In this document: positions 1 through 64,000 of the stretch, piece after piece
How positions within the stretch are numbered: the stretch's first letter is position 1
How the letters are laid out: each line of letters begins with the position of its first letter
From: Macrocybe gigantea
Taxonomy: Eukaryota > Basidiomycota > Agaricomycetes > Agaricales > Callistosporiaceae
DNA length: 64,000 bases
Assembly: GCA_011319805.1 (NCBI GenBank)
Contig: SJRY01000234.1
Location: 248,001-312,000, forward strand
Direction of reading: 5' to 3'
Program-made: the position numbers and the translations under genes
The notes under the pieces: model-generated
What the model saw: the letters and a program-made list of their open reading frames with translations, nothing else
Databases searched by the model: none
What the model was told of the DNA's origin: nothing

Positions 1-992
1 GCCAAACTGCACGAAATGTGTTAACAGCAGCGAACCCTAACGAAACACCATACCTCATCCGCGAGACGTTGGAGCGTTCTCAGGAACCTTCCTAAGTGAT
101 TCTGGCGCGTCGAAAGTTCACCACGTCCGTTGAAATCAGTTCGATACAGGGCAGTACAAGAGTCGACAATGAGCAAGCAGAACCTACATCCAGATAATTT
201 TGATTTTTTAGCGCGTTACTATGTGGATCTTGCTTACCTTGACTCCGACATGAGTGCACTGGCGCTAGTGAGAAGAGCATTTTGATGGTCGGCATTATAT
301 GCTCTCGCATATGCGACATTGTCGAGGACTTCTTCGCCATTGAGTCCATACCTTTCCGCCACAGCAAGAAGTCTGACGGGGCGGAAGGTGCCTTCTGTGT
401 CGATGTACAAGCATTTCCCTTCGCCACCTCCCATGCTTACGGGAAGTTGGCATGTAACGGCGAGTGTATGGCAGAGCTGAGATTTTCCGGTCCTGAACTC
501 GCCAAACAGCTCGGTGATGGCCCCGGTCTCGATACCACCTTGAAAGAGTCCATGAGCATATAGGTTAGCGTGTAGTGCATGTAACCTTCGACAAACCCCC
601 TAGAAGCGCGTCGAGCTGTTTTGAACCAGTGGTAATATGAACAAGCTCTGATCGACGCGCGTGTACTTCTGTTGCGCTCTGAAAACCAAGGGGTACGATC
701 TTCTGGGCTGAGCGCGTTGTTACTCGTGGTCGACCACTGATCGTCCAAGCGGCTCACCTTCAGCCAATATCTTGTCCGCTTTCTGATCAGATATTCCCTT
801 GATCGTCAACAAGAATTTCTTCGGTGTGAACGCTACCGCTTCCACAGTGTTTAAGCCAGCCTCGGCAAGCTTTTTAATGTCGTTGGGATGTATTCCTGCT
901 TCCTGAAGCTTGTGAACAAGAAGAGGACCTGAAAATTGGTACTCGTCTTCGCCTTCTGGTTGCTGTGAGCCACTAGGACTTTGTTGAGACAT
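1..992 (-). CDS. RAD51: RAD51 recombinase, 3' part cut off by window edge
   Basis: Strand-exchange ATPase that forms the presynaptic filament on single-stranded DNA in homologous recombination. The start is the ATG at 992. The first exon carries the acidic N-terminus and the helix-hairpin-helix domain ([19 protein letters not shown], then [14 protein letters not shown]). Later exons give the Walker A motif GEFRTGKSQ, the segment [13 protein letters not shown], and Walker B LLIVDS, followed by the conserved [18 protein letters not shown] just before a GTATGG donor near position 50. At least four short introns interrupt it. The C-terminal end of the ATPase core lies beyond position 1, so this is an edge truncation and not a broken gene. 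It lies 93 bp from the convergence-free neighbour MRPL4, which is on the same strand. Confidence 0.95.
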
Positions 993-1085
993 GATGTGTT
1001 GACAGAAACGTGGTCGCCATCAATGACTGACGCGTTCGCATTGCAAGTCACGTGGACGTGATTAACTCTAATCTGTGTAATAAAA

Positions 1086-2034
1086 TTATACTGTATCATG
1101 GACTTGGTCGACCAAAGGAATAGGGACCAGAGGAACATCTTTCTTCAAAGTCCGTTCGAAATAATCCACCGCCTTCAAGTCCAAAACAACTCGCTGCCAC
1201 TTCAACAATTCATAAACGTTCAGTCGATCTGTTGTAGTCAGCTTCACCATCGGAATATTAGCAATCGCTCGCTCCAAGCCGACAGGTGGCTTCTCCTCCC
1301 CAGTGACGAAAAGAGTTTTCCGCCATCCGAGCTGATCAATCCTCTGCGCCAGATGCTTTGTCTTGGCATTCGGCCATGCGAGACTCGGCACCACACCAAA
1401 CTTGCCTTCCTTCAGCTTTACGCTGAGGACAACCCGCATACCCATTTGGATGACCTTGCGTGGCAGCTTCGTACTGAAATCGCGAGGTTTTGGTCCAAAG
1501 GCGACACCACCACCGACGAGCATTGGACTCTGTGCATCGCCGAGACGAGCCATGCCAGAGCCTTTCTGCCGTCGAATCTTTCTACCGGATCCGCGGACTT
1601 CTCCTCGCGTCTTGGTGTTGGCAGATCCTTGTCGAAGAGAGTCTAGATAATGAACAACACAGAGGTGCAGGATATCCCGTCGGATGGGATGGCGAAAGAC
1701 CGTCGGATCCAGTACAACAACGTTATCCTTTGCCGAGGGGTCACCCCCGCAGCGTTTGAGGGGTTCCGAGAGTTGAACATAAAGGGGTTCAAGAATAGGT
1801 GTCACTGACAAAGTAATTTAATCAGGAGTCGGGAAAGGCAGAACATGACATACCGTTTTGCGATGGGGGTGGATGGGAGATGACGGAACGAGCAACGCCG
1901 GACGCAGGACGTTTAGATGAAGGTAAAGAAGTGGTTCGAAAGATCGACCATAATGGCTGTAAAAGTTGCTTTAGTTCGAGCTCCCTGTTGGGAATTTAGC
2001 AACAACTTGCCCTAGCGACTGCAGTTCTGAACAT
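1086..2034 (-). CDS. MRPL4: Mitochondrial large-subunit ribosomal protein L4 (uL4m)
   Basis: Component of the mitochondrial 54S/large ribosomal subunit. Exon 3 (1086-1804) holds the L4/L1e domain, including TKTRGEVRGSGRKIRRQKGSG and GGGVAFGPKPRDF, typical of uL4. I place the start at 2034 because it gives a basic, Arg/Ser-rich presequence (MFRTAVARPLWSIFRTTS) suited to mitochondrial import. That model needs a first intron with a GC donor: exon 1 is 1-8 (2011-2034), the donor is GCAAGT (2005-2010, minus strand) and the acceptor is CAG at 1957-1959. Without this intron the frame hits TAA at codon 13. Exon 2 is 1854-1956 and ends at a GTATGT donor. The body of the gene is sure; the presequence exon is inferred. 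Confidence 0.88.
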
Positions 2035-2284
2035 GGCTGGCAGTTAAAGACTTAGGTAAGCAAGGTTTGTTGAACGCAGAAAAGCTGACTCAGCAGTTTC
2101 TGCTGTCGGCAATTCCCGAAAGAACTGGGTAGTCTTCTCAAGCCACTTGGTCTTGCGGTCACAAACGACAAGCAACTTTTGGCCGCCGCCGGGATCGACG
2201 ACTACAAGGTGAGTCCAATCATTGTATGCTATCCAAAGGTGTTTCTCAGTCATCTTAGAACTGCCGGCCACTTATACTCGCAAG
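2035..2284. promoter_or_regulatory. Divergent promoter region MRPL4 / RPS16
   Basis: About 250 bp separate the start codons of two divergently transcribed ribosomal protein genes, one mitochondrial and one cytosolic. A minus-strand open frame crosses it but has no recognisable similarity and looks like chance. I see no clear TATA box. Shared control of the two ribosomal genes is an inference from position only. Confidence 0.4.
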
Positions 2285-2830
2285 ATGGCATCCACAAAGG
2301 CCGTTCAAACATTTGGGAAAAAGAAGGTATTGCATCGTTCGACCAACGATAACGCTTCATACCTCTGACGTTACGCCAGACCGCCACTGCGGTAGCTCAT
2401 GCAAAAGAGGGACGAGGGCTCATTCGGATAAACGGATCCCCCATCAACCTCGTCCAACCGGAGATCCTCCGTTTCAAAGTTTACGAACCTGTCCTTGTTG
2501 CTGGCGAGGAATCGTTTTCCCCTCTGGATATTCGGGTCAGGGTGAAGGGTGGAGGACACACCTCTCAAATCTATGCCATTCGTCAGGCCATCGCTAAGGC
2601 TCTCGTCGCATACTATGCCAAGTATGTCGATGCGTACAGTGCAATGGAATTGAAGAAGAAGTTGGTCGCCTACGACCGAACGCTGTTGATTGCAGATCCG
2701 AGACGGATGGAACCCAAGAAGTTCGGGGGTGCTGGTGCTCGTGCACGGAGACAAAAGAGGTAAGTTGCCATTCTTACCAATCCCCTTCGTTGTGCTCACA
2801 GTTTGCTTGTTGTTTTTCAGTTACCGTTAG
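2285..2830 (+). CDS. RPS16: 40S ribosomal protein S16 (uS9)
   Basis: Small-subunit protein of the cytosolic ribosome. Three exons: 2285-2326, 2380-2759 and a 10-nt last exon 2821-2830. The protein reads [14 protein letters not shown], then [21 protein letters not shown], and ends in the family's ARARRQKSYR, whose last codons (S-Y-R-stop) come from the short terminal exon after a GTAAGT donor. The full length of about 143 residues and the near-complete identity to fungal and animal S16 make this certain. The start ATG is the only one that yields the conserved N-terminus. Confidence 0.97.
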
Positions 2831-3108
2831 TTACTCACTGTTCTACGTATTTTGCATCGTCTTGTCCTATTATCTTCATCATACATGCCTGTATGCAAAA
2901 TATTATGCCAACGACACTGAAAAATTACGCTTTGCTTGCATTTGGTCCAATTTCGAAAAGTCATTATCTACCTTCCTGAGATGTCACAGTGGAGAATCTT
3001 CTATTCTTGTAGTTCAACATTTTCTAAACTCAAAGACAGCAACTGCTCGGTCACGTGTTTCACCACCTGTATGGTGCTTCCAAACTCCAAACTGCCATCA
3101 CAGTATTC

Positions 3109-5648
3109 ATGACAACTTTACCCTCTTCGCAGGCTCTTGAACCTCTGCCCGCGATTTTCAAACACTCAGATGGGTCTGTTTGGCGCATCTTCGTGGAGGC
3201 TGCAGGGATAATGTCACGACCAAAACTGGTGAGGAGTTTAAAAGTGAGTGTCTCTGTAATGGTCTTCTTTTCCTTTCCGTGATCTCATTTTGTATGCATT
3301 GAAGAATGCTGGCGCTGAGGTTTACTCCGATCCAAAACTCGCGCAAATCATTCTGGTTGATCCCTCAACTAGCCAAGGAAAATTGTTCATCAGAGATTGG
3401 GGGAGCGACCAGAATAAGGTTGTCTTGGACTATATCTGGGTTCAGAAATGCATCTCTGAGCAGCGCGTTTTGGACGAGAGCGATGACTGGGGAGGATGCT
3501 TAACGCGAGATGATGGTTTACCGATCATGGAAGATTGGGACGAGGAGATTCTGAAGTCAGTTTCTGTGCTGAAATTAACGCCACATTTGCTGATTATTCG
3601 ATTCGCAAGAAGTCCTTTACCTACTCCTCGAATCACACCGGTAGGGACTCTCCCGATGATAGATCGTTCTTCGGCAAGCGACAAAAGCTGTCCATCAAGT
3701 TCAACAAAACTTGTCCATGCGACTTCGAATGAGGGCCCTGACACCCCTACATGTATATTGTCCGAGTCCCCGTCATCGATGCTCAATAGTCTCGAGTGTA
3801 ATTCGGGCTTGCCCCTTCCTGTTCAAGGGACTCAGCCCACGCCATCGCAATCTCACCCTGTTTTCACCGCCCAAACACAATCTGCATTGGGGCCCTATCG
3901 TGCTTTCCCTCCAATGACAAATGTAGCACCGTTTCCGTCGCAGCCTAGCCCATCCGCATTTCATGATCCGTCACAATTTCTGGTGAACTTGATGGCCCCG
4001 CAAGCCAACACTCTGCTTGGTCCTCACTACGAGGCCTTTTCCTTGGCCCTCATGGATGCCATGAAATCCCACATGATGACGATGAACTCCTTTCCGCCCT
4101 CCGACAACTTAGATGAACCTCGTTTGAATTTGCCTAGCCCAAATTTGTCCCAAGGAATAACGGAGACTCCACCTCCTATGAGCACCTTGGTTACCGACAC
4201 CGTGTGCAGCCGTTCACCACGTAGCCTTCCAGATGCCTATTCCGAAACTAGGACTTCTCCTTCTCCAGCAACTATTGAAGGAAAACGTCGGAGATATTCG
4301 AAAGGTTCCGAGCACAGTGATCAAAGTGAGAAAACACTTTCATACACATCTCCGCACCTGCACAATTCTTTGCCTTGCGCTTCTACAGTTTCTCAGCCTC
4401 AGCAATTGCACCTGTTGTTCAGAGATGAAAGCGGAAATGCATTGACTTTCTTTGTTCAAATCGACCTACATAACCGGTTTTCTGTGGTCAACGCAATCAA
4501 GGTTGGTCGAAACAATGTACACTTTGCAAGAGAATATTGAGGAGTTTTTCTAACTTTTTCAGAAAAATGGAGGCATGATTCTAAATGATCACACTTCTGC
4601 CGATTATACCATCTTGTACTCTCGATCAAAGGCCTTTCCCAATCTGTTGAGATCGACAGCAGAAGCCGGAAAATTAGCCATCAGCGCGGCATTCGTACAT
4701 GACTCTATTGCACAGAACACGGTACTTGACCCAACAAGCTATGCCTTCGAGGTGTCTGCCGAACAAAAGGGCAAAAAGAAGAGGACATCGCTGGCCCGAG
4801 ATGAGCACCCGGCTGAGGTGCAAGAAGTCCAGGAGAGGCGCCGTAAGCGCCGTAGGAGCATTCCTGAAACAGGGAGCCATGTGGATGCGCCACCAGCTGA
4901 TGCACGCCTACGCTCGCCTACCCCTCCAGCAGAGACCACTCGAACGGAGCGTAAGGGGCGCGGCTACTTGTTCTCAGAGCATGAACGGGAGTACGCTCTT
5001 CGTTACGTCGATGTTCTACTTGGGAGAGATCATCAAACCTCGTTGACCGCAATCGCACAACGCTTGTACAAGAAGGTGAAGTCACGGACTTTCATCACGC
5101 TAAAGTACTAAACGTTTGAATAGATGAACCATCATAGCGCTGCCTCCTGGAGAGCTCATTTATTTCAAACGCTTGGAGACGAGGTCGCGATTATTCGAAA
5201 GAGAAGAAGCATAGCCCACAGGAAATCGCTTGCGATGCATGGGCCGTCAGGCGAATCATCAAGCGGATCTGGTGGACTTGTTGGTAAAGCATTTGCCGAG
5301 GAACATGAAGAACAATTGACTCAAGATCTCTTCGGGAACGAAGAGGTCAGAACCAAGGACCCTCTGGAATTGGACATGCAGCGAATTTCGAACTTTTTCG
5401 CGTTCGAGGGTGGAGATCAGGACAATGAGGATGAAGCCGCAGTATGGGCTGCGTTGACCGCTCGAGTAAGCACATATCTCCTTCGCTTCGTGACATGAAG
5501 CTTACTTTAGCATCAGACTGCATGCCGCACAACGGGAAGCTGGGAAGCTTTCTACAATGAACATCATGTGGAAGTTCAGAGAAGGTATCAGGAACTTTTG
5601 CATAGCACTGAAGATGCCGTGGATATGACAGCAGCAACTCAGTCGTAA
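3109..5648 (+). CDS. RAP1: Rap1-like telomere protein: two BRCT-like modules plus Rap1-type Myb domain
   Basis: Predicted shelterin/telomere component of about 774 residues in five exons (3109-3243, 3305-4501, 4563-5075, 5124-5465, 5511-5648). Residues about 15-108 form a BRCT domain ([17 protein letters not shown] ... [12 protein letters not shown]). A long Ser/Pro/Thr-rich linker follows. Residues about 412-505 look like a second BRCT-like fold ([20 protein letters not shown] ... [10 protein letters not shown]). Residues about 575-640 match the Rap1 Myb domain: [20 protein letters not shown], then IAQRLYKK joined across an intron to [17 protein letters not shown] cannot see a clear C-terminal RCT domain. 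The last acceptor may be 6 nt further on without changing frame. Rap1 is the best fit because the BRCT-linker-Myb order is diagnostic; DNA binding or TRF binding cannot be told apart here. Confidence 0.8.
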
Positions 5649-5750
5649 CTTCTTGTAACCTCGAAGTGTCCGTTGCGTAGCGTACATTATGTATATATCA
5701 TCCAGCCCATTCGGTCTAGATTAGCATCTCCTCTAATATCATGTAATGCA

Positions 5751-6346
5751 TCAGGCAGTAGAATCTACCTTTACAAGCGGTTTTATTGGTTGTTTGAAAA
5801 ACTTTTTGCGCTTCTCTTCCCAGCTCGCGCCACGTTCTCCAGCAAGCTGTCCAGAATAATCGAATGCTCCCATTGCAGCTCCGAGGACAGCGCATGACCC
5901 AAGAGCCATTGGAATTGAACGAGCTAAAATGTGGAATTAGCGAGTGAGTCGTTGAGAGACTGACCAAGTGGAAGGCGCACCCCGGACACCAGCCAAGAAT
6001 CCAGCTGCACAGGCGCCGGCTGCGCCGTTGACGGCATCGTCCTTTCGTCGTTGGTTGGCCACAAACGACTCGGTAAAGGCAAAAGTTGCACCCATCGCGG
6101 CTACGAGAGTCAATCTGTCGGTAAATGGTCTTGTGCGCGTCGGATGCCGCACGCACCGAAGAATCCGATTGTCCCGCCAGTCCGTGTTACGAAGCCCATA
6201 GCACCATGGGAATGGTTCGACAAAGCATTTTGGATGGCAGAGACAAACGCCCCAACGGCACCGGCCTGAAGGCCAATAAGCGATGCATATTTGATTGACG
6301 GCTTTGGTTCGTAGGAGGGCACGTCGGCGGAGGGAGAATCAGGCAT
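5751..6346 (-). CDS. NDUFA11: Mitochondrial complex I accessory subunit NDUFA11 / B14.7 (Tim17/22-like fold)
   Basis: Membrane-arm accessory subunit of NADH:ubiquinone oxidoreductase. Three exons (6157-6346, 5981-6100, 5751-5923) join in frame to about 160 residues. Hydrophobic Gly/Ala-rich helices (SLIGLQAGAVGAFVSAIQNAL, AAMGATFAFTESFVANQRRK, NGAAGACAAGFLAGVR, MALGSCAVLGAAMGAFDYSG) give the four-helix pattern of the Tim17/Tim22/B14.7 family. The acceptor at 6101-6104 is chosen because the alternative 18 nt upstream runs into a stop. The start codon lies only 61 bp from the start of the divergent EED-like gene, so both share one very small promoter. Confidence 0.85.
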
Positions 6347-6407
6347 GGTGGTGGTGCTGAGGTTTGCGCAAAGTCCCGATTTCCAAATTTGGTGTTTCTG
6401 TTGAGCC
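6347..6407. promoter_or_regulatory. 61-bp spacer between divergent start codons (NDUFA11 / EED-like)
   Basis: Only 61 bp lie between the two ATG codons. Both 5' untranslated regions and the core promoters must overlap each other or extend into the opposite gene. No TATA-like element is visible in the spacer. Confidence 0.6.
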
Positions 6408-8412
6408 ATGTCTGTGCCCTGGTACAAGGACTACACTGCGCCCCATCCTTTTGTTCTTTCCAAGACCATCACAGTACGACCTTTCTGCCATTTCTCCAGT
6501 TTATTATCTACGTATCCTCCTCTGTAGTCGGATGATCAGGACGCAGCCGCGTTTCGCGCCATTTCCTTCTTCCCATGGACCACCGCGTCACTCAGGACAC
6601 TTTGGAACGGCAACGTGTACTCTCCCGACATGGAGACAGCATGGAAGCAGATGATTTCCGAATACCATGATGCTGTCGCGGTTGCAAGCGCCCGCAGCGT
6701 AGTTGTCTTCTTCATCTGCCGCAACAGACCGCCCATTTCCATCATGATACCATCGGTGCGTCTTCAGCAGGGTCTCAACCATTCATGGTGCGAAGTGAAG
6801 ACCGCAGGAGAATAAAAGCGATCTTAGAGCCCTCCCAACTGATCATATCCGCGTTGCTTGGGCGCTGAAGCCCAACGCCCCGCTTGAACCACTCCTGATC
6901 TTTTCTGATTTAAACTGGCTGTATGTGTACAACATCGAGCGGAAAGGGACAGCGAGCTATCTACGTGGACATGGTGGTGTGAGCGTGCCCACAGCTGTTG
7001 TATCAACGCTTCCATTTAGTCCTTAACCCGCAGGCTATAACCTCGATTGCCGTCCATCCCACGATGGTGAACCTGTTTTGCACAACATCCCGAGATCACT
7101 CAACAAGAATATACGACCTCACTTTGGAAGTAAAGAACAATCTACTGTTGAATCCACCCTGGCCCCCTGGCTCGTCGTACAGTGAGGCTGGTCCGGCTCA
7201 TGGCTTGCACATGACGGAAGGTGAAGGCTCTGGGGACGGTCGATGTATCATAATCTTGCTTGGAGGTCAATCTGGGGGTCACCAAGCAGCTGTGCTCGGG
7301 GCAGTATGTGGAACATTGTAAGGTCCATTCCGTTCTCTTACGTCATGCAACCACAGGCCTTTCACCCCCAGCTTCCCTTGATAGCCACATGCGGTGTGAG
7401 TATCTACTAAACAGCTTTTGAACCAGTCTGCATAATTTTATTCCCGAGTCTCAGCTTGACCGCGAAGTGAAGATCTGGTTCGTGCCGAAGGCCTCAGACT
7501 GCACTCTTACTCGCGAAGATAAACCACTATTCAGCAGTGGAAGGATACATAAAGCCCGCGTACTCCATGTGGCTTGGTCCGTGTCTGTGCTTCTGCGACG
7601 TTCGATGTGCTCAGTGAGCCTCAGGTTACATCACGATCTTATATTAACACATGGGGCCCCAGCTCTGATGCGAAAATATGTCGATCAATCCGAATTAAAA
7701 GAAACGTTCACCGAGCCCGGGACTTTGGCCGTCTGGCAATGGTTGGGAATCAATCGATTTTTTCCACCGAGCAGAGGAGAGGACATGCAGGATGTCCTTC
7801 GTGGCTGTGCCTCTGCAAGTTGTGATTCGTTGCTTCGACGTGTGACCAGAACTAAGCCCTGATTTCTATACATAGGATTATCACGAAAGTGGTAAGCGAC
7901 AGCCCTCTTCACCATGAAGTGACCGGCCCAACTGAGCATAGATGTTTTCAGCTTCGTTCAAAATCATCTCGAGCGTGACCTTAACCAAGGTTGCACAGCA
8001 TGTTACTCCGGATATGCACATTTATCAATCTCGTGTGCATGATCCGGTAGTTTTGCTCGTATATCCCTCGTCAACAAGAATTTTCTTGTTCAACGTTACC
8101 CATCTCCAACCACGCAAGCCGCCGTTGTTTCCCTTTGACATCGCGGAATTGACTGAGCCAGCTGAGCGATTGCGTCTTACTGATGATGATGACGTCCTGC
8201 CCAACGAGGCACAGACCACGAACCGAAGTATTGTCGAGGGTGTCCTACGCTGGTACATTGCGATACCCCAAACGTCGTCCAGTAATGAGAAACCTGAAGG
8301 GCTGATGGCATGCGCAATGGGTATGGGTGGCAAAGTTGTCATTGGCGTAGGTAGCAAGGGAGGGGTGTGGATCTGGCAGCAAAAACAAGTGATGGGTCTT
8401 CCAATGTCCTAA
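6408..8412 (+). CDS. EED: EED/ESC-like WD40 protein, probable PRC2 subunit
   Basis: WD40 propeller of the Polycomb repressive complex 2 EED family, which supports EZH2-type H3K27 methylation. Evidence: FFPW near the N-terminus, RVAWALKP and LYVYNIERKGTASYLRGHGG, AITSIAVHPTMVNLFCTTSRD (a WD blade ending HSTRIYDL), NPPWPPGSS, GGQSGGHQAAVLGA, FHPQLPLIATCGLDREVKIW, GTLAVWQWLGINRFFPP, and RGCASDYHESASFKIISSV. The introns at 6474, 6757, 6983, 7309, 7395 and 7577 splice in frame. Intron 7577-7624 is 48 nt and free of stops, so its retention would not break the frame. The intron starting at 7815 uses a GCAAGT donor. Assignment to EED rests on blade order and the W+WL..+RFFPP segment; another WD40 family is less likely. 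Confidence 0.7.
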
Positions 8413-8655
8413 CGCAATCGCGGCGAGAGTTACGATGAAATTATTGCACTCAATAGTGTGTTCTGCCAATCCTCATGATAATAATAAAAGTGGTAAAAAC
8501 GAGCACAGTACACAGTGATCTACGAAATTATATCAGATTGGATGCCAGCCAACGCAGAGTTGAACGAGATGCCCTGAGGGGCTATTGAAAACGATTCGTC
8601 TGATCAGTGGTGGAGCACGAGCCGTAATCTGGCTTCCACTCACTCAATACTTGGT

Positions 8656-9289
8656 TTAATAAGGCTCAATACGACCGTTTGGGGACTTCGTTGGGACCTC
8701 CGCGGGAATCTGGCGCTTCTGGTATGGCTCGATCCTGCCCTGGGGTGATTTGGTTGGGACCTCTGCAGGAATCTGACGCTTTTCGTATGGTTCAATCCTG
8801 CCCTGGGGAGATTTGGTCGGGACTTCCGCAGGAATCTGGCGCTTCTCATATGGCTCGATTTTTCCCTGAGGAGATTTGGTCGGAACTTCTGCGGGGATCT
8901 GGCGCTTGGAGTAAGGTTCGATCCGGCCATTGGGTGATTTGGTAGGGACTTCAGCGGGAATCTGACGTTTAGCATAAGGTTCAATCTTGCCATTGGGTGA
9001 TTTCGTTGCGACCTCCGCCGGAATCTGACGCTTTGCATAAGGCTCTATCCTCCCAGTCGGAGACTTGGTTGGAATTTCCGCAGGAATTTGCCTCTTCACA
9101 TAAATAGGTATAGTGTTCAAGGGAGCAACGGGGCGATTTGTGATGGCGCGCTGAATGCCAAGTCAAAAATGCGGGCAGTGATGCAACTTTTATACTACTC
9201 ACCCTGAGTGGCAGAGGCAAAGGCGTGGCAAAAACCTGGCCAGCGACGAGCAGAACAAATGCAGCGAGACCAAAAGCGCGCGCAAACAT
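8656..9289 (-). CDS. Secreted Kex2-processed repeat precursor (KEP-type), seven 21-residue units
   Basis: Precursor of 193 residues in two exons (9203-9289 and 8656-9150). Residues 1-21 form a signal peptide (MFARAFGLAAFVLLVAGQVFA). After a short pro-region ending in YVKR come seven tandem units, each beginning QIPAEVPTKSP and ending IEPYxKR with x = A, S, E or Q; the last unit stops right after the Tyr. The Lys-Arg at every border is the classic Kex2 site, so secretion would release seven peptides of about 18-19 residues, each with an N-terminal Gln that can cyclise to pyroglutamate. Variation between units is limited to V/I, P/A, N/Q/T, R/K and the residue after Tyr. This architecture is known from fungal KEPs, Ustilago Rep1 repellents, pheromone precursors and dikaritin RiPPs. 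No UstYa/DUF3328 oxidase is adjacent. Function unknown. Confidence 0.85.
8659..9090 (-). repeat. Seven tandem coding repeats, 63-nt unit (last one 54 nt)
   Basis: Six full 63-nt copies and one 54-nt copy run without interruption and encode the peptide units of the Kex2-type precursor. The reading frame is kept in all copies and changes are mostly synonymous or conservative, so the array is under selection at the protein level and is probably kept uniform by unequal exchange or gene conversion. Confidence 0.9.
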
Positions 9290-9669
9290 GGTAGGATAGC
9301 TGAGGTAACGGAAAGCCTGCGAAACTGTGCAAAAGGAACGAAGGATGCGAAGGCGATCTAGCGCCCCTCGAAAACGAAAACAGGAAAAGCTGGGATATCA
9401 ACATGAGTATTGTCTAGCATTGCAGCGGAACGGGACGAGGGACCTACATCGGAAAGAAGGAAGGAAAGGCTAGGCACCCATTTGGACTTGGCCTAGTTTA
9501 TATAGAGGGCGACTGCTGACATTTCTGGCTGCGTTGCTTCGTGATCGTTGCCAGCAGCGACCGACAGACATGAAGAACTCGCTGAGGGTTTCCTGATCAG
9601 GAAATTTATCCTGACAGATCGTTACTGGTGCTCATGTGCACGTGATCGCCTGATATTTACCTCTTCACC
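9290..9669. promoter_or_regulatory. Divergent intergenic region with TATA box for the repeat precursor
   Basis: The 380-bp spacer lies between the repeat precursor (minus) and ESF1 (plus). On the minus strand CTATATAAAC (9496-9505) is a strong TATA box about 207 bp upstream of the precursor ATG. A strong TATA box is unusual among the housekeeping genes here and suits a highly or conditionally expressed secreted product. A possible 5'-UTR intron (GTAGGT donor near 9446, acceptor near 9330) is inferred. Nothing else is recognised. Confidence 0.55.
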
Positions 9670-11960
9670 ATGTCCATAGATCCACGCTTCCAAAGGCTCA
9701 GGTCCGACCCGCGCTTTCGACGGCCAAAGAAAAAGCACGCTAAACTCGAAGTGGATGAGCGCTTTAAAGACATTTTTGCGTCTTCAAAGCAGAAAAAAGG
9801 AAAATCTGGTACGATCCATCACATACATGCCGAGCTGCCCATGCAGTGACTGAGCAACGGTATCAGTCCGAGTCGATAAATATGGACGCAGTGTTTCTGT
9901 CACCCACGATCAGGACAACCTGAAAAGATATTACAATTTCGACGTGGAAGATGAGATATCCCTTCCAGACTATGCCAGAGGACAGGTTCTCCTCGAATCG
10001 TCTGACGAGGAAGAAGACGACGCGAACCGTTCCTTAGACGAAGAAAGCGACACAGAAAGCACCATTGTCATAGGGGCTGATCACGATACCTTTAAAGATG
10101 ACGTCGAAGTAGACTTGGATGAATCAAACTTTGCCGACCTGGATGCCCAAGCAGCTGCATATTCGAAACGGCATCCCGAACAGCCGGACGATCCCCTGAC
10201 ACAGACCAACAGACTCGCTGCCGTCAATCTTGATTGGGACCATGTTCGCGCCACTCACCTTTACAAAATTTGCTCCTCGCTTTTGTCCCCGACCGCCCCT
10301 CTGTCTACACACGTAACCCGAGGGCAGCATGAACCCAGCCGTCCATCTGAACAAGTGGCGAGAGGTAGAGTTCTGCACGTCCGCGTCTATCCCAGCGATT
10401 ACGGAAGAGAGAGAATGGCTCGTGAAGAACAAGAAGGTCCTCCTAAGGAAATCTTCAAAAAACGGAAGGAAATCGCTAGTCCGGAAGAGATTATTGCCAG
10501 CGATCTCTACGATCTCGGGGATGGAGCTGAATGCGATGAAGACGCTCTCCGCACTTACCAGATTGACCGTCTACGGTATGTTGCTCCCCCCCCTTCTGCT
10601 GCATTTCTCTCCAGCGTCACTGATATCACGTGAATAGGTATTATTATGCGATTATAACTTTTGACACGACAGAAGCAGCAGTTCATGTCCTTCGTGAACT
10701 TCAGGGGACTGAGTTTGAACGCTCAGCGAATATCTTTGACTTCAGTTTCGTCCCCGATGACATGACCTTCGACCAAGAATTCAGGTAGATCATTTTCAAT
10801 CTCTATTCTTTCTATCAACTGAATGGCACCCTTCTAGAGATGAAGCCACAGGAGAATCCATTGTGAATTATAAAAACATTGATTTCGTGACTGATGTAAG
10901 TGGCACCAGCGAGCCTGAACTTTGCGACCGATTTTATGTCTTGCAGGCCCTCCGACACTCAAAGGTGAAACTGACTTGGGACGAAGATGACTCAGAACGC
11001 AACCAATTGACAAGGCGTCGGCTTACACCAAAGGAAATAGAAGATGCGGACTTCCGGACGCTTTTAGCGTCTTCCTCAGAGTCCGAGGATAACGATGTAA
11101 GCCTAGCGAGGGGAGGGAATAAAATGTCGCGGGACAAGGTCCGTACTTTGCTACTCGGTGGTGACCATGAGTTACCAGAAGGGTGGGGAGATGACAACGA
11201 TGAGGGCGACGTTGATATGGAAGTCACTTTTACTCCGGGACTAAGCGAACAGCGGGATTCGGACGAGACCACCCTCGAGAAATATCAACGAAAGATGCGC
11301 GAGAAGAGGAAAAAGAGGAAAGAGGAGTCAAAGGCAAGAATGGACCGACCAGCGGCGCAGCCAGAGGATGATTTCTTCGAAGTCAGCAACAACGAAGCAC
11401 AGGCTGAAGATCTGGAGTCATTGAGCAAAGCCGACCAAAAGATGAAGAAGAAAAGGCACACATCAGAATCGCTACCGAAAGCCTCGAGGCAGGTGCTCTC
11501 GACTGCCGAAGGACTGGATCACCTCCTTTCATCCAACGATTCCACCTTCGAGCCGAAACATTTCGACATGAAAGCCATTCTGAAGGTAGAGAAGAACTCT
11601 GAACGAAAGCGGAAATCCAGAAAGAAGACAAATATTGTCGATCATGATCTCCAAGACGACTTCAAGATTGACGTGGAGGATGACCGGTTCAAGGCTATAC
11701 ACGAAAATCACGAATTTGCCATTGACCCTAGCAATCCGCAGTGCGTAGACCTTTGATAATTGAACTGGTCAACGACTTACTGGACCAATTGCAGCTTCAA
11801 GAAAACAAAGAGCATGAAGGCACTTTTAAATGAGAGAGCACGAAGACATCAGGAAAACGGCACGGCAGAGTCCGGTAAGGATTTGGCAAGCTTGGTTGAG
11901 AGCGTCAAAAGGAAAAGCGCTTTTGTTAAAAAAGAACCCAATAAGAGGCGGAGGGCATAA
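9670..11960 (+). CDS. ESF1: ESF1 nucleolar pre-rRNA processing factor
   Basis: Nucleolar protein for early 18S pre-rRNA processing. Six exons (9670-9808, 9867-10575, 10638-10784, 10838-10895, 10947-11740, 11795-11960) join in frame. The N-terminus DPRFQRLRSDPRFRRPKKK, the segment VRVDKYGRSVS, the middle RYYYAIITFDTTEAA and YVNIDFVTD-like NYKNIDFVTD, ALRHSKVKLTWDEDD, and the C-terminal NUC153 segment DDRFKAIHENHEFAIDPSNP followed by FKKTKSMKALLNERARR are all family hallmarks. Strongly acidic and basic low-complexity tracts lie between them. The protein is about 670 residues, near the usual length. Confidence 0.95.
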
Positions 11961-12050
11961 ATTTGTGCCTGGGCTATGACTCGGTTTGCAAGGACTCGAT
12001 CCCATCTCATATCATACTTGGAGCTCTTCATCCCTCACTATATACATAGG

Positions 12051-12960
12051 CTATGATATTTTGGCATTAGAGAAATCCAACTCTGGATGAGCAGCTTGAA
12101 ACTTTTTAAGTGCCTGAATATACCCATAATTAATGACATGTAGAAGTAAAATGAGGATTGCACAAACCTCCATCTTCTTGAGTTCATCTGATGTTGGTCT
12201 CCCTATTTGCTGTAAAAAAATCGTGAGACTGGGATTCCGAGGGATCTAGCAGAACAGTAGCATACTTTCTGTTGATTATCAAACTACAAAAATGGTGAGG
12301 ACTACATTATAAGGCAAGGTTGGCCTGGACATACCATCATCTTTTCCACCATGCCTCTGGTTAAGATAGTTGAGCATGCGGTGCCATTCAGGACAAAATA
12401 GAGACTAACCTGGTCTCCCCATCAAGATCGCTCAGCTTGCTGTTCTCTGGTTCTATCTTCCTTGTGTCGATTTTAGGGTGATGGGTAAGGACATTCTCCC
12501 ACCACTGCTGTTTGTTCAGCTTCTCGAGATGTACCAGGACAGACTGATTGTCTGGCAGGGAAAACATACATTTTAGTTAAATTCTGAATATTTCACGTTC
12601 CAAGAGGCGTACCAAGACTCCAAGTGCTGTCTTCCACTTTGATTTCTTTGCAAAGCTCGCCACTCATGATGGGTTCTTGGCCTTTAATTCCTATGCTAAT
12701 ATTCTTCTTCTGAATCGTCACAGAGAGATTCCTTGCTCTCGAGCCAGCTGGGACGGGAACAACGATATCAACTTCGCCCAACTCCTGCGTCCACGTATAC
12801 GGCAGAGCTATAAAAGCATCAGTCTTGGTACCTTTATGACAGAATATAGTGAATTCTGAATCGTACCGGCTTGTTCGGCTTGTTCACGCGCTCTGTCAGC
12901 CTTGTCGCGGGCTTCTCGCTCCTCTTTGGAGAGCTTGTCGTATTCGTCATCGGATGCCAT
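12051..12960 (-). CDS. NUDC: Nuclear movement protein NudC (CS domain)
   Basis: Hsp90 co-chaperone-like CS-domain protein that acts with dynein/LIS1 in nuclear migration. The ATG at 12960 opens [20 protein letters not shown], a charged N-terminal helix, and after an intron comes the CS domain: [54 protein letters not shown], then exons with [70 protein letters not shown], and the last exon ending [16 protein letters not shown]. Introns are unusually frequent in the 3' half (at least five). Confidence 0.93.
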
Positions 12961-13132
12961 TGCTGATGTGGGGAAAGCGTAGGCTTGAGAGATAAGATCA
13001 GGCGATGCTATTTGTGCTTGTGTTCCAAGGCACTATGGACACAAACAAGTCGCACTAAGAGCGTTCGATGCTGCTCATTCTTGGCCTGGTCAGGTTCTTG
13101 CTTCGTCGTTGCCTCCACGACACTCCGCGTTC
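12961..13132. promoter_or_regulatory. Divergent promoter NUDC / SIZ1
   Basis: 172 bp separate the two start codons. No TATA box is seen. Pyrimidine-rich stretches lie on both strands. Confidence 0.4.
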
Positions 13133-15573
13133 ATGGCCAGCGCAGACCTTTGGTTGGATTTTGACGTATGTTTCAGAACTTTGCATGCCTTCGCGATTTT
13201 ACGATGTTTTCTGAAACAGCAAATCCGCCATAACGTCAAAAACAACACCGTTGAGCGGCTGAAGCAGATTTTGACCGGCTTCAACGACGAGTGTGGCACG
13301 CATATATCAAAAAGCGGAAAGAAGCAGGAGATCATTGACAGAGTTGTAGCGCAATTGGACTATTGGAGGACACATAACATGGAAGATAAATGGGCCAAAG
13401 CGAAAGCTATCATCTATCAAGTGCGTAACGCGAACATGTAAGTTAAAAACGCACAATACTTGTCTTATGTTCTCTCTTTAATTTTCCATTCTTGTTCTCA
13501 CAAAAGATACACGCCAAATCGCATATCTAGCACTGTCATATCGACACCTGTAGCGCCTCAGACCGCTTACACCGCCAATCGATCCGCATATTTGACTGGA
13601 ATTTCTGCCTCGACTTCCATGGGCCGATATGATCCATACGCACCCCCTCGGAAACCAGCACAAGTGACGGCTCCCCTGGCATCTTCCTCAAGCTCTCCAT
13701 CCCGGCCTCTTGGCTAGTTGGCCTATTTTTCCCCGTTTCTTATAACTAACTCTCCCGAAAGGCATCCGTTTCAAAGAGTCTCCTTTCTACCACGTAGAGC
13801 AGGCCGTATCAAGTGTCACCGAATGTCCAGGTCGAGCCCTTCATGCACTCGTCCTCGCTTTATCTGAATTCTTCGCAGAATCTTCAAGTGCTACGGATCG
13901 CCGCCAGCAGAGTTTTTCATTCACGCTAAGTGCAGAACATATAAATAAGCTCAAGGCCCCGAAGTAACTCTTTCCTACATCGGTATAGCAACGGTACTAA
14001 CAACAACAAAAGCTCCAGATATCAGCTCCGTTTGTTTTGCACTTCCTCTGTTTTTTATTCGGGTTCGGCATCTTTCCGAACGGGCGTTCCGTGCCCGATA
14101 GAATTTCCTCCGACATGTGAAGTTCGTGTAAACGGCGCTCAGTTAACGGCAAACTTGAAGGGTCTAAAGAAAAAGCCTGGAACTGCTCCGCCTCCCGATC
14201 TGGGAAAGTACACGCGTCTTATTGGCGTCCCCAACCGTGTTGACATGGTATATGTGAACAGTCAGCAGCCTGCCCAACCCAAAGCATGTCTTTGATTTTT
14301 TTTCCCTTCATTTAAGCAAGCAATACTGATGGGTGGACAGAAATATTATCTTGTTGTGATGCTAGTGGAAACTACGACAGTGCAGCAACTTGTAACTGAT
14401 TTAGTGGCGACCAAGAACCAGAGTAGCGAGGATGTGCGAAAAAGAAGTACATTGAACCTGACTCCAATCTTTTTTTGTCGTCTAACGTTTGCCCTATAGT
14501 GGTGGGTGCGTCTTCGGAGGATGATGACATCGTTGCCGGGCCTCAGACGTTGTCTCTGAAGTGCCCCGTGAGTGCTTCCCCCCTTTTGTCTATGATGTGT
14601 TTCTCATGACCACCCTTTAGTTGAGCTTTGTAAGAATTGTCACTCCCAGCCGCTCATCGAAATGTGTTCATCTACAATGCTTCGATGCGACATCCTGGTT
14701 CACCGTGATGGAGCAGACCACAACATGGTTGTGTCCTGTGTGTGAGCGAATATTGGACCCCAAAGAACTGATTATTGACGGGTAAGATGGAGGAACGATA
14801 CTGGCTTCACCTACTGACGGGTTTTCAGCTATACTGACGAAATACTCAAGGCAACTCCAGACACAGTGGAAGATGTAGTTGTTGAGGCAGATGGACAGTG
14901 GCATACGTCGGATAACAAATACGGTTCAGCTGGCTGGAAGACGTCGCATCCTTCTAGCTTGCAGTCAACTATGGTGTCAAAACCTGCTAAATCGCCCGCC
15001 CGCTCTCTGCCAAAGCCTGCAAATGCCGAGCCGGATAAGAAAGACAAAGCGCACGAGATATTAGTTCTTGATTCGGATGATGAAGACGAGAGTCAAGTAA
15101 AGCGCGAACTGTCACCAAGTAGCAGCGCGTTATCCGTCCACCAATCACAAAGTTCGGCAAACTCGGTGCCCCGTACACAGTCTCAAGTTGGGGGTGTAAT
15201 CGACCTCACGCTGGATTCAGAGGACGAAGAAGTCCGTCCGACACGACAAGTTGGAAAACGGAAAGCATCCGATGCGGAGTTGCCATCTATGTCACCAACG
15301 GAGCAAGTGTGGAAGAAGGGCCGGGTGGAGACCCATCCAACTGTGCACACAGAGTCGGGTGCCCCGACAGGCAACTACCGCACGACGTACACAGACACAG
15401 TGCATGACAGCATGCCTACATCGCCGCATCGGTATGCATCGTATACGGTGCCTGGTTTGACAAGGGATGTAGATTCTTTTGGGAGGGGGCCTTCATCGAC
15501 GGCCGCAAATGGGCTACCTGTGTTGCCTAACATTAACGCGATGCTGTCTCGGAGCAATGAGCGGTGGTCATGA
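13133..15573 (+). CDS. SIZ1: SIZ/PIAS-type SUMO E3 ligase (SAP, PINIT, SP-RING)
   Basis: Nuclear SUMO E3 ligase. Exons 1-2 carry a SAP-type DNA-binding domain (VERLKQILTGFNDECGTHISKSGKKQEIIDRVV). A PINIT domain follows (IRFKESPFYHVEQAVSSVTECP, QQSFSFTLSAEHINKLKAP, CEVRVNGAQLTANLKGLKKKP, YYLVVMLVETTTVQQL). The SP-RING is complete: LSLKCPLSFVRIVTPSRSSKCVHLQCFDATSWF ... TWLCPVCERILDPKEL. The C-terminal tail has two SUMO-interacting-motif-like stretches, ILVLDSDDEDE and VIDLTLDSEDEE. Two introns fit only with GC donors: GCTAGT at 13713 and GCATGT at 14284; a GT donor at the first would give a stop. The GC-donor assignment is inferred from frame and family conservation. Confidence 0.9.
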
Positions 15574-15853
15574 CGATGAGTGTCGGAGCATACATCTGTA
15601 CTGTACATTAGATTCATTTTATTATAAGTACTAGTCGCCTTGGTTGAGAGAAGCAGTGTTTTCGGCGAGAGCAAATTCCGAGTTTCCGTTCAAGTCGCGA
15701 TAGCATGCCTCCGTGCCGAGCTGCCGGTCGGCGTTAGGCGGAGTTTACATGATTCCGGTGCTTCCCGAAATGCTTTTGACACGCAAAACTTTTTTTTTCG
15801 GACTCTCCCAGCAACTTCTACCTTGTCGCTTAACCTTCCCCTCCTCCAAAAAA

Positions 15854-17223
15854 ATGGCCGACAGTAAGAAGGGCAAAAGCCCCAAGGAATTCGCCAGTTC
15901 GTATTCTCCCTTCAATGTGTCTTCGTCCTGCCTAACTGGTCCGCAATAGTCGATTTCTTGATGGGCGGTGTTTCTGCCGTTAGTTTCGAATTCTTTCCCC
16001 AGCCCTTCCCAGGTTGTGCTCAATGTTTTTGTATAGGCCGTCGCCAAGACCAGTGCCGCGCCCATCGAGCGTATCAAACTATTGGTGCAAAACCAGGATG
16101 AGATGGTTCGTCGCTGTTCTTTCTAGGCTGTACGTCTATTGTATATCTTGACACGTCACATATCCAGATCAAGCAAGGTCGTCTCGCCTCACCATACAAG
16201 GGTATTGGTGATGCTTTCACCCGCACTTACAAGGAGGAGGGTCTACTCTCTTTATGGAGAGGAAACACTGCCAATGTCATCCGTTACTTCCCGACACAAG
16301 CCCTCAACTTCGCGTTCAGTTAGTACAATTCCAGTTTATTCTTTGTTTTCTTATCCGACATTCTGCAGAGGACTACTTTAAGGCCTTGTTCGGTTTCAAG
16401 AAGAATGAGGGTTACTGGAAGTGGTTTGCTGGTAATGTCGCCTCTGGTGGCGCTGCCGGTGCTGCGTCGTTGCTGTTCGTGTACTCGCTGGACTACGCTC
16501 GTACTCGTCTGGCCAACGATGCCAAGTCCGCGAAGAGCGGTGGTCAACGTCAATTCAACGGTTTGGTCGACGTGTACAAGAAAACCTTTGCGTCTGATGG
16601 TCTCATCGGTCTCTATCGTGGCTTTGTCCCATCGGTCGTCGGTATCATCGTGTACCGTGGTCTCTATTTCGGTGTCTACGACTCACTCAGTAAGCACGCG
16701 TCAGTCTGTCGGAAAAACTGTTCCTGATAATGTGGCAGAACCTGTCGTCCTTGTGGGTGCTCTTGAGGGGTCTTTCTTGGCTTCATTCGGTCTTGGTTGG
16801 GGTGTTACAATCGGTGCTGGTCTCGCCTCTTATCCTCTTGACACTATTCGGTGAGTGGCAAATCTGACGATACCTGTGTACATCAAGTCTGATATCTGTG
16901 TAGTCGTCGCATGATGATGACTTCCGGCTCTGGTGTGAACTACAAGTCGATGTTCGATGCCGGCTCGCAGGTCCGTATCCTGTTGTTCAGGGTTCTTCAG
17001 AAATTTATGTTTTTCTGGTAGATCATTGCCAAGGAGGGCGTCAAGTCATTGTTCAAGGGCGCTGGTGCCAACATTCTTCGTGGTGTTGCTGGTGCAGGTG
17101 TGCTTTCGCTCTACGATAAGCTCCAACAGGTCATGTTCGGCAAGGTCTACTCTGGTGGTAGGTGTCTCGCCCTGTGTAGATATGTTCACGGTTTGATGCG
17201 GATTTCCTATAGGATCTGGTTAA
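15854..17223 (+). CDS. AAC: Mitochondrial ADP/ATP carrier
   Basis: Inner-membrane antiporter exchanging cytosolic ADP for matrix ATP. The three carrier repeats are clear: [56 protein letters not shown], and [25 protein letters not shown] is the specific AAC signature. Seven short introns break the gene, and the last exon adds only the final residues of the fungal ending KVYSGGSG (stop 17221-17223). Codon use is strongly biased (GGT, GTC, CGT, AAG), as expected for a very highly expressed gene. Confidence 0.97.
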
Positions 17224-17462
17224 ACGTAGTTAATTATTCTACTTTGCTCCTACCATTACCGCTAGACTTTAGTTCTCTTTATTCTCTTAGTGTTCATCGG
17301 GTATGGCTACACTATACCCTTCTAAAAATGCATTTTAAAATACAGCATGGAACTACCCGAACTTGGTGTGAGATTTAAGTGTGCTCGTGACTGGTGGTTT
17401 GAACGCGAGGCGTGACGTCGACGCACTATGCTTTTACAATCGTTCCCCGAAGACGCTTTTCT

Positions 17463-19932
17463 ATGGCTTCTTTTGCCCTCCGGCCCTACCAGTTAAACTG
17501 CCTGGAGGCTTGTTTGCGTGCTCTTTCATCAGGTGCTCGACGTATAGGCGTATCGTTGCCCACAGGGTCGGGAAAGACGACCATCTTTATTTCTCTGTTG
17601 GCAAAGCTTCCTCCGTCTAGCAACCATACGTCCGCACAGAAGTCTCTCATTCTCGTCAACAGCATTGAACTGGCTAGGCAGTCTGCAGAACAGGCTACTA
17701 GGCTATTGCCTAACCTGTCTGTAGAAATCGAACAGGGGTCTCAGCACAAGGCCACCGGTCAGGCTGATATGTGCGTCATGACTACATCTGCATTTCATAC
17801 ACTTGTTCTAATAATGTCGAAGAACCGTGGCGACGTACCAAACACTCCGAAGCCATGAGCGCCTTGCCAAGTTTGACCCCAGGGCTTTTAAGGCGGTCAT
17901 CGTGGACGAAGCACATCATGCCGCAGCGCCGTCGTGAGTATCGCTGTTGCTGGCAGCTACACCGTGACCCCAAAATCTACCCGTGTTCAGCTACCGTCGA
18001 CTCCTCTCATATTTTCACTGCGACATCAAGAGTCCGGACATACAGCCTGGTCAACTCCTACATAATCACAGGATTCCCATCATTGGTTTTTCAGCGACGT
18101 TCAGCCGTCATGACGGCCTAGCACTTGGATCCGTATTCGAACGGATTGTATATCACCAAGACTTCTTAGAATTGATTAAAGAACAATGGTGAGCCACTTC
18201 AACAAAGTGACTTTCTAGTTTTTGAGTGTTTGCTAGGTTATGTGATGTTCGGTTTACAAGTGTCCGCGCAAAGATCGACTTGAAACAGGTGACAATCAAC
18301 TCCCGCACGGGAGATTTCAACCCCTCAAGCCTGGCCCACGTCATTAATACAGACACTTTGAACGACCTTGTTGTACGGTCTTGGCTTGACCGAGCTTGTG
18401 AGAATCATAAATTTTCATGCGCTCTCTATAATTTAATTCGACCACAATTCAGGCACACGCAAATCTACTCTGGTGTTTTGTGTCAATGTCGCACACGTGG
18501 ACTTGTTGACCAGAACATTTCGTAGACATGGGGTCGATGCGAGATCTATCGACTCAAAGACTCAGGCCCAACTACGTAGATCCACCTTAGAGGCTTTTAA
18601 AGCTGGACAATTTCCCGTACTGGTGAACTGCTGTTCGTACTTCTCCTGCATGGAATATTTGAGCGAGCGACTGATGTCAGATCCTACGGCAGCGGTGATG
18701 ACGGAAGGAACTGACATACCTAACATTGATTGTGTCATCGTTGCTCGTCCTACACGGTCGCGCAACCTGTTCGCTCAAATGGTACGGGAGAGTCTTTCGG
18801 GTTATTCAGGCGGTTGCCATTGACAGTCCCCCTAGATAGGTCGTGGTATGCGACTGTCTCCAAATACCGGGAAGCGGGACTGTCAGATCATGGATTTTGT
18901 TGACAGCCAGTCGCGCGTTGTTGGCCTCGTATCTATTCCTACTCTCTTCGGCCTCGACCCTTCAGAGATAGACATAGAAGGTGAATAGGGCAGTCCCCCT
19001 CCTCCTTCCCAGTTAACCTGCTGTTTCAGACGAGACAACTTCAAGCCTGGAAAGAATTGCTGAACAACGAATTCGAAACCCGGTCAACCCTGATAGTGCG
19101 ACGGTTGTGCCGGAGCCTGAGTCGGTTACCTATGTCGACTACGAGAGTCCTCTCGCTTTTTTAGGCGAATCTTCTGGGGCGTTACATGTAGCAAAGTGGA
19201 GCAAAAATGCATGGGTGGGATGTGGGGATGACGTATATGTCCTAGAATGCACAGGCAAAGGCTATGTACGCATTGAGCCAACCAAAGCTGAAGGTCGGTT
19301 TACCACTTGAGTGGCGTTCAGCGGCCGTATTGAATTCATTTTCTAGGAACTCCCTGTTTCCTTGGTTGTTATGTAGCCCCTATGCTGGACATGCTTTCTG
19401 CCCAAACGCTCAAATTATCTCCATTTATGCGCAAGCGGCATATCGTTACGGCTGAACATTTATCTGACGCCGTCCGAGGTTGTGATACATACGTAACGAA
19501 ACGAGTAATGCGCGGCAAATTGGCCCTCGGGTGAGTTTGATGCCTTCTAGCGGCGTCCCACTGACGAAGGGAAATAATTTCCTCAGACTTCTCCGGACTG
19601 CGAAATGGCGTCAAGCCGCTGCTACTGACAAGCAGAAGCAGTGGATAGCGAAATGGTGGGCGAAGAGAGATCTGAAACCTATTGAAGCCGTACTCGACTC
19701 GCCAGAATTGAAAGCGCTTACCAAAGGCGAGGCGGCGAATATCATGACTCGTTTGAAACATGGCGCACAAGTATGATCATTTGTTACTCGGTATAGAGAT
19801 GGTTACTTAGGTTTGTTCTAGTCGCGGCATGAAAGGAAAATCAGGAAGCAGAAAGCCGCTGTCAAGGCGCTCATCAAGGAGAGAACACGCCGCCAGAGGG
19901 AAATCGTTCAAGTTGGCTCTCTTGCTACCTAG
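17463..19932 (+). CDS. IRC3: IRC3-like mitochondrial DEAD/DEAH-box helicase
   Basis: Superfamily 2 helicase related to yeast Irc3, which maintains mitochondrial DNA. Motifs in order: [18 protein letters not shown], Walker [18 protein letters not shown], motif II VDEAHH, motif III FSATFSR, then [18 protein letters not shown], motif [19 protein letters not shown] and motif [13 protein letters not shown]. The start ATG at 17463 follows an in-frame stop at 17400, and the N-terminus ([10 protein letters not shown]) is short, so a presequence may be missing or an upstream exon may exist. At least nine introns splice in frame. The C-terminal basic tail ends at TAG 19930-19932, directly abutting the stop codon of the opposite gene. 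Confidence 0.82.
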
Positions 19933-22900
19933 CTATATCAACGACGAGACTGCGGAATGACTTTGAAGAGCCAAGACTGCAGCTTGCTGAGCAGTCACAA
20001 TGGCTGCTGCCATTGACTCTGGGTGGCGGAACGTGTCGCGGTTTTGGGCTAGCTGTGCCAAGATTGCACCAGCGAAAGAGTCCCCTGCGCCAGTCACATT
20101 ACTGACGTGTTCAACTCTGAGGGCCGGAAAGTGTTGAAGTACGGTGACGTCTTTTTTTCCGTGCGTGACGACAAGTCGTTGTGATGGGGATGTACATTTC
20201 TGGGTCCATGAAGAGTTGCGACTCTTGGGAATCCGCATCACGACAATGACTCCTTGCGGTCCGCATTTCACCAGAATATGCTGGAAATAGGGAAGAAGTC
20301 TGACTGCCATCTGTGCCACTCCCTGTTGGGTGAGGAATGATAGAGTTCCTGGCTGCAAACCATCGTCGTCGGTCCTTCGTCGGGCCAACTGCTCCAAGTC
20401 CGTACGATAATCGGATCCGAGTTCCAGACCATCAATTATGCTCCACCAAGAAGGATGCGAGTAGAGGTCGTAAGGCTCTGCTCTTGCTGTTCTGTCTAAA
20501 TAAGCTAGCTCGAGTAAGTTCGGAGAGATGTAGCTTATAGGAGGTTGATTCAGTTCGATATCTCTGGATGCTGCGAGGGCAGGAAGAATGGACGCGGATT
20601 TCGTGACTGACGTCGGTTCACTAAAGCTGATGTGAATACCAATTGTGCTACTCGATGCACCGTTGCTTACAAGAATGCTGATGCTGTGATCAGTCCTCGA
20701 GTCGACTGATGACGAATGCAATCTCACTATCAATGCCATGCTCAGCACTATATCGGACCAGGGAAGTTATTGCTTGGGAAGATATGTTGGCATCGAAAGC
20801 AACAATATTCGGCTGATGGTCCCGTAACATTTCTGTTATCTGCCAGCAGAATTGTCAGGATTTGCATTACGGAATGCATCAAGATTTACTGAGGAGCCAT
20901 CCAAGGATGCCGTGATTTCCATATCCGCGACGCCGTGTATAAGTTCTCCCCGGCCATCCAGCATCATGTTACATGTGGCCGTTCGCTTGTCAGATCTGAC
21001 CATTCCATCTGTCCTCATTCCGATGCGTGTTGTCTCTTCCATCAAGATGCGCCCGAATGTATCATGGCCGACCGGTGAAACAAGCAAAGGGACCACGCCC
21101 CTGGGCGCGAGGGCACGGTGCGAAGCTTCAGCGATGTTACGAGCGACACCCCCTAGAGTCATTCTGACTGTTCCCGGAGAAGTCGAGCTTGGTAAGCTCT
21201 TCACATCAGAAGCAGAGTAGAGTTGGGAGGTCACGTCTATGGCAGCTGAGCCAATAACAATGAGTTTCGCTGGGGCCTAATCAATGATCGTCAACATGGG
21301 TTATGGTCGAAGGATGTTGTCTCCATTCACTGACAGTAAAGAGCTGGTCTGGGTCCTTCAAAATGGTGACCGCGTGGCCAAAGTGGAGAGAAGCATTGTC
21401 ATTCTCCGGCTAATTACATTGTTTCAGGCCTAACAGTGTCGCGGAACCAAGCTCAACCGCCATTTCTTACTTGTTCATTCAATAGTTTGTGGTACTGTGT
21501 GGCAATCTGTCCACCTGGGTAGATGTATGGATGAAAAGGGCATGGCATTAGAAAGAGTGAAGCCACCTACCGATGAGGGCCGTATTCCTCAAAAGACCAA
21601 TATTGCACGTAACTGACAAGCCCCGAGTTAATTCCGCGACACGGGCGAGAAGCCAGGGTGTAACATCATTCCCACTGCTGCTGATCCCGTTTGATTCAGA
21701 TTCTGCCACGGCTTGATCGACAGCCTCCTGGCACAGTAAACCGTCCCGTTCATAGTCGGCAGGTATAGGTGCAGCGAATAGAATGCTATTATCCAGGCCA
21801 AGCTGGGCTTGAGTATCTACACGACGTGAGCAACATTATGCGATGGCGGATTGGTACTCACAAAGGATCCTGGCGGCAAGGTCTGGATCATTGATATTCC
21901 ATGGCGACTAAACATGGGAATCGTTCCAAAGAGGAGACTATTCAGTTTTTACAATCTACAACTCACATTAAATCCGCTATCACGGGTAAAAAATGCCGGA
22001 AAAGCCTTCGTCGGGCCATATGTCAACACTGGCACACCCAGTGTTTCCTGTCAAAGTGAGGAGACGGAGTCAGCAAGACGGAGACCAGGCGATGGTTAGG
22101 ATGCTAGCTTACCAAATATTCAAGGGTTCTGTATGGGTAGCGGAACACGCTGAACGATCTGGATACCAAGCCTGACAGTTGCTGATTCGTACCTTCTAAT
22201 GTCTAAAATGGATTTGACGCCTGATGATACGACAGCAAGAGGACAGCGAGTCAGTTCTTGCAAGTCCGCCGAAACATCCATGGCTTCCCGTGGGCATCTC
22301 CGTTAGTCAGTTTAGGAGAAATAGTGCTAATGCGCATACATAACTCTCCGCCTCGGTGCACGCCGCCCAGCCTGCCGGAAAAGTTAGTCGTCTCGACTTC
22401 GAAATCAACGAAAAACCTGTGTTCACCCTCCAGTAGCAAATACCTGCACTGAGAGTCAGTCGCGAGGTCGATGGTAAAGTGACGAATGGACCTCCCTTGA
22501 TTCCAGCCAACGCGGCAAATATCATGGTCGCGCTGCATGTTGTCCCTTTTTGACGAGGCGAGTAAGAGGGCCGTAGGTGAAGGTTATACACCAGTTCTCA
22601 CCCCCATCAGCCTTGAAAGTCAAGGCAGGAGCGATGTCGCGACGAGAGATTTTTTGGACATTCTCTTTGTGTGCTAGATGTTCCAGCTCTTCATCTTTCA
22701 GCCCGATCTTGACGCGACCTTTGATGAGTCCAATGGTAGCTGGGACGGCCCCCGTGGACCGAACGATATCCTGTAGTGCAATGGCTGTCTCCAGATTATG
22801 GGGTCGGGCAAACCCATGAGTGACGAGCGCGGTCTCGAGAGCGACTATAGGTTTGCGTTTTGAAAGTGCCTCCTCGACTTCCGGGTGTATATCAAATGAC

Positions 22901-23010
22901 GGCCAATGGCCGATTTCAGGAGGGAAATGAGGCTTGCTCGCTGTCGAAAACCATGCCGTTTTGCATGTCGACGCAAAGGACTTTACTAGAGGCACGGGCG
23001 ACTTGAACAT
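19933..23010 (-). CDS. Pseudouridine-5'-phosphate glycosidase (IndA/PsuG) fused to PfkB-family kinase
   Basis: Bifunctional pseudouridine salvage enzyme: the kinase phosphorylates pseudouridine and the glycosidase cleaves pseudouridine-5'-phosphate to uracil and ribose-5-phosphate. The N-terminal part (minus strand from 23010) has a putative mitochondrial presequence, then PsuG motifs IVALETALVTHGFARPHNLE, ATIGLIKGRVKIGL, SRRDIAPAL, GGLGGVHRGGE. The C-terminal half is PfkB: SDVKSLPSSTSPGTVRMTLGG, VARNIAEASHRAL, LVSPVGHDTFG, and the ATP/catalytic motif NVTGAGDSFAGAIL near the end. The stop (19933-19935) touches the stop of the IRC3-like gene. The start is 69 bp from the divergent MoaE gene. 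The fusion order is the one usual in fungi and animals. Confidence 0.9.
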
Positions 23011-23079
23011 GGACCAGGTCAAAGCAGGCGTTGCTGAGTTGACACGACCCTGCCAGTGTACTGCATACTTTAAGCAGAT

Positions 23080-23763
23080 ATGTCGCTTCCATCATCTTTC
23101 CCTCCGCATTCTGTCGACATCGCACAAGAGAGCAATCATGGTACATGTGCCCTGTCATACGAGCCATTGGATGTGGATGGGATTGTGAAATCCGTCCAGG
23201 ACCCAGGAGCCGGCGCTACAGCTATTTTCATCGGTACATCGAACATCCATGCATGCCATTCCGTCCACCAACAAGTCTATTGTCTCTAGGTACAACCCGT
23301 AATTCGTTCAAAGGTTTTCATACTTGCAATGCCATGATGCCAAGTTCTAAATGGTTCAACAGGGCGCACGGTGACGCGTTTAGATTATCAGGCATATTCC
23401 AAACTCGCGATCAAGACTATGGTGAACATCGTAAACGATGCGGTGGCTGCCATCTCTCCTCCAAATCATCACGAGGTAGAATCCCATCCCTCTTCCTTCA
23501 CAATGCGCTGCGCGGTGCACCATCGATTGGGCACAGTTCTTGTTGGAGAGCCTTCTATAGGTGAGAGACGGGGAATCAGCAAGATCCCCATTGATTCTAG
23601 CTTCTCTCCTGTAGTCGTCGCTGTCTCTTCACCCCATCGCAAAGAAGCATTTGCGACATGCGAGATAATCTTGGAGGAGGTGAAAACGAAAGCGCAGATA
23701 TGGAAACGAGAGTTCTACGAAGGCGGAGACGGGAGTGATGCGGAATGGAAAGAGAATTATTGA
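23080..23763 (+). CDS. MOCS2B: Molybdopterin synthase catalytic subunit (MoaE / MOCS2B)
   Basis: Large subunit of molybdopterin synthase, which adds sulfur from MoaD/MOCS2A to precursor Z in molybdenum cofactor synthesis. Four exons. Motifs: ALSYEPLDVDGIVKSVQDPGAGATAIFIGTTRNSFKGRTVTRLDY, CAVHHRLGTVLVGEPSI, VVAVSSPHRKEAFATCEIILEEVKTKAQIWKREFYEGG; the Lys residues in the last segment are the active-site lysines of the family. The frame is kept across introns at 23233, 23312 and 23562. It is divergent from the pseudouridine enzyme with 69 bp between starts. Confidence 0.93.
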
Positions 23764-23829
23764 CCCGGTTAAATTTTCGGCGATGTTGTTATGCTCATGA
23801 TATTAAAGACAGGATAGAACAGTGTTTCT

Positions 23830-25168
23830 TCAATCGACTTTCCATTCCTTGGTCGTCACGTCGTCATCAGAACTGACGAGCAATTCGACGGACCAGATCA
23901 CGAGGGTTAAGAAGATATTCATCCACCGCCACCAAACTTGGGAGGAATGGTCTAGAACTATAGGACATGAGTGGAAAACTGATTCAAGAGCGGAAAAAAC
24001 ATACGAAGGAGATGTGAGTACACGGTAACGAAAATGGTCTGCCGATACACAAGGAGCACTCGGGATAAGTTCGACATCTACAACATCGAGCTTCTTGCTT
24101 AGTACATTGCTGGATAGACTGATGATACTCACTGGTCGGTCATCTATATCTGCATCCTCCTCTGGAACCCAATTCTCTGCTCCAATTGTAGGCAGAATTC
24201 GCGACGCAAGTTGAAGGATCGATAGTCGATATATCAATGCCACCAACACGGGTTTGGGTAAGGTGTAGGTGATGAAGTTTAGTAGAGTTTGGAAATGTGG
24301 AAGGATATTGGAGAGGAGGGGAGCACTATGACCGATCATGAGCGACGATACAGACTACTAGAGAAAACGGGGCCTACTATGAGGACACTGGATCAGAATA
24401 GGACTTTTGATCAAAGCCGCATAACCAAATGTTGTAGGCAACAAAGAGCGCTAAACCAGATGATTCAATTATGTTCGCTCGCCGCAGATAGAATCCGATG
24501 AAAGTAAGGAAGAGCAATGCAGTTATTGCCACACCCAGAAGGGTGGACGCCAAAGGAGAGGACGCTGCCGCAGGATAGCACTACACGAATCAATTAAACG
24601 ATGACAGCGAACGGTACAGGACTTACTATGACAACCCACCAAGCGGAAGCAACGTATGCAATGGCAGAAGCAATGAGGAGCGCGAATTGGTACGCCTCGC
24701 CCTCCGTCACAAGATGCTTGCCTTTCTGGCCGAGTTTTTGAACTACCAATAAGCTCGAAAGTCCTTCCATGGCAACGAAGAGTGGGCCCAACAGTGTAAG
24801 AATGGTCCCCCACCAGCTGGCTGCTGACATTATCCAGGGATGTACCGAGGTTGAAAAAGCGTTAAAAGAAACGAGGAGGAGAAAGGGGTGCATGGGGACC
24901 TGTAATACGGACAACGCGTCGGAGCCCCATAACAGGATGAGAGTACCATGAATGAGGGAGTGGATGGAGAGGAGGAGGGAAAGGAGAAGAAAGGCGGGCT
25001 TTGAGAGTGTGGCCAATGTCAGCGGAAGAAAGATGAGGATCTGTAACGCGGTGGATAGCCTGCAGAAAAAATGACAAAAAATTGGAGAAAACCAGACAAT
25101 TAGCGGTGCAATCGAACTCACTTGGCCGTATGAGATACCGCACTCCAAACTAACCAGAGCTTGTTCAT
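23830..25168 (-). CDS. ICE2: ICE2-like ER membrane protein
   Basis: Multi-pass endoplasmic reticulum membrane protein of the ICE2 family (ER inheritance and lipid balance in yeast). The ATG at 25168 starts MNKLWLVWSAVSHTAK, followed after an intron by ALQILIFLPLTLATLSKPAFLLLSLLLSIHSLIHGTLILLWG, MSAASWWGTILTLLGPLFVAMEGLSSLLVVQKLGQ, ALLIASAIAYVASAWWVV, FYLRRTNIIESSGLALFVAYNIWL, and the C-terminal exons with PVLVALIYRLSILQLASRILP and WRWMNIFLTLVIWSVELL. The pattern of about eight helices and the GPLF...EGLSSLLVVQ segment fit ICE2; the assignment is from memory. Confidence 0.7.
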
Positions 25169-25351
25169 CGTCGTCGAAGGCAGCCTGCACGCCGTCACAT
25201 TGTGTCACTCATCAAAACAAGCCTGCCACAACCGAACAATCATGGTACAAAAGCGGATTATATGTGCGGTATTATACAATGTCAGCATATCAAAATCTCC
25301 ACGACTAGCAAAGGTATATACATAGGGATCTCAGCAGCAGTGTGCTCCAAC

Positions 25352-26962
25352 TCAACTATGTCGAGGAACAGACGTAGGAACTTTTTCTGGCGCAGAAATC
25401 GTTGTACGAGGACTGAGAAAACCCTTTTCTCGCGCAAAATCCGCTGTCCTAGCGAGCGATATAGGATCGGAAGGAGGGACGTAGAACTCGTCGATGATTG
25501 GTATCTGCAGCAGATTCATCTTCGGCGTGATTACGACCATATGATTAGTCTTGATTTCCATCCAGTCAGCTAACAGGAACGGACTCGTTGGACCAACTAA
25601 AGTTTCGGGCTCCGTCAAAATCACGCACCTCTTTCAAATGTCAAGGGTTCGCTTGCAATCTAATTTATGATAAATCAACGTCAAATCTTGGACAGACGTA
25701 TGAAATATTCACCATGATGATGTTTTCTCGTTTATCAGCCTTCGTCATTTTGTAATGCCCACCCTCGGCATATTCACTAAATGTTGTTCCGGAAGAGAAC
25801 CACTATGCATGCGTAAGTGTATCGCCAATGGTCCTGTTACTTCAACTCACCAAAGACGCTGCTTCATCTTTCCTGGACGATATATATCTTGTAACGACGA
25901 CACTTTCTCCATCGGTCACGCAAAAATTCATCAGACTTGGCTGCGTGCAAGGTAAACAGTGCTTTCGTTCTGTGTGTGAAACACGTACCTCTATGACGCC
26001 GACCTCATTAGCCAGGGCATTAAAATCGCCAATGGTTTCCAACATAGCTTTTCTCAATGCATCAGGAGTGAAAGACCGAGCATTGGCATCATCCAACTGA
26101 CATCTCCTCAATAAACAGCACAGCTGGAGACACAAAAACTCAGCACCTTGGACAAGAACAAAGCAAACGCCCATTCAGTGTCTTTCAGCACGTCAGTACA
26201 ATATCAACCTGAGCACGGCGTAGGGCAATACCGGTGTTCCCCTGAACCATGTTGAACGCGAAATCCGGCAGGCGACTTTGGAGTTTGCGTTTAATTAGAG
26301 GGAAGTCCGCTATCCCCCCGTTGTGCATGAACTGTGTCCCGTCGTTAGAATTCAGGAGAAGGTAGGGAACGAGCTGACCATCAATTTTCCATATGCAAAA
26401 GGGTGGCAGTTGTCCAAAGAGAGTGAGCCAGCTGTCGTTGCACGGACGTGGCCACTAAAGAGCATGCTGGATTAGAGATTCAACTTGAACGAGCCTACAC
26501 CACATACAACACTAAAGGCGACTTGATTTTTTCTGCAAGGCGAACTAAGTTGGCATTATTCCAAGCCTGGTCAGCCATTTCAATATGGGTGGTAACAAAT
26601 GAGAGGTTCTGTTCTGCCCACGGGTGTGACGGAGGTAAAGATACAAGGCTGGCTACCCAGCTCTTCGTCGTAAACCGAGTCATACCAACCTAGCCGTAAG
26701 AGACTTTTCAGCGACCTTCACGGCGACGCTCTGTATGGACGCACCGACGCCAAAACCATCTCCATTCATAGGCCTTCTTCGATCGAGTCGCAGGCGTGAG
26801 TCGAAAGCCTGGTTGATGATCGAGTGGCATGGTCGTGTGAGGAGCTGAGAGCATGTGGAGTGTGCGGAAAAAATTCAGACTTTGGCTGGTCCGAGATAAC
26901 GATGAACGCACATGCGACAATTGCACAGGCGATGTTCCTTTATAAATCACAAAGCGACACAT
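25352..26962 (-). CDS. DUG3: DUG3-like glutamine amidotransferase of the glutathione degradosome
   Basis: Class II (Ntn) amidotransferase which with Dug2 cleaves the gamma-glutamyl bond of glutathione. The start 26960-26962 gives MCRFVIYKGTSPVQLSH, placing the catalytic Cys at position 2 after removal of Met. Exons continue LLTRPCHSIINQAFDSRLRLDRRRPMNGDGFGVG, QAWNNANLVRLAEKIKSPLV, NGGIADFPLIKRKLQSRLPDFAFNMVQGNTDTEWAFALFLSK, VVVTRYISSRKDEAASL, and WMEIKTNHMVVITPKMNLLQIPIIDEFYV. About nine introns. The length and all landmark motifs fit DUG3. Confidence 0.88.
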
Positions 26963-27168
26963 GGTACGGTGGCAGAAGTAATGTAACGAATGGAAAGGAG
27001 GTCGAGTCGGAAGAAATACAAGCGGCTTTGACACTGACACGAGGTATGATCGGTTACGTGCTATCGCGCGATTGTGACTGAAAACTGTATACATGTTCCA
27101 TTTCCGAGATTCTACAGGTCAGTGGTATAGTAGCTTGGTGCCCAGACACGTCCTTGCTCGAGAATAGG

Positions 27169-29081
27169 TCATAAGAACTCCTTTGGGCGCTTCGATGGGT
27201 CTCCCCCTGCCTCATCGAACACCATTCCAGCCACTCGGAACGCAAGTTCTGTCCTAGGCGTTTACATAAATACGCCGAAGGAGCATCGAGGAGCAACCTA
27301 CCATCAGCCTGGCTCCTGACCGATGCTTCAGCGTATACTCTGACAACATCCTCCGTGCCACTAGGTCGCACAAAGGAGCGGCCTCCTTCATATTTCCGCA
27401 CAATCTCTTCAATATTTGCCTGCAAGCCTGGCGGACTAACGAGTCGTCTTTCAGCGTCTTCCGTACGGAAGGCATTCCTGTCGCTCACTACGACTTTGAC
27501 AAGCCGGTTGGGGAGATCGGTGTACAACGAATCCCATTCTATGGCAGAATATGACTTGTGAGCCAGCACGACCTCCACCAGGAGTAGGTCGGAAAGAGCG
27601 TCTCCGACGGCTTGATTGATTAGATCGATCAAGTTGTTGAGGTGCCCGAGTGCTGTAGACTGGGCAGGCGTAGACGGTTGATGATGCGAGAGAGCATTGA
27701 TAGTAGCTTGGGAAAACAGAACTGTTCCATGTCCGTTCGCTTCAAAATAGACTCCGATATCATAATGTTCTGCGGCATGGTGAAGATGCTTCACTCCAGT
27801 CGGAACGCATTTCACCGGAAGACGCTGTGACAAAAGTAAGATAAGCCTCGCTCGCTGTCGAGTCGAACGAAAATCCCTGACCTTCGACAAATATTTCGTA
27901 GACGATCCGTTCGCGTACGCTGTCTGCACTACACCGACCTTTATCCTATTCTCAAGCCCAGCAGATTTGACGAGATCTACGATAAATGTAGAAACCAGTG
28001 TCGCAATCTTATCTCCGTCCAACATGTGGAACTGACTTCGCTCGTCAAGATAGTAGTACATGACGCGGTCGGCATCGCCGTCCAGGCTGCAGGCGCGTTG
28101 TCCAGGCTGCAGTCGACCTGAAAGGGAGGGTGGGAGCTTCTGGCTGGTCTTGACATAGTCCGCTCCGCAAGATGCGTTCAGTGCAGCGGCATCGTCGACA
28201 GATGTGTTTTCGAAATGAAAAGGGAAAATGTCACTCAAATACTGCGAGAATTTCAGGGCCGCAGATGCACCGACCCCATTCGCACAGTCGATGAGGAGGG
28301 GTTGAATTGGAGTCCTTCCAGCCTGTAACGATCAGCAAGGTAATGATGCAAGGGTACGGGGACGTACGACTAGCTTTTTGAACGCGGTGCTGAGCTTCTC
28401 GTAGTATCCTTCTTCAGTGTCTAGGCCGTAGCTTTGTGGTGTACCTTTCGTGTTGATGGCCCTAACGAGGTAATGCAGGACAGGTGTCGTTGTAATTCCG
28501 GCGTTGCGCATGTCCGAGCCGATCGCGGTCAAACCGTCTTCCAACGCCGCAATAAGAGGTATGCCTGATGGCCTAGTATCGCGTGCATAGACAACTCGCG
28601 AGGGTTTGGTCAGATCAATTTTGGTTGTCTTCACAAACGAATTGAGGGCATCAATGAAATCCTCAGTGGTTGTCATATTGGCGAGTGTAGTCGCATGAGA
28701 CTCCCAAGATGCCTCTAGCATCTCTCCACGTGAATCCACGATTTTGACACCATTGTCCTGGAACGCATAAGATGGAACATGGTATATCACAGTTGTGATT
28801 ACATACTTGAGCTGGGTTATGAGATGCGGTGACCATTACACCGACGGCTTTGCCATCCAGTTTCTTGCTCCTGAGGCCCGCGATTATACCCACGCGAAAC
28901 AATGTCGAATCTAACGTGCTCCCCCTAGCAGGTCGCCACCCATCAGCCATGAATCCCGTCTTGGGTTGGTCGGGACATACAAAGTCCTAAAGCCCGCGGT
29001 GCCATACTGAAAGTGTATATTTTCTGGCCTCGGATGCGCGTCAGATAGGGATCTAATTTTTTCGACCGGTAAATTGGACAT
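27169..29081 (-). CDS. PCM1: Phosphoacetylglucosamine mutase (AGM1/PCM1)
   Basis: Converts GlcNAc-6-phosphate to GlcNAc-1-phosphate on the way to UDP-GlcNAc, needed for chitin and glycans. The start at 29081 gives MSNLPVEKIRSLSDAHPRPENIHFQYGTAGFR. Motifs: active-site serine loop VMVTASHNP, metal-binding loop SLDGDADRVMYYY, sugar loop FEANGHGTVLFS, phosphate-binding loop FVRPSGTEDVVRVYAEA. The last exon (acceptor at 27253-27255 region) restores the conserved ending LAFRVAGMVFDEAGGDPSKRPKEFL, with stop at 27169-27171; reading through the last intron gives a different, unrelated tail. Confidence 0.95.
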
Positions 29082-29213
29082 TGACAGTGAGCTGGCGCAA
29101 GGGCGATGGATATTATAGCAGTTGGATCGGATAAGGCCAAGTCTGAATCAGATGATCTACTGTATTCTGGCCCAGCACAGCTTTCCAAGTTGGTCCTTTC
29201 GCAAACCACCAAC

Positions 29214-30248
29214 ATGCCCGCCAAGTCGCCTGCCCAGACTCTACTGGACAAAGCTGACAAGAAAGCAAACTCATCTAGTGGATGGTTCACTTCCACATCC
29301 ACGAAGTTTGAGGAAGCTGGGGACCTTTACCAACAGGCCGCCAACTCATTCAAGCTAGAGAAGCTGTTCAAGGAGGCCGGCGACGCCTTTTCTCGGGAAG
29401 CAGAGTGCCGTGAGAAGTGCAAAGAGCCAAACGAAGCCGCCAATGCGTGGTGGAATGCAGCAAAGGCATATAAGAAGGGATATCCTGATTGTAAGCCCTA
29501 GCATGTCTCGTACACCAGAACCTGATCTAAAATTTCATACGTAGTGGCAATTCAGGCCCTGACCCAAACCATTGTGCATCTGACGCAAAGCGGCCGATTT
29601 AGGCAGGCCGCTGACCGGGAGAAGGAGATTGCGCAAATATATCTACAAGAATCCAATGATCTACGCAGAGCTTGTGACAGCTACGAAAGGGCAGGCGATT
29701 GGTATGCTCAAGAAGATGCAGCTGCGTGCGTGAGATCCTTGACTTCCTTTTGCGATAATGTATCGATAGTGGCATTCTAGGACTGCCAACGCATGTTACA
29801 AGGATGCTGCGGATCTCCATGCGGATTTGGATGAATTTCCTCAAGCCATCGCTCGCTACGAACAGGTCGCCGATCATTCATTAGGTTCCGCCTTAACGAA
29901 GTACAGTGTCAAGGAGTATTGGCTGAGAGCTGGACTATGTGCTCTAGCAATGGGGGTAGGCTGGGATCAGGTTTCAATACCGACGATGTTTGACGCTTAC
30001 TGTGTGTGCAGGATACAGTAACAGCACGGCGGAACCTCGTTAAATACTCAAACCAGGACGTTACCTTTCCGTCGACGCGTGAGGCGAAGTTCTTGACGGT
30101 ACTCATTGACGCTGTCGAAGCTGGGGATACGGAATCATTCACAGGAGCGGTAGTGGAGTTTGACCAAGTCACAAAGCTGGACAATTGGAAGACAGCCATG
30201 CTTCTGAAGATTAAGAAAGGCATTCAAGAAGAGCCTGGACTCACATAA
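29214..30248 (+). CDS. SEC17: Alpha-SNAP / Sec17 SNARE disassembly adaptor
   Basis: Adaptor that recruits the NSF/Sec18 ATPase to SNARE complexes. TPR-like helical repeats are visible: KFEEAGDLYQQAANSFKLEK, AGDAFSREAECREKCKE, ANAWWNAAKAYKKGYPD, FRQAADREKEIAQIYLQE, ARYEQVADHSLGSALTKYSVKEYWLRAGLCALAMGD, and the C-terminal DNWKTAMLLKIKKGIQEEPGLT with the conserved terminal Leu. I choose ATG 29214 (MPAKSPAQTLLDKADKK) over an in-frame ATG at 29106, because the latter would sit only 25 bp from the divergent PCM1 start and adds 36 residues without family similarity. Introns at 29492, 29728 and 29956. Confidence 0.93.
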
Positions 30249-30346
30249 CGGTTGTTCATATACATTTGACCTACGGGCTGTATGATATATTACACGTGAC
30301 ACCTTTTCTTCTCGTCCACGTTGCCGTTTAGCGCATTCTTGCAGAA

Positions 30347-31495
30347 ATGGCATCGTTAGCAGCGCTATTGCTTCGCGTCGTTCACCTCTTTTACGCCAGT
30401 CTCCTCGCCTTCCGCTCCCTTTTTGACCGGCTCTTTCCAGACGCCCATCCACAGTCGCTCTTTGCTCCTCGATGCCGCATTCCCAAACATTTAGCCATTC
30501 TTTTCGCCGTCGACGCGGATTTGGAGGTTGAGCGTGTGGAAGACGTCCTGTCGGCAAGCGTTATACGCGTAATAGAATGGTCGCGTTTGATTGGTATAGA
30601 AAGAGTTACATTCTATGATGAGCACGGTGTGACTCTTTTCATTTCCGACCACGTACCATAACTAACGTTTTCTAGGCATCCTACTACATTGCAGTGAAAA
30701 TATCTCCAACGCACTCTCAGAACTGACTTCAGACAGCGAAGTTAGCGAGGCAGAAATCCAATATCCGATTACGCCACCTCCGTCGGACTATGACCCAGAA
30801 TCCCGCTCCATCTCACCGAGCAATGTATGGGTGCAGGACATGAAAACTATCGTTCTAGAATTGAAAGAGCGATCTGCGAAATTTCGATCTCGGAAGCAAG
30901 CCGTCCGATATCGTTCCCAAAGTCGACGTTACAGTGAGCTTCCTGTGCCTTTTCGGCACGCCAGGTATAATGCGTCCCTTCAAGGCCCCACTGTGTGCTT
31001 CGCATCCCGTGCATCTTCAAAACCCGTCATTGCATCGGTTGCGACACATTTCGCATCCCAACGACACTGCCTCCTTGCCGATTCAGATTCCCAGATAGAA
31101 GTGTTTGAGCTAAATATAAATACCTTGGACCAATGTCTAGAAGGTTCGTATACTCTGTCTCCATATGCAACTTCTGACGCTGGTTGCGCAACAGGTCACA
31201 ATATGTCGTCACCAGACTTTATGATTGTGCATTATCTGAATCAAACTCGCCGGCATACATTGGAACTTCATGGTTTTCCTCCTTGGCATATCCGGTTAAC
31301 AGAAATATAGCAAGTTGCTATACAATCTTCAATGCCGATTCCAGGCTGACGCATCACCACAGCCATAATAGACCCGCGGCGGGCATAGATCCGTTCGAAC
31401 CCGTGTCTGTACCGCCATTGTTACCCCTAGACGAGATGAGTTTTAGACGGGCGCTGGATGAGTTCGCATTGGCTGAGATGCGTTTTGGAAAATAG
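30347..31495 (+). CDS. NUS1: NUS1 / Nogo-B-receptor-like subunit of cis-prenyltransferase
   Basis: Non-catalytic subunit of the dehydrodolichyl diphosphate synthase complex at the ER, needed for dolichol and protein glycosylation. N-terminal membrane helix (SLAALLLRVVHLFYASLLAFRSLFD), IPKHLAILFAVDADLEVERVEDVL, SRASSKPVIASVATHFASQ, SSPDFMIVHYLNQTRRHTLELHGFPPWHIRL, and a C-terminus ending EFALAEMRFGK, which contains the RxG motif that completes the active site of the partner Rer2-type subunit. Introns: 30630, 31143 and 31293 (GTTAAC donor inferred because it restores the frame). Confidence 0.85.
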
Positions 31496-31815
31496 CCATT
31501 GCTAATATGTCCGTTCACTCGAATTCTGTTCGGTGGTCGACTTGTGAGCTGGGACCCTGTCGACTGAGTGAGTGCGTCACTGACGCGGGGTTTTTATTTT
31601 TGGTCTTCATCTGCCTTTGCATCGTCACGGCCTGACAAACGCCCTTGGCGCCTGGAGGAATGCTGAAGCAAATGCGGCCGTCACTCCCCTCCACTGGCCG
31701 TATTGCTCGTTGATCATCCCGTGATTGTCGCATTTAGATTTTCAATGTACAACAAAAAGTCACTGCCATGAACAAACGTTGAACGTTGAACACTTGCCCT
31801 CTTGAGTCTGTCATA
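31496..31815. other. Intergenic region with no recognised gene
   Basis: 320 bp between NUS1 and the DUF2235 gene. A short minus-strand open frame is present but has no recognisable motif. No repeat or RNA gene is seen. It holds the NUS1 terminator and the DUF2235 promoter. Confidence 0.6.
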
Positions 31816-33989
31816 ATGCATGACTTGTCAACCCCTGCTGCAACTCTGGAAGCTGAACACGGGCCGGGTTTGGCAAAGTCCCCTTGGAGGGTGTCCACCT
31901 ATCCTGCAGACGACGGAAACGTGGATATTCTCAACATCCGGGTTAAAAAGCGAATTATCGTTTGTTGTGATGGGTGCGTCGACTACATCTCTCTCACAGA
32001 GCCTTTCAGCCCTAAGCAGAGCTGAGCGCAGAACGTGGCAAGATGGTGTGGCAACCGAAGAAAGATCGTTGTACACCAACATTTTGGTGCGATGTTGCGC
32101 GACACAGGTTCTTACCTCTGACCGCATGCGTTCCTTCAGCGCCTTGCTAGGTCCATCAACGGCGAAGATGCGAGGCTTAGGCCTCCCGTTCCGCAGGTCG
32201 TGTTCTACCAATCTGGCATAGGTTCTGACCGAAACCTTTATGCGCGCTACGTTGAAGGTAAAGGAAGGACTTTTCACTGCGTATGCATTCGTTTGATACC
32301 AGAGCCAAAACAGGCACAACAGGTGCTTCTTTGGGTATGCAACACCGTTTCTTTCCGTGAAATTCTGATATATATGCGTTCTGATGTCGATGAAAGGTGA
32401 CAAAGTTGAAGAAGCCTATGCATTCATTGCGCAGTGAGTCATTGGAAATATATTTCATTGAAGAAGGCTCAGAAGCATCATCATCTTCGTGCCTTCCAGC
32501 AATTACTTTCCGGGAGACGAAGTACGTCATCACTACGAGAATTTTCAATGCATTACCAACGACAATCGGATAGATCTTTCTATTCGGTTTTTCTAGAGTA
32601 TCTGACTTCCGTGTGTTTGATGCGGTGAATTTCTGACGAACACATGCTTAAGGGCGCTTACACAGTGCGCATGGTCGCCATGTTTATAGTATGTTTTTCG
32701 CGCTTGCTTCAGAGTCACCTCCAAGTCTGAGCATTTGTCAGGGAGAAATTGGTATTCTGGATCATAAGGACATGGATAATTTTGCTAGCATTTTTATATC
32801 GTATCAGAAACTCGGAAAGTCCAAAGACGAAATGGGTTAGTTGCGACAGAAGATGTTTTTTATCTCATGCTCAACGGCTGCAGAGATTCAACAGCTGAAG
32901 CAGAAACTAGCTCCTTGGAGAGCCTCGGATTCACGTGGAAAGCTTAGAGTATGTAGAGATAAGGCATCGTTCACGATCAAGTGAGTGACCTATTGTTATT
33001 TCAGCCAGTCCAATCTGGTAACTAAAAGTACCCGCTTTCACCTACAGGTGTCTAGGCGTCTTTGATACTGTGGGCTCTCTGGGTCTGCCCGAAGAGCTTA
33101 CGATGAGTTGCAATGAAGCCCGGACTATATTCGGGTTTCCGGATAGAGTGCTTGGACCTCATGTAGAAAGGGCATATCACGCTCTCGCTCTGCACGAGAC
33201 TCGAGCTGACTTCGCAAGTGGAATCATACCTTGCTATATCCGTGATCCTGATCCTGATCTCAGAACTGCGCGAAGTTTGAACAAACGGCTGAGGGGAGAG
33301 CGAAGAACCAAGTATTGAAGCAGGTAAGTATGTACCGGTATCGGCTTTCTTTGCGGATGACTTATAAGGCCTGCCATGAAAAGTGCTGGTTTACAGGCAA
33401 GTATTTTTGTCACAGATGGTTGCACCGGCCACTGATCAATGCCCTTAGGCTGCCACGCGGACGTGAGTTTTTGAAAACAACATTATTCTGTTTTGTTGAT
33501 GCCTAATCAGATCGGAGGGGGCTGGCCTGAGCATGATTTGACTGACCTCACCCTTCTCTGGATGGCCGTAGGTCGTTCGCTAAAGTTTTGCATATGCCAC
33601 TCACTCACCTTGTCTGTAAAGGCCAACGTCGGTGACGCTCTGTCATTAGATGTCAAGTACATTGCTTCGTTGATCAACCCGATTGCTCCCTGGGGAGCAC
33701 AGCAGCCACACGAGTAGGTTTACCGTCCTTTCATATTAGTCACTGCTATAAATAACTCTTCATTAGTCCTGTACAGGGAATATTCGTGCTAGCGCGAACG
33801 ATCCACCGACCAATTCCTACGCATACTGACGACGTCACTCACGAGACCATTCATGCGTCAGTGTTAGAGCAAGCCTCTGCCCATTCGGCGCTGGCGGAGG
33901 TCATCACCAAAAATCCAGGAATTGTAGCGCCGCTCCTACCTCTAGAAACAGAAGCAAAGAAGCATTGGCCGTTCCGTGCTACGTCTTAA
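31816..33989 (+). CDS. DUF2235 alpha/beta-hydrolase-like protein (T6SS Tle1-type fold), extremely intron-rich
   Basis: Cytosolic alpha/beta hydrolase of the DUF2235 family; in bacteria this domain is found in phospholipase effectors, in fungi the substrate is unknown. I trace 17 exons: RIIVCCDGTWQDG, VPQVVFYQSGIGSDRNLYARYVEG, TTGASLGDKVEEAYAFIAHNYFPGDE, nucleophile elbow IFLFGFSRGAYTVRMVAMFI (G-F-S-R-G, catalytic Ser), KCLGVFDTVGSLGLPEE (catalytic Asp region), NCAKFEQTAEGRAKNQVLKQ, then CWFTGCHADIGGGWPEHDLTDLTLLWM with the catalytic His in CHADIGGG. Exons of 13, 14, 21, 22 and 24 nt occur. Two introns have GCAAGT donors (33214, 33397). All pieces join in frame, so the gene is intact despite its fragmentation. 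Confidence 0.85.
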
Positions 33990-34183
33990 TGCCGTGGTCT
34001 GCTCTATGTGTCCCCTACAGATGTTCCGTGTTTTGTAACTCTAGTCACCGAGTTGAATAGTGTAACCATGTTGGTCAAGTCACATGGCAAGATGGAATAA
34101 GAAACCCATTTTTGGATTTGTTTGAAGGCGACTGTCATTGTGGCCGGGACGTCTATGGCATTACCTTCTGCTGCCATAATCCC

Positions 34184-37100
34184 ATGGCGGTCAAGGATCT
34201 TGTCGAGCTTTTCGAGCCATTGCGGTCTCATTCTCTAGATGATCACTGCCCCGGACAGAGCACCAACTATACTCTTACTTCCGCGCCGCAACCCTCTTCA
34301 ACGGCTCGTTTCCCTGGGCGACGGCGTTCGGAGAGTAGCACTTTTCCGTCTGCCTTCAAACTAAAGGACCTGAAGGAAGATGAAGGCAGTTGCAAGCTCG
34401 AAGAGATTTCTGGCTCTGCAACCACTTTCACCTCCTTCGAGGCGGACAAATCTCATACTACCAATTGGTCCGACACGACAACGTTCCTGACCTCACACCA
34501 TAGGAGCCACTCAAGCACGACTCAACGTCGACGCTCGCAGGATCCGACGTATGGGACCACGCGCCATGCTCCCGTCCCTGCGACAACTGTGTTCGCCCGG
34601 AATGCGCACCCGCTGCATCTACCTGATCTGGACACTTACTTGGCAACCCTTCCACCGCCTAATCTCTCTGATCCGATTATTCATCCTGAAACAATGTTTC
34701 CTCCGATGGATCTGCTCGCAAAATCGGGAAGGTCAATAGACGATCTAGAAGCCAACGCGAAACAAATACCTGTTTGGCGTGACCGGAGGACTTTATTGGG
34801 CTCTGCGGTCAACATGATTCTTGGTTTTACGGTTAGTGTGTAGATGCCAATAATTTTTCTCGGGCTTACAGCAAGGTCATCAAAGGGCTCGAGCGTACTA
34901 GCATCATTCTATAGTTTGCAAGGCGTCTTCAATACGGTCCAGATATTTGCTTTAATACTGAGCACAATAAGTCAGATGTCCTATTACACACCTATAACGA
35001 CGTCTAACACTCTTCTCAGTACCAATCAAGGGAAGACATCTTGAGGATAAATGGCGTCAGTTATTCTTTGGAACAATGTAAGCCATGATGATGACCGTAA
35101 TTCGCGCCTCCTCTGACAAAGCAGATACGGCTAGCCCCAACGTACTGGCCTTGAACTTCGCATCCACCCTGGCGCAATCGCTGTGGTACCTCCTGGTCTT
35201 CATGGCGATCGCGTCCGGCCTTTTGTACTGTTTCTACCGTTCCGCCATACATTGCGACAGATACGAAGCCATGGAAGGCTTTCAGGAGAGAGAGCCCGAG
35301 GGAAATCAATGGAGTTTGGTCATTGTCACCTTCTTGCTGACGGTCATCTATCTTCCTCTGAGCACCATGGCAGTTCATGTCCTTGTATGGTCTGAAGACC
35401 TCTGGATAGTGCCGAATCCTTATATCAACTCAACGTCATCCCGTCCCTTCATCCCACCATTGGGTCGAACGAACGAATATCGTGATTCTTTGGACTTTTG
35501 CTGGACAACGACCATGAAAAGGAATCAAATTAATTATGCCCCCTTCATCATCCTCGTTGCTGCTATCGTTTTTGTTTTCGTAAGTCGAGCCTGTACAGCA
35601 TGTCCCCATCTGCTTCTTTATCCTAACACCAGCACAGCTGACCGTCTGGTTCCCCTTGGGTCTTCGTCGCGTCATACAACAATCGGTACCTAAAGTGGAT
35701 AAATATACCGAGCTTGGCAGATTGAGAAGTTCAACCGACCTAGATATCGAATACCATCGCTTGCTTTCACGGGACAAAAATCCGTTTGCGTTCCTGTACA
35801 GCGGCATGTATTGCATATTTATGGGATTGTTCAGCAGTAACCTTATTTACAGGCTTCCGCCGGGGCTGGGCTACATATGAATCTACATACCTTTTCGCGA
35901 AACTGAGCACGCTCATTTTCATTGCTATCCTTGACCCCGATAACTGCTTTTTCCGCGGCCTTGACAGGTCTCGCCTTTTGATGGCGCGACAAACCCTCCT
36001 CTTCGTGTCCACTGCAGGCTTTTTCGCGATGCAATGCTTTTTCGCTCCTTTCCTCGATCCTGTCAATAACGCCAGCGAATGGACTTCACGCCTAAATTAT
36101 GTCACGACATCGGTGGTTGCCCTTTTGGTGACTCTCAAGATACCCAACCAAGATATCCTGGACACTTATATACTGTATACGTGCGTTCACTTCAACGTCG
36201 CAAGAAAAAAAAAAGCTGCTTATTGGACTGTGCAGCATCTATGTACTCACGTATGGTCTGAGCTTCTGTGAGTAGAAGTACCCAAGTCACGCATCGGTGC
36301 TCAGTTTCTGCCTTAGACTTCACTATCATCAACGTCGGCTTAGTGCAGCGAGCTATGAAACGTAGGTGCAGCGAATTCCTGGCGTGATTTGCACTCAGTG
36401 CCTTTCTAAGGCTTGAACAAGCGGATAGATTTCAGTGTGTCTTGTTCTTGGCGTCAATTGTCGTAATTCCCTAAGATTTGGCGTAGGCATTGACGTCTTT
36501 TCTCCTCGGTATGTGGACAGACTATGGGTTCGAAAAGGGTGGTTTAGCTAGGTGCAGGTTAGATATATCGACATTCTCCATTCATACAAAGAGACGAATA
36601 TGGCAAGAATCTATCACTACCTTGCTGCTCACCGATCCCGACTGCGCAGTACCCAGCAAGCAGCGCATGTCGTTTTCACAAGCCCGCGATTCCGAGTACC
36701 CCCCATATTTACTCAATTTCTCTGGCACACCAAGTGAGCGGCACGTCGAGAATATAAAGGTTCACCTTTTCCTTTTCCCTTTTCGAGATACAGAATCTCA
36801 GCTGTCAGTGGATATAGATTCTTCGCGAGGTTGGAAATCTGGCATATTGCAAAGCCCTTAGCTTTTCAAACGGCCCAGATCTCGCTCGGCTTAGACAACT
36901 AGAAACGGAGATTCAGAGAAATTTCGTAGGGCCTGACTGTTATTGGAACAATCCACTAGAAATATCTGTCCGTCGGTGTTCGAACTTCTTTGGCAACGCT
37001 TGGTGGATTCCCTTTCCTCCAACCTTGGTAGGTCATATCTTATCAGTCTCGTTGATTTACACCTAATTACAGGTGCTCCTCTAGGTCATACGCTATGACG

Positions 37101-38525
37101 ACGGTCCAATATGCGTGCTCAAGGATATACTTGACTTTGAGCAATACGTAATGCAGAACAGCAGTCCTGATGTTCGGCGGAAGCGATTTGTCCGCATGTC
37201 GCTTAGAGCGCTCGAAGGTCAAGTGGTATCGTGGCCATATAAGCACAAAGAGGTTTGCTTTTGGCTGTCATTGTGACACGGTCTCTGACTTGTTAGGAAG
37301 GCTGTTGGCAGTCGCTGGGGCTCCATCACGTCTCTGATCGACAAGTCATATCGTGCAGATATGACCATTCAGTTGAAGTCCTGTTTGTTTCTTTTGCACC
37401 GTCAGGGCCACCTGGAATGGTGTGGTGTAAAACTTGGGAGTGGCTTCAAAGTTGAGTTGCGATACACCAGAGGAATCAAATTATCAGGCGATGTTATAGG
37501 ATTGGACGATGATTACGACTTGACGCCTACTCTCGCTCGATTCCTGAAGTTGAACGAGCGCCTCATACCTGAACGACTTGAAAACATAGAAGACATACTC
37601 TATGATTACCGTCGTCATCGACGGCGGGAATGTCAGCTCAAGCGCCGTGCCCTGACATATCGATTCCTATTTTCGGTATACAATCAGCCTTGCGATGCCG
37701 CCACTCTTATCGATGAATGTATAACGACTGAGGCCGATCATCGCGTACACAAACTGATGCAATCGAGCCGAACAGCTCTCCAGGCCGCGCACCGTCGTTT
37801 TCAGGCGGTGTCGAATTCGGAAATCGCCACTTGGTGGTATATATTCTGGGTGAGTAGGTCAGGAGAAAGGGAGCGATAATGTTGCTCATTGGGAACTGCA
37901 GGACGATCTATGGAGGAGGAATTTCGACACAATAGCAGGATTGGAACGCCATGCTGCCGACTTTAATCCCCATTATCCGACTTCAATTGCGTATTACCCT
38001 CTTCCCCGTGCCGCATTGGAAAGCTTCCTCGCGCAACGGGGGCTTTATTCTAAAACCAAATCCAGAAATTTCTTCACTTCGGGATTTTTAAACAAGATAT
38101 ACACCAGAATGAACGACATTGTTTTCCGAGGTTCTGGCCGTGTAAGTCGACTGATCAATTGGCCATCCTCCGAAGCCTGATGCAGGTGAACAATACAGGC
38201 AATCATGTTTCATATAGGAGACAGCGGCCCAGAACTCGATATGGAAGATGTGGATCTTGAGACGCAAGGACGACGTTCAACATTGGGTACGGGAGGTGGA
38301 ACGGACCACGACCTGTCTTGGATACGTAGCCGGCCGACATATCGGTGGGAGGGGCTGCTGAGCGACCCTCCTGTGTCAGGGATCAAGTTGCGACGAAAGC
38401 TGTTCGCAAAGCTTGGAGCTTGGATGGGGCTGACACCACTGTGGCGAGCTGGAACGCCTTCAAAGGGCCTGTACCTGGATGTGCGTGTTGAAGATGGGCG
38501 ATATGTCGTTATGAATAGTACATAA
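34184..38525 (+). CDS. Large multi-pass membrane protein, family not recognised
   Basis: About 1,190 residues in roughly 16 exons. The N-terminal 200 residues are Ser/Thr-rich and soluble (HLPDLDTYLATLPPPNLSDP). About eight hydrophobic helices follow between 34,800 and 36,370, including NFASTLAQSLWYLLVFMAI, QWSLVIVTFLLTVIYLPLST, NYAPFIILVAAIVFVFLTVW, ARQTLLFVSTAGFFAMQCFF, YVTTSVVALLVTLKI and IYVLTYGLSFYF. The C-terminal 650 residues are soluble, rich in Arg, with conserved-looking blocks (NNPLEISVRRCSNFFGNAWW, IRYDDGPICVLKD, HRQGHLEWCGVKLGSGF). All splice sites used keep one frame. The first two intron borders (34,830-35,130) are uncertain. I do not recognise the family; a channel or transporter-like role is possible but not shown. 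The start ATG 34184 is the first in frame. Confidence 0.65.
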
Positions 38526-38652
38526 ATGGTGTGAAATGTATTTTTATATCGACTGCGCCGTATGTCAAGTTCAAGGCCCCTTGCCGGCCTGCCCCTTCCA
38601 TGCGACACTGACCATCCCAGGTCGTCGCCCACCGGGCAGCTTTCGTCCAGCT

Positions 38653-38665
38653 ACCCCCCCCCCCC
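38653..38665 (+). repeat. Poly-C homopolymer in the 5' leader of the CorA-like gene
   Basis: A run of about 12 cytosines lies 10 bp upstream of the start codon. Such a run is prone to length change and to sequencing error. Confidence 0.8.
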
Positions 38666-38674
38666 GAACGTACC

Positions 38675-41078
38675 ATGGACTCCGACCAGCTTCCGCCAAT
38701 TTCTGATGACCATCCTGACCATCACGATGACATTTACCGAGGTACACCTCACAACGGGCCGCCTTCACTTACCCTCGACTCCAGCACATCCACAACTTCC
38801 TCCTCCTCCTCTTCCTCTTCGGATTCCCTCATTGGACGGCGTCTGGGCGCTATTGCGGCGGTGGTCGAATTAGCCATCTCGCGATGGGCTAGGGGTCACT
38901 CTTCCGCCTTGTCCTCCTCGTCTTCCGCATCGTTCTCCTCATCTTCTTTGCCCAACGTAACTCGGACACATCGTCATCAACGCAGACGCAGACGTCCGAG
39001 TGCGGTTACCTTCCGAACCACTCAATCGGACCTCAACTTTGCCGCTCATGTTAATTGGATCAAGGCCCGGGAAGAATCAAGGCAGACACCTAGAGGTTTC
39101 GAGCTCTACTTACCCCCACCTCTTCGCGGGGGATTTTCTCCTGATGTTCGCAATCTGGCGTCGTTTACAGCGATGCATCAGGTCCTCCAGACCTCATCCT
39201 TACCTCTCGTCATAAGTCGTTTGGAGCAAACGTTAAAAGGTTACACAAGAGGAAGGCACAACAATCGGGGTCGTGAAAAGCGTCCAAACAGCACGCTCAA
39301 GACGTCCAATGCAACATCACCCTTGCTTGCTTTCAATCCTGTGAGTTCACTGGCTAGAAACAAGCTTCGGAAGGGAAAGCAAAAAGATCTTCGGCCTTTG
39401 TATCGCAATGCAACCAAACGCTTGCCATCTGATGCTGCACCATCCCAAGCTTGGTATTTAGATGTCGCCTCGCCGACCTGGGATGACATGAGGGAGATAG
39501 GCAGGGTGTGTTCGCCCGTCACGCAGCCTTGATGCTTTCCTCATCTGCTTCATCGTTAGCTGCTCTCGCTCCATCCGCTGACGTTAGAGGACATCTTGCA
39601 ACGGGAACCTAGAGAAAAGCTTGAGCTTTTTCCTAGGTTGGGCTATTACTTCGTCTCTTTTCGAGCAATCGTTCGTAATGCAAGGTACAACCAGCAATTT
39701 AACGAGTCCGGAGATTTTTCGGACGTCTACAGCCAAGACGGTGGTCCTATCGGGGAAGCGAACATTTATCTGATCGTTTTCAGTGGGGGAATATGCTCTG
39801 TGAGTAGTCTGTCTGTTACTTTCCCAGATCGTATTCATCTCCTCCAAGTTTCACTTCACGGACATTTCCGGTCGGTCATTCGCCCAAATCATTCTCCAAA
39901 TCTCTAATGCATCCCTTTTCAGAACACACGGATAGGGTTAGAAATCGCATCGTATCACTAGAAGAAACCGCCAATATGTCATCAGGTATCGCTATTCGCA
40001 CTGCGATCCTACCGACCTGATAGGAGTCTTGTTCTAGACTGGATTGCACATGGTATCCTGGATTCTATTGTAGATTCCTTTTTTCCACTTCTGGAAGAGA
40101 TAGAGACGGAAGTAGCCTCCATAGATAATTTGGTATTCCGGCCCGGCCTAGATCAATCTTCAATCCCCAGTCACCTCCTGGAAGTGAAGACAACCAAGCG
40201 AGGGGCGGAACGTCTTGCTGGAGAGGCGAAAACTAGCCGCACCTCCACGAAGCTTGAAGCTAATGTTGAAGGGTCTCTCAATTCTGACGACGGCGTTGTA
40301 CGAACGCAATTTTTGCCTCCGTCAGCTTTCTCAGCCCCTGTCCTCCAGCAATTCAAGCGCTTTTTCGTGCCGAGATGGTCGTCCACCTCCATCCACCGCT
40401 CAGCGGCGGGATCAAAAGCTAAACATAGCACACTCAGGCGCATAGCGAGGACAAGGCGCCTAGTCACGTCACTGACGAGACTATTAGCTGCGAAGTCTGA
40501 AGTCATCGCACAGATCCGGAAGCGCTTGCTTACTTCCGCACAGCCAAAAGGACTCAGCAGCGGGACCACCAAAGAGGAAGATGTTGAAGTTGCAATGTAC
40601 ATGGGGGACATACAGGGTGGGCATGTCAAAACGGAGAATCAACGTTCTTGTACTGACAACTTGATGCAACAGACCACATCCTGACATTGCAGCATTCTCT
40701 TGCTCACTATGAGCGGATGCTCAGTCAGTCTCATCCCATGTATCTCTCACAGCTACGTACAAACGTTGCGCAGACAAAAGGCGGGAGTGACAAGGCAATC
40801 ATGTGTCTCACCATCATCACCGTCGCCGTTCTCTGCATCCAAACACTGATAGGTATGAAAATAAAATTGGGTTTTCGCAAGCTTGATCGCTCAACGATAG
40901 CGTTTTAGGACTCTTCTCCCTCAACGTTACCGTACCTCACAATAGACGCGACCCGTCAGGGCGCTATGACGTCTTTGGGGTAGTTCTTGTGCTCGCCATA
41001 ATCATTCTCTGTAGCTATGCCGTGACGGTCCGGCGATGGTGGATTCGTGCAAAAAGACGGCGATATGCCGTCCTATGA
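38675..41078 (+). CDS. CorA-family Mg2+ transporter-like protein (MNR2/ALR type) without canonical GMN motif
   Basis: Membrane divalent-cation transporter of the fungal CorA group. The N-terminus has poly-Ser tracts and Arg-rich blocks. The CorA cytosolic domain is visible in LLSLHPLTLEDILQREPREKLELFPRLGYYFVSFRA, EANIYLIVFSGGICSFHF, IAHGILDSIVDSFFPLLEEIETEVASIDNLVF, RRIARTRRLVTSLTRLLAAKSEVIAQIRKRLL, MYMGDIQDHILTLQHSLAHYERMLSQSHPMYL. Two C-terminal helices: AIMCLTIITVAVLCIQTLIGLF and FGVVLVLAIIILCSYAVTV. At the place of the selectivity motif GMN the sequence reads SLN (LFSLNVTVP), across an intron at 40852. The stop is 36 bp from the convergent neighbour's stop. Confidence 0.82.
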
Positions 41079-41114
41079 GAATGAAAATTGATTCTTGACT
41101 GCTGTACAGCTGCT

Positions 41115-42602
41115 CTATGAATTGCCCGATTCCATGCCTATAACAGACAATGTGTGGTCCGCGTCTTGCAGAGCCTCTCGCACTACGATACTTATGAGTG
41201 ACTTACGCAAGTATGAAATTCTGCCGAGAATTCACACCTTTCGTTTGGAGCTTCTTCTGTTTAATCTCAATGTCTGCAAAGGTAGCATGCAATGCCTCTT
41301 TCTGAGCCCGTATGGTGTCGTCCACACGCTTCAGATTTTCCATTTCTAATCGTAGCTGCTGCATGCTAGTGCCCACCTGTTGGTGCAGTTTGTTGAGGCC
41401 ATCCAGCTGTTCCATACAGACAATCTTTATCTCTTCCCATTTGGTTCCTGTTCAGCAGAATCAAAGCATGGCTCATTGATTCAATCTTAACATAGCATGA
41501 CTCACCCGATCCTCCCGCCGAGGGTTCAACGAACGAAGAGTCTGACAGTTGCACGACCAACTGTCGGTCGTCCGCCCAACTGACCGTCTTGGCAAGATCA
41601 CCAGTACTAGCTCGCTTGATACAGCTTCGCCTCCGTGGTAGCTGAGATTGACCTCCTGCTGGCTCGGCCGGAGGTGGAGAAGGTGATTTGTCGTCTATGG
41701 TTAATTGGGCATCGTGATGGCTGGACTCGTTCTCTTTGGTTACAGGAGAGCACGACATGATTTTTTGTGGGTCTTGGGACATATCGAAGCCAGTTTGCAG
41801 GTTGCGGACACGCAACAGATGAGGTAATGGCGGAGGAGAGGAAATAGATCGTCTCGGTGGCAATAAAGCTTTATCGACGCCGGACTTCGGTTGTGAAGGG
41901 TAGGCGGTCCATTTTCCCCCTCTGGAATTGGCCTTCGCAAGTGCAGGAAAGGTATCGTCGTGGAATAGTGAGCTGTTGGCCGATGGATGCTTGGAGATGG
42001 AGGGTTTGGGTTGTTTAGGAGCAGAGGCGAAGCCGGACAATGACCTCTGAAGCGAGGAACTAGCCTCCATATGTGCACCATGCTGAATATAACGATGAGC
42101 ACTCGAGCTAGGTCCCGAAGGGGATTTCCGCGACAAGTTAAAGCGTTTCTGTTGTTGGTGGAACCACTTCTCCATTTCCTTGACTCGAAAGTCGGACGGA
42201 GCGACGAATGTATGGAAGGTGAAAGGATCGACTTGCTTCATGCCGCTCGCGGTCTTTGCCACTTTACAGCACTTCCGAATCATCCTGTCTTTTAGATGTC
42301 GGATTTCTAATATTCGCTCCCAGGAAGGCGAAGACTTTTTCCGCAATTCGAGCGCCTCAAGCTTAAGCAGCTGTTCGTACATTGAAGCCGTTCCGGGAGG
42401 TAGAAGTACCTACAAGTGCATGGGATGAGTTGCGGACAAGAGAGCGAAGCACAAAATTGACTCTGAGCTGATTGGGAGTGTCGGTCGTCTGAATATACCT
42501 CCATCCATTGGGTGTGGTTGGATCTGATGGCTCGAGCTGGCCTCTGACTGGACTGGGACTCAGGTAGTTGGGAGGAGTCGTCGGGGACGGATGGTGCATC
42601 AT
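41115..42602 (-). CDS. Unknown basidiomycete protein with C-terminal coiled coil
   Basis: Not recognised. Four exons: MMHHPSPTTPPNYLSPSP with TPNQLRVNFVLRSLVRNSS (from 42602), then LLKLEALELRKKSSPSWERILEIRHLKDRMIRKCCK and a Ser/Pro-rich region containing DDTFPALAKANSRGGKWTAYP and SRRSCIKRASTGDLAKTVSWADD, then KIVCMEQLDGLNKLHQQVGTSMQQLRLEMENLKRVDDTIRAQKEALHATF, a clear coiled coil. The final intron (GTGTGA donor near 41259, acceptor near 41191) leads to a C-terminus REALQDADHTLSVIGMESGNS; without it the frame ends 16 residues after the coiled coil. The SCIKR...KTVSWAD segment (PP1-docking-like KTVSWAD) hints at protein phosphatase 1 binding, an inference only. Confidence 0.6.
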
Positions 42603-42982
42603 GTCAAGACAGATGGGCGTGAGCAACGCTCACAGGACTCGCCTTGTCTGTTCAGTCTGTCATTAGCGGTTGATCAGGGTCGCGACTGATGCAGCATATG
42701 GCTAAATGACATGTGCTCTCGGTTTGCCCACGAGGCAAAGAAAAAAAAAACAGACGTGGCTGAACAGAGAAGACCGAACTGAATATCTGTCATCTTGTCC
42801 GCTGTCGAAGGCATCGAAAGCCGAATATTGCGAGCCTTGGCGTTCGACGACCAGCATTCGGGCGCTTCGGCACTGCCAGTGGTCCAGAGTAGGAGACGAT
42901 CATTACGTAATCGGGCACCTGGATATCACGCTTCTGTCTCTTTGCCGTTGTAGCCGCCAACTCGCTGCTCGTCGTCCAACTC
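42603..42982. other. Divergent intergenic region, nothing recognised
   Basis: 380 bp between the start codons of the coiled-coil protein (minus) and PEX16 (plus). It contains a 10-nt poly-A run near 42747 but no TATA box, repeat or RNA gene that I can support. Confidence 0.55.
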
Positions 42983-44372
42983 ATGTCCTCATCGATCGCT
43001 CGATATGAATCCTTTCTCATAAGCAATGTCTCGACAATATCCTCCCTTGAATCCACTCTGAGATCCTTGACATGGTTTCTTCCCGGTCGGTTCAAGGATG
43101 CTGAGTTGGCATCCGAGGCTCGTCAGTTGAATCACTTAGTCCTGTTCTTGCCTTATTTACCTCATGTCTTGTCCTTCGTTCGTTAGTTTCGGCTTCGTTG
43201 AATGTCATGAGCATGTATCATGACACATTGCTCTTTAAAATCATCCAACGAGATCCCAAATACCGCCCTCTGATACCATCATCCTTGCATACCCGCTTCA
43301 CCAGAGCTTGGGCTACAAGTAACTTGCGCTACAAATGGGCCGCGAGGATCCTGGAATTTATCCGATTTACACAGTTGTTCTTTGAGATGATTTTGCGCCG
43401 TAAGGTTTCGAACAAAACTAGGTTGCATGCCATTGTCCTGCTGGAGGCCATCAAGTGAATTCATTATATCTCCTTCTGTCTATGATTGCCCATTCATCAT
43501 CCTTACTTTCATAGGGCTTTACTTCGGTTTGTTTTGTTGCGTATAACGCGCAGACCCCTCATATCTCCCCCAATACCGGAGCGAGACATTGATCCCACAA
43601 CACTCCCATCTTCGAGTGTCGCATCATCCCCGACTTTAGCGCCGTCTTCTCCCTCCGTTTCGCGACCAACGACCCCGGATCACCTGAAAAATAATCATGT
43701 GCCACTATCGGTCCATCCTCTTTTAAGTCATTCACCTGGCGAAGCATCCATTGAAGATTATCTCCTTTCAAAGGCTATTACTGTTTCGACGGTGAAACCT
43801 TCTCCGTCCCTTATTCAACCCTTGGCTTCTCCTTTGGATTGGGTTGCGGAAATCATCTATATCTTACGTCCGCTTGTCTACGGTAAAGGACAAAAAATGA
43901 ATACTTTTCTCTGAATGTTGAGCTAATTGCCCTTCCATGTAGTATCACTATTGGCTTCTCATCGGGGATCCAATCGACCCCTCATGGTAGCTCTTGCTAT
44001 GGAGATCGTTTCGCGGAATCTGCGGAGAAATCCGTCGACAACAGCTTCTCTCGAACGATCTGAATATGCTCGAAGAGATCGTGATATGCTATGGTATGCA
44101 CTCCATGGGTCTGCCTGGCGGTCATTCACTCGGTCAGTACTCTTGGACCTTTCCATCCCTGTTCGCTGAAATTCACATGATACCTCGTCCCAGACCGAAA
44201 TTGGAAGCCTTTGTTACTAAGGCCTCCAACACGCCGGTCCTGGGTCTCTTCGGTGCTTTCATCCACGATTGGATCCCATTGATCGACGAATACTATTACT
44301 GTATGAGTTGTTATGATCATCCATCGTGATTCTCTCTGACTCGTCTTCCGCATTTCAGATACTGCCCTCTAG
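42983..44372 (+). CDS. PEX16: Peroxin PEX16
   Basis: Peroxisomal membrane protein needed for membrane assembly. The start MSSSIARYESFLISNVSTISSLESTLRSLTWFLPGRFKDAELASE is typical of the family, followed by PYLPHVLSFV, RYKWAARILEFIRFTQLFFEMILRRK, HAIVLLEAIKALLRFVLLRITRRPLI, a Pro/Ser-rich loop, DWVAEIIYILRPLVY, GSNRPLMVALAMEIVSRNLRR and, after introns, PKLEAFVTKASNTPVLGLFGAFIHDWIPLIDEYYYYTAL. The last exon adds only four codons (stop 44370-44372). Five or six introns, all in frame. Confidence 0.9.
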
Positions 44373-44654
44373 GCAACAAACACACCTTCCGTTTATGTAC
44401 GGCGTCTCGTATCATTTTTGTTATCCCGCCGTGTAACGTAATACAAGCGATTATCTTATTGAATGATGCAAAGTCTTAGCGCGATGATCATAGGACCCTC
44501 GTTTCGATTCGATTACAGTGCAGCACCTGTTTTCCTTTCTCTGGTTTCCCATGGATTAGTCCATCGGCATTATCCGCATGTCCAAAGAGAAAGCACCATA
44601 CAAGCTGGCGATATCCGCTCCGCGTGCTCATCTTTTATCCCTCCAACCCATACA

Positions 44655-45395
44655 ATGACCGACCAGGTGCCACTGTACCTCCCGGACCTGCGCCGCGTTG
44701 TTACTACACATCGCGGCAAGACCGCTGTTGTAGACAGTGATCTGCAACTACAAGCCGAGGTGAGCACTTCTTTGTGTTTGATTCAGTTACTCACGGTGCT
44801 TGAAGGGCATGGCTGCAGTAGAAGGTGCGAGATCTGCGGCAATTTGGGTCACAACGGATTCAGTTCCGACGAACGACAACAACAACAAGTACACTTATTT
44901 CCGTCCTATCACTACATTCCAATAAATGAACCGTATCTCCTTGCAGAGAGGATGGCGGCATGCGGACGATAGACGAACCTCGAAATTTGAATCTTGTTCA
45001 ACCCAATGGGACAAACCTTCGTTCTACTGAACTCGCTCCGGGGGCCGTGACACCAATGGTATGTATATCTCAGCTAACAGTCTTCAGTTGGTCTCATTTA
45101 CCCCAAAGCATCGCACATCTTCGCTAGACTATAACATCCTAGGTTAGTCGGAAGTGGCTGATTCAATGGTTCTGTTCATCGAACATCAGCTGCAGTCCAG
45201 GGGGAACTTATTCTAATCACAGAAGATGGAAAGGAGACACATCTGAAGAATCCAGGAGACACAGTCATTCAAAGGGGAACCATGCATGCATGGAAGAATC
45301 CCTCAAAAGACTGGACACGCTGGTTGACAGTTCTCATTGCTGCAGAGCCAGCAGTGATTGAAGGGGAAACGTTAGATCCTGAGTTTCGACTCTAA
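44655..45395 (+). CDS. Cupin-fold protein (RmlC-like), function unknown
   Basis: Small beta-barrel protein of the cupin_2 type. Exons give MTDQVPLYLPDLRRVVTTHRGKTAVVDSDLQLQAE, GMAAVEGARSAAIWVTTDSVPTND, EDGGMRTIDEPRNLNLVQPNGTNLRSTELAPGAVTPMHRTSSLDYNILVQGELILITEDGKE, and THLKNPGDTVIQRGTMHAWKNPSKDW. The metal-binding cupin motifs are partly present: PMHRTSSLDYNILVQGE (motif 1 with His and Glu-like positions) and GDTVIQRGTMHAWKN (motif 2 with His). Related fungal proteins sit in secondary-metabolism loci. It is convergent with the SDR gene (83 bp between stops). Confidence 0.8.
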
Positions 45396-45409
45396 CATCT
45401 GAAATATGT

Positions 45410-45466
45410 AAAGGCGGGCCGGTCACGGACCGGAACCGGGTACTTAGATAGAAACTATCCGCCTTT
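45410..45466. repeat. Nested inverted repeats between convergent cupin and SDR genes
   Basis: Outer arms AAAGGCGG (45410-45417) and CCGCCTTT (45459-45466) are perfect complements. Inside, CCGGTC-ACG-GACCGG (45419-45433) forms a second 6-bp hairpin. The structure lies just after the cupin stop codon and just before the SDR stop codon, so it would be transcribed in both 3' untranslated regions. Confidence 0.6.
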
Positions 45467-45478
45467 GCCTTGCAGTAA

Positions 45479-46548
45479 TCACTGTAAATTAACAAACAGA
45501 CCTCCATCAACCAATAATGAGGCTCCTGTCACGTATGTGGCAAGGTCACTGGCGAGGAAAACGACTGGACCTGATATGTCTTCTGGCACTAAATTGGGGC
45601 CCCCCGTTAACCACGCCCACTATCGATGGCAAGCTGAAACACCAGTTTACCTCCTAGCCTGCCCAGGGCAGTACGATTTGACATGTATTCCCTCTTCTTC
45701 TCATCAGCTAGGTCTTCTTTATTGATGTCTGTAGCTATGGTCCCTGGCAGCACGGCATTCGCGCGTATGTTGTATTTTCCTAAGGCGACAGCACAACTTT
45801 GCATGAGAGACAGGATACCGGCCTTTGTGGGGTGTAATGGCTATGAGGTTATTGAGAATGGCTTGATGGCGCTGCTATGAAAGAAATGCAGTACCACTGC
45901 AACTCTCCCCCAACGAGGGCGGATATCGAAGAAATTCCAATGATAGAACCTCCTTGAGGCACTTGCTCCGCCATCTGCTTTGCGATAGCTGAGGAAACCA
46001 AAAAAAGATCAAAGTGTATCAATGCAACGTGGAAGCATTGTACCTTGGACTATGTAGAACGATCCGTCAAGATTGACTTGACGAGTCCGATGCCATGTTT
46101 CAATTGGCATCGTCAGAAATGCCGAGAAAGGACAAATGCCTGCGTTCGATACGAGAACGTCTATACGTCCGAATGTGCGCCGCCCCGCGCCTACAATCTT
46201 AGAAGACAACAAAAACTCGATGAGCAGGCATCTATGAATGATCTAGTATTCACTTTACATTTGCAGAAGTAACGGGATCAGCGATATCCCCTGGAACGAC
46301 AACGACTTGCACGCCCAGTAGCTCAACCTCGTTACGAAGCATTCGTATTTCGGCCTCGGTTTCGTCGTCGCCAAGATAGTGAAGTATCAGCCCGGAGGCG
46401 CCATGTTTTGCAAAATCTAAGGCACTGATAAAGGAAGTTATTGAGGAACCACGTTTCTTGCGCGACTGATGAGGCGATACTACCAAGCACGACCTATACC
46501 TCGGGAAGATCCAGTTATACAGACTATTTTCCTGTCGACGAGGCCCAT
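45479..46548 (-). pseudogene. Short-chain dehydrogenase/reductase with 1-nt frameshift in the catalytic motif
   Basis: Classical NAD(P)-dependent SDR. Exons from 46548: MGLVDRKIVCITGSSRGIGRA (TGxxxGxG cofactor motif), ALDFAKHGASGLIL, VVVVPGDIADPVTSAN, FGRIDVLVSNAGICPF (NAG), SIIGISSISALVGGELQ (catalytic Ser), then MQSCAVALGKYNIRANAVLPGTIATDIN and the C-terminal exon PEDISGPVVFLASDLATYVTGASLLVDGGLF. Between the Ser exon and the rest the expected CHYTPTKAG reads correctly only up to CHYTP; the run of four C (plus strand 45829-45832, gggg) is one base short, so the YxxxK motif is split between two frames. All else is intact, so this is either a young pseudogene or a homopolymer base-call error. 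Confidence 0.75.
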
Positions 46549-46832
46549 GAATAGACAGACGACGCACGAACGCAACAAGTAACTGGCCTCTTATGTGAAT
46601 AGAAAAACACATCGGCGGCACGCCCGGCCCGGTTTCAAGGAATATTCACCAGAATCTATGACATATGAAGCACTTCTCGTGACCCAAGGGAACATATCCC
46701 TCATAAAATAGGTCCAGCGACAGCTGGTCATCTGCGCAAACTTGTCCCCCTTCTGGTTACACACGCCGAATACACTGGTTACCATGTCTGCGAAAATGTG
46801 AGGCTGCGCATTCTCTCCCATTGGATTCAATC
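46549..46832. promoter_or_regulatory. Divergent region between SDR and KARI-like gene
   Basis: 284 bp between the two start codons, so the damaged SDR and the reductoisomerase-like gene could share a promoter. Open frames here have no recognisable similarity. No clear TATA box. Confidence 0.4.
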
Positions 46833-48291
46833 ATGGTTCTGACCACTATATCCCGCAGTTATTATGACTCTGACGCCGACCTTGGTGTTCTCGAGGGCAA
46901 ACGAATAGTATTTTTAGGGTAAGACTTGCGCCCTCAACCGTGTGATGGAATCTGACCCAGATCGAAGTTTCGGGAACCAAGGTGCAGCACAAGCGCAAAA
47001 TTTGCGTGATTCAGGGATTCCAAATGAAAGGATTCTGGTTGCAAATCGGGAAGATTCGTATGCCGCCGATGCCAGATCGAAAGGCTTCATTGTCGAGCAT
47101 GACTTCAGGAAAGCCGTTGGGCAGGCTGATGGTGAGTTCGTCCGTTGTCGAAGCAAAATTGCTTTGCACTGAATGGAGTGCTTCCGAAAGTTCTCTTCCT
47201 CTTGGTCCCAGACCAAGTCCAGCCGCGCGTCTTCAACGAAGAATTCGCTCCAAATTTGAAGAAGATGGCGACGATAGTTATCGCGAGCGGTTATAACGTC
47301 TTTTTCAAGTTGCTCAACTTCGCTCCCGAGCAGAACGTTGTGATGGTTGCCCCGAGGTAGTTATATCATAAGGAAAAACTTCCCGTGCTAAGGTTTTGTG
47401 GAGAATGATAGGCTCTTCAGTCCGTTCTCTCTATCAGAAAGGGAAAGGCTTCCCTTGCTTCGTGTCTGTTGAACAAGATGGGGGTCGGAATGCATTGCCT
47501 ACCGCATTGGCGTTATCCAAGGCGATAGGTGCTACCAAAGCCGGGGCAATCGCATCGTCGGCCAGAGAGGAGACAGCGATGGACCTTTTTGCTGGTAAGA
47601 TATTTTCCTTGATCGAACAAGGCGTCTTTACTGAGGAGTACGTCAACTACAGAGCAAGCGTTGTGGCCGAATATCATCATGTTGTTTAGGTGAAGGATTT
47701 GTCATACAATGGCGTCCTGACGACTCACTGATACGATCACAAAGGGAAGCATTCAGTGTTCTGAAAGAAGCTGGTTGCTCTGACGAGGCTTTGTGCTATG
47801 AAATGTATGTCCATTTGCTTTCTCGATAAAAACGACAATACACCAATTTGGCGTAGGTGGATGTCGAAAGAACCTGCGGAGATCTTTGAGCGGGCAGCAG
47901 AAGATGGATTCATCACCCAGGTGAGACATGCGGCTCAGATCTCGGCGGATGTCTGATGCTTGATCAGCTTAAGCATCATTCGACGGTATCACAGTTCGGG
48001 CAACTAAACGGGGCATTGAACCTGGACGGGACAGCAATTCGTGCGCATTTCAAGGACATTCTATACAATCAGGCAAGGTGTTTTTCGAAACGGAGAAAAT
48101 GGATAAGAGCTCATCATAAACAATGTTAGGTGCTGAACGGCAAGTTCTGCGGTGAATTCAGTAAGATTGAAAAAGATCTGGAGAAAGAGGGGCCGGAGAA
48201 CCCGCTAAAGGAATTGTACCGCAGAAGTGAGGAAACGGAACTGGGGCAAGCGGAGAAAAGAGTGCGAGCTCGGCTGGCCGGAACAATTTGA
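46833..48291 (+). CDS. Ketol-acid reductoisomerase-like protein, no mitochondrial presequence
   Basis: Resembles acetohydroxyacid isomeroreductase (class I KARI): an N-terminal Rossmann domain ([36 protein letters not shown], nucleotide loop VANRED, VLFLLVPDQVQP, VVMVAPRMIGSSVR) and C-terminal IlvC-like helices (GRNALPTALALSKAIGATKAGAIASSAREETAMDLF, EQALWPNIIMLFREAFSVLKEAGC, YEMWMSKEPAEIFERAAEDGF, STVSQFGQLNG). The first intron acceptor at 46963 region joins FLG to FGNQG. The N-terminus MVLTTISRSYYDS lacks the usual targeting sequence of the branched-chain enzyme ILV5, so this is probably a paralogue with another role, perhaps with the neighbouring SDR and cupin. Confidence 0.75.
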
Positions 48292-48366
48292 GATTCCGAC
48301 AGTGTTGGCTGATTATGTAAACAAACACGACACAACTTCTTTTTCACCCTCTATCAACTCGAAGCC

Positions 48367-50688
48367 ATGAGTTCTCCAAACGACGCTATGGATGTCGACA
48401 GCAAATCTCCGTCTCGCAGGCAATCCCCTTTTTGGAACTCTCCTTATTATTAATGCTCACCGCGGCCTTCGTTTACAGGTCGAGGGATTTGTCAAACGAT
48501 ACTCACCGCACCAGGCGATCCCATAGGTCCGTATCTCGTGAACGAGAGAAGAGACATCGTGACCGGGACGACCATGACGAACGTCGCAGCAGAGATCGAG
48601 GCAGCGACAGGGCTTACCGCGATCGGGACCGCTCCCGCGATAGGCATAGGGACAGAGACCGGGAACGACGCCGCGAACGTGACGAACGAAGCCACCGAAG
48701 CGAGAGACATCACGCTCGTCCTGATAGCAGGCATAGTCATCGAGAGCGTGAGCGCGACAAGGACGACAAACGACGCAAGAGGGGTGATGATAATGACGAA
48801 ACGACCGAACTCCGTGATCACGAGAGCCGTTCAAAGAGGAAAAGGTCCGACGATGGTAGTGAAGACTTTGGTGCCCAGCCCCCGGCCAGAGGACCTCCGC
48901 CTACGGATAGTCCTCAAAGCGACCGTCGTGACCATTCGCTTGACCGCAAGAACGGTGACAAATATAGTGATTACGGAGATCATCCCAGATATAGGGATAA
49001 CCGGCGCAGAGACCACCGAAAGCCAGATGACGATGATGATTATCCTAGGCGTCGACGGCGAACTCTGAGTCCCCCCCTTTCAAGTATGTTCACATATCTA
49101 TTTATAAAAGTTTCTCTGCTAATTAATTCCTGTAAGGCGTCGACCCTCTCCTGTATACGAAGCACCCCCCGACGATTACAACCCCGACGAACCCAAAGAA
49201 GATGACTCTGAAGCTAGATCGGTATTTGTTTCACAGCTTGCTGCTCGCCTGACCGCCCGGGATCTGGGCTACTTTTTTGAGGACAAACTTGGCGAGGGCA
49301 CCGTCATGGATGCTCGAATCGTCACTGACCGCTTGTCGCGTCGTTCCAAAGGGTATTTAAGAAGATTCAATACTTTCAGTCTGCCCATTCATATCAATTA
49401 CTTAGGATTGGCTATGTCGAGTTCCGCTCCGTTGACTTAGTGGAGAAGGCTATCGCACTTTCTGGGACGGTAGTCATGGGTTTACCAATCATGGTGCAGC
49501 TTACCGAAGCAGAACGCAATAAACTTCATCCAGGTGACGGGTAAGTTTGTGACATATCAAACATTCCCTGGTCTCTGATCTTTTATCATTCAGAAATCTC
49601 AACCTTCCTCCTGGTGTGACTGCTTCGCATGGCGCAATGCAGTGGGTCAAAATCAAGGCAGATATCAGTCTTTTAACGCGTTCTGTTTTTCAACAGGCTT
49701 TATGTTGGATCCTTGCATTTTAACCTCACAGAGTCTGATATCAAACAAGTATTCGAGCCCTTTGGCGAACTAGAATTCGTGGACCTTCATAGGGATCCTA
49801 TGACTGGGAGAAGCAAAGGTTATGCCTTTGTGCAGTAAGGAACGCCTTTTGCTTGCAAAATCAGAGCTAACGCCGTACAAACGTTAGGTATAAAAGAGCT
49901 GAGGATGCAAGAATGGCCCTCGAACAAATGGAAGGCTTCGAACTAGCAGGACGAACGGTATGTCAACTGTACTTGCGAGTAAACAATTATTTTATTTCTA
50001 CCTTTTTCAGCTTCGTGTTAACACAGTTCATGAGAAAGGCACCGCTAGATATTCCCAGCAAGACTCCTTAGATGAAACTGGCGGTGGGTCAAATTCAACT
50101 CCCTCGCAACGACTTCCTGATCTGGTTTTAGGTGGTAACTTGAACGCTGCATCTCGTCAAGCGCTAATGCAGAAACTTGCTAGGATTGAACCGGCGCCAG
50201 CTAGACCAGAGCCAGCGTCCGTATTATGCATCCCCTTTGTAGAGCTTCATGCTGACCTGGCCGCTATAGTGCCAAGCCAACAATTCCACAAGCCATGCAG
50301 TCGCGCTCAGTATTACTGAAGAATATGTTTGATCCTGAAGAGTACGCAGGCTTGTTTTGAATCTTGCAAGTTTGTGACTTTCTGACTGATCTCTAGGGAA
50401 ACTGAACGTGATTGGGACAAGGATCTTGCAGAAGATGTAAAGGGCGAATGCGAAGACAAGTACGGAGTCGTCGAGGCCATCAAGGTTGAGAAAGACTCTC
50501 AGGTAGCATCTTTTTCCACTCCTCCGGAATGAGTCGGTTGATTCTTGCTTTAGGGTGAAATATATGTCAAGTTTGGTTCAGTCGAAACAGCCAAGAAGGC
50601 CATTCAAAGCCTCAACGGTCGCTGGTTCGGTGGAAAACAAATTTCTGCGACATTTATTTCCGATGCAATTATGCAGGCTCATCAGTAG
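48367..50688 (+). CDS. RBM39: RBM39/CAPER-type splicing factor (RS domain, two RRMs, UHM)
   Basis: Nuclear SR-like splicing factor related to RBM39 and fission yeast Rsd1. Exons 1-2 encode an RS/RD/RE-rich domain of about 200 residues. RRM1 has VFVSQLAARLT and KGIGYVEF; RRM2 has LYVGSLHFNLTESDIKQVFEPFG and KGYAFVQY. The linker GGNLNAASRQALMQKLAR is typical. The C-terminal U2AF homology motif is SVLLKNMFDPEEETERDWDKDLAEDVKGECEDKYG ... GEIYVKFGSVETAKKAIQSLNGRWFGGKQISATF. Stop at 50686-50688. About eight introns. The repetitive RS region keeps long open frames on other strands and frames, which are artefacts. Confidence 0.93.
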
Positions 50689-51172
50689 TTCTGAGCTACA
50701 GTATCATAACAGATCATCGCGACTGCGGCCTCTAAAAAGCTAAAAATCGAAACAACTCCGACATCGTTTGATTCCCCGCCGACTTTCTATGTGTTTTCTT
50801 CTCAATGCCTGTGTCACGCAGATTTATTTTCGCGCTTTTTGCCTCGAACAGAGGGCATTTCGTTTGTTACGGTGCATAGGCAGGTTTATTACCACTATTG
50901 TGCTGAAACGTGGTGTTACATTCTTCTTTACCAATAACTTTCTTTTCTTTTGTGTTAGATCCCCGAAATCATCTGCCTAACTGCCTAATAACCTGGGTAT
51001 AACCCCACTTTGTGAGATAATTCGCTAATGCCCATTCTGCAGGTATTGGCTGCACCTTCATCACATTTGGAGACCGGCTGATCAACGGCATAGTTCAACT
51101 GCTCATGGCATGCCATATGTATGTGCCTGGGGAAAAATGTGTAGTTCTGCATACGCTCCTTACTCATCACAC
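50689..51172. other. Convergent intergenic region, nothing recognised
   Basis: 484 bp between the stop codons of RBM39 (plus) and the MFS transporter (minus), with T-rich tracts near 50,770-50,960 but no gene, repeat or RNA I can support. It holds both terminators. Confidence 0.55.
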
Positions 51173-53772
51173 CTAGTACATATAACGAAAAGAAGGTGAT
51201 TGAGGGCCCAGCCCTAGCGCTTCCGTCTCGATGTCTGCTGCCGTGATGTCAACACCTTGGGCTTTATTTCTTCGCCTGTTCTCAAGCCTCATGTATATGC
51301 CCATCCTGTATGACAATGTACTTTAGAGACCTAAAGACCGCAATCGACCACGACGCACGATGCAACCAACAGAAGACACAGGCCTCCGAATGATGCTGAA
51401 GAACGGAGCAAAAGTGAGGCTGGCGACCTTGCAAGTACAGGGTATCGATCCCTACCGGACGTAGCCAAAGCTGTCGAAAGATGCACAAGGTTTCGATGAA
51501 AGGAACGCCGCCAGGGTAATTTAAAGTTCACAAACCTGGGATATATTTGGGCTCATCCTTAGCCCTAAACACATTAGTTGAAATCAATCCCGATGAGTTA
51601 GCGAGAGCAACTGAAGAGAAGATCGCTGGTGATCAGAACGGAGTTGCTCTCTGCGTCGCTCTGGTTCGCACCCATCACAGCTGCAACTACGGCGCGTCTA
51701 GATTCGCTAGGTGTGTTATTGGAATACCTGCTTTTCGTTCTGCAAGCGATTGGGTGGAAACGGCAATGGACCTACCATGCACTGACGAGCACCGAAGGTG
51801 CGAAAGCCTGAACCACCGACTTAGGTGCATGCCACTTGAGCACTTGAAATCCGGAATCTCACCCCGGCAGTTAACAAGAAACAAGCGAAATACGCCACGC
51901 CTCTGTGTTCCAATACATCGATAGACCCAAGCACCACGAAACCAACAATTGCTGTCCCTAAGGGAATGCATCTAGGACGTAGCTGAGCTCAGGATATTCC
52001 ATTCCACTCAATCGACGCACATATGTATCGACCGCTCGCGGAAGTAGTCGGATGAGAAAGTCAGCAACAAGAGCGCCACGGTGCCAGCAATGTTGGGAGC
52101 GACAGTGAGTAAGTTGGTTTTGATTGTAGGATAACCAAGGCTAGCTACTATTTGAGGTAGAAAGTTGTTCACGCTGGCCAGTGGTACACCAAATGAAACG
52201 CTGATTAAAGCCCATAGCCTGCGATAACAAAAATCAGTGTCTGGGTTGGTCGCTTTCATAACGCTCATTTGCTCACCAGTACATTGGATCTTTGAACGGG
52301 CGGAACGCATCGGCCATATTCAGCTTTTCGTCCACGACCACAGAAGAATCCGAGAGGACGCGCGCCCTTGCCACGGCCTTTTCCCTAGCGTTCAACAGCT
52401 TCCAGGTGGAAGGTGAGCGTGGGAGCCAGAAGAATGCAAACACTGCAAAAAGGACTGTCCCGGCACCTGTTTCTGCAGTTAGGATAAAGAGAGCTCGAAG
52501 ACCAAGGAATTGTCATGCCTTCAATCCAGAAGAGAAATTGCCACGAATGGTACCTTGAACTTTTGATGTGAAAGACTCCAAAGGCAATCAGACCTGGGAG
52601 ATTTGAGAAGCCATACAGACGATAGATGAACGAGACGCTGACCGGAGAAAGCTCCTGCTATCGAAGACGCAGCTGGAGATGGGAAGCTCAGGAGGGTGCA
52701 ATAATGGAAACTACGATCTACTCGCCGTAGAATAGTCCGACTCTGGATGCAAGTTCATTCCGCTTGTAGAATGTCGAGAGATAAAAGACCTTGTTCGTAT
52801 CCTCAGCTACACTTGTGACAGTAAAGAATTCAATATACACGTACTACTCCAGGCAGCATGGCTGACTCGAAAATACCCAGAAAGAATCGAATCGCGAAGA
52901 TTTCTAGACGGCAGACATTAAAGGCCTTCTTCCAAAGTCCGAGCCTCACTAACGAGAAAAGGTCTTCGCAATACCGGCAAACAGAGACCTGTGTCGTGCC
53001 TAAGGTGAATTAAATTGCCTGTAAGCATGTCCGAATAGTTACATCGATCCCTTTTCCAAACAGATCTTCAAGAGACACGTGGCAGGCATGATAAATAGCT
53101 CACAAATCCAACCATCATGATAGGGAGGACCCGTGCTGCCGAAAAACGCTTGACGAGTAACGATATCGGAGTCCCGAAGCTGACATGATCAGGTTGTCTT
53201 CCCAGCTGACTGAAGCACAACCTCACAGGCAAAATGGCACCTGTCGTCACTGTATAATTGAAGTGTGGCAAGTCCCGTAAGGTCACTCACGTAGAATATC
53301 ATCACCATAATGTAGTACTTGGAAAAGATATCCAAGTTTAGATAACAGGCAAGGACGCGGAAACATCGTATACCTGATTTCCCTTCAGAGAAATATCCTA
53401 AGGAATTTCAAGCGTATGTAAGGAGGACGAGAAATTAGAGGCGCATCCTACTTTGTCCCAACCATCTGTCTTCGCGTTCCCAACATTACCTTTATCTAGT
53501 GCATTGCACAAATACCTGAAATGCGTTTGGCAAGTGAGCAAACTATTCTTCCTTCGCAAATAATGCTATCACCTGTGACGGCACAACGTGCGTTAATCAG
53601 TCGTGATATAGCAAAAAGTCGAAAACTGAGGGTCGGTTTACATCAACGTCAGAGGAGGAAGCAGATAGAAGTCGAATTTCCGAAGAAGACGACGCTCCTC
53701 GGAACGGTCAAAAACAATCTTCTCTGAATAGCTCTTGCCATCGGACGAGTAGTCCTTTGTCGGAGTGGCCAT
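51173..53772 (-). CDS. MFS transporter, anion:cation symporter (Dal5/allantoate type)
   Basis: Plasma-membrane transporter of the fungal anion:cation symporter group. Start at 53772: MATPTKDYSSDGKSYSEK, then LRKFDFYLLPPLTLM, RYLCNALDKGNVGNAKTDGWDK (first helix, typical of Dal5-like carriers), GNQYYIMVMIFYV, PISLLVKRFSAARVLPIMMVGF, a second half beginning LWALISVSFGVPLASVNNFLPQIVASLGYPTIKTNLLTVAPNIAGTVALLLLTFSSDYFRERS, GFVVLGSIDVLEHRGVAYFACFLLTAG, AFAPSVLVSAWYSNNTPSESRRAVVAAVM, NSSGLISTNVFRAKDEPKYIP, and the tail LENRRRNKAQG. About 14 introns; the last one (GTGCGT..ACAG) is inferred to join LLLVAS to MGIYMRLENRRR. TATATATA lies about 40 bp upstream of the ATG on the minus strand. Confidence 0.82.
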
Positions 53773-53807
53773 CTGACTTGACACAGCGGAACATCGCGTG
53801 AACGAAA

Positions 53808-53821
53808 CAGCTGTATATATA
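53808..53821 (-). promoter_or_regulatory. TATA-like element upstream of the MFS transporter
   Basis: On the minus strand GGCATATATATACAG lies about 40 bp before the ATG of the transporter, a fitting position for a TATA box with a short leader. Confidence 0.45.
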
Positions 53822-54041
53822 TGCCCAGGATACTACCTGGGATAGAGTAAAAGGGGTTTCGAAAGGATGAACGCCTGCTGTTCGACATCACATGGTGAGC
53901 TATCACTGGATCCTCCCTTCGGCTTGCCGGACCGGCGGTATGACCGATGGAGGTCGATATCTTAACCAGCAACAAGATCCGACTTAGGCTTGACCGGCTT
54001 GACCTCTTGGTCATCGATCCTCACCAGGCCTTCAACATAAG

Positions 54042-54581
54042 ATGCCCGTTGAGAAGATAAACTCTGATCATAATCCTACCTTTCCGCATATTCTCTGTGA
54101 GTGAATTGTCGAGATGATGGAGCCGACACTCATCGACCCTTGAAAGCCCATGCGACCAAAGTCCCAGGATTGATATTCCTGAGCGGACAGACACCCGTAG
54201 ACAGGAATGGCGAGGTCGTTTCAGGAGGCATTCAAGAACATACTGTAAGTGGGGTCTGGTCACAATCGACGTTGCGACATCAGATGACATTCCGCCTTGC
54301 TAGGCACAGTGCATCTCCAATCTTGGTAATGTCTTGGTGGCAGCGGGATCATCATGGGACAAAGTCGTGAAGGTGAACGTATACCTCAAAAATATGGACG
54401 ATTTTGTGGCGATGAACGAGATTTACGAAAAGGTATGTATCGTTCAAGTTCCAGTCGGTATACCTGCTTGTTCAACTCGGCCTAGTTATTACCGACGCCG
54501 AAGCCGGCGAGGACCTGCATACAAGCTGGCAGGCTTCCGAATGATGTTGACATTGAGATGGAGGCTATCGCGGCCACGTGA
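54042..54581 (+). CDS. RIDA: RidA/YjgF-family enamine/imine deaminase
   Basis: Hydrolyses reactive enamines such as 2-aminoacrylate released by PLP enzymes. The start ATG 54042 gives MPVEKINSDHNPTFPHIL, and an intron of 50 nt (GTGAGT at 54097) leads to SHATKVPGLIFLSGQTPVDRNGEVVSGGIQEHT. Later exons give VKVNVYLKNMDDFVAMNEIYEK and PKPARTCIQAGRLPNDVDIEMEAIAAT. The conserved Arg of RidA (in PARTC) and the ending VDIEMEAIA fit the family. It is divergent from the MFS gene (269 bp) and next to a D-serine dehydratase-like gene on the same strand (111 bp). Confidence 0.88.
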
Positions 54582-54692
54582 ACACGCTGTATAATTGACA
54601 ATCTATGGGAACGAGGGCGATAAGATAAAAAGGAGCTCGTTTCGAATCCTTTAGTAAATATTCCTTCCCGTCGTCCTACTATTAGCCGAACG

Positions 54693-56243
54693 ATGAGTTC
54701 GGTAGCAAACTGGTCCTACAGTCCGATCCAGTCTACATCCAAAGATACTCTTGTGAAAGAATATGCCAACCAACCCGTCGCCTCTCTGAGAACGCCTGCT
54801 TTGATCATAGATCGAGCGCTGTTTGCCCAGAATTGCGCGAGAATGCATCAGAAAGCGAAGGACTGGGGAGCAACCTTCCGTGCGCATCTCAAAACACACA
54901 AAGTATAGTTTCATATTATGAAGTAGCTTTAGCTAAATTCAAACCAGACAACGGAAGGAACAAGACTCCAGCTCAGCTCTACAGTTGACCGCACACATGC
55001 CGTCGTCGTTTCAACCTTAATGGAGGCATGGGACGTCCTCAAAGCAGGCCTTATTGCGGACGGAACGGTTAAAGATGTACGCTGAGCGGTTCTTTGGTGA
55101 AATAACCCCGCCAAGGACATTTTTTGCAGATTCTTTATGGTCTACCATTGGCGCCAACGAAGTTAGCTGACCTATCCTTGCTTTCGAGAGAGGTTGAGAA
55201 GGAGGGAGGAATAATGCGAATTCTTGTTGATCATCCTGACCAGGTTAAACGCCTGGAGGAGTTCCAGGAAGAGCGCCGAACCCCCAAAACGTGGTCTGTG
55301 TTCGTGAAAATAGACGGGGGTCAACGGTACGTCCGATCCTCTTCGGTACGAAAAAGAATCAACCAAAAGTGCTATTCAAAATCGCTTCCTGCAGACGGGC
55401 AGGAGTTGTCCCCGAGTCGTCCATTTTCCGAGAACTTGTGATGATGACTCTGTCTTCACCCGCAACAAAGCTCTACGGTTTCTACGGTCATGCTGGGAAT
55501 TCCTATGCGTCTAAGTCGATTTCGGAAGCCTCTACATTCTTATCTTCCGAAGTGGATGCAGTCAATAGAGCGGCGGAGGTGGCGCTGTCTATTTCAGCCG
55601 AATTAGACAAGCCGCTAGATCCGTTGGTCCTTTCCGTTGGATCCACGCCAACAGCCCATGCCGCTAGCGCGGAAAGCAGGGCGCTCTTGGCTAGCACACT
55701 CCATGGAAAGTTGGAACTGCACGCGGGTAAGGATGTGGCGCAGTCTTGGTTGCCATCCGCTTACACCTTGGATAGGGAATTATCCAATGCTCGACTTACA
55801 GCAGAAGAGTACTGGACTCATCACGGATGATCAGATAGCTCAGAGAGTAAGCGCTGCTGTCGTCTCCTACTACCCTGGCCGTGGTGAGGGGGGATTGGAC
55901 GAGGCGCTCGTAGATGCCGGTGCGATTGCGTTTAGCAAAGACTCTGGCCCATCTGGAGGATACGGGGAGGTGATCGGCCACAATTGGAGGCTGAGTAGGA
56001 TATCCCAAGAGCACGGAGTACTGACGCAGAACTCGGATGATGGGGATAAACTGGAAGTTGGGAGCGTTGTGGAGATCGTCGGGCAGCATGCGTGCTTGAT
56101 CGCTGCGGTGAGTTATGTGGTAAATATGCAAGCGGGGAGTGCTGAAGAGAGAGCAGGGACATCCATGGTACTATATTGTAGACAAGAACGTCGAGGATGG
56201 CAAGGTAGTGGTGGATGTGTGGGTGCCTTGGAAAGGATGGTAG
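54693..56243 (+). CDS. DSD1: D-serine dehydratase-like PLP enzyme (DSD1/alanine racemase N-terminal fold)
   Basis: Fold-type III PLP enzyme with a D-serine-dehydratase-like C-terminal domain. RTPALIIDRALFAQNCARMHQKAKDWGATFRAHLKTHKT carries the PLP lysine in HLKTH. Further exons: VVVSTLMEAWDVLKAGLIADG, DILYGLPLAPTKLADL, VDHPDQVKRLEEF, WSVFVKIDGG, KLYGFYGHAGNSYASKS, VLSVGSTPTAHAA, LHAGNYPMLDLQQKSTGLI, VVSYYPGRGEGGLDEALVDAGAIAFSKDSGPSGGYGEVIG, and the zinc site VGQHACL (His and Cys). The last exon ends VVVDVWVPWKGW (stop 56241-56243). Probable activity is D-Ser or D-Thr deamination/cleavage; the exact substrate cannot be read. Confidence 0.87.
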
Positions 56244-56330
56244 TGCACGTGACTCGTCACCCTCAGTCCATGAGGCGTTCTGACTGTCCGTCAACCACTT
56301 GTTCTTGTATTCTTATCATACTGTCGTAGT

Positions 56331-57451
<1,121 letters not shown>

Positions 57452-58162
57452 CGAAATCGAAGGACAGGCTTCTTTGTGAGCGAATTTGCATTCATTAATG
57501 CGTAGTTGCTCATGCTGACTTGATCTAAAGCCGGAGCATCGCTTATGACTATCATCCTCACTCATGCTCATGCCATACCCATTCACTCATTATACCAGTC
57601 TACGATTATCTTCAGATTTTTGTGTGAGTGGGTGTTCACTCCACGCAGAAAATGTTTCTCATCGACCCTAACAGTTATCGCAGTATACATATATATTTTT
57701 CCATCTGAATTTAGATTTCTGTAATTCGGATCGCATCTATTGGACAATGTATTGTGACCTGTTGCTTAATGCTGCGCTAATCTCGACCACACCGAGGCCT
57801 TATGGGCGAATGGCGTGCGATTTTGTTGTCATGCAGTACGATATTCACCTGATCTGGTCATCCACACCATGCCCGTTCTGGGAACTTTCCACTCCGTTAC
57901 TACGATGGGCAAAATTTCCGGCTTCATGTGTAATTCGACCTTCGTCGTTCCTCGAACAGCTTTACTCAGAGAACGTGCAGATGCTCGTCGTTCTCAGGAC
58001 ATACGTGAATTCATCATCTGATCACTTATCACCTTGTCGAACCCATTGGGAAGTTCTGCGGTGTTTCGCCGCCCACATGTCGGAACGACACGTCAGTTCA
58101 TAAATGGGCCCGTCCATCGCTTACCTTGGGAGAGCCCCAGCCCTGAGTTTCATGGATCCTAA
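57452..58162. other. Intergenic or unassigned region before the mucin-like gene
   Basis: 711 bp without a gene I can support. Short open frames exist on the plus strand (57,747-58,100) but show no clear motif. The neighbouring mucin-like protein lacks a visible signal peptide, so its first exons may lie here. Confidence 0.45.
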
Positions 58163-60004
58163 ATGACTTGGAGAAGGGACCAAGGTACGTCCGTGCTCCT
58201 GTTATCTCCCCCTTCTCGTACTTCAGCCGAGTGCTAACGCTACTCCCGCCAGTCTTCTCCAATCCGACGACTGCGAACACCCTGTCCGTGCCATTTCTTG
58301 GGGTAAATATCTAGTGCTCATGAATGGCGTAGAAATTCATTGTGACGTCCAGGCTGCGTCGATCAGCGCCAATACATCATCGTCCATCAGCCCGTCATTA
58401 TCCATTAGCACTTCGTTGTCCGGCAGCCAGTCTATGTCCTCTGTTGATTCATCAAGCACGAAGCCCGTTAACAATAGCACGCAGATTCCTCCTGATCAGC
58501 TTCCCGCCCCGCCGTAAGTGCGTCATTAACTCCAATATCAACTGGATCTATTTGGCCCCTCCAGAATGTCCGATGTAACAACGTCCACCAACAGTCCTCC
58601 AGAGGATGAGATAACGACAGCAGCTCCCCCAATTGCAGATCCCACAACTGCCACTAACTCGCCCTCTTCAAGAAGCCAGCATAGTTCGTCATTCACATCA
58701 TCTAGACGAAGTATCACACAGGCCAATCCTGTCACCTTGGCCCCTTCATCGCATGGGCTTCCATCTCCGGCTGCTCCAACGAAAACGAAGACTTCAGTTA
58801 CCGGTCGGTTCTGGTGGCGATTAACAATTGTGCATTTTTTTATTTGTTGATCTCACAGTCCAGGATATGAAGGCAACCGGACCGACCAGGACCAGCACCA
58901 TAATTGATAAGCCTGAGTCCACCTTTTCGTCCTTAGTTCCCATAACAGTCACCAGTGCCGATGGGAAAGTTGGTATTCTGACGCCGGCCGTGGTAACCCT
59001 TCTCAGCACATCTATGAGATCGGACGGCGATTTCGTCACCTATACTCACATCGTCGCAAATCCTACCGGCGTCATTAATGGCGACGCTGCGCTCACAAAT
59101 AACAAGTGCTCATTGCAATTTTTTCCCCGTTACTGATCCTGATGCATCCTGATGATAGATTCCTTGATAATCATGGTGCCGTCGCTGGTGTATTCGTCGT
59201 GGTTGGCATTGTCATCGCGTCACTGTGTGCTTGCATTACTTTGTATTGGCGTCGTCGCCTCCGTGAACTCCGTCGGAAACGATGGCTAGCTGGGATGCGA
59301 CAGCAGCGCCCGTTTTCAGCGCCCAACCCTTTCGATGATGTCTGGGCCGGAGGGCCACAGATGACCACCGCACAACGGGTCGATGAGACAAGCCCCCGTA
59401 ATTCCATGTCACACCGATTATCTATGGGATCCAGCCAGCAACACAGTGCCGCTGGCCTCGTTCATGATGGAGAACGAGCCCCTGTTTTCCAGGCAGCACC
59501 GAAGGACCAGCGGCAACAACCTACAGGTCCATCAATTGCTGTTCTTATCCCTGAGCAAGACATGGCAGATTCTAGAGCATCCCTCTCTCGGTCAAGCCCG
59601 TCTCTGTATCCTCCAACTCTCCCCGATGATGATCACGGCGTTGAGAATGCACTGGCCGAGAGCGAATGGAATGCCCCTGTAGCCAACGACTCTATTGTAA
59701 AGGCACCCCCTAGGCCACCTCGATCTCAACTTAGACAAAGCGTTCACCGAAAACCTCCGGAAGGGTATCCCGTGACACCGCCTTCGTCAGCTGGTTCTCA
59801 TTCGCCACCGCTCAGCGCCGATCGAGAATCCGACCAACGAAAACCACAGAGTAAATTTACCAATAGGCGTACTCTGCTGGATGTGAGTGGAACGCATTGC
59901 CATGCTGATTTCGCGAACATCTGCTTACTCAGATCTCAAGGTTCGGCCTCGAACAAGCCACGAAGTATTGGATCGTTTGTGATGGTCTTTCACGAGCTTC
60001 ATGA
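58163..60004 (+). CDS. Mucin-like single-pass membrane protein, 5' end uncertain
   Basis: Ser/Thr-rich surface protein. After a small 5' exon (VFSNPTTANTLSVPFLG, introns at 58187 and 58302) comes a long stretch rich in Ser, Thr and Pro (SSISPSLSISTSLSGSQSMSS, TTSTNSPPEDEITTAAPP), VTSADGKVGILTPAVVTLLSTS, then one membrane helix GAVAGVFVVVGIVIASLCACITLYW, followed by a basic stop-transfer (RRRLRELRRKRW) and a cytosolic tail with Pro-rich segments (APPRPPRSQLRQSVHRKPPEGYPVTPPSS). This layout resembles wall-stress sensor-like proteins common in agaricomycetes. The start is tentative: ATG 58163 gives no signal peptide, so an upstream exon is likely. The last intron at 59882 leads to a stop at 60002-60004. 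Confidence 0.55.
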
Positions 60005-60074
60005 AAAGGCTTGTAAATATGTATCTGTAAATCAGTGTACGCATAGCGACCTGTAAGTTATGTACTGTATTTCC

Positions 60075-61204
60075 TCAACATCCTCGGGTCAACGAGTGCA
60101 AGCGTTTGGTGTCTGTGATGAACCCATAACTCTGTAGAATGGTCAGCACCTGTAAAAAGTTGGGGGAATTGTAACCTACGTTACCCGTGTTATACAGGAC
60201 ATTCTCTAGTCCGTTCGGGGAGGTTGTGGCGGTGATGTCGCGAACAAGGATACAATCATATCCTCGGAAATATGCATCCACCATGGTGCCCAGGACGCAC
60301 TACAGGGTAAGCCGCCTTAGCGTGGTGAATCCCCCATATAATCAGAATGGTACACTTTACTTGATCGGTGTTGACGCCACCAAAAAGTAAAGTCTGCATT
60401 CCGTTCTCGTCCAGGAAGAGGTCGAGGCCAGTTTGATACCCCCATAAGCCGCTCATTCTGAGAGTCACCGCATTAATGGCGAATTCTGCTTACAAGGTGA
60501 ATAGAGTATCTGACCGATTCTTGTGTACCCAAACATCGGTTCCAGCGTCCCTACCAGTGAGGAATTGTTGCTGTAAAGGACCGTAGAGGTCGGAGTTCCT
60601 CGCGCCTCGCATAAGGAGGCGACCGAAATTCCCTGGCAGTTCAGACCCAAAACTTCCGCGGCCGTGTTTTGTAAATCCACGAACAAGCGATGGAGGGATG
60701 GTCTTCAATTCATGTTCAGTCAAACCCCAATTCCTGGATGGATTTATTGTCCGAAACTATGAATTATGGCGGCGACAAGAAAGTACCTACAACCAAATGA
60801 TTTTGACCCCAATGGTCCTAAGAATGGGAAGGACACCCAAGAGTGGATTTATGCAGTCAAGCCCGCTAGGGTGATTTCTCAACTCCGGATGGAGAAAGAA
60901 ACTAAGCACAAAGCAGATTTCAATCAAGGGAAGCGGTCTACATAATGTCATGGAGAACGACGAACTTTTGCATGTCGACGACGACCATAGCTGTGGCGGT
61001 CGGATTAATTCTGATTGTGCGATTTCCATCGACTGCAATTTCAGCTTCCTTGGCTTTCAAAGGTGGCGGCAGGCACGGGCCGTCAACCACGTCAGGAAGA
61101 TGATGAGAACGAGTCATATCCACTAAGCCAGATGTGTATTCGACCCAGAATGATGAAACATTGCCATATTCTACAGGTTTGCTTGGTTTCGGGTGGGCGG
61201 TCAT
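60075..61204 (-). CDS. Isochorismatase-family cysteine hydrolase
   Basis: Hydrolase of the isochorismatase/nicotinamidase-like fold. Start at 61204: MTAHPKPSKPVEYGNVSSFWVEYTSG. The catalytic triad is complete: Asp in TAMVVVDMQNFFLHPEL, Lys in DVWVHKNR, Cys in GGVNTDQCVLGTMVDAYFRGYDCILV. Also NHPSGLDCINPLL and SYGFITDTKRL near the end. The substrate is not known; the N-terminal extension of about 70 residues before the core is longer than in nicotinamidases. The final intron (60132-60179, 48 nt) is a multiple of three and stop-free, so its retention would add 16 residues in frame. Confidence 0.85.
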
Positions 61205-61310
61205 TACAGTTCTGTTGAGAAATTTAGGGTATGAGAGCAGCTGATATATGTTGGCAGAGCTGTGAGCGAATGCTTCTCTTTTAAGTAAACTACCGAGGAC
61301 GAACACACGA

Positions 61311-63096
61311 TCATGAGTGTTTCATGACATAACTGTCCTTGTGGTATGTCAATTTGATGCGGTGGTTTTGAAGATGCTGCGTGTAATGACGGGATATCAT
61401 GGCACCCATAGCCTGTTGCACGCGGTTCTCTGTGGCTTGCTCCCATTTTCTCTCTGTGAGCATCGTGATGCACCTGGTTGGCAGATGGCGAGCATTTTCG
61501 TTCGTCAAATTCAAGAGGTCGATGGAATATTCGCACCCAGGACAATGCCACTTGAGCCCTCCACCAATGACTTCTGGGGTCGTCCAGCAAAACCAGGGAA
61601 TGCGTTTCACAACACTTCCAGGCGCACTGTCCTCAGATTCCGTGTCACTGGCTGGGGGAGTTGATGCTTCCGAAAAGTCAGAGTCATAGGTGAACCGCCC
61701 AGGTCTCTGATCATTCTGAATTGTTTCCTCTGCATCCTGTATAGCTGTGGCGTTCTATCGAAGGACGAAGCGTTAAAGATTTATTATTGTGCTACTGAAG
61801 GCAGACTTACCTTAACTTTGCGGTGCTTTTTCTTGCCAAACCCTAAATCCTCGATCTTCTTTACCCAGAAGTCGCGCGTTTCGCCGAACTGGACAAGTCT
61901 GCTCGCAAGATCGTTGTCGTCGTAATCATCGACGTTCTTCATGCCGTAAGGCAAACCCCATTTGCGCTTTTCTGTCAGTGCTTGCTTCCGCGCCCGTTGT
62001 ACCTGTATACAAAATATCATCCACTCGGTAATGTTAAGTCTTCTAAGAGCAGCAGAAGCGGATGCCAGCTGATGAGCAAGCAGCCATTCTGCCTGGGCGG
62101 CGAAGTGTTCGATTACTTCTGACTTGGGAATGTGGCGCAAATAACGAGGATGGGAGGTATTGCCTTCCTCGTCGATTTCAGGATCATTGCTTGCATCAAA
62201 AATGAGGCGAGAAAACCGCTCAGATTCGCGGAACCGGGCCAGATAGTTCTCTGTCAACCATGTAATAGTGCGGCGCTCAACTGGAGTAGCATCGGGATCT
62301 GTCTTGATGATGGCGTCGATTAATGCCCACAATCTATATCTTGCCAGGAAATTCCGACTTCGCTGGTATGTTCCTACTTCGAGGGAGATAACGTTGTATA
62401 TATATCTTGGAGAACTAATGCCTTCTGGTCGGTTGTCTGATAGCCTATATAAAATACAATCAGTCAGCGCGACTCGAGGTGGAGTTCGCTAAAAAAAAAA
62501 AAAGCATCTCACGTCTTCTTCGAGTAAAGAATCAGAGATTCGGACAGGTCTCTATCTCCAACTGTGGGAGATCAACACATTGAAAGAAAAAGCTGTCCCA
62601 AGGACTCACGGAGGAAGCTGGCTTGCAGGTTCTTTTCACCCTGGATCCAGACCACGATCCTGGACCCTTCATTCTTCACGCTGCCATACAAGCGAGCGAG
62701 AGTAAGGCCACTGACAGCATGTTCGAGGTGAATCTCTTTATCCCTCTGACGCAAATCCATTTCCAACCAACGTCTTCCTTGGTCCGAGAGCCAATCCAGT
62801 GACACGATTTCTAGCTTGCCATAGAAATGGACGGGATGTTTTGTTACTCTGCTGCTTGCAGGGGGTCGAATGATGAACTCGGACTCGTCCAACCTGCTTG
62901 CGAATGCGTATGTTCAGGGTGCATGTGAAGGCATTTGTTGATATTACCCTATTGTAGAACCTGCGCACTCCATGCTGACGGACTTCAGATTGAAAACAGT
63001 GCCATTTCTGATCTTTGAATTGAGAATTTGATCATCAGGATATGGGCCAAATGGCTCTTGAATGATCCTTTTCAGGCTGAATGCAGAGGGTGCCAT
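61311..63096 (-). CDS. Unrecognised protein with C-terminal zinc-finger-like segment
   Basis: I do not recognise the family. Start at 63096: MAPSAFSLKRIIQEPFGPYPDD, then DESEFIIRPPASSRVTKHPVHFYGKLEIVSLDWLSDQGRRWLEMDLRQRDKEIHLEHAV, GSRIVVWIQGEKNLQASFL, a helical middle (RYRLWALIDAIIKTDPDATPVERRTITWLTENYLARFRESERF), HFAAQAEWLLAHQLASASAALRRLNITEWMIFCIQVQRARKQAL, a Ser/acidic linker, and a C-terminus with WHCPGCEYSIDLLNL and ISRHYTQHLQNHRIKL, which together look like a C2H2-type zinc finger with a long loop. Five to six introns join in frame (GTAATA donor inferred near 62949). Confidence 0.55.
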
Positions 63097-63172
63097 CAGT
63101 AGTAGAGTGGACGTAGTTTGCCTGCGGTGTCCCAAACAAACCCAACTTTGAGCGACTACCATCATCAGTAAG

Positions 63173-63802
63173 ATGCTCAGTCGTCGTGTCGCCCTTCAGC
63201 TTCGTAGATCCTTGCTGTTTTCTTCGCGTTCTTCGTCCTCATTGGGCAAGGCAGAGGAATACGCGCCTGTGGCCATACCTCAGGCCCCGAACTACCCTAC
63301 GACATGGTCGGCCAGCCAACGAGAACGCCCGACCGGTGGTTCTGGCCCTAGTTTCGAACAGACCGCTATGGAACTACAACCGAATCCTTTAAGTGCCATG
63401 CAACTCATTGCGAATGAGCCTGTTAGGCTTGTCCATGGCCGGAAGGCAGTTTGTGATGGTGGTTCGTATCCCGATCCTGAGTCTGGTGCGGCGTTACTGA
63501 CGGGTGCAATCGCCACGTAGGAGGAGGACCTCTGGGACATCCAAAGATATATATCAACCTGGTATATTCACGCCTTTCATTCTACAACTTTACAAGACTG
63601 ACAGGACGATATATAGGACCAGCCCGGTCCTAAACCTTGCGGGTACGGAATCCTTGTGTTACCTGGCAAGTCGTTACTAAATGCTTTCTCCCTTTTCTTT
63701 AATAGATACTGGTATGTTTTTATTGTCTGCGTTTCACCGTGGTGAGAACTAAGATGTGCTGTCGCTAGCGGAATTCGTTTCGAGCAGGCACCTCATCATT
63801 AG
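63173..63802 (+). CDS. NDUFS6: Mitochondrial complex I subunit NDUFS6 (13-kDa, zinc-binding), with 6-nt microexon
   Basis: Zinc-containing peripheral subunit of NADH:ubiquinone oxidoreductase. Five exons: 63173-63458, 63521-63561, 63617-63642, 63706-63711 and 63769-63802. Basic mitochondrial presequence (MLSRRVALQLRRSLLFSSR), then [64 protein letters not shown]. The zinc ligands are the Cys of AVCDGGG, the His of GHPK and the two Cys of CGYC. The fourth exon is only six bases (ATACTG) and supplies the codons for Gly-Tyr-Cys within CGYC; without it the zinc site is lost. The start is 76 bp from the divergent unknown gene. Confidence 0.9.
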
Positions 63803-64000
63803 AGATAGGATATGATAGCGCAGGCGATTCCGACAAAGCATTTGAAAATTCGACCCCAACTTTTTAGTCCCAATTATTGACCTTTGTACAAGCCGGCGAG
63901 CATAACAATACATTGGGTCTCGTCTACTACTATATGTAGCTGTCCGGCCGGAAATAATGCAACTAGAGAACAATTAGTACGATAGCAAAACGAAATCCAA
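63803..64000. other. Right-edge stretch with no recognised gene
   Basis: 198 bp after NDUFS6 up to the window edge. A minus-strand open frame overlaps the last NDUFS6 exon but shows no motif. It probably contains the NDUFS6 terminator. Confidence 0.4.

What the first reader, a model, noticed from the sequence alone, without database searches (positions are those of the whole stretch)
8656..9289. Undescribed Kex2-type secreted peptide precursor with seven near-identical units
A signal peptide is followed by seven head-to-tail units of 21 residues, each starting QIPAEVPTKSP and ending EPYxKR. The Lys-Arg at every border, the N-terminal Gln (pyroglutamate-prone) and the invariant Tyr near the C-terminus predict release of seven almost equal peptides. 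Such precursors are known as KEPs, Rep1 repellents or dikaritin RiPP precursors, but I do not recognise this peptide sequence. A strong TATA box at 9496-9505 suggests regulated or strong expression. No DUF3328 oxidase is next door, so a linear peptide hormone, repellent or structural role is as likely as a cyclic RiPP.
Basis: partly seen in the sequence, partly recalled or inferred. Interest (0 to 1): 0.8.

Follow-up and report, generated by a model that had tools for sequence, protein, structure and literature searches.

The report
Known mushroom pyroglutamyl peptide precursor
This gene encodes a secreted mushroom protein built to be cut into seven nearly identical 18-residue peptides; the same peptide family is already described in another mushroom, so this is a new member of a known family whose job nobody has found.

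Summary
A two-exon minus-strand gene (9289-9203, 9150-8656; 52-nt intron) encodes 193 aa: signal peptide, pro-region ending in KR, seven 18-residue cores spaced by xKR, and a stop directly after the last EPY. All 18 third codon positions vary between units, against 6 of 36 first and second positions (pooled pN/pS 0.087), so selection keeps the peptide. It is single-copy and no UstYa/DUF3328 match lies on its contig. It is not undescribed: the core is 15/18 identical to pyro-QIPAELPTKSINGNIEPY of Coprinopsis cinerea KEP 497993 (PMC9769878), detected by mass spectrometry in young caps and without knock-out phenotype. It is probably also Umemura's type #7, the most widespread KEP type (PMC7329392; inferred). 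Added here: 50 relatives, 48 with units matching my pattern; a predicted 18-mer ending at Tyr; kexins and a glutaminyl cyclase in the same genome; a recurrent pro-region motif; and apparent linkage to AMG1 in three other species and probably Termitomyces, suggesting vertical inheritance at a fixed place. Function remains unknown; I lean towards a conserved extracellular signal.

The parts
9203..9289 (-). exon 1 (29 codons): ATG, signal peptide MFARAFGLAAFVLLVAGQVFA (by eye) and start of pro-region
   Evidence: residues 1-31 matched in the own genome
9151..9202 (-). 52-nt intron, phase 0, GTGAGT...CAG
   Evidence: of one donor and four acceptors tried, the only pair that joins the frame to the repeat
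8656..9150 (-). exon 2: rest of pro-region (ending TIPIYVKR), seven units, stop directly after the last Tyr
9091..9150 (-). exon-2 part of the pro-region, RAITNRPVAPLNTIPIYVKR, the recurrent pro-region motif
   Evidence: a loose form of the motif in 20 of 51 family sequences
8659..9090 (-). seven-unit array QIPAE[VI][PA]TKSP[NQT]G[RK]IEPY + xKR (last unit without xKR)
   Evidence: coordinates counted from the spliced frame
9497..9504 (-). TATA-like TATATAAA upstream of the precursor gene
   Evidence: read directly; not a test of function
9670..11753 (+). divergent neighbour, ESF1-like gene (RRM_ESF1, NUC153), at least to 11753; 380 bp between the two ATGs
   Evidence: N-terminus recognised from recalled ESF1 pattern; exons not worked out
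27057..28331 (-). phosphoacetylglucosamine mutase (AMG1) open frame, linked marker about 18 kb away

Best explanation
The gene encodes a KEX2-processed repeat protein (KEP) of the family of Coprinopsis cinerea KEP 497993. The precursor enters the secretory pathway; kexin cuts after each KR; carboxypeptidase(s) remove KR and the single variable residue before it, stopping at Pro-Tyr; glutaminyl cyclase closes the N-terminal Gln. Product: seven copies of a linear 18-residue peptide, pyroGlu-IPAE(V/I)(P/A)TKSP(N/Q/T)G(R/K)IEPY, in five sequence variants. I judge it most likely to be a conserved extracellular signal or interaction peptide of mushroom-forming fungi rather than a cyclised toxin. Shown here: gene anatomy, selection on the peptide, homology, presence of kexin and cyclase genes. 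Inferred from the relative: cleavage, trimming, pyroglutamate. Conjecture: what the peptide does. The confidence given is for the precursor and its linear product, not for the role.
For: Anatomy. Selection: 18 of 18 third codon columns vary among units versus 4 of 18 first and 2 of 18 second; pooled pS 0.769, pN 0.067 over 21 unit pairs. Homology: 35 proteins at E<=0.1, 40 with a 27-row profile at E<=0.01, 50 distinct, 48 of them with units under my pattern. Studied relative: C. cinerea KEP 497993 gives pyro-QIPAELPTKSINGNIEPY and ...EPYK, primarily in young caps, lost in the knock-out; 15 of 18 core residues are the same. Tyr end: in 22 of the 49 sequences with units (window included) the last unit ends the protein at Tyr or Phe, which agrees with the peptide seen in C. 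cinerea. Enzymes in the same genome: kexin P-domain matches at two distinct places on C228 and a 97.7% identical copy of one on C68; a glutaminyl cyclase whose two frames match QC structures at E 7.4e-22 and 4.7e-15; a DPP-IV-type gene. No UstYa match on the contig.
Against: No RNA or peptide data for this organism. The C. cinerea protein itself was not among my 50 hits; the tie to it rests on the core peptide printed in the paper. KEX1 was not searched. The relative's knock-out had no detectable phenotype and the synthetic peptides tested showed no antibacterial activity. In the relative another product of the same precursor, pyro-QVPVDEPA, was the one in mycelium and medium, and the EPY peptides were found primarily in young caps, so release need not be uniform. 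Some family members have few or no dibasic pairs (P0031 and P0033: 0; P0022, P0023, P0026: 1), so Kex2 cutting at dibasic pairs is not universal in the family.
Confidence: 0.88

Rival explanations
1. Cyclic dikaritin-type RiPP: UstYa-type oxidases cross-link the Tyr of each core and the product is a secreted toxin-like metabolite.
For: Kex2-spaced repeats with an invariant Tyr resemble dikaritin precursors; the genome does hold UstYa-type matches, on contigs C206 and C203/C292.
Against: No UstYa match on contig C233; neighbouring frames with a Pfam hit look like housekeeping genes; the relative's detected peptides are linear; Umemura's type #7, which I infer to be this family, has DUF3328 near 0 of 64 members.
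Confidence: 0.04
2. Structural or surface-active secreted repeat protein (Rep1-repellent-like): the cleaved peptides assemble on aerial hyphae or the cap surface.
For: Repeats with Kex2 borders and secretion are the anatomy of Rep1 (recalled); C. cinerea EPY peptides were found primarily in young caps.
Against: The cores look short, charged and proline-rich rather than amphipathic (my judgement, no computation); the C. cinerea knock-out had normal growth and fruiting. I saw no test of wettability or assembly in what I read.
Confidence: 0.12
3. Peptide for biotic interactions (bacteria, animals, other fungi or plants) not needed in axenic culture; this is the view of the C. cinerea authors.
For: No phenotype of the knock-out in axenic culture, and the authors' own conclusion.
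Against: No antibacterial activity of the peptides tested against five strains; broad conservation of the core, single copy and an apparently fixed locus are, to my mind, unlike fast-changing interaction peptides.
Confidence: 0.35
4. DNA-level repeat (minisatellite) in a chance open frame, not a peptide gene.
For: 63-nt tandem repeat.
Against: Silent sites differ widely while the protein is kept; homologs with E down to 1.1e-64.
Confidence: 0.01

Closest known systems
Coprinopsis cinerea KEP 497993 (Vogt et al. 2022, PMC9769878; abstract, passages, Results parts 1 and 2 of 3, and Discussion read)
   Same: Core QIPAELPTKSINGNIEPY against QIPAEVPTKSPNGRIEPY: 15 of 18 identical (counted by eye); secretion, Kex2 spacing, N-terminal Gln, Tyr end
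   Different: The C. cinerea precursor was not in hand and not among my hits, so unit number and whole-length identity were not compared
Umemura 2020 KEP type #7 (G-1/P-2), PMC7329392 (section 6 read in full, other passages)
   Same: About one copy per strain (64 in 62), no DUF3328, Tyr in the unit, genera shared with my hits (Termitomyces, Trametes, Neolentinus) and Coprinopsis, and the same weak Pfam names DUF2188 and DUF1648 that members of my family hit
   Different: Its unit profile is in a figure and a supplement that I could not read, so identity is inferred; Lentinula, Amanita and Russula, in my hits, are not in its genus list
Dikaritin precursors (ustiloxin, phomopsin)
   Same: Signal peptide, Kex2-spaced repeats, Tyr in the core
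   Different: No UstYa match on the contig; core longer and, as recalled and as printed in PMC7329392 (YAIG, YVIG, YVIP), unlike
Ustilago maydis Rep1 repellent (recalled)
   Same: Kex2-spaced repeats, secretion
   Different: No Rep1 sequence was compared
Ascomycete alpha-pheromone precursors and STE13-type basidiomycete KEPs
   Same: Kex2 layout
   Different: No repeated XA/XP dipeptides after KR in the window protein; cores look unrelated by eye

Membership tests
KEX2-processed repeat protein (KEP) | N-terminal signal peptide | tested here: inconclusive
   Typical n- and h-region and a VFA cleavage site by eye; no predictor at hand (sequence)
KEX2-processed repeat protein (KEP) | Repeats separated by dibasic Kex2 sites | tested here: met
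   KR before each of seven units
KEX2-processed repeat protein (KEP) | Peptides released in vivo | not testable with these tools
   Shown only for the C. cinerea relative
KEP 497993 family | Homologous core peptide | tested here: met
   Window core against the printed C. cinerea core, 15 of 18 identical by eye; whole precursors not compared
KEP 497993 family | Glutaminyl cyclase in the genome (for pyroglutamate) | tested here: met
   L024, two frames match QC structures
Umemura type #7 | Same repeat profile | not testable with these tools
   Profile in Fig. 5 and a supplement; inferred from genera, copy number and Pfam names
Dikaritin RiPP | UstYa/DUF3328 gene near the precursor | tested here: not met
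   0 of 7 genome matches on contig C233
Rep1 repellent | Sequence relation to Rep1 | not tested
   No Rep1 sequence was compared

The most novel reading that the evidence does not exclude
The peptide is a vertically inherited, endogenous peptide signal of Agaricomycetes (perhaps of Dikarya), kept at a fixed chromosomal place near AMG1 and ESF1, with an unknown dedicated receptor and a role in cap development or hyphal communication that the axenic knock-out tests missed. The recurrent pro-region peptide ...PLxTIPxYV would be a second product or a sorting signal.
Probability: 0.33. Interest if true: 0.72.

Novelty: new member of a known kind. Interest (0 to 1): 0.32.

Why it matters
I know of no linear peptide hormone of this kind in mushroom-forming fungi (recalled; not searched for). 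If Umemura's type #7 is this family, it is the most widely distributed KEP type of that survey, with homologs reported in edible mushrooms and no known function. This copy is unusually clean: seven near-identical cores whose silent sites have diverged, which shows selection on the core itself and gives exact masses to look for.

Tried and rejected
Pfam hits on the precursor (DUF2188 E 8e-5, SopE_GEF E 0.11) have 0 stretches that pass on their own; I take them for repeat artefacts. Paralogs: a protein search of the own genome at E<=10 found only this gene, in two pieces. Glutaminyl cyclase hunt: of the 14 M28 matches, five loci were run against PDB, of which three match aminopeptidases (L012, L013, L017) and two nothing (L016, L019); L014 was not run; L015 and L018 are near-identical to L016 and L019; two loci on C40 were fetched and only translated; the C71 locus is the cyclase. 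Species: every AMG1 row named in the best 120 of 6021 that I recognise is a mushroom-type basidiomycete, best identity 74%; a tree of the window with 50 agaricomycete rows does not place it (end branch 0.6, no supported set; the query is a stop-to-stop frame that may hold intron). tRNA and Rfam scans of the window: nothing. Bacterial-type promoter scan: nothing, and not meaningful here. Limits of the unit counts: the pattern fixes or narrows positions 2, 3, 5, 7, 8 and 18 and loosely 13, so conservation there is partly by construction; 2 of 51 sequences (P0027, P0050) gave no unit although P0027 shows Kex2 repeats by eye; a few of the 200 matches are plainly false or shifted (for example one each in P0008, P0034, P0042, P0044, and the 21- and 22-residue matches). 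Ten of the 35 hits were not listed again, where only 7996 candidates were scored.

Full report
OBSERVATION. The minus-strand gene at 9289-8656 is real. Of one donor and four acceptors tried, one pair (intron 9202-9151, 52 nt) joins the signal-peptide exon to the repeat in frame and gives 193 aa. Tandem Repeats Finder reports the 63-nt array. Seven cores of 18 residues follow: one QIPAEIPTKSPTGRIEPY, one QIPAEVATKSPNGKIEPY, two QIPAEVPTKSPNGRIEPY, one QIPAEVPTKSPQGKIEPY and two QIPAEVPTKSPQGRIEPY; spacers are AKR, AKR, SKR, EKR, EKR, QKR, and the seventh core ends at the stop.

MORE THAN CHANCE. Between units, 18 of 18 third codon columns vary, against 4 of 18 first and 2 of 18 second (Fisher p 1.4e-9, columns treated as independent). 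Pooled pS is 0.769 and pN 0.067 over 21 pairs that are not independent of each other. The units are therefore not a fresh DNA repeat; their protein sequence is kept by selection. The gene has one match in the 41.2-Mb assembly by DNA and by protein, although four other pairs of loci show that the assembly holds near-identical duplicate stretches (97.7-99.8%).

RELATIVES. phmmer gave 35 proteins at E<=0.1; a 27-row profile gave 40 at E<=0.01, 15 of them new, so 50 in all. Ten of the first 35 were not listed again in the second search. Named sources: Termitomyces, three Lentinula species, Desarmillaria tabescens, Hermanssonia, Russula earlei, Neolentinus lepideus, Sparassis, Hericium, Amanita muscaria, A. 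thiersii, Trametes cinnabarina, and one ascomycete, Naviculisporaceae sp. PSN 640 (P0046, three units ending in PF; Sordariales). The looked-up species belong to Agaricales, Polyporales, Gloeophyllales and Russulales. C. cinerea itself was not among the hits. A pattern found units in 49 of 51 sequences, window included: 200 units, 164 of the standard length, a few of the 200 being false or shifted. Among the 164, position 13 is Gly in 158 (loosely narrowed by the pattern) and position 9, which is free, is Lys in 120. Of 152 units that start within six residues behind a dibasic pair, the first residue behind the pair is Gln in 109. Between Tyr/Phe and the next dibasic pair there is one residue in 116 of 143 cases. 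In 22 sequences the last unit ends the protein; 24 of 51 sequences end in Tyr or Phe; several others are fragments or have tails.

KNOWN FAMILY. The core is 15 of 18 identical, counted by eye, to pyro-QIPAELPTKSINGNIEPY of C. cinerea KEP 497993 (PMC9769878; abstract, passages, Results parts 1 and 2 of 3 and Discussion read). That paper reports the peptide and its +K form primarily in young caps, pyro-QVPVDEPA from the same precursor in medium and mycelium, loss of all three in the knock-out, no phenotype, no antibacterial activity of the synthetic peptides tested, a putative glutaminyl cyclase, and at least 13 homologs. A search of the paper library for four 9-mers found that paper alone, by its own 9-mer; six further 9-mers found none. 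Umemura's survey (PMC7329392; section 6 read, other passages) lists type #7 in 49 genera and 2 phyla, 64 KEPs in 62 strains, 0 of 64 near DUF3328, with Pfam names that include DUF2188 and DUF1648; the window protein and P0001 hit DUF2188 and P0014 hits DUF1648, below or near the cut-offs. I infer that type #7 is this family. In Le Marquer et al. (PMC6339444; passages only) I saw no such motif.

MATURATION. By analogy with C. cinerea, KR and the variable residue are trimmed to ...EPY and Gln becomes pyroglutamate. The stop directly after EPY in the last unit supports Tyr as the true end. The genome has kexin P-domain matches at C228 (two, 3 kb apart) and C68, the latter 97.7% identical to one C228 copy and so perhaps its allele; a glutaminyl cyclase on C71; and a DPP-IV-type gene. 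KEX1 was not sought.

PRO-REGION. The stretch APLNTIPIYVKR before unit 1 recurs, under a loose pattern, in 20 of 51 sequences. The seven of these with a named source are all agaricomycetes, but six named agaricomycete sequences lack it under the pattern (three Lentinula, Desarmillaria, both Amanita). It may be a second peptide, a degenerate unit (its end resembles IEPYxKR) or a sorting signal; this is conjecture.

LOCUS. Thirty open frames of the window were scanned with Pfam in three calls, out of many more possible frames (70 of at least 130 residues); 14 had a hit, two of them below the curated cut-off. Those near the gene are an ESF1-like gene diverging 380 bp away, a CS-domain gene, a mitochondrial carrier, a helicase, PfkB and IndA-type frames, ICE2 and AMG1. 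No UstYa match lies on the contig. The fourth, Lentinula edodes, does not, but several assemblies are mixed there. In Termitomyces the KEP of one strain and a four-member AMG1 cluster named for another report the same longest contig. Equal contig length is a proxy. If right, the gene has sat near AMG1 since before Agaricales, Polyporales and Gloeophyllales separated.

VERDICT. A clean new member of a published peptide family. Function is the open question; the conservation found here leans towards an endogenous signal, against which stands the published knock-out without phenotype.

Noticed in passing
   Followed up: partly
window 9290-9447: ATGs lie between the TATA-like box and the start codon; a GTAGGT (9447) and a CAG (9317) could be a 5'UTR intron that removes them (read).
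   Followed up: no
L003/L004, L009/L010, L015/L016, L018/L019: Near-identical duplicate stretches on different contigs (97.7-99.8%), as if two nuclear haplotypes were partly unmerged in the assembly.
   Followed up: partly
P0022, P0023, P0026, P0031, P0033, P0043: Family members whose units are mostly bordered by single Arg (ARQ, TRD) rather than dibasic pairs; 0 to 3 dibasic pairs each.
   Followed up: no
P0046 (Naviculisporaceae sp. PSN 640): An ascomycete protein with three QIPAEV units ending PF, two followed by RR and one by EKR, so the core motif crosses phyla.
   Followed up: partly
L010/L011 (contig C228): Two kexin P-domain matches about 3 kb apart on the same strand.
   Followed up: no
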